Below, one piece after another: positions 1 to 27,455 of a DNA stretch of 27,455 nucleotides (position 1 is its first letter; each line of letters opens with the position of its first letter). The notes beneath the pieces were generated by a model. It saw only the letters and a list, made by a program, of their open reading frames with translations. It was not told the DNA's origin and searched no databases. The stretch comes from a virus. The stretch covers positions 1 through 27,455 of the IMG/VR virus record IMGVR_UViG_3300042869_000358. One strand, 5' to 3'. The position numbers and the translations under genes were made by a program.

Positions 1-242
1 CCACTATTGACTACTACGTTAGAATCGGTGGCTCCAGTATAGTACCCTCCAGAATCGAGCTGGTCAAAGTCTATAGGAAGTGTAAAAAACTTACTAGATG
101 GGGTTGTGGGTCTATATCGGTAATTACCCAGTTTAAAGATGTTATCTGGCATGTTCATGTTCCACTCAGCCAAGACCAAACTCTGCAGCCTAACGGTCGC
201 TGATGCCTCTAGATGACCCTTCAGTGCCTCACTTACAAACAC
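1..242 (-). CDS. Putative minor tail protein, N-terminal part (cut by window edge)
   Basis: An open frame begins with GTG directly after the TAA of the upstream distal tail gene and stays open for 80 codons to the window edge. An AGAGGT ribosome binding site overlaps the end of the upstream gene, 4-5 nt before the GTG, so the two genes are probably translationally coupled. The N-terminus includes the stretch SLVLAEWNMNMPDNIFKLG. From memory, LAEWN-type N-termini occur in tail or receptor-binding proteins encoded after the tape measure in actinophages. Position, two genes after the tape measure, fits a baseplate or tail-tip component. Only about 80 residues are visible, so no domain can be assigned. 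An alternative start is one of two in-frame ATGs near residues 29 and 31, but these lack a comparable ribosome binding site. Confidence 0.7.
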   Translation of the reverse strand, partial: MFVSEALKGHLEASATVRLQSLVLAEWNMNMPDNIFKLGNYRYRPTTPSSKFFTLPIDFDQLDSGGYYTGATDSNVVVNS

Positions 243-884
243 TTAAACCTCTTCCAGGGTTACAGAGACATTCCAGAGATCCATATTAGTCCCACCACGT
301 TTTTGAACAGAATATGAGAAATCAGATATATAGACTTCCATTATTTGGCTATACTTATTTAAATTATTAAACTGGGTTTCGCCCTCTTGAAAGTTTTTAT
401 ATTTATCATATGATAAGAATATCCAGAAAGGTCCTTTGTGGTTTTCATACCAGTCTAAAAGTTCTGCTCCGCCTGCTCCGCCATCTACTGTAAACTCTTG
501 AGATGGGCTCTGACCTTTATACGGAGATAGTCCTGTTGCAATTTCAAAATCTGCAACATAAGGATATGCTCTTGATGGCAGGTTATCCCATGATGTAGTA
601 ATTGTCATCTTATCTGCAATATGATAAGATCTCATTCTTCCATTAATGGTTCTTTCACGCTTCTCAATACGAGTAGGTTTAAACTCAATAGGCTGTCTAT
701 TGTGATCTGAGATTATTAAGAACTGGTCTATCTCTGAAGCTGTAGCATCTGGTGCATCAGTTCCTACTTCATATCCCGTTGGAACATAAAGACCATTTGA
801 CAGTGTGCCAGCATTATTAGACCATAGCATTGCCTGTGGTCTTTGATACCTGCGTCTTCCAGACATGTATGCTGTTGTTGCCAT
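243..884 (-). CDS. Putative distal tail / tail-tip protein
   Basis: A 213-residue soluble protein with no signal peptide or membrane segment. It follows the tape measure gene, the usual place for the distal tail (Dit-like) or first baseplate protein that closes the tail tube. The ATG overlaps the tape measure stop as TAATG, and an AGAGGA ribosome binding site sits about 9 nt upstream, so coupling is likely. The N-terminus is basic (GRRRYQRPQ). The middle is beta-strand and aromatic rich (MTITTSWDNLPSRAYPYVAD), and the C-terminus (FWIFLSYDKY, then DLWNVSVTLEEV) looks like a beta-sandwich edge. I do not recognise a catalytic motif. The role is inferred mainly from position and length. A minor tail protein of another kind is possible. 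Confidence 0.72.
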   Translation of the reverse strand: MATTAYMSGRRRYQRPQAMLWSNNAGTLSNGLYVPTGYEVGTDAPDATASEIDQFLIISDHNRQPIEFKPTRIEKRERTINGRMRSYHIADKMTITTSWDNLPSRAYPYVADFEIATGLSPYKGQSPSQEFTVDGGAGGAELLDWYENHKGPFWIFLSYDKYKNFQEGETQFNNLNKYSQIMEVYISDFSYSVQKRGGTNMDLWNVSVTLEEV

Positions 885-3800
885 TATCGTTGTCCTCTAA
901 TTCTTTGTCCATCAATATACTTAATCTTCTGCATTACTGTGCTAGCAATATCGTCGGCATTTAAATTGTTACCGCTGACATTTACACTTAAACTATAATT
1001 ATACACTGAAGAGTCTGTAGAAATACCGTCATTTATTTTTGCTAGATTATTTGCACCATAGGCATCTACTGCTGACTTCTTAATAACAAATTCTCCTGGG
1101 GTAAGCATGCTTGAAATAGTGTCTTTATTTCCAAGGCCTGGAACAAGTCCTCCAGTTGCCATCATTAATCTATGTGTATCAGACTTGCTTGGGGTATAGT
1201 CTTCATCAATTAGTTTAGTTAATTTTTTTAATTTTGAAGCACTTATCTTAGACTCTATAATTTTTGGTATCTTTGGGTCAGGTAAAGAAACAGGTGGTAT
1301 TGCTGTTGCTGGGCTGATTGCTGGAATTGAAATCGCATCAGCATTAACTGCTCTTAAAACATATTCATTTACATCTTTTGTTATTATTTCACCTTCACCT
1401 GGAACAGTATTTATTTGATGAATTCCTACTTGATTTTCATATCTTGATGCTGTTGTAGCTGCTGGTTTAAAGCTTTCTAGTATAAACTTTGTATTAGGGG
1501 CAATAATGCCCTCGTGACTTAACCCTTGGGATTCAGCAAATGCAGCAATGTCGGGTATTCCTTTTACGCCTTCGCCAAAGTTTATTACTGCTAAAGCGTC
1601 TGTTTGTCCTCCGCTAGTTCCACCAAATGCTGCAATTTTTGCAGCAGCATCGTAATCATTAGTTATGGATCTAACTGTTGGAGATACAAAAGATTCTCCT
1701 ATTTGTAAACCAGACAGCGCCTCTAAATCTACATCGCTAAGTCCACGATATGAAGTTGTTCCTTCTGGAATAATAAATTTTTCAACCAGACTGTTAATTG
1801 CAGCTTTTTGGTTGGGAAGATGACCAAGTAGCGGTTTTTCTAAATAATTTCTTAATGCAAGAACGTCTGCTGGTGGAATGCCAAATTTTTCTGCTTTATT
1901 TAATGTGGCTAATTCATGTTCATAATAGTCTCTATCGCTCTTATACTTCCAATATGGGCTATCATTTGCGCTATGTTTATCAAAAAGTGCTTTTTCTGGA
2001 GTGGGTTCTGAACCGTAAAGTGCTTGGTATTTTGGCGGATGGGGATACGTTAGCCGTTCCCCACTCATTCGTATAGCAAACTCTTCTTCGGCTACCTCTT
2101 TTTGTAAATCATATAATTTAGCATAATCTGGATTTTCTTTTTCTGTAACTTTTAATTCTGTTGCTCTCTTATTATTCCAGCTTCTTCCATCTGCAATTAA
2201 TGCTTCTACTTCTGGGGTTAAAGGTGTAGGTGGAGGAGTAGGAATTCCATCAGGCGTAAAGTTCTTTGGTTTAATTGCTCCCATATCAAGCAATTTTGCA
2301 AATAGAGCATCTTGCCCAGGATGGATTGCACCTTTACCATGTAAGTCTGTTTTTAGTAATTGCTTAAGTGATTTTAGTGTCATTCCTTCTGGAAGCTTTG
2401 CTCCTGGAACAATTGAGTAAATTTCCTCGGCTACATTTGCTCTATTAGGGCCATGACCAAGTGGCAGTCCCCCCTTTGCAATTCTTGTTGCCCCACCAAT
2501 TTCATCTACTAATTTTGGGGGTAGGAAGGATGTAAATTCATCAAACATGCCACCAATAGAAAGTGGTGTTGGAACTTGTTCTGGCAAAACATCTATTCTA
2601 TATATACCAGCGTTGCTTCCCATAAATCCTGATGTGCCTGCGTTGCTACCTGCAAGATTTAAATGTCTACCTTGCTGCCCATAGGCTGTTGCCATTTTTG
2701 ATGACATGCTCCAATATCCGCCAAGTTCGCTAAATGCTTGAGTAGCTTTAAACATAGCAAGCTGTTGATTTGGATCTAGTCCGTGTGCCTCGGCATATGC
2801 TTTATTTGCAGATTTCATAAAATCTGGGACAACAGTTGCTAGATCATTTTTCCCAGCGAACGCCCCTTTTCCAAACGACCCTACTTTGTATAGAAAATCT
2901 TCTTTCGACATTCCTTGAACTGATGCATCGCCTTGCTTAGCTAAAATAGAATATGCTTCTTCCCAATAATAATGGTAGGCTTTAGCTAGATCTGTTGTTG
3001 GTGCGCTACCAAGAATAGCATGTGCATCTATCATTCCTTTAGCGCCTAATGTCATTTCTGGTAAAGCTCTTCCGTCTGCTTCAGCAAATTGAAGTGCTTT
3101 TCCTTGCAAGTTTCTAAGAATTGTTTTACTTGCTTTTGAAGGATTCATAACATTAACAACTTCAGGTTTAACAGGTGGAGCTGAAAGAGCAGCTCTAACA
3201 GGTGGAGCTGGAAGAGCAGCCATAACAGGTGGGACTTCAGGGGCAGCATTGGCTACAGATATTGGAGCAGATTTTGCTGCTGCACGTGCCTTAGCTGCAT
3301 TTAATAAACCTTCTGACCAATCTCCTGGAAGCCAGCCATCGTTCAAAGGTACTACTTCGTCCCCAATGCTATGTGCAAATTTATCTCCTGCTGGTGTTCT
3401 ATAAGGACTATGCGTAATTGGAGAAATTGATTTAGCATAATTCCACATTTCTGTTCCAATAAGTTGACCTTGGTGTGGAGGAAGTACTTTTATACCTTCA
3501 ACAACGTTAGTTATTTTATCCCAGCTTAGTTGGCCTATTTTTTCGCCATCTTTTGTTACATTTATAAAATTCAAATATGGATCTGATGTATCTACATTTA
3601 ACGAGTATCCCTCTGGTAGTTTAGGTTTTGCTACAGGAACGTCTGCAATAACTGGAACTTCAGGGGCAGCAACCTTTGAAGTAGCGGTATAGGAATCTAA
3701 AAATTCTGATATATCAATACGACCCATATCTTCTGGAACTATTTTAGGGGCTAGTTTAACTGGAGTATACCTTACTGGCATTTTTAAGCCAACTTCATTA

Positions 3801-6800
3801 ACAATGTCCCCTAAAACTCCAGTGTATTTGCTATCTAAAAATGCTTTCCAAATTTCGGAATCTGGTTTAACCCCTCCTGGATACATTCCAAATTCCTTTT
3901 GGAAATCATATCCCTTTATAAGACCTTTTCCACTAGATGCTTTTATTAAGCTAAGTAATGATAGCTTATATACATTTTCACCTGCACTTTCAAATGTTTC
4001 TTTTGTTCCTAAATAGTTTAATCTACCCATTGAATCTGCTTTTCCAGACTTCCAACCCATGGGATCTAAAGTTTTCCCTGCTAAATTATCTGACCAGGAT
4101 GCGTGTGTTGCATTCTTTAATAATTTAAAAGTTGCTAATTTTCCTATTCCTGCTTTACCTGTAGGTGTTTCTGGAACAACTTTTGAAGCAACAGCTGCAG
4201 CAGCAGGTTGATTTAATTTGGCTGATAGCTTAGTAAACATATCAATGCCCAAATCTTTTTCAACAAACTTTTTTACACCTTGAGGAATTACTTTGGCTGC
4301 AGCGTTTACTACTGGTTTTGCTAATTTTGCAATTGGAATAGGAATAACGGATGATCCAGCAATTAGGTTATCTCCAACACTAGACTTCATTTCTTGACCT
4401 GTAAGTCTAGCAATCGTCATTGCTAGAGGGGCCACTGGCGATGGGCCACCATATTTCACTAAGTCTTGGATAGTCTTACCAATTGATGGTAGGCCAAAGA
4501 AGTTTGCTGTCTGCTCCCAATTTTCTTTTTTAAAGATTTCTTTCCATCCCGAAGGATTTCCGTCTCTAGTTAATCCAGGACCATGCTGGTATCTGCCGTT
4601 ACCTGTAGTCTGTCCAGATGTTGTATAACCACCTGGTGGAGTTGAAGAAGCACCGTATTTATGTTTATGACCTACTGGACCGCCCTTGTGTAAATATCCT
4701 TCATTTAATGCACTAAGCATATTCATGCCATATTTATCTACCGCTGCTTTTCTGACAACAAATTCACCTGGAGTTAACATTGCTGGAACTGTATCAGTTC
4801 CCTTGCTAAATCCTCCAGCAGCAAACATCTCAGGAATTAGTCCGCCATAATTATAATATCCCATTCCCTTTAATATTGCTGCTATTGTTTCAGGGTTCAT
4901 TCCTTTAAGCTGAGGGTTTAAGAAAAGTCCTTCTGTGTAAGTTCCTTTAGGTCCAATTGTTCCAGGGTTTGGAGTTGGAGTTGGAGTTGGAGTTATAACG
5001 TTAGCGTTTGCTTCTAGCATACCTTCAGGGCTAAGAGCATATGCTTTTCTTGCTTCATTTAATTTTGCTCTTAATCCACTAATTATTGTGCTAGATTCTT
5101 GATTTTCAATAGCATTTGCTAATGCTTCTTCTGCTGCCGTTACTTTGGCTTTGGCTGCTGCTATTCTATCTGCTAATATTTTCTTATCAGCTTTTTCTCT
5201 ATCTTCTAATTCTTTCTTTTCAGCTGCTAACTTTGCAGCATCAGCATCGGTTTGTTTTTTTATAGCATCAGCATAAAGAGCTGCAAGTTCTTTTGCTGCA
5301 GTTTTAGCAAGTCCTAGTTGTTTAGTAAAATCTAATGCTGCTGCTTCTGCTGCTTTTAACCCAGCTTCTATTTTTGCAAACTCAGCCTTCATTGCTTCAG
5401 TAGCAGCGGCTATTTCTGCATCTTTAGCTTTTCTAAGAGCGTCTGCTTTTGCTTGAGCTGCTGCTAATGCATCTTGTGCCGTTTTTAAATTATCTTCTGC
5501 TTTTTTAAGATCTGCATTTAAACCAATCATCTCATTTTTATGATCTGTTTGTGCTTTCTTGATTGCTGCTTCTCTTGCATCTTGTTTTTCTTGAATCTTA
5601 TCTTCTTGTGTATTTATTGCTGCTTGCTGAACAGCTATAGCAGCATTCTTTGCTTCTATCTGTGTTTGAATTGCATATAGACCGTTGTTAACAGTTTGTC
5701 TAGATAATTCTAAAGCATATATTTGATCTTCTTTGTCTTTAATTGCTTTAATATATGCAAGTCTACCTTCACTATTTTCAATATTATAAATTTTTTCTTG
5801 TTTCTCTGCAATGTCTTTTTCTAGCGCTGCTCGTCGTACTTGAATTTCATAAGAAGCTCTTTCAATTGCATACTGTCTTGCAGCAATCTGATCTCTAGTT
5901 AATCCAGAAGAAGATTTGACTGCTTCAAGTTCTGCTTCTTTTGCTTTTCCTAGCGTTCCTTGTTGTGATCCCAAAGATTTTGCTGCTTGAGTTGCTCTAA
6001 TGTCTTGTACTGCAGCAGCTGCTGCTGAAATATCACCCTTACTTAAAGCATCTGCCAATCCAAGTTGTTGCTTTTGTTGTTCAACAATGTCTTGATTAAG
6101 CTCAGCAACTTTTGTTAGTGCGTCTTCTTGTACTTTATATTTATCGTTAATTGATTCAGCTATCTTATCCATTACCGCTAAGTCTTCACTTAGTTTAGAA
6201 GACTCATCTTGCATATCACTAAGTGGCAACTCAAAATCAATTGAGATTTTTCTTTGAATTCCTTCTATTTCTTTTTGTATTTTTTCAACAGCACGAGTAT
6301 ATTGCATTTCGATTGTTCTGTTATATGATGCAATTTCTTGTTGAAACATTTCAATCGGTCTATTAAATTGTTCTTGAATTCTAACCTGTGTATCTGCTAC
6401 AAACTTTTCTGCTCCCTCTAAAGATAAAGCGTTAGTGTCAAGGCCTCCGAGAGAATCTCCAAATCCCATTGCTACACTAATCTTTGAATCCATCTTTATG
6501 TCTTTAGCATCTTGTATTTTCTTAATTTCAGTGTTAAGATCTTTAATTTTTTGAACAAACCCAGCTGTATCGGTAGTGTATGCATCTTCTATATCTTCTA
6601 CTGCTTTATCATATAGTTTGTTCTGAGCATCAACCTTGTCTGAAGCTTTGTCAAATATTGTTTGTAATCCATCTTCAACTTTAGTAACAGCTCCAGTAGC
6701 TGGGTCTATTGTAATCTTATCGTCAATTGTTGCTTGAATTTCATCAACGGCTTTATCTGCGCCTGCAATAATTGGGTCCCATTTAATTGCTATTCCTGCT

Positions 6801-9800
6801 TCAGTTGCTGCAATTATTTTTTGCATATTAGACATTGCTCGATCAAATATGGATTGAACACTGCCAGCAATTTCTTCTATAGATCTTTTTAGATCAGAAA
6901 TGTTTGCATTTACTTTGACCGTAGTTTTAATATTTGATAATCCAAGCTCTATATCTTTTTTAAGTTTGTCAACTTCTGGGGCTGCTGTTTTAGGATCTAG
7001 CATTTTCTTTACAGTATTAAGTAATGTTGGGCTATCTCCTATTATTTTTAGGTCTTCTGCTGAGTAGTTAAATTTTGTTCTTGCCTTAGATAAAGTATTA
7101 AGGTCTTCATTTGCTTTGTCTAATTCCTTTTGAGAATTATCAATAACTGATATTAATGCTCTATCTAAACCAAGAGTTTCATCTTTGGCTGCTTTTGCTG
7201 CAGCAGCCATTTCAAGCATCTTTTTCTTATCTATTTTTTTAGCATTAATAGCAACAGCTAGGTTAGCATCTGCTGTCATTTCAAGAGCAGTTGCAGTATC
7301 TACTCCTGCTGCTTTTAGTTTCTTAAATGCTGCATCTTGGGCTACACTATCTTGAACAACTCTAATTTGAGCATCATGATATTCTCCAACAACCTTTTCA
7401 TTAAAGGCTGCTTTTAATGCTACGCCTTGTTCAGTTAATACAACCTTACCTTTTTTAACACGCATATAGATATCACGAGTTTTATTGTCCATGCTCTCAA
7501 GCATGCCTATGAATTCTCTATTAAATCCACCCTTTGTACCAGCCATTAATTGTTGAGATACTCCAGCAAATTTTGTTATACCCTTGCCAGAAACAATCTT
7601 CATTAAATATGATAGGCTTCCCTCAGCATCAATTGAGGCATCACGAACAAACTTAAGTTTCTTAAGCATTTCATCTAGTGTGGTATCTCTTGGTGGTGGG
7701 ATGACTGGATCATTAAGATTGTCGTCAATAATTTTTGTAGGGTCTGGCTTATCATAACCTTTTCCAATAAGTTTTGAAATAGTTGTAAGTCCTGTACCAG
7801 CTTCTGCTTTAAACGTTGGATCATTTGAGGCTATTGTATAATTAACAACAAGGCTTTTATTTATTGTTTCTTTTCCTTCTGAAAGTTCTGCCCAGTTATC
7901 TTTAACACCTTTAAATACTAATGGGTCTGTTCCAGCAAGTTCTTGTACTAGTTTAAAGTCTAGTTTCTCTGGTAAGTCTTTAATTGATGCTATTGCTCTT
8001 GTAGCATTAATTATTTGTGTAACACCATTTGCTTTTAGATTTAATTTTATCCCATACGCTTGTTCCATATTTGCAATTGCTGCAACTGCTTCTATGTCAG
8101 TATCAAAAGATTCTTTATTTTTGTTTACATAATTAAATAAAATTTCTACAGTTTTTGCATCTGCACCAGTCTTAGCAAAAAGGTCCATCATAACAGCAGT
8201 GTCAGCAAACCCTTGTTCATTTATTGTAAAATTAATTACTCCTTCTAAGTTTTTATTTTCTGCAGAATACTCTAATATCTTTAATACTGTTGAGGCGCTT
8301 AGCTGTTTAGATGCAAAACCTAGCTGTATTGTCTTTTTAAATGGTGTATCTGAAAGCTCTGAAAGGTTATCTTTTGCTTGTCCTACAAATGCTTTAACTG
8401 CATCAGATGAATCTTTATATAAAACATCAATTGATGCATTAATTGCTTTTGTAAAATCATCAGAGCCTAGCCCAGATCCAAGGGTCTGTACTTGCTTAAG
8501 TGTTTCTGCATTTGCAATATTTAGTTCATCAACTTTTGCTTTTTTCTGATTTTGAAGGTCAATAACTTCTTTTTCTGTTTTTGCATTTTTAATCTTTATA
8601 TCATATTCTTGTTTTACACCATCTAGCAATTGTTGATTTTGAGCTATTGCTTCTGCTCCAAGTTGAACAGCAGCTGCATCTAGTTTTGCATTTCTTGACT
8701 TAAATTCAGTTTCACCAAATGGTAGAACTCCTACTCCTGTAGCGCCAACTGCAATATCAATAGCCTTTTTCCAACCTGGCAAAGAATTCCAAACTGCCAT
8801 GTCATTGGCACCAACTAATGCTTGTTCGAAAGCATCTTTGACATTGGTGTATGTGTCTGCTTTTATTTTTAAAGCTATCTCTAATGGATTTTCATATAAG
8901 TTTGATCCATCAGGTCCTAGAAGTTTAACAAGATTACCAGTAATTTTTGCTGGAATCTCATAACTACCAAGTTTTTGACCAAGAGCTGCTGCAATGCTTG
9001 CTGCTTGTTCTGTTGTTATAACGCCTTGAAGAACTGCCTGGCTAAGGCCTGTTGAAACATTTTTTGCAATTGCATCTGAGGTTAATCCAGATTTTGCAAG
9101 AATATCTATATCTCCTAATAAATTTTTTCCAAAATCACTTTCAAGAAGATTTTGTCCAACTGTTCTTTGTGCTTCTGTTGTTCCTGAAACAATGTTGTCT
9201 CTTCTTTTTGATGCCTCTTCTGAAGCACTAACGGTGTCAGTTATTACAGATAAAGACTGAAGTTTTTTAGAAGTCATAGACATAGCATTTGCTAAGCCAA
9301 TTCCTTCTTTTCTAGCATCTTCAATCTGCTTATTCATCATTAGTACTGATACTCCTAATACCGCAATAGCTGCAACTGCTGCTACCCAAGGATTTGCAAG
9401 CATTGGAAGAAGTGCTACTATTCCTTGTATACCAAATACAAAAGGCATTGCGGCAGTTGCTATTTCTCCAAGCTTTCCACCTGAGAATGCAGCCATCATT
9501 GTTAAGCCAGCAACAGCACCAGATGCAATATTTGCTTTATGACCAAGGTCTTTAAATCTTCCAGTTGTATTTTTGAATTCAGTGTTTAATGCATCAAATT
9601 GTTTTTTAAACTCAGCATCTGAAAGTCCAGCTCCTGGCATAGTAATTTTCATTCCGCTTGTATTTGGCTTTAGCAAACCAGCCAATGCATCAGCTTGAGA
9701 AATTCTGGCATCAGCAAATCCAGGACGAACAGTCTTTACTCTTGGAGCTTTTTGACCCTTTTTACCTTTTTTAGCTTTTGAACCCTGAACAACTTCTTCA

Positions 9801-12800
9801 TCTTTTTTAAGTGGTGGTGCTATTTTTGAATCTCCTGGATCTCCAGAAGAAGACTTAATGTTTGCAGGTCTAGACTCTGTTTGTGGTTTTCTTGTTTTTC
9901 CAGTTTTTACATTTTCAATTTCTTCATCTGGTTTAATTACAATAGATGTATGTCTTTTGTGTAATTCTCTCCAGTCAACTCCTTTAGCTTCCTCAATTCT
10001 TGTAAGCATATTTTCATAGTATGGTCTTTCTAGAGGATTTAAATTAAAATCTATTAAAGCTTGTTTTATTATGCCTTCTTGCCTGTTAAGTTCTGCAAGC
10101 ATTTTGTCGTGGTAAACATCTGGAGTCATGCTCTTTGCAATGTCAACAGTTGCATTTCCAAACCATTGTGGAGATCTTGCAGCATTTGGACCTGAAACTC
10201 CACCCAAATTCTTTTCTGCTATTTCTTTTATTGAAGGAATATCCATAGTCAGATATCTTGGGCCAGATGCTTTATTTAATACTCCAGATCTTCCAGGATC
10301 TGTTAGTACACTTCCTCCAAGATTTCCCTTTTTAAGGTCTGTGTCTCCACGAACGCCTGCTGCAACTACTTGTGTAAAGTAATCATTTTCACTAAATGTT
10401 CTTGGAATTGTTGCTGGATCAAATGCTTCATTATATGGAGACTCTAATGCAAATAGTTTTTTACCTGTTTTTGAATCTTCTATAACTCTTAGTGTTTGCT
10501 CTGGGGTGTCTAAACCAACTCTTCTTCCAATTTCTGTTAAACGTTGTTCTGCAAGAGCTATGTCTTCAGTCATCATAGGCTTTACAAATACTTGTGTGCC
10601 ATCTGATTTTTTATATACTCCGCCTAAATGATTTGCTTCTTCGAAGCTGAAGCCTGAAGTTTTAGATATCTTTTCTCCGTACCTAGTAACTGGCTCATCT
10701 TTAAATCTACTATTTTTTACATTTTTATCAGTTTCTGCAAAGATTTTATCTTCTTTTGTCTGTGCTTTAACAGTTGCATCATCAGGGAATAGTTCAGCAA
10801 TGGTTGGTCTACCGCCAGTTGCTGGATAAAAACCTGTATCAAATCTGTAGTCCATACCAGCAATTGTTGCGTGTGCTATTGCTTTTGTAGGATTTCTTTC
10901 TACATCTAATACAGCAGTAGCTCGCATTGCTTTGGCCAATGCAGCAGTATTTGGATGCTCTCCATCTACTAAACGTTGAACACTAGCTCTATCGGTTCCT
11001 CGTGCTTTTAGTTGATCATCTGTCATAGCTAAAAGATCTTGACCAATACTACCCTTTACGGTATTTAAATAATTATTTGACCAACCTAACTCTGGAACAA
11101 TATTTGCTGCTCTAAATATTTTATTTCCATCTGAATCTACAGACTCAATAAGGTGTGCTTGTTCAAGTTGAAAATAACTCTTTTTTTGTCCTGGCGTAAG
11201 TTCAATACCACGCTCTTTAAGATATTTTTCAATTGCTTCTTGTTCTTGAATTTTGTTTGGATACCCTGCTTCTTTAGCTAGATCTGATATTTTACCTGAT
11301 CTTGCAGAAGTTATGCCAGATCCTCTATACCCAGTTCCAATAACTAATCTTTTTTGTATTGAGCTAGCATTAAATTTTTGTCCTGGCTGAGATTTTTGAT
11401 CAAATGCTTTTATTATTTTTTCTCTACTAAGAGTTGTTTGCTCTCCTGTTTTTGGATCTGTAAAAACATATGTATCTGCTTTTTCTCCAGGAACAAACTT
11501 ATCTATAAGTTTTCTAAGTCCATCTGCGCCATCTGGAGTTCTAGCGTTATACTCTCTATCAAAAAGTGTAACTTTACTTTTTTCTGTTTTATAGTGTTCT
11601 TTTATTTCATCAATAATTAATTTTTTAGTTGCTGCAGATGTTCCTTTTGCTAATAATTTTCTTGCAGCCTTTAGGTCTCCATCCTCTACTGCTTTTCTTA
11701 ACTTTGTTGCAGAAACATCGTCTTCGCTACCTGGTACTCTAGGTACTTCTACTTTTTCTAAAGTGATCCCGTGTTTTTCTGCTGCTAGATCAAAAACTGT
11801 GCTTTCCATACGGTCTGAGCCAAGTAGTACTTTTACTTCTGTAATCCCTCTATTTTTTAAATCTTCCATTACAGCAAATGGATCTGTTGCAACAACTGGT
11901 GGCTTTCCTACAGATTCTTCTATTTGTCTAACTCTAGTGTCTAAAGAAACAACACCTTTTTTTGCTTTAGTTCCTGCTGATGTGTACTGTATAAATTCGG
12001 ATCCTTCGGCAACGGCAAGAGATTTTCCTTGATTAGCAATATCTTCATGTGCAGTAGTAAATGGTTGGTGGGCTCCAAAGGCTACAACAGCTGTTGTGCC
12101 TTTACTAAACCCTTGAAGTTTGCCATTAACCATTGCATCAATGATTGGTTGGTATGCAGGGTTTTGTGCAACATCTCTTGGAATAACGGCTTCTCCAGGA
12201 GTAAGCATAGAAGGTACTGTATCTTTAGTACCTATTCCTGGAACATAAGTTGATCCAGTAGAGAACTTCTTTGAAGTAGGTCCCTTAAATCCTGGTGACA
12301 TCATTCCTGGATTTGCTCTTGCAAATGTTAGTGCTGCTGTAGTTGCTTGTACATAAGCATTACGAAGAGCATGGACAGCGGTAGCTTCTAAGTTAAATGA
12401 TTGTGTAAGTCTTGTATGGGCTTGGTTAAGAGATGCTGCTACAGTTGCTGCTTCTAGTTGTTCTGCATTTAGGTATGATGTCTGTTGAGACAATACCGTT
12501 GTATTTCCACTAAGTTTTAAGAACCCTGAACGAAGAGCAAGGAATAGTTTAATGATGTTAGCTGCACCGTTAGCAACTAAACCAAATGTCATTAATAGTG
12601 TTGGTCCAAGTATACCTACTAGTGTAGTTGCAACAACTATAAACTTTTTAGTACCGTCGCCAAGACCATCGAACTTCTTTAATATCTCTGCTGCAAATTT
12701 TATTATTGGTGTTAAAGCCTCAAGGAAAGCTTTTCCAATTGGCATAATCGAAACTTTTAAATCTTCTACAGCTTGTTTAAAGTCTACGCCTACTGCATCT

Positions 12801-14269
12801 TCAACTCTTTTTAATTCTCGCTCTGACATAATAGCAAGCTCTTCAACAGATGCTTCAGTTAATTTTAAAACCTTACTTGCTTGTGTTCCATCTGTAGTAA
12901 TATTTTTAAATAATGTTGATAAACGAGCAAACTGGAATTTACCAAATAGTTGCTCAATTGCTCTTGAACGATTTAGTGGATCTAATGTATCTAGTGCTTT
13001 TGCAAACCCTACTACCGTACCTTGAAGATCGCCAACATTTCCTTCAACAATTCCATTAATATTTACGCCAAGATCCATAAGCATTGCTGATGCTTTTTTA
13101 CTTGGATTAATTAAAGCAGCAAGTCCAGACTTTAATGCGTTAGCTCCTTCAGAGGCGTTAATTCCTCCTTCTTTCATAGCAGTTAAGAAAAATGCTAAAT
13201 CTTCTACGTCTCCACCAAGTTGTTGAATTACTGGACCAGCTTTTGGAATTGCAATTGTTAAATCTTCAATAGATACAACGGTTTGGTTTTCAACTGCGTT
13301 AAGAAAATTAATTTTACCTGCAAGTTGATCAGCAGCTATTCCAAATGCATTTGTTAATGAGATCGTTGTTTCTAGTGATTGTTGTTGTTCTACACCGCCA
13401 AGTACAGCAAGTCGGGTAGCTTCAGCTACTTGAGCAGTAAGCTCTGCTCCAGTTTTACCCATTGCTGCTGCATCAGCAGCCATCTTCATTGTATCTGTAA
13501 CAGCTATGCCATACTTAGTAAAACTCTTTGCAAGTGATTCTATCTCTTTAATAGCCTTGTCTGTTTCTTCAGCACTTGTAAATATGTCTCCATACACACG
13601 CTTAAATCTAATTGCTTGTTCTTCCATTTCCATAAATGTTTTAGAGGCAATGCTGCCAATGTACATTAATGGAACACTGAAACCAACCATAAGCTGACGA
13701 CCAGCCCATTGTGTATTCTTACCAAAGTTAAGAAGGGATGTTGATCCTTGCTTAACTAGTTGATTAAATATTGCTTGTTTTTGTCCTGCAACTGCTGCTT
13801 GATTTCCAAAATCTTTCATATTCAAAGTTGTTGGAGTAATAGACATTGCCTTAGTTGCGCCAGATGCATCACGACCCATCTTAATATATTGGGTCTGCAT
13901 CTTTCTTACACGTTCTTCTGCTACCTTGCCAATTGTGTCAAATTCTGCTCTAAACAATTTACCAAATGATTTTGTAGAAGCACCCGCATAACGGAAATAC
14001 TCACGCATAGAGAGTTTGTTGTTCTCTAGTGCGTGAGTAAATGACTCCGTAGATGTTCTGACTAATCCCATTTGTGCATGGAATTGACCAGTTGCATTTA
14101 TAGAATTAAGAAGGTTTGTCTGTAAACCTTTTTGTGCTGCAGCACTTGCTGCACTATTTTTTGCTATAGATGCATGAAATGTTGCTATCTGACGTTGAAG
14201 TGCTTTTAGTTCAGCTAATGCTGCTGACGAATCAATGTGTATGCCAATATTAGCATTTACATCAGCCAT
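884..14269 (-). CDS. Giant tape measure protein with embedded enzyme-like domains (4461 aa)
   Basis: This protein sets tail length and fills the tail lumen until DNA ejection. Start: ATG with an AGAGGTG ribosome binding site about 7 nt upstream, 18 nt after the second chaperone gene. Approximate order by residue: 1-200 helical N-terminus; 210-460 TP901-type tape measure core; 540-575 hydrophobic segment; 673-697 first TPGE motif; 728-870 NadM-like nucleotidyltransferase; 1190-1440 kinase-like; about 1494-1517 Lys-rich linker; 1600-1650 second hydrophobic segment; 1660-2400 helical; 2400-3085 long coiled coil; 3092-3100 Thr-Pro linker; 3152-3196 second TPGE motif; 3385-4290 globular region with GNAT-like and ADP-ribosyltransferase-like parts; 4369-4415 third TPGE motif; 4416-4461 conserved-looking C-terminus (SVNVSGNN...GQRIRG). 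Tape measure proteins of siphophages are typically about 700-2000 residues, so this one is exceptionally long. No frameshift is seen. The tape measure assignment is secure; the embedded enzyme calls rest on motifs only. Confidence 0.97.
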   Translation of the reverse strand: MADVNANIGIHIDSSAALAELKALQRQIATFHASIAKNSAASAAAQKGLQTNLLNSINATGQFHAQMGLVRTSTESFTHALENNKLSMREYFRYAGASTKSFGKLFRAEFDTIGKVAEERVRKMQTQYIKMGRDASGATKAMSITPTTLNMKDFGNQAAVAGQKQAIFNQLVKQGSTSLLNFGKNTQWAGRQLMVGFSVPLMYIGSIASKTFMEMEEQAIRFKRVYGDIFTSAEETDKAIKEIESLAKSFTKYGIAVTDTMKMAADAAAMGKTGAELTAQVAEATRLAVLGGVEQQQSLETTISLTNAFGIAADQLAGKINFLNAVENQTVVSIEDLTIAIPKAGPVIQQLGGDVEDLAFFLTAMKEGGINASEGANALKSGLAALINPSKKASAMLMDLGVNINGIVEGNVGDLQGTVVGFAKALDTLDPLNRSRAIEQLFGKFQFARLSTLFKNITTDGTQASKVLKLTEASVEELAIMSERELKRVEDAVGVDFKQAVEDLKVSIMPIGKAFLEALTPIIKFAAEILKKFDGLGDGTKKFIVVATTLVGILGPTLLMTFGLVANGAANIIKLFLALRSGFLKLSGNTTVLSQQTSYLNAEQLEAATVAASLNQAHTRLTQSFNLEATAVHALRNAYVQATTAALTFARANPGMMSPGFKGPTSKKFSTGSTYVPGIGTKDTVPSMLTPGEAVIPRDVAQNPAYQPIIDAMVNGKLQGFSKGTTAVVAFGAHQPFTTAHEDIANQGKSLAVAEGSEFIQYTSAGTKAKKGVVSLDTRVRQIEESVGKPPVVATDPFAVMEDLKNRGITEVKVLLGSDRMESTVFDLAAEKHGITLEKVEVPRVPGSEDDVSATKLRKAVEDGDLKAARKLLAKGTSAATKKLIIDEIKEHYKTEKSKVTLFDREYNARTPDGADGLRKLIDKFVPGEKADTYVFTDPKTGEQTTLSREKIIKAFDQKSQPGQKFNASSIQKRLVIGTGYRGSGITSARSGKISDLAKEAGYPNKIQEQEAIEKYLKERGIELTPGQKKSYFQLEQAHLIESVDSDGNKIFRAANIVPELGWSNNYLNTVKGSIGQDLLAMTDDQLKARGTDRASVQRLVDGEHPNTAALAKAMRATAVLDVERNPTKAIAHATIAGMDYRFDTGFYPATGGRPTIAELFPDDATVKAQTKEDKIFAETDKNVKNSRFKDEPVTRYGEKISKTSGFSFEEANHLGGVYKKSDGTQVFVKPMMTEDIALAEQRLTEIGRRVGLDTPEQTLRVIEDSKTGKKLFALESPYNEAFDPATIPRTFSENDYFTQVVAAGVRGDTDLKKGNLGGSVLTDPGRSGVLNKASGPRYLTMDIPSIKEIAEKNLGGVSGPNAARSPQWFGNATVDIAKSMTPDVYHDKMLAELNRQEGIIKQALIDFNLNPLERPYYENMLTRIEEAKGVDWRELHKRHTSIVIKPDEEIENVKTGKTRKPQTESRPANIKSSSGDPGDSKIAPPLKKDEEVVQGSKAKKGKKGQKAPRVKTVRPGFADARISQADALAGLLKPNTSGMKITMPGAGLSDAEFKKQFDALNTEFKNTTGRFKDLGHKANIASGAVAGLTMMAAFSGGKLGEIATAAMPFVFGIQGIVALLPMLANPWVAAVAAIAVLGVSVLMMNKQIEDARKEGIGLANAMSMTSKKLQSLSVITDTVSASEEASKRRDNIVSGTTEAQRTVGQNLLESDFGKNLLGDIDILAKSGLTSDAIAKNVSTGLSQAVLQGVITTEQAASIAAALGQKLGSYEIPAKITGNLVKLLGPDGSNLYENPLEIALKIKADTYTNVKDAFEQALVGANDMAVWNSLPGWKKAIDIAVGATGVGVLPFGETEFKSRNAKLDAAAVQLGAEAIAQNQQLLDGVKQEYDIKIKNAKTEKEVIDLQNQKKAKVDELNIANAETLKQVQTLGSGLGSDDFTKAINASIDVLYKDSSDAVKAFVGQAKDNLSELSDTPFKKTIQLGFASKQLSASTVLKILEYSAENKNLEGVINFTINEQGFADTAVMMDLFAKTGADAKTVEILFNYVNKNKESFDTDIEAVAAIANMEQAYGIKLNLKANGVTQIINATRAIASIKDLPEKLDFKLVQELAGTDPLVFKGVKDNWAELSEGKETINKSLVVNYTIASNDPTFKAEAGTGLTTISKLIGKGYDKPDPTKIIDDNLNDPVIPPPRDTTLDEMLKKLKFVRDASIDAEGSLSYLMKIVSGKGITKFAGVSQQLMAGTKGGFNREFIGMLESMDNKTRDIYMRVKKGKVVLTEQGVALKAAFNEKVVGEYHDAQIRVVQDSVAQDAAFKKLKAAGVDTATALEMTADANLAVAINAKKIDKKKMLEMAAAAKAAKDETLGLDRALISVIDNSQKELDKANEDLNTLSKARTKFNYSAEDLKIIGDSPTLLNTVKKMLDPKTAAPEVDKLKKDIELGLSNIKTTVKVNANISDLKRSIEEIAGSVQSIFDRAMSNMQKIIAATEAGIAIKWDPIIAGADKAVDEIQATIDDKITIDPATGAVTKVEDGLQTIFDKASDKVDAQNKLYDKAVEDIEDAYTTDTAGFVQKIKDLNTEIKKIQDAKDIKMDSKISVAMGFGDSLGGLDTNALSLEGAEKFVADTQVRIQEQFNRPIEMFQQEIASYNRTIEMQYTRAVEKIQKEIEGIQRKISIDFELPLSDMQDESSKLSEDLAVMDKIAESINDKYKVQEDALTKVAELNQDIVEQQKQQLGLADALSKGDISAAAAAVQDIRATQAAKSLGSQQGTLGKAKEAELEAVKSSSGLTRDQIAARQYAIERASYEIQVRRAALEKDIAEKQEKIYNIENSEGRLAYIKAIKDKEDQIYALELSRQTVNNGLYAIQTQIEAKNAAIAVQQAAINTQEDKIQEKQDAREAAIKKAQTDHKNEMIGLNADLKKAEDNLKTAQDALAAAQAKADALRKAKDAEIAAATEAMKAEFAKIEAGLKAAEAAALDFTKQLGLAKTAAKELAALYADAIKKQTDADAAKLAAEKKELEDREKADKKILADRIAAAKAKVTAAEEALANAIENQESSTIISGLRAKLNEARKAYALSPEGMLEANANVITPTPTPTPNPGTIGPKGTYTEGLFLNPQLKGMNPETIAAILKGMGYYNYGGLIPEMFAAGGFSKGTDTVPAMLTPGEFVVRKAAVDKYGMNMLSALNEGYLHKGGPVGHKHKYGASSTPPGGYTTSGQTTGNGRYQHGPGLTRDGNPSGWKEIFKKENWEQTANFFGLPSIGKTIQDLVKYGGPSPVAPLAMTIARLTGQEMKSSVGDNLIAGSSVIPIPIAKLAKPVVNAAAKVIPQGVKKFVEKDLGIDMFTKLSAKLNQPAAAAVASKVVPETPTGKAGIGKLATFKLLKNATHASWSDNLAGKTLDPMGWKSGKADSMGRLNYLGTKETFESAGENVYKLSLLSLIKASSGKGLIKGYDFQKEFGMYPGGVKPDSEIWKAFLDSKYTGVLGDIVNEVGLKMPVRYTPVKLAPKIVPEDMGRIDISEFLDSYTATSKVAAPEVPVIADVPVAKPKLPEGYSLNVDTSDPYLNFINVTKDGEKIGQLSWDKITNVVEGIKVLPPHQGQLIGTEMWNYAKSISPITHSPYRTPAGDKFAHSIGDEVVPLNDGWLPGDWSEGLLNAAKARAAAKSAPISVANAAPEVPPVMAALPAPPVRAALSAPPVKPEVVNVMNPSKASKTILRNLQGKALQFAEADGRALPEMTLGAKGMIDAHAILGSAPTTDLAKAYHYYWEEAYSILAKQGDASVQGMSKEDFLYKVGSFGKGAFAGKNDLATVVPDFMKSANKAYAEAHGLDPNQQLAMFKATQAFSELGGYWSMSSKMATAYGQQGRHLNLAGSNAGTSGFMGSNAGIYRIDVLPEQVPTPLSIGGMFDEFTSFLPPKLVDEIGGATRIAKGGLPLGHGPNRANVAEEIYSIVPGAKLPEGMTLKSLKQLLKTDLHGKGAIHPGQDALFAKLLDMGAIKPKNFTPDGIPTPPPTPLTPEVEALIADGRSWNNKRATELKVTEKENPDYAKLYDLQKEVAEEEFAIRMSGERLTYPHPPKYQALYGSEPTPEKALFDKHSANDSPYWKYKSDRDYYEHELATLNKAEKFGIPPADVLALRNYLEKPLLGHLPNQKAAINSLVEKFIIPEGTTSYRGLSDVDLEALSGLQIGESFVSPTVRSITNDYDAAAKIAAFGGTSGGQTDALAVINFGEGVKGIPDIAAFAESQGLSHEGIIAPNTKFILESFKPAATTASRYENQVGIHQINTVPGEGEIITKDVNEYVLRAVNADAISIPAISPATAIPPVSLPDPKIPKIIESKISASKLKKLTKLIDEDYTPSKSDTHRLMMATGGLVPGLGNKDTISSMLTPGEFVIKKSAVDAYGANNLAKINDGISTDSSVYNYSLSVNVSGNNLNADDIASTVMQKIKYIDGQRIRGQR
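1027..1160 (-). repeat. TPGE motif, copy 3 (tape measure residues about 4369-4415)
   Basis: Contains GLGNKDTISSMLTPGEFVIK, with TPGE at residues 4390-4393, followed by a KSAVDAYGANNL helix. This is the copy that directly precedes the conserved C-terminus. The motif type is common once near the C-terminus of tape measure proteins; here it is one of three. Confidence 0.85.
1400..1822 (-). other. ADP-ribosyltransferase-like domain inside the tape measure (about residues 4150-4290)
   Basis: Three elements of the R-S-E class of ADP-ribosyltransferases occur in the right order. TTSYRGLS carries R4175. ESFVSPTVRS carries a Ser strand (S4196) that stands for the STS motif. SHEGIIAPNTKFIL (E4253) matches the ExE-x-LLPxGTKF strand of VIP2/C3-type toxins. 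The second Glu is present, but the residue two positions before it is Ser rather than Glu or Gln, which in this class could shift the target residue or reduce activity. Known members use NAD+ to modify proteins. Phage T4 Alt is a precedent for a virion-injected enzyme of this type. Function here is inferred. Confidence 0.55.
3170..3240 (-). repeat. 27-nt direct repeat, about 2.5 copies, Ala-Pro linker
   Basis: Units at 3170-3196 and 3197-3223 match at 24 of 27 positions by eye, and a third partial unit starts at 3224. They encode a nine-residue repeat (MAALPAPPV, RAALSAPPV) in the linker that follows the GNAT-like domain of the tape measure protein. Confidence 0.9.
3335..3628 (-). other. GNAT-like acetyltransferase domain inside the tape measure (about residues 3548-3645)
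   Basis: The segment runs strand (LNFINVTKDG), strand (KIGQLSWDK), strand with VEGIKVLPPHQGQLIG, then helix GTEMWNYAKS and SPYRTPAGDKFAHSIG. This order resembles the core of GNAT N-acetyltransferases, where a V-x-P strand is followed by an acetyl-CoA loop of the form Q/RxxGxG/A and a helix. Here the loop is HQGQLIG, so the second conserved Gly is not in its usual place. It is bracketed on both sides by Ala/Pro/Val-rich linkers that share a near-identical 19-nt DNA stretch. Substrate unknown. Confidence is limited because the loop is imperfect and no profile search was possible. Confidence 0.45.
4690..4811 (-). repeat. TPGE motif, copy 2 (tape measure residues about 3152-3196)
   Basis: Contains KGTDTVPAMLTPGEFVVRK, with TPGE at residues 3166-3169, followed by AAVDKYGMNMLSALNEG. 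It is closely similar to copy 3. It lies between the coiled coil with its Thr-Pro linker and the second globular block, and is followed by a His/Gly-rich stretch (HKHKYG). Confidence 0.85.
4971..4994 (-). repeat. Four tandem hexanucleotides encoding a Thr-Pro linker
   Basis: The plus strand reads GGAGTT four times without interruption. On the coding strand this gives TPTPTPTP, extended to TPTPTPTPNPG. It joins the end of the coiled coil to the region before the second TPGE motif. Such repeats can change copy number by slippage without breaking the frame. Confidence 0.95.
9950..10702 (-). other. Kinase-like domain inside the tape measure (about residues 1190-1440)
   Basis: The segment contains HLGGVYKKSDGTQVFVKP, which reads like a nucleotide-binding loop followed by a lysine strand (K1230). 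Further on, GDTDLKKGN (G1308-N1316) matches the catalytic-loop form DxxxxN seen in HipA and PI3K-like kinases, and YLTMD ends at D1343, which could be the second metal-binding aspartate. The order and spacing of the three elements fit a compact kinase fold. Similar kinase-like segments are known in some phage head proteins. Activity, target and exact borders are not determinable from sequence alone. A degenerate or nucleotide-binding-only domain is possible. Confidence 0.5.
11660..12088 (-). other. NadM-like nucleotidyltransferase domain inside the tape measure (about residues 728-870)
   Basis: The segment opens with a strand and then GAHQPFTTAH (G732 to H741), which matches the first signature of HIGH-type nucleotidyltransferases (compare NadM GRFQPFHLGH). 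A LLGSDRM strand-turn follows near residue 818, and VSATKLR (V852-R858) matches the ISxTxxR phosphate-binding motif near the domain end. The spacing of about 115 residues between the two signatures fits the NMN/pantetheine adenylyltransferase fold. The first His and the Gly of HxGH are Thr and Ala here (T738, A740), while the last His is kept. Known members transfer AMP or CMP from a nucleotide triphosphate to small phosphorylated substrates. The substrate here cannot be told. It could also be a non-catalytic relic. Confidence 0.72.
12176..12250 (-). repeat. TPGE motif, copy 1 (tape measure residues about 673-697)
   Basis: Contains GIGTKDTVPSMLTPGEAVIP, with TPGE at residues 690-693. The downstream helix differs from copies 2 and 3 (RDVAQNPAYQP). 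It marks the border between the TP901 core with its hydrophobic segment and the nucleotidyltransferase-like domain. Confidence 0.85.
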
Positions 14270-14287
14270 CAGTTACACCTCTTTTAT

Positions 14288-14617
14288 TTAGTTATTTGCA
14301 AGTACTGTATTAAGCAAAGCGTTTGCATCTGAAAGTTTAACTCCAGAAGCTGCTTCAATAATGTTATATACAGTTGGTAAATCTAGAACTTCTTCTAATG
14401 CAGCAATGTCCTCTGCTAGTTCTGGTTTGTATTGCTTCATAGCAATCTGCACACATTCAACAAGAATGTTCATTGACTTCTCGTTGTTGTCTGCTACAGC
14501 TGCCACCTGTTCAAACTTACTCATAAATGGACGGAGCAAAGAAATCTTAAGTGGACGTACCTTAATCTTTGTACCATCAATCAGAGTTAGTTCTGTACCC
14601 TCTTGTGTATTTGCCAT
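14288..14617 (-). CDS. Tail assembly chaperone, short paralog (109 aa)
   Basis: A small acidic protein just upstream of the tape measure gene, the place of the G/GT assembly chaperones that hold the tape measure during tail polymerisation. It aligns along most of its length with the first half of the neighbouring 230-residue protein: shared GT, PLKI, LRxFM, LVECV, MKQYxPE, DxPTxY and GxK in the same order. It has no C-terminal T-type extension, and only 18 nt separate its stop from the tape measure ATG, so no frameshifted extension can exist. It has its own strong signals: AGGAGG 6-8 nt before the ATG and an extended -10 box TGCTATAAT upstream. I see a duplicated chaperone. The division of labour between the two copies is unknown. 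Confidence 0.85.
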   Translation of the reverse strand: MANTQEGTELTLIDGTKIKVRPLKISLLRPFMSKFEQVAAVADNNEKSMNILVECVQIAMKQYKPELAEDIAALEEVLDLPTVYNIIEAASGVKLSDANALLNTVLANN

Positions 14618-14623
14618 TTTTTA

Positions 14624-14631
14624 TTCCTCCT
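14624..14631 (-). promoter_or_regulatory. Strong ribosome binding site of the short chaperone
   Basis: AGGAGGAA on the coding strand ends 6 nt before the ATG at 14617. It is among the strongest sites in the window, suggesting high output of the short chaperone. Confidence 0.9.
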
Positions 14632-14646
14632 ATATAGGCTTAGTCA

Positions 14647-14655
14647 ATTATAGCA
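14647..14655 (-). promoter_or_regulatory. Extended -10 promoter before the short chaperone
   Basis: TGCTATAAT, a consensus extended -10 with no clear -35. The predicted RNA start near 14640 gives a leader of about 23 nt that carries the AGGAGG site. It would serve the short chaperone and the tape measure gene. Confidence 0.6.
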
Positions 14656-14666
14656 TAAAACGCTGC

Positions 14667-15359
14667 TCAGGTTAGGTTTTCGTAATCTAATCCCATGCCA
14701 ATTCCAAAGCCAGCTTTTTGTGCGTTTACTCCTTGAAGTGATAAAACATCATTAGAGTCTCCAGTTTGTCCACCACTAAAGACTCTTGCTTTCATGTCTT
14801 CCCACTCTTTTTGTCCTCTGTCTTTTCCGCTTTCTGCGTCAAGGTCAACACCTTGCATAGCAGCAAGAAATTTCTTTTCTGAATAGTCTAGATCTCTTAC
14901 TGCTTCTAACGTAATCATTAGTTCTGACATAGATAGAGATCTTTCTAGTTCTTCGTAATCTTTCCATATACCCAGCAAAAATACTTCAGACTCTAGTTTA
15001 GCTAAGTCTAATGTATCCCAGGTTTCCCCACTTTTTTCTGCTTGGTTCTTTACAGGTTCTTCAGATTTTTTATTTATCTTAATCCCAGCAGATATGTCTA
15101 GTACCTTATATATTGTTGGCATGTCAACATTGTCTTCTACATCTTCTACTGTTTTAGATATCTCAGGACAATATTGTTTCATGCAAACTCTTACACATTC
15201 TACAAGGGTACCAATAGCCTCATCATCATTTTTGGCATTTTTAATATCATCAAATGCCACCATGAACTCTCTAAGATACTTGATCTTAAGTGGAGATATT
15301 TCTAGCTCTGTCCCATTAAATAAATGAACATTTTCAGTCTTATATACTTTAGTTGCCAT
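14667..15359 (-). CDS. Tail assembly chaperone, long paralog (230 aa)
   Basis: The first half (residues about 10-95) is homologous to the 109-residue neighbour: GTE, PLKI, LREFM, LVECV, MKQYCPE, MPTIY and AGIKI. The second half (residues 110-230) is a distinct acidic domain (WDTLDLAKLESEVFLLG, then YSEKKFLAAMQG) of the kind usually added by a programmed frameshift in GT chaperones. Here both halves are in one frame. It lies directly after the tail-tube terminator. Its extended -10 box TGGTAGAAT ends 9 nt before the ATG and no ribosome binding site is visible, so the mRNA is probably leaderless or nearly so. A run of six A in AAT AAA AAA TCT at codons 96-99 could slip to a stop after about 99 residues. 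Confidence 0.85.
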   Translation of the reverse strand: MATKVYKTENVHLFNGTELEISPLKIKYLREFMVAFDDIKNAKNDDEAIGTLVECVRVCMKQYCPEISKTVEDVEDNVDMPTIYKVLDISAGIKINKKSEEPVKNQAEKSGETWDTLDLAKLESEVFLLGIWKDYEELERSLSMSELMITLEAVRDLDYSEKKFLAAMQGVDLDAESGKDRGQKEWEDMKARVFSGGQTGDSNDVLSLQGVNAQKAGFGIGMGLDYENLT

Positions 15360-15368
15360 TGAACTTCT

Positions 15369-15377
15369 ATTCTACCA
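15369..15377 (-). promoter_or_regulatory. Extended -10 promoter, leaderless type, before the long chaperone
   Basis: TGGTAGAAT lies between the U-tract of the terminator and the ATG. Nine bases separate the hexamer from the ATG, placing the RNA start within about 3 nt of the start codon. No Shine-Dalgarno sequence fits in the remaining leader. Confidence 0.6.
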
Positions 15378-15380
15378 TAA

Positions 15381-15411
15381 AACAGAAAAGCCCACCTCCG
15401 AAGAGATGGGC
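15381..15411 (-). terminator. Intrinsic terminator with UUCG loop after the tail tube gene
   Basis: On the coding strand 15411-15390 forms a 9-bp stem (GCCCATCTC pairing with GAGGTGGGC, one G-U pair) closed by a UUCG tetraloop, followed by UUUUCUGUU. It starts 19 nt after the tail tube stop codon. It would isolate the tail tube transcript from the chaperone and tape measure genes. Confidence 0.92.
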
Positions 15412-15430
15412 CATGCTGCTTGCTTAATAA

Positions 15431-16069
15431 TTAAGACAATGAGTCTCCGAAGGTACGATCAACGATCTTACCATATGAGCCAGATGCATCCTCTGGAAGT
15501 AGACGGAATGAAACTTCAAACATTGAAGCTTCGTCACGCTTTGCAGAAACTGTTACGTTCTCGATTGACAAGGCACGGTATGCTGTGTAAACACGCTCTA
15601 CATCTGCAGATGTGACACAATCACCTGTTCCTGGTCCGACAGCAACAATTCCACGCTCTACTGGACATTCGCCAAGTTCACCTGCAGAAAGGTTTAATAC
15701 CCGTCCTGTGTGGCTTAGCTTTGTTCCAGTTAGTTGGTCATCGCTAAAAGCAAGTGCTAGTAGCAAGTTTTCAAGTGTAGCTTCAGCAAAGGCTGTTGCA
15801 AGGTTAACTTGCATTCCTTGCTTGTAAAGCTTAGCAACGTCAAGAATCTGGTCAACTTGAACTTCACCGAAGTCAGGTTGGAACTGCATTTCAAGACCGT
15901 TCATTGTATAACCAACATTAGTATAAGCTGCATCATTTGAGAGAGTCTCTCTGAATGATACTTCGGTGCTAAATGATTCTAGTGTTGATGGGGTCAAAGT
16001 TGTGTCTGCAACGAATAGTGCAGCTGCTCCAACGATGATATTAGTTGAACTTCCACGGCTATATGACAT
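15431..16069 (-). CDS. Major tail (tail tube) protein
   Basis: A 212-residue soluble protein between the tail-terminator gene and the assembly chaperones, the standard place of the tube subunit. The sequence is beta-rich with a typical tube-protein feel: MNGLEMQFQPDFGEVQVDQ early, then LENLLLALAFSDDQ, and a C-terminal ASMFEVSFRLLPEDASG. Start: ATG with GAGGT 4-5 nt upstream. It has its own extended -10 promoter about 66 nt upstream and its own terminator directly downstream, consistent with a protein needed in many copies per virion. Its codons look less AT-biased than those of the neighbouring low-copy genes. No Ig-like C-terminal extension is present. The call rests on position plus fold-like pattern. 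Confidence 0.88.
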   Translation of the reverse strand: MSYSRGSSTNIIVGAAALFVADTTLTPSTLESFSTEVSFRETLSNDAAYTNVGYTMNGLEMQFQPDFGEVQVDQILDVAKLYKQGMQVNLATAFAEATLENLLLALAFSDDQLTGTKLSHTGRVLNLSAGELGECPVERGIVAVGPGTGDCVTSADVERVYTAYRALSIENVTVSAKRDEASMFEVSFRLLPEDASGSYGKIVDRTFGDSLS

Positions 16070-16134
16070 GGTTACCTCTTTCTTATTCTAGATGAATAGA
16101 TATTAAATTGTTTGGCGTTTGTTTCCTCATGATA

Positions 16135-16143
16135 ATTATAACA
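16135..16143 (-). promoter_or_regulatory. Extended -10 promoter before the tail tube gene
   Basis: TGTTATAAT on the coding strand, with no clear -35. The predicted RNA start near 16128 gives a leader of about 60 nt that ends in an AGAGGT ribosome binding site. It lies in the 80-bp gap between the tail terminator and tail tube genes. Confidence 0.6.
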
Positions 16144-16149
16144 GCATTT

Positions 16150-16683
16150 TTAAGTGTAAAACGCACCAGTAGTGTGGTAGTCATATTCAATAACTATCTT
16201 GTTTACTGCCGAAAGTCTTGCTGATGATAGCTCTAGCAAGTCTCTTGTTTCGTCAATCTGAAAAGCTTTAAATCTATGAAAAAATACATTTTTGTTGTCA
16301 TCTGGTAGATTATCCTTTATCCACTTATTAACATCTTGGGCTGAAGCATCTTCACGGTCAAGGGCTTCTGAGATTACCCTAACCACATCATTTGCAGTTG
16401 TTAGGCTGCTTGAATGAATGGTATAAATGAGCTGTTCTCTTTTATGTCTGTAAAATGATTTTGGTCTATACCGAGCTAATCTATCATAAACAATTAGTAG
16501 TGGATTTACCTGCCCAGGAGCGCCTACATAGTTTCCGTATAACTCTTCTATGTTTGTAGGGGTTACTGGAACTATAGGGTCAAATTGTTCTGCCCCCGTC
16601 AAAATACCAAACTCTTCCAGCTGTGCCTGTATATACTTATTAATATACTGGGGTGGAAATCCTGTTTGAGATATTGTAGCCAT
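16150..16683 (-). CDS. Putative tail terminator protein (177 aa)
   Basis: This protein lies just before the tail tube gene and after the head-tail joining genes, where tail-terminator (gpU-like) proteins are found; these stop tube growth and bind the head connector. I chose the ATG at 16683. A longer frame from a TTG at 16716 would overlap the previous gene by 26 nt, but has no ribosome binding site. The ATG is preceded, 6 nt away, by a perfect TATAAT hexamer that overlaps the previous stop codon, which suits a leaderless start exactly. The protein is alpha/beta, with LLIVYDRLARYRP, a helix VVRVISEALDRED, and a C-terminal strand NKIVIEYDYHTTGAFY. I cannot name the family beyond position and size. 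Confidence 0.68.
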   Translation of the reverse strand: MATISQTGFPPQYINKYIQAQLEEFGILTGAEQFDPIVPVTPTNIEELYGNYVGAPGQVNPLLIVYDRLARYRPKSFYRHKREQLIYTIHSSSLTTANDVVRVISEALDREDASAQDVNKWIKDNLPDDNKNVFFHRFKAFQIDETRDLLELSSARLSAVNKIVIEYDYHTTGAFYT

Positions 16684-16689
16684 GTCCTT

Positions 16690-16698
16690 ATTATACCC
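16690..16698 (-). promoter_or_regulatory. Putative -10 promoter, leaderless type, before the tail terminator gene
   Basis: GGGTATAAT, with a consensus hexamer at 16695-16690. Six bases separate it from the ATG at 16683, so transcription would begin at the start codon itself. It overlaps the TAA of the upstream gene. The T of the TGn extension is replaced by G. Confidence 0.5.
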
Positions 16699-17365
16699 CA
16701 ACCCTTGCGTTAGCAATCCATTTAAATCCAGTATCTACGCCTTTTGCTCTTCCCATTCTAGATCCAGCTGCTACATTTGCTTTATAAATAATTGGCTTAC
16801 TTATATAATCATACAATCCTGAAGCTCTTATAAATGATTGTTTAAAATACCCTAACATGAATTCATCAACAGCTCTTTCAAATGATCCAACAACTTCAGT
16901 ACCACCTGGATTTTGAACTGTTACTTCTTTTTTAGTAAATACGGTTTCTCCATTTATATCAAATACAAGAACATCAGATCTAACTGGAGCAATTTTAACT
17001 GGAATTCCCTGTTCCATTATTCTTGCTTTATCATAAAATGGAGTATTAGAATCTCTTGAAAATGATTGTGACTGCGTAAACTTTGATTTAAAGCTAAGGC
17101 CTAAGTTACTTACTGTATAACTTAAGTCGTATAGTCTTGCCTCTGGGCTACCAGTTTGCATCCATTCATAGATATGGTGCATTGCTCTTGGATTAGATCT
17201 AGCACTTGCATCAATGTAATCATATAACGCTGTTAATACTCCGTGACCTAAGTTGTTTAAGAATACGCTTTTTCCTTTTTCAACCCCGTCTAAAAATCCA
17301 AAAGAATAATTAACTATGTTGTTCATTTGTTTTGTAAAGCTTTTAGTGTTTGTAGAAATTTTCAT
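16691..17365 (-). CDS. Head-tail joining / tail completion protein (224 aa)
   Basis: The fourth gene of the joining cluster. Its ATG overlaps the previous stop as TAATG, pointing to coupled translation. The N-terminus is helical (FTKQMNNIVNYSFGFLDG) and resembles the start of HK97 gp10-like tail completion proteins. The middle contains HHIYEWMQTGSP, a beta-rich region follows, and the C-terminal part is basic (KANVAAGSRMGRAKG). No catalytic motif or membrane segment is visible. Role is inferred from position between the head-closure candidate and the tail terminator. It may be a minor capsid or neck protein instead. Confidence 0.65.
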   Translation of the reverse strand: MKISTNTKSFTKQMNNIVNYSFGFLDGVEKGKSVFLNNLGHGVLTALYDYIDASARSNPRAMHHIYEWMQTGSPEARLYDLSYTVSNLGLSFKSKFTQSQSFSRDSNTPFYDKARIMEQGIPVKIAPVRSDVLVFDINGETVFTKKEVTVQNPGGTEVVGSFERAVDEFMLGYFKQSFIRASGLYDYISKPIIYKANVAAGSRMGRAKGVDTGFKWIANARVGV

Positions 17366-17814
17366 TAGTCACCAACGCTTTGGTTTTCAGTCCTACGCCA
17401 CAGCATCTTAAAGAATTCAACATCTCCAAATGGTCCACTAAATGGATCAAAGGTTCCTAGTTCATAGATAGTTCCACGACCTGCTCTTGGCCCAGCACTT
17501 TCGGTATAAATAAGATTATCATGAATATCTCTAATATTAGTAATCAATATATTGGTTGCAGCATTTAGAGTATTTGTAGATGATGTTCTTATGTCAGACT
17601 TGCTTCGAGCAATGAGCTTATTTTCATACTGAAGGAATACTTCTGGTCTGATATCTTCAGTACCGTTTCCTCCAACAGAGGTTGCGTTACATACAATTGT
17701 TCTATCAAATACCCACTCTTTGTTTGCTTGACCATAGTCATTTTGAGTTATGATTGGATAATAAATATCAGCTCTCATAGGGTACATGAAGTCATTTTCT
17801 TCACATACTAACAT
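17365..17814 (-). CDS. Putative head closure (stopper) protein (149 aa)
   Basis: A compact beta-rich protein. Near the N-terminus it has MYPMRADIYYPIITQND, which resembles the first strands of gp16/SPP1-type stopper proteins, then YGQANKEWVFDRTI. The ATG overlaps the previous stop (TAATG). A second in-frame ATG lies at residue 10, and homologs could start there. Stopper proteins close the portal channel after packaging and bind the tail. The position after a connector-like protein and before the completion protein supports this. I am moderately sure of the role and sure of the gene. Confidence 0.65.
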   Translation of the reverse strand: MLVCEENDFMYPMRADIYYPIITQNDYGQANKEWVFDRTIVCNATSVGGNGTEDIRPEVFLQYENKLIARSKSDIRTSSTNTLNAATNILITNIRDIHDNLIYTESAGPRAGRGTIYELGTFDPFSGPFGDVEFFKMLWRRTENQSVGD

Positions 17815-18791
17815 TATAAAATCCCAGGACGAGTTATTGAGGTTTTGTATTTATCTAAAATCTTATCAACTAATAGGTTTCCAGTACCATCAATTAGTCG
17901 CTTATCGTATTCAATCTGGAACTGATCTGTCTCATATCTCTTGACAAACCTCTTGTAATAGTCTAGCTTTCCACACTTAATATCTTCAATAAGAATCTTT
18001 GTTGCATCTTGGATATCGTATGGTACTACCTTATATCCTGTTTCTAGTTGGAATATATAATCGGTGCCCTCGGCAAAACCAACTCCTGCAGAAATGGTTT
18101 GAACTAAACCACTATCTTCTGTATCAAAAACATTGTATGAGTCTGATGGTGCTAATGGAATTCTCGCAGGTTTTCTTTCTGCACGATTTATTTCACCTTC
18201 GTCTAGTACTGGATCTTTTGTAATTGATGTTCTATCTTTTGTAATTACATAATTAAATGATCCAAGAGCTGCTGGTGATTCTGATAAGTCATATACTAAT
18301 ACCGTATTCTCGTACACCTTTAAAAGTTTTTCTGTTTTTTTCCAAAGTGGCATATAGTCAGTACCCTGACCAACAACCTCTAGGTATGTTCTATTATAAT
18401 AGAATCCACCAGTTACTGAGTCGATAATAAGTCTGGCTAAATTTTCATATTCTTTATACTGAGCAATTTCTGTAGCTGTGGTTCCAAGTGTTTCTGGGTC
18501 AACGTATGGTCTTTGAATATCTAAATTATCCTCTACAACAACATCTCCATAAACTATCTCAGCTCCAGAATCGGTTAGGTCTTCATAAATTGTAAGGGCA
18601 TAGGATTTATCATACTTTGTAAAATCTCCAGTAAGGGAATAGGTAACTAAAGACCCAGATGTAGATGTAACAGACTCTTCAAGCTCTGTCTGCTCAGACA
18701 TATCTCTAATGACTAGAATATAGTCTGTAAGGCTATCTGGAACGGTATACGATATAGATAGTGGATATGGAGCTTTACGTAGTAGTTGCAT
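17814..18791 (-). CDS. Head-tail connector (adaptor) protein with N-terminal beta domain (325 aa)
   Basis: The central and C-terminal parts look like gp6/gp15-type head-tail adaptors: TEIAQYKEYENLARLIIDSV starting near residue 108, then a strand-rich region, and a C-terminal pair of helices (ATKILIEDIKCGKLDYYKR near residue 267, DKILDKYK near the end). Adaptors form the ring below the portal. Residues 1-95 form an extra beta-rich domain (LSISYTVPDSLTDYILVI, then KSYALTIYEDLTDSG) that could be Ig/fibronectin-like. At 325 residues it is far longer than the usual 100-200, which the extra domain explains. The ATG overlaps the preceding stop as TAATG. Confidence 0.72.
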   Translation of the reverse strand: MQLLRKAPYPLSISYTVPDSLTDYILVIRDMSEQTELEESVTSTSGSLVTYSLTGDFTKYDKSYALTIYEDLTDSGAEIVYGDVVVEDNLDIQRPYVDPETLGTTATEIAQYKEYENLARLIIDSVTGGFYYNRTYLEVVGQGTDYMPLWKKTEKLLKVYENTVLVYDLSESPAALGSFNYVITKDRTSITKDPVLDEGEINRAERKPARIPLAPSDSYNVFDTEDSGLVQTISAGVGFAEGTDYIFQLETGYKVVPYDIQDATKILIEDIKCGKLDYYKRFVKRYETDQFQIEYDKRLIDGTGNLLVDKILDKYKTSITRPGIL

Positions 18792-19120
18792 TATTTACCA
18801 TAGTAACTTGCTACCTCTTCAGGAGATGCAACACGCACAGCCTTATGGGTAGACATAACTTTTGCTTGATCTTTAGACACAATATTGTATCCAATCTTGA
18901 GGTTTCCAATTTCAGACCAATGTATATTTCTTTTTGAGTATAGGGCTACTTTATCGTATTCTTCTTTAATGTTTTCTGTTATAACACTAGATGGAGTAAA
19001 TGCTTCAATTGTTGAGAGTATATCAACTTTCTTTTTTGCGTCCCCCAAAGGAATACCGTTAGTTTTAGCATACGACTTTAATTCAAAAACTGTTTTATTT
19101 AATAAATTATCAATGTTCAA
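18791..19120 (-). CDS. Small protein with Rho-N/SAP-like N-terminus (109 aa, TTG start)
   Basis: The first gene after the capsid terminator. The N-terminal 40 residues (LLNKTVFELKSYAKTNGI, then KKKVDILSTI) match the helix-extended-loop-helix of Rho N-terminal and SAP-type domains, which bind nucleic acids or peptides; small proteins of this type often follow the capsid gene in phages. The C-terminal part has IHWSEIGNLKIGYNIVSK. Start: TTG with AGGAGGG 6-7 nt upstream. The nearer ATG is only 2 nt from the AGGAGG site and leads to ATG-CTT-TGA, a two-codon dead end. A consensus promoter TGGTATAAT lies upstream. The role is unknown; head completion is a guess from position. Confidence 0.72.
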   Translation of the reverse strand: MNIDNLLNKTVFELKSYAKTNGIPLGDAKKKVDILSTIEAFTPSSVITENIKEEYDKVALYSKRNIHWSEIGNLKIGYNIVSKDQAKVMSTHKAVRVASPEEVASYYGK

Positions 19121-19139
19121 AGCATTCCCTCCTGACTAA

Positions 19140-19148
19140 ATTATACCA
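19140..19148 (-). promoter_or_regulatory. Extended -10 promoter of the head-tail joining operon
   Basis: TGGTATAAT directly after the capsid terminator. The predicted RNA start near 19133 lies at the beginning of the AGGAGGG ribosome binding site, giving a leader of about 13 nt. It would drive the four TAATG-coupled joining genes. Confidence 0.65.
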
Positions 19149-19154
19149 GAATAT

Positions 19155-19188
19155 GAAGAAGGGGGAGCAGATGTTACTCTACTCCCCC
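19155..19188 (-). terminator. Intrinsic terminator after the major capsid gene
   Basis: On the coding strand 19188-19161 forms an 11-bp stem (GGGGGAGTAGA with TCTGCTCCCCC, one G-U pair) and a 6-nt loop, followed by UUCUUCAUAUU. It starts 17 nt after the capsid stop. The U-tract is interrupted by C, so termination may be partial. Confidence 0.85.
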
Positions 19189-19205
19189 TCTAGGTTGACT
19201 ACAGA

Positions 19206-20342
19206 TTATGAATCTGAAATGTCATGGTATGCAACTGCATCTAGTTCTTCCCATTGAATACCAAAGCGGACGAATACTGTGTATTCAATTGTGTCCTTCT
19301 TTGGCTTGTATTCACGGTTAACAGTGATGTCACGTTGGAATCCCCATACACGGTTCTGTGGGAATGTCAAGTCGACATATCCTGCAGGGTAGTAAGGAAC
19401 TTCCATAACATCAATGCCTAGAACACGAGTAGTGCGAGCACCACCGAATGTCTGTGCTCCGCCATCTAGGTATGATTGACGGTTTGCTGGTGTACCAGCA
19501 GCGATTGGTGAAAATGCTTCTGCGATTGCATCAGCAAGTGTACCGTTGTTCTTAACGATGCTTTGGAAAACATCTGTACCAGCATAGAACTTTAGACCAG
19601 CCTTTAGTGCACGATACTTACGTGGCAAAGCCAAGATGATATCTTGCATAGCAGCGGTTGTCCAGTTGTTGTCGCTGATAACTGTGACTGCTTCGTGAGA
19701 GTCTTCAGTTTGTACACGATTAACGAATCCGTCCATGATTGAAAGGAAGTCGCCAGTTGAGCCGTCGCCGTTAATTGCTAGATCTTCAATATCATTAGCG
19801 AAAGCGTTTGTCATAAGACGAACTAGGTGATCTTCAAGAGCACCGCCTTCAATATTGTCTTCTAGTGATTCTGTAGAAACTTCCCAGTCAAGACGAATCT
19901 TTTTGGTTGTTAGTTCTACCTTTGAGAATGTTGCGCCAGCGTTTGTGTAGTTTGGGCTACCTTGAGCAGCAGCACGGATTACACGCTCTCCAACGTTAAC
20001 CTTCTCGATTTCCATTGTGTTTGCTCGCATTGTAACTTTACGACCATCTTTGGCGAGAACTGTTCCATCCCACACGTAGTCGATGAAGCGACGAGCTTGC
20101 TCTGGTGCTAAAATACCACCTGATGTTCCAGTTGGATTAACAGCGTTAGGTCCAGTTGTGACACCGAAGTTAGCTGTTGCTGTGTTACCGAGTGATGTAG
20201 CTGGATCTACGTTACCATTTGCATCACGGGCAGTTGCACCACCAATACCACCAGATACTGTTGCGCCTTGAGAGTTAATCTCTGCTCCGCTGCCACCAGA
20301 TCCTGGGTAGTTCTTTTCTATATTTGTTTCTTGTTCCGACAT
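19206..20342 (-). CDS. HK97-type major capsid protein (378 aa)
   Basis: The position after protease/scaffold and the sequence support the capsid call. The core begins about residue 80 with TSGGILAPEQARRFIDYVWD, a form I associate with capsids of large actinobacteriophages. It continues with RANTMEIEKVNVGERVIR, KIRLDWEVSTESLEDNIEG (the usual capsid strand/helix), and ends GIQWEELDAVAYHDISDS. I chose the ATG at 20342: AGGAGG lies 8 nt upstream. A frame-open GTG at 20351 overlaps that AGGAGG and cannot be the main start. The first about 75 residues are Gly/Ala/Asn/Thr-rich low complexity and may be flexible or removed. Codons look richer in G and C than in neighbouring genes, as expected for the most abundant product. 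A terminator follows. Confidence 0.93.
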   Translation of the reverse strand: MSEQETNIEKNYPGSGGSGAEINSQGATVSGGIGGATARDANGNVDPATSLGNTATANFGVTTGPNAVNPTGTSGGILAPEQARRFIDYVWDGTVLAKDGRKVTMRANTMEIEKVNVGERVIRAAAQGSPNYTNAGATFSKVELTTKKIRLDWEVSTESLEDNIEGGALEDHLVRLMTNAFANDIEDLAINGDGSTGDFLSIMDGFVNRVQTEDSHEAVTVISDNNWTTAAMQDIILALPRKYRALKAGLKFYAGTDVFQSIVKNNGTLADAIAEAFSPIAAGTPANRQSYLDGGAQTFGGARTTRVLGIDVMEVPYYPAGYVDLTFPQNRVWGFQRDITVNREYKPKKDTIEYTVFVRFGIQWEELDAVAYHDISDS

Positions 20343-20350
20343 ATTGTTCA

Positions 20351-20356
20351 CCTCCT
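20351..20356 (-). promoter_or_regulatory. Ribosome binding site deciding the capsid start
   Basis: AGGAGG with an 8-nt spacer to the ATG at 20342. It overlaps the upstream GTG, ruling out that longer start. Confidence 0.9.
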
Positions 20357-20370
20357 AGTGATTTTATATC

Positions 20371-20928
20371 TTAGTTGAATAGGTCGGTTGATGTGAGGAA
20401 ACGACCGCCCCATAGGGATTTTTGAACCTTAAGTGGTTCGAACTGTACGATCTCGCCTAGATCGCCAGACTTGCGGAAAGCTGTGTCTGCTACTACGTCA
20501 TCCACTCGCTTGCCAAACTCATCAAATGTTCCCTTAACTTCCTTAACCTCACTAGTTACGGATTCAAGAGACTTACTTAGTGTCATAATCTGCTCATGTA
20601 AAGATTTTACAGTTGAAGCGAGATCGCCAAAGGCATTAGTTAGAGAATCCTTAATGTCTGAAACTGCTTTAGCAATTTCTTCATTAGATGCTGTTGCATT
20701 TGCATCAAGGCTATCTGCCTTGTCTGCAGTATTCTCTACAGTCTCAGCTGCAGGTGCAACTGGAGACTCTGCACTACCATCAGATGATTCTACAGCAAGA
20801 GCTTTTTCAGCTGCTGGTGCTTCCTCAACTACTGCAGGTGTTTCTTGAACAACTGCTGGCTGTGCCTCTGGAGTAACCTCAACTTCTTCAACTGCAGATT
20901 CGACTGCTACTTCTGTTGCTTCTGTCAT
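20371..20928 (-). CDS. Nested scaffold protein from an internal in-frame start (185 aa)
   Basis: Within the protease gene, AAGGAGGT (20943-20936) lies 7 nt before an in-frame ATG at 20928, a spacing as good as any true gene start here. The product would begin MTEATEVAVESAVEEVEV and contain only the acidic linker and coiled-coil scaffold. This nesting is known from lambda C/Nu3-type systems, where scaffold is made in excess of the protease. The parent gene seems to lack a ribosome binding site while the nested start has a near-perfect one, which fits excess scaffold. The product itself is inferred. Confidence 0.72.
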   Translation of the reverse strand: MTEATEVAVESAVEEVEVTPEAQPAVVQETPAVVEEAPAAEKALAVESSDGSAESPVAPAAETVENTADKADSLDANATASNEEIAKAVSDIKDSLTNAFGDLASTVKSLHEQIMTLSKSLESVTSEVKEVKGTFDEFGKRVDDVVADTAFRKSGDLGEIVQFEPLKVQKSLWGGRFLTSTDLFN

Positions 20929-21681
20929 TGGATTTACCTCCTTAGTAATCTTAATTGTACTAATGCCTTTAGCACTATCAACTAAGAACTTTATCATATT
21001 TGCTTTTTCTAAATCATCTTTTTCAACAAAACCAATGTTCTTCATTTCTTGTCCAGTTGCAGGACTTACTTGTGTCTCTTCTTCAGAAACAATAACTAAT
21101 CCAGACTCTTTGTCATAGAATACATTTTCTAAAACAGTGTTATCTGCTTTAATCATATCTACACCATCAACCTTCTCAACTGACATAATGCTAGCAAATT
21201 GGTTTGCTGGACTATCAACAAGAGATAGCTCAATAAGGTCATAGTCCTTGATAATTCTAATTTGCTTTTCCATTGTATCATCATATGCGTCATCCCACTT
21301 GTTCATTCGTCCCCCGATTGAAAAACCAGTGTATGTACCATCAAGAACTTTTTCCCAAGCATCTTGGGCACCCTTAGAAATATAGGTAGAGACGTATACT
21401 CCCTTATAAAACTTCTTTGATTCTGGATCAAAATATTTTTCTTCTTTAAATGAGATCATTTTGCCAACAGCAGATGGTTGGTGCATTTCTCTAATGTTCC
21501 CACGAAATTTTGCAAAAGCACTCATGCTAGCTTCGGTAGTTACAATGTCCATTTGTTTGTCAACATTGTCTAGAGAGGCAAAACCTGAAACAAGTCTTCG
21601 TTCTTGATCTACCTTGCCAAAAGGCATTGATAGACGAACGTTGTCTCCGTCGGTAACCCAGGAAGCTTTATTTATATTCAT
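20371..21681 (-). CDS. Prohead maturation protease fused to scaffold (436 aa)
   Basis: Residues 1-170 are a U35/S78-type HK97 prohead protease. His67 lies in IREMHQPSAVG, Ser121 in YTGFSIGGRM, and the segment YDLIELSLVDSPANQFA (146-162) matches the conserved third motif. Residues about 252-436 are a scaffold-like domain: an acidic Ala/Pro/Val/Glu-rich linker, then a helical coiled coil (about 340-410) and the end SLWGGRFLTSTDLFN. The enzyme cleaves scaffold and capsid arms during maturation. The ATG at 21681 is preceded by TGGTATAAT with 9 nt between and no ribosome binding site, so a leaderless start is likely. A strong internal site allows a separate scaffold from Met252. Confidence 0.93.
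   Translation of the reverse strand: MNINKASWVTDGDNVRLSMPFGKVDQERRLVSGFASLDNVDKQMDIVTTEASMSAFAKFRGNIREMHQPSAVGKMISFKEEKYFDPESKKFYKGVYVSTYISKGAQDAWEKVLDGTYTGFSIGGRMNKWDDAYDDTMEKQIRIIKDYDLIELSLVDSPANQFASIMSVEKVDGVDMIKADNTVLENVFYDKESGLVIVSEEETQVSPATGQEMKNIGFVEKDDLEKANMIKFLVDSAKGISTIKITKEVNPMTEATEVAVESAVEEVEVTPEAQPAVVQETPAVVEEAPAAEKALAVESSDGSAESPVAPAAETVENTADKADSLDANATASNEEIAKAVSDIKDSLTNAFGDLASTVKSLHEQIMTLSKSLESVTSEVKEVKGTFDEFGKRVDDVVADTAFRKSGDLGEIVQFEPLKVQKSLWGGRFLTSTDLFN
20936..20943 (-). promoter_or_regulatory. Internal ribosome binding site for the nested scaffold
   Basis: AAGGAGGT inside the protease/scaffold reading frame, 7 nt upstream of in-frame ATG 20928. Confidence 0.85.
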
Positions 21682-21690
21682 AGCTTATCT

Positions 21691-21699
21691 ATTATACCA
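21691..21699 (-). promoter_or_regulatory. Extended -10 promoter, leaderless type, before the prohead protease
   Basis: TGGTATAAT, with nine bases between the hexamer and the ATG. A TTGAGA hexamer 18 nt upstream could serve as -35, making this the most complete promoter in the window. No Shine-Dalgarno sequence precedes the ATG. Confidence 0.68.
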
Positions 21700-21714
21700 A
21701 ACATTTATGAGTTT

Positions 21715-21729
21715 TCTCAATTATTGAGA
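21715..21729. repeat. Perfect 15-nt inverted repeat at the portal/protease junction
   Basis: TCTCAAT-T-ATTGAGA on the plus strand: seven bases on each side of one central base. It overlaps the portal stop codon and the possible -35 of the protease promoter. It is AT-rich and lacks a U-tract, so it is not a terminator. It could be an operator or chance. Confidence 0.5.
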
Positions 21730-23328
21730 TGATCTTCCTTCACCTTTAGGATTTCTTCCAGCAATAGTTGCTGGGCCATCTGACTGGTTATTGACTCTTT
21801 CTGTATCCCGTTGACGATTTGAAGTTGCATTTGATTGAGCATCATTTGCTTGTCCTGGAGACATTACAAAAGGTGTATCTCCGTCTTTAGTTTGTGGAAG
21901 ATCAAGAGCTTCTCTAGCCTCATTTGGCATCATGATCTGAGTCTTAACAAGACGTTCAAGAATTTGAGATTGAGCAATTTCATCTGTAAGAGTTAGCTCA
22001 TTAAACCTTAACTCTAGAATATCTGTTTTTTCTTTGATGATCTTATTGATAATCTTTTCAAGATGATGTTGTGCTGGTCGTGAAACTTGTTCTTTGAATG
22101 TGCGATCTTGAGACAAAGCTGCTGCGATACCAGAGTCAGAGCCACCAAGTTTAGAAATTGGAACCTGATGGGCAATTAGGATATCATCACGATTTTGCTT
22201 TCTATATTCTTTAAATGATCCGTCTTGAATACCATTTTCAATTGGCTCCATCTTAAACTCAACCTTGTTTTGATCTGTATCGCCAGGAAGTGGTATATAC
22301 AAAGTTCTATGGGATTGAGATTTTAGTCCAGTCTGCAAGAATCTAAACATATTATCTTCTGCATCTGCACTTAGCTTGGCACCCTTTAGAGTGATGATAT
22401 ATCGTGGTACCGCTTTATTTTCAAAGTAGTCAATATTGTATTGTGATGCTAACTTGTCACCAATCAAAGATGGGAAAGCAGCAACAATGTCTGGTACACC
22501 ATAAAATGTATTCAATGGTGAGTATTGCTTTAAATGAATAATCTCATTTGGTCTAGTATCTACAGTAACTGGGTTCTGGTTCTTAGCCCCAAAGTTTCTA
22601 AAGTAAACTACTTGCTGACCAATAATCTGAAGGAAGCCATCGTTTAGTCTACGAACACGAACAGTGGTCGCTGGAATATGACCTAGGTATCCGATGTCGC
22701 CTTCAACAGTTCTTCCTATTTCAATGAAACCATTTCCTGTTGCCTCTAAGTCTATATAAACCTTTTCCATAGTCTTTGTAAATGAGTCATCATCATTTAA
22801 ATTCTCTAGCCAATCACGAAGTTCAATCTTCATGCGCTCAATTCTCTTGCGAGCACGAGAAGAGGCTTGCTCATCACTTGAAGTTTCAAGGCGCAAAGAT
22901 GTTCTGTCTGAAATATCAAAACGGTATCCAAGACCTACAACATTTTCTACCTTAGCATCAATAGCAGCATGGTTAGCAAAAGATGTATCGTAAAAGTTTG
23001 CTAGCTCATACATGTTATATGGTGGAGTAATAATATCAAATAGACCATATCCATTTCGGTATACTGTTCCAGGATTAATACCCTTTGTTCCAGTACCATC
23101 TATTCCAGATGACTGAGCATTTGCTGAGTCTAGGTATGCTGGAGTCATTTCAGCAGCTTTGTTTAAAAGCCTGACAGTTCTTCTTTTAAAGTTTTGATTA
23201 ATACCACCAAGGTCTTTTAGATCATCCCATGTTTTATTAAATGGGTCTTGGGCATAGAAGATGTTTTCTTCTTCTTCTTGTGTATTTAGTTTTGCACTAA
23301 CGTAATCAGAATTATCCCTCATCGCCAT
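21721..23328 (-). CDS. Portal protein (535 aa)
   Basis: Forms the dodecameric channel at one capsid vertex for DNA entry and exit. The sequence fits the PBSX/HK97-like portal family: YELANFYDTSFANHAAIDAK near residue 105, EATGNGFIEIGR near 190, a wing region with IHLKQYSPLNTFYGVPDIV near 260, and the C-terminal helical part with HQVPISKLGG and RTFKEQVSRPAQHHLEKI. Length is typical. The start overlaps the upstream gene by 17 nt (ATG at 23328, with AAGGA a few nt upstream). A second ATG two codons later is equally well placed relative to AAGGA. The C-terminal about 40 residues are polar and low in complexity. Confidence 0.93.
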   Translation of the reverse strand: MAMRDNSDYVSAKLNTQEEEENIFYAQDPFNKTWDDLKDLGGINQNFKRRTVRLLNKAAEMTPAYLDSANAQSSGIDGTGTKGINPGTVYRNGYGLFDIITPPYNMYELANFYDTSFANHAAIDAKVENVVGLGYRFDISDRTSLRLETSSDEQASSRARKRIERMKIELRDWLENLNDDDSFTKTMEKVYIDLEATGNGFIEIGRTVEGDIGYLGHIPATTVRVRRLNDGFLQIIGQQVVYFRNFGAKNQNPVTVDTRPNEIIHLKQYSPLNTFYGVPDIVAAFPSLIGDKLASQYNIDYFENKAVPRYIITLKGAKLSADAEDNMFRFLQTGLKSQSHRTLYIPLPGDTDQNKVEFKMEPIENGIQDGSFKEYRKQNRDDILIAHQVPISKLGGSDSGIAAALSQDRTFKEQVSRPAQHHLEKIINKIIKEKTDILELRFNELTLTDEIAQSQILERLVKTQIMMPNEAREALDLPQTKDGDTPFVMSPGQANDAQSNATSNRQRDTERVNNQSDGPATIAGRNPKGEGRSSQ

Positions 23329-23698
23329 ACATCCTTAAAGTTTTCTGTGCTGCATCAATAGCACCAAGATCATTCAAAGAAGGAATTAATCCTTGCTTCA
23401 TTCTATCCTTTTGCTCTGAATATTCTTCTTCTGTTACCCTTGTCAATCCAGGAACAAAGACTGCCGTACCTTGACCATCATCTCCACAAGCGATTGCTTC
23501 TCTTTTTAGCTCGGCAATCTTACTTATGTCACCTTTTTGTGCAGGTATGTTTAAAACTGAGCCTGATCCGTCTGTAAACCATTTACCTGTTGATTTCTTA
23601 TATACATAAAGTCCCCAGTCATAATGCTTATCAATGACTTTTCTGCGTACGTTGTTGACAATAGGTTTACCAGTTTTTGGGTTTATTAATGAATCCAT
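23312..23698 (-). CDS. Small conserved-looking head-module protein (128 aa)
   Basis: I do not recognise a named family, though small proteins with an AQKGDISKIAELKREA-like segment recur, from memory, just upstream of portal genes in related phages. Visible parts: basic N-terminus (NVRRKVIDKHYDWGLYVYKK), a strand-turn with GKWFTDGSGSVLNIP, then helical segments and EEYSEQKDRMKQGLIPSLND. There is no membrane segment. The ATG is 7 nt after the extended -10 TGGTATACT, so transcription would start at or one base before the codon; a GAGG is also present but only 2 nt from the ATG. It overlaps portal by 17 nt, implying coupled expression. Role in head assembly is inferred from position. Confidence 0.7.
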   Translation of the reverse strand: MDSLINPKTGKPIVNNVRRKVIDKHYDWGLYVYKKSTGKWFTDGSGSVLNIPAQKGDISKIAELKREAIACGDDGQGTAVFVPGLTRVTEEEYSEQKDRMKQGLIPSLNDLGAIDAAQKTLRMYGDEG

Positions 23699-23705
23699 AA
23701 CCTCA

Positions 23706-23714
23706 AGTATACCA
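23706..23714 (-). promoter_or_regulatory. Extended -10 promoter, leaderless type, before the small head protein and portal
   Basis: TGGTATACT directly downstream of the stop codon of the large LamG protein. Seven bases separate the hexamer from the ATG at 23698. No -35 is apparent. Confidence 0.6.
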
Positions 23715-23716
23715 TA

Positions 23717-26700
23717 TTAGACTGGCAAGAGGGTCTTTGTTTCCCATGTAGTATCAGTATATATCTTTATTTGATTAGAATCAAACGTCATACCCTCATT
23801 ATCATCAATGATAATCTTATTAGTTCCTAGGTAATTTTTATAAACATCTGTTGGGTTGACTCCGTATAGTTCTGAGCTTGAGACAACTAGAGCCTCTTGC
23901 CAGCTAAAGTTCTCGCTCCAATATGTCCATTCATTTTCAATTTCAACCTTTTGCCAAGGCCTAGTAACAATGCTCTGTATTGTCTGTAAATTGTTTGCCT
24001 GGTAGAAAGATATATTATTAAACAGTATTGGACCATTTAGATTAATTGCACCAGTGTATAGGTCAAAGTTTAGTGCAGATGAGAACTGCAATCCTAGGGA
24101 TCCCCATTCTTTTATTGTAATAACTGGATTTTGAACTGATATGCCGTTCCAGAAATACGTTAGCCCTGTATATTCTGTTCCAGTTAAGCTACTGGTTGCA
24201 TATATTTTAGCTCTTGATCCAGATGGACTGTCTGCAACCATGTAAAATTTAATAATATCTTCTTTGTATTTAATTTCAAAGATTTCAATTGGTGAAGCAG
24301 AAAAAAAATCTTGATTTGCGAACATCCAGGCTTGCATTGAGCTTACACGATATTCATCTGACAATTCTTTATTAATTGGCATAGCAATGCCACGATTTGT
24401 TTCAAAGTTAAAGTCCCCACGAACCTCTATTCCAGAATTTTTTGTTAAATAAAGGTATGGTGTGCTTGACTTATAAATACTAAAAGGATTTTTTGACTTA
24501 TAGTCAAAATAAATTCCAGATTTTTTGTATGGCACTAGATCAACTCCAAACCTAGTACCTACCGAGTTAAAGGCATTATCACTCAATGCTTGCGAAGCTA
24601 TCTCTAATTCTTTAATTTTAATTGGTCTATTAATAATTCCACGCACATTAAACTCAATAGAATATACAACTGCTAAGTCATTGAAATCTACAGACTTGCT
24701 AGGATAAATAATTGTATTATCTACAATTTCAAATTTACTAGCAGCCCAGTCTGGGTAGTTATCAATATCAATAATTGATCCTTCTTTGGCTGGAACATTA
24801 ATATTAAAGGTTTCATCAAGAGCATTTGCTCCATCTGCTATATATTGAAAAGTAACATAGCTTTTAACAAAAGATTCTGAGGTATCATATTCGTAGTACT
24901 TTAATGCCTTTTGAGATAAATCTTCATAGTCATTCCATCCAGTAATAAGGCTATTATCTATTTGATAATAGGTTTGCTGAATAGGTGCTGAATATTCTTC
25001 CTTTAAATCTTCATATGTCCAAGAAGAGTTAGTTTCTTTTTCTAGTAGTTTAGATGGCGATGGATACCCAAGGTTAAACTGTAAAAAATCTAAATCATAG
25101 TAAGAAGCCCCTTGTGCGTTATTAACATATTTAGCAAAATAAGAAAGGGGAAGGTAGTCTTGCCAGTGTCCAGATACTCCAATATCAAGAAAGAATTCAT
25201 CGTATGCTTCTGTTGGCAACAGGGTATAGCTGGCTAAATGATTTATAAGAGCAATAGCATTAGTTTCTTCTGTTACTCCAGGGGCAGATAAATCATCAAA
25301 TTTAACAACACCGTATTCATTAAAATAGTTTGATATTGATTTATGATTAAGCTCTGTTGTAAATCCTAATGAGTAAATTTTTCCAAAGAATGAGTTAGAT
25401 GTTTCTTCGTCTCCCGCAACATAGACTTTTAGTCCATTTACATTACCAAAGAATGCTGAAACATTGCCTCCAAAAACATTAGACAAATCATCAATATTAA
25501 TTCCAACTGCAAAAAGTTGTTCAGACTCAATGTTTTCTGTTGTATACACTATTTGTTCTTCTTTATTATAATTTAAAACATACTCAATAACGGTTTCATT
25601 AAGTCTAACAATAAAAAAATCACCTGTTAGCGTATTATAAATTTTAATTAATGTTTGATTAGTTCCTGGATTTCCAGCATCAAAAAATTCTGTCCAGCTG
25701 GTAGTATTATAATATCCTGCTTCAATATAGTCTGCTGGAGAAGTGTTGTAGTATTCTGCATCAAGCAATAGTACATTACTGCCAAATACCCCATAAATAG
25801 ACTTAACCTTATCATTTAAAATATTTAATTTTGGAAAGTTTAGATATGTTCCTAGTCCACTCCAAGTTGAGTTTGGTCTAAATGTTAAAAACTTGTGTGG
25901 AAATGCTCCAGATTCTTGATCTGTCTGTATTGCTTTACAGTCAGTATACAAATCATCTAAAGTTTTAGTATCTAAAAATATGTTTGGCAAACTATAAGAT
26001 GGTGTAGTTAACTCTAGAGAAGTTGTTTCTAGGTTATCAAAACTTCCCTGCTGCCATTGTGCAAAGCTTGGATAGTTATAGTTTGCGGTATAGTTTGAAA
26101 ATGAATAATCTATAAAAGCAGAAGTTCCACCATAGGATGAGTTAATAGACTGTGCTGAAGATACAGCTTGGCCATAAACCCATCTACGTTTAGCAACAGT
26201 TACAGAAACTTGGTAAGAGTATATGGCAAGACAGTCTACTTCAATCAAACTTACATTCTCGTATGCATAAAATCCAAGCCAGTCTTGGCTTTTTAGCTGT
26301 GCATTTAGTAAGTCTGGTAATGATAGAGATGTGGTATCAATAGCAATTTCTATTACTTGTTCTCCATTTAACAATACCGTCACGGAATTCTTAATTAATC
26401 TAATATGTATAAGCATTGGCCTAAACCATTCACCAACAAAGTGAGAATTAGATTTTCCACCAATAACTAAAGTTAAAAACCCTGAATCTACATACAGTCC
26501 ATCCGCTGAAGCAATGGGTCCAAATATTCTTTTTGGATCTGGAGAGTCTGCAATTATTCTTGCCCAAAACTCTACTGTGTATTCTTTATGCTGCCCAGAT
26601 TTATTTAAAAATCCTTGACCTGGAAATATTAATGAAGGTTTATTTGATGTATTTGGAATAATCTTGGTTAACCCAGAAGCACCAAACACTAAGGGAATAC

Positions 26701-27448
26701 TTGTATTTTTTGCAAGAAGAGCGCTATCCTTTACCAAATAATATGCGGTATTGCTAGATACTCCATAGGCTGCAGCTGGAATTACAGTATCTGTTGTATT
26801 AATTGCAATTGTTGCTGGAAAAGATTCTGGTGTAACTCCTAAAGATTCTTTATGAAATTCCTCAGACCATTGTCCTGCGGTTATTCCATTAAAGTAAACT
26901 TTATAGTCATCTGATGTTGCACCACCTGAAGATTTTAATATTTTTATAATTATTTTAAAATTAGTATTTTCTTCAGGGATCTCAAAGGTTGCTGACATAA
27001 AAGACCAAGACTGATATGATAGATTTGTAAAATCTTTAAACTTTTGAACTACTTGTAGAGTAGTAGTATCTGTATACTCGTATCCAATAGAAATAGAATC
27101 AATGTATAAACTATCAATATAAAAATAAGAACCAATAGAAAATGTTCCTAGCGTTGTATTAAGGTTTTGGAAATTCTCAATATCTGGACTCAATATAATT
27201 GATTCCCCAGATGCCCCTGCTGGAACATTGCAAGACACTATGCTTGTAGGACTATCAGGAAAAGGTTCGTCAGTAATTGCTGATCCTGAACTTAGCGTAC
27301 ATGATGTAGTAGCCCAAGGAAAAGATACTATATTTCTTTTTGCCTCAGTAATTAAACTTACATAATCTGCTTGATCGTCTAGTGCCCAAAGTACCAGAGG
27401 GTGCTCTGAGTAAATTTTTTCTGCATATAAATTAGATGGGTTAGACAT
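23717..27448 (-). CDS. Very large LamG/jelly-roll virion protein (1243 aa)
   Basis: The N-terminus (YSEHPLVLWALDD) is the usual opening of LamG-type phage structural proteins. Residues about 60-205 look like a carbohydrate-binding jelly roll ending with DYKVYFNGITAGQWSEEF. Residues about 285-375 form a concanavalin A/LamG-like domain (KEYTVEFWARII, then VTVLLNGEQVIEIAID). A second LamG-like stretch lies near 650-720 (GLKVYVAGDEET, FFGKIYSLGF). The rest is aromatic, Asn/Ser/Tyr-rich beta sequence. No signal peptide or coiled coil is seen. Such proteins bind glycans as tail fibres or capsid decorations. Its place before the portal, in the head module rather than after the tape measure, is unusual for a tail fibre. 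The ATG is 7 nt from the window edge with only a weak GAGAT upstream, so a longer N-terminus cannot be excluded. Confidence 0.78.
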   Translation of the reverse strand: MSNPSNLYAEKIYSEHPLVLWALDDQADYVSLITEAKRNIVSFPWATTSCTLSSGSAITDEPFPDSPTSIVSCNVPAGASGESIILSPDIENFQNLNTTLGTFSIGSYFYIDSLYIDSISIGYEYTDTTTLQVVQKFKDFTNLSYQSWSFMSATFEIPEENTNFKIIIKILKSSGGATSDDYKVYFNGITAGQWSEEFHKESLGVTPESFPATIAINTTDTVIPAAAYGVSSNTAYYLVKDSALLAKNTSIPLVFGASGLTKIIPNTSNKPSLIFPGQGFLNKSGQHKEYTVEFWARIIADSPDPKRIFGPIASADGLYVDSGFLTLVIGGKSNSHFVGEWFRPMLIHIRLIKNSVTVLLNGEQVIEIAIDTTSLSLPDLLNAQLKSQDWLGFYAYENVSLIEVDCLAIYSYQVSVTVAKRRWVYGQAVSSAQSINSSYGGTSAFIDYSFSNYTANYNYPSFAQWQQGSFDNLETTSLELTTPSYSLPNIFLDTKTLDDLYTDCKAIQTDQESGAFPHKFLTFRPNSTWSGLGTYLNFPKLNILNDKVKSIYGVFGSNVLLLDAEYYNTSPADYIEAGYYNTTSWTEFFDAGNPGTNQTLIKIYNTLTGDFFIVRLNETVIEYVLNYNKEEQIVYTTENIESEQLFAVGINIDDLSNVFGGNVSAFFGNVNGLKVYVAGDEETSNSFFGKIYSLGFTTELNHKSISNYFNEYGVVKFDDLSAPGVTEETNAIALINHLASYTLLPTEAYDEFFLDIGVSGHWQDYLPLSYFAKYVNNAQGASYYDLDFLQFNLGYPSPSKLLEKETNSSWTYEDLKEEYSAPIQQTYYQIDNSLITGWNDYEDLSQKALKYYEYDTSESFVKSYVTFQYIADGANALDETFNINVPAKEGSIIDIDNYPDWAASKFEIVDNTIIYPSKSVDFNDLAVVYSIEFNVRGIINRPIKIKELEIASQALSDNAFNSVGTRFGVDLVPYKKSGIYFDYKSKNPFSIYKSSTPYLYLTKNSGIEVRGDFNFETNRGIAMPINKELSDEYRVSSMQAWMFANQDFFSASPIEIFEIKYKEDIIKFYMVADSPSGSRAKIYATSSLTGTEYTGLTYFWNGISVQNPVITIKEWGSLGLQFSSALNFDLYTGAINLNGPILFNNISFYQANNLQTIQSIVTRPWQKVEIENEWTYWSENFSWQEALVVSSSELYGVNPTDVYKNYLGTNKIIIDDNEGMTFDSNQIKIYTDTTWETKTLLPV

Positions 27449-27455
27449 ATATCTC

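Follow-up and report, generated by a model that had tools for sequence, protein, structure and literature searches.

A long and a short tail assembly chaperone gene in relatives of Stanwilliamsviridae: probable replacement of programmed frameshifting by gene duplication

Introduction

Among the recoding events of long-tailed phages, the G/GT frameshift in tail assembly chaperone expression is one of the most conserved, and in most tailed phages a single gene yields both forms through such a slip. How are the two chaperone forms provided at a locus where the long one lies in a single uninterrupted frame and a short one has a gene of its own 3′ of it? The question is posed by the window (the whole stretch of 27,455 nucleotides analysed here, from an IMG/VR virus record), for which an earlier note had proposed that gene duplication replaced the translational ratio switch. 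In lambda, as here, short and long forms have a common N-terminal domain (N-domain), and gpG exceeds gpGT by about 30:1 (PMC5009743). The lambda long form is, however, made by −1 frameshifting, whereas phages of the window's type have two genes, here called L (long) and S (short).

The gene pair and its identity

The order on the minus strand is tail-tube-like gene, L, S, tape measure gene (Table 1). The coordinates and frames that the earlier note gave for L and S are correct, as is its description of a long form without interruption and of a separate, downstream short gene with its own promoter and Shine Dalgarno sequence.

Table 1. Features of the chaperone locus, in window positions
Feature	Position	Strand	Remarks
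L, long tail assembly chaperone, 230 aa	14667..15359	-	one uninterrupted frame; the 246 complete relatives of the window's type all have the fusion
L domains	N-domain residues 1-~97, linker ~98-112, C-domain ~113-230	-	
S, short tail assembly chaperone, 109 aa	14288..14617	-	paralogue of the L N-domain; BFVD fold match
Extended -10 promoter box of S, TGCTATAAT	14647..14655	-	perfect extended -10; kept in relatives
Shine Dalgarno sequence of S, AGGAGG	14626..14631	-	in the 49-nt L-S gap
Extended -10 box of L, TGGTAGAAT	15369..15377	-	ends 9 nt before the ATG; no Shine Dalgarno sequence; leaderless mRNA predicted
Intrinsic-terminator-like hairpin with T run	15389..15412	-	between the tail-tube-like gene and L
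Upstream neighbour, tail-tube-like gene	15431..16069	-	in the place of the annotated major tail protein of Stanwilliamsviridae; PHROG 2175
Downstream neighbour, tape measure protein, 4461 aa	884..14269	-	PF10145, E 7e-24; same position in relatives

Pairwise alignment, named in advance by the earlier note as a test of its proposal, gave a similarity far beyond chance: BLASTP aligns residues 12–95 of L with 12–96 of S at 38% identity and 74% positives (E 2e-24). The claim that the shared N-domain extends along the full length holds for nearly all of S, though the first ~11 and last ~13 S residues are unaligned. PHROG 10504 is matched by L and S independently (1e-17 and 1e-23), and PHROG 10474 by the C-terminal part of L but not by S; the two products are thus a short form and a longer form with a common N-domain. 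Among similar pairs, median dN/dS is about 0.08 and 0.10 for the two genes, so that purifying selection acts on both, and S has its own core that hardly varies.

That L and S are tail assembly chaperones rests on several lines of evidence. They lie between the gene in the major tail protein position and the tape measure gene. The predicted structure of S (pLDDT 78) matches the BFVD entry A0A6J5QVP5, named ‘Tail assembly chaperone’, with E 2.7e-7 and TM 0.78/0.82; other BFVD proteins of that name stand lower in the S match list and are not significant. On the opposite side, no Pfam or NCBIfam chaperone model passed its cut-off for these proteins, a PDB sequence search with them gave nothing significant, and Foldseek against PDB found no significant match for either model (the HK97 chaperone 2ob9 appears among the L matches, at E 4.7, which is only suggestive). 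Set against this, the gene position, the existence of short and long forms, the frameshift in relatives described below, the annotation of cultured relatives and the BFVD fold match make it extremely improbable that L and S are something else. Since position, the two forms and homologue annotation agree, they are read as chaperones in what follows.

The tape measure protein of the window is longer than in any of 17 relatives of its type that were sampled (1963–3957 aa), and carries within it a cytidylyltransferase-like domain (PF01467, residues 730–859, E 8e-5).

Relatives that frameshift

Cultured-phage matches found by tblastn come from Streptomyces phages only (127 records), and in these L aligns in two pieces over two ORFs. 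The cultured relatives examined that have a full taxonomy line belong to the Stanwilliamsviridae. In this family, represented by Streptomyces phages Braelyn, Coruscant and Circinus, the N- and C-domains are homologous to those of the window at about 41–46% identity and are encoded in the same place, between the major tail protein and the tape measure. Unlike the window, there is one N-domain gene with the C-domain in the −1 frame, a slip heptamer and no separate short gene. A low-GC freshwater sister group, recovered by a genome contig scan and by IMG/VR scans, has the same two-frame layout.

The relation of the C-domain frame to the N-domain frame is −1 in all 57 unique frameshift loci, and each of them has, where the overlap begins, a slip heptamer in the correct register: CCCAAAC in 27, CCCAAAT in 14 and CCCGGAA in 16. 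Of these, CCCAAAC and CCCAAAT conform to the canonical X_XXY_YYZ pattern and CCCGGAA does not. [CCCGGAA is at the overlap in the Streptomyces phage Braelyn-type and IMG/VR relatives (loci L160–L162 and L169–L183), where its place and register match those of CCCAAAC/T in the sister groups.] A separate short gene was not detected in any of the 57, and the gene following the frameshift chaperone, where visible, is the tape measure gene.

The genome contig scan yielded one relative, CAINGU010000031.1 (locus L168). This 110-kb contig, binned as a cyanobacterial metagenome-assembled genome (MAG), has a phage-type structural module with a frameshifted chaperone; from its phage-like gene content it is probably a phage contig binned in a MAG, and its host is uncertain.

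Two alternative states

Classification of 341 sequences gave 246 with a fused N- and C-domain gene followed by a separate N-domain gene, 88 with the N-domain followed by the C-domain in the −1 frame, and 7 left unassigned because they are cut by contig or locus ends. The loci partly overlap, as several queries lead to the same contigs, and all rates are therefore taken from unique counts; the 246 fused loci contain 168 unique L-S pairs. Every environmental relative of the window's type, a family of freshwater phages, that is complete has the fused L and the separate S. No locus among the 341 combines a frameshift with a separate short gene, and a fused gene that lacks a short one was seen only where the sequence ends. 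No intermediate between the two states was found. Relatives thus show either a frameshift without a short gene or a fused long gene with one, which is what replacement predicts, and the earlier proposal that duplication took over from a ratio switch gains support from it.

Might some short product still come from L, if its A-rich linker allows residual frameshifting or slippage, with S as a supplement? The linker of the window's L does have A6 runs. However, an in-frame X_XXY_YYZ heptamer of any kind is present in only 16 of 166 L linkers, and these are of seven kinds with none conserved, against one site kept in 57 of 57 frameshifting loci. Residual slippage is accordingly very unlikely. With one frame and no conserved slip site, L is not a frameshift-type chaperone of the lambda G/GT kind.

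A different reading gives S another partner or task, for example one part of a very long tape measure protein, and leaves the canonical function to L alone or to L and S together. S has diverged from L as far as the frameshift N-domains have, and with its invariant core neofunctionalisation is conceivable. Moreover, tape measures of the window's type are often long, 1963–4461 aa compared with 1619–3054 aa in the sampled frameshift relatives. These ranges overlap, however, and the idea that tape measure length is tied to the duplicated state was dropped for that reason. The presence of S whenever the frameshift is absent, and the reverse, is better explained if S substitutes for the short form, and a specialised S is considered unlikely. 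[In one relative S seemed to be fused to the tape measure in a 3268-aa open frame; this was rejected, as the S stop codon is present in the DNA.]

Origin of the pair

An unrooted N-domain tree of 103 sequences and 108 columns places S in one clade (bootstrap 100/100) and the frameshift N-domains on one side of a branch (100/100). L is placed between these groups and is not resolved as a single clade (19% of bootstrap trees). Mean N-domain identity is 37.2 between L and S, 32.3 between the frameshift group and L, and 31.3 between the frameshift group and S. The distances of L and S from the frameshift group are alike, which argues against one copy merely having evolved faster. An independent origin of each protein, which the earlier note had named as the outcome that would count against its proposal, is not what the relatives show: L and S resemble each other more than either resembles the frameshifters. 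These relationships fit a single duplication that would have occurred in the window's lineage after its split from the frameshifting phages.

The tree being unrooted, the direction of change relies on −1 frameshifting being widespread in long-tailed phages (PMC5009743), from which the frameshifting state would be the ancestral one. The converse is that the fused, duplicated arrangement is older, and that the frameshifters lost S and gained a slip site, or that S came from another phage. The absence of a root and the similar length of the branches that set the three groups (L, S and frameshift) apart would allow this. But the wide occurrence of frameshifting speaks against it, as do a slip at the same position in both frameshifting groups and the finding that L and S are the closest pair with similar rates. 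A fused ancestor is, on this evidence, quite unlikely.

Start signals of S and L

If recoding no longer sets the proportion of the two forms, it is to the start signals that attention turns. Upstream of S, the TGnTATAAT box TGNTATAAT is present within 100 nt in all 168 unique relatives; the rest of the sense strand has it at 0.015 per 100 nt. With upstream sequences more than 85% alike removed, it is found 18–42 nt before the S ATG in 82 of 82, compared with 0.3 in dinucleotide shuffles. Both results show that the S promoter is not due to chance. In some genomes the box overlaps the last codon and stop of L, yet it is kept. A Shine Dalgarno sequence precedes S in 164 of the 168 unique and 78 of the 82 non-redundant relatives.

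The upstream region of L is of another kind. Here an extended −10 sequence, TGNTANNNT, ends 5–9 nt before the ATG in 62 of 67 non-redundant relatives (0.9 in shuffles), and none of the 67 has a Shine Dalgarno sequence. A transcript starting ~6–7 nt after this −10 element would have its first nucleotide on or next to the L ATG, which predicts a leaderless message. Read from consensus, the L mRNA is thus probably leaderless. The L hexamer is more often TAGAAT, TATACT or TAAAAT than TATAAT (TATAAT in 23 of 168), so that, judged by the same consensus, the S promoter looks the stronger and the L box the weaker. As it requires a −35 hexamer, a generic sigma-70 scan picked up neither of the extended −10 boxes.

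The hairpin upstream of L is also a feature of relatives (mean −19.9 kcal/mol, versus −8.4 kcal/mol for shuffled sequences), and no terminator was seen between L and S.

Frameshifting N-domain genes start in the manner of S, with a leader and a Shine Dalgarno sequence: the extended −10 is at 22–34 nt in 56 of 57 and a Shine Dalgarno sequence is present in 55 of 57, with no case of a leaderless-like start among them. The Stanwilliamsviridae differ from L in this respect too.

Similar signals occur elsewhere in the window. Two more genes of the structural region, at 23312–23698 (−) and 20371–21681 (−), have leaderless-like boxes (TGGTATACT and TGGTATAAT) 7 and 9 nt before their ATG, and this phage may use leaderless messages widely. 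Further TGNTATAAT boxes precede other late genes, at 19140–19148 and 16135–16143 (−), and have the same relative places in relatives, which suggests that the late genes have many separate promoters and do not form one long operon.

A proposed scheme for ratio setting without recoding

It is considered likely that L and S are the long and short chaperones of a siphovirus-like relative of the Stanwilliamsviridae, that they derive from duplication of a frameshifted pair, and that their ratio is now set at initiation. In this scheme an ancestral gene pair, whose long form was made by −1 frameshifting, would have been duplicated; one copy, fused in frame, would have become L, and the other, shorn of its C-terminal part, S. 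L would be transcribed after the terminator from a weaker extended −10 promoter, probably as a leaderless message. Its transcripts would also carry S, as there is no terminator between the two, and a consensus promoter in front of S, followed by a leader and a strong Shine Dalgarno sequence, would provide additional S. Being on both transcripts and having its own promoter and Shine Dalgarno sequence, S should exceed L. The short:long ratio would then probably be fixed by promoters and initiation, with no slip involved. By analogy with known chaperones, S would form a coat on the tape measure protein, and the C-domains of the few L molecules would bring in tail tube subunits.

A more specific version, to which we lean on balance, is that the recoding switch gave way, in one event and stably thereafter, to a transcript architecture made up of a leaderless L message from a weaker promoter, a nested consensus promoter and Shine Dalgarno leader for S, and long-first order, with S always in excess.

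Relation to known systems

According to the part of PMC10885494 that cites Vladimirov et al. 2022, some T4-like phages do not frameshift but have one short copy and a fused long one. S together with a fused L and no frameshift corresponds to that description, which is used here as a working analogy only. The T4-like phages are a different lineage; what can be shown for the window's lineage is that both start signals are conserved and that there are sister groups with homologous domains that still frameshift.

Microbacterium EA1 phages have been described as having ‘two separate’, separately expressed chaperone ORFs (PMC7302621, PMC11659878). In one of them, TeddyBear, there are, as here, two ORFs before the tape measure and no evident frameshift. 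However, its two chaperone proteins are not homologous to each other (E 6.2), and their genes (locus L361, 3688–4643) match two halves of PHROG 18843. TeddyBear thus has a split G and T without overlap and not a duplication as in the window, and the EA1 phages were ruled out as a precedent.

A literature search of incomplete coverage turned up neither a description of this arrangement in the lineage nor one of the contrast between leaderless and leadered starts. The principle is known from T4-like phages, at least as that source presents it, and the lineage and the promoter architecture appear new.

Implications

Among related phages whose chaperones are homologous, each has the frameshift or the gene pair, never both and never neither. 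This makes it testable whether the frameshift is merely a device for fixing a ratio, whose task promoters and ribosome binding sites can take over, and the conserved leaderless/leadered contrast offers a concrete mechanism to measure. It also provides an annotation rule for fused and short chaperones in uncultivated phages. If the reading is true, the pair would mark an independent departure from a frameshift that is among the most conserved in phages, with frameshifting sister groups available to compare.
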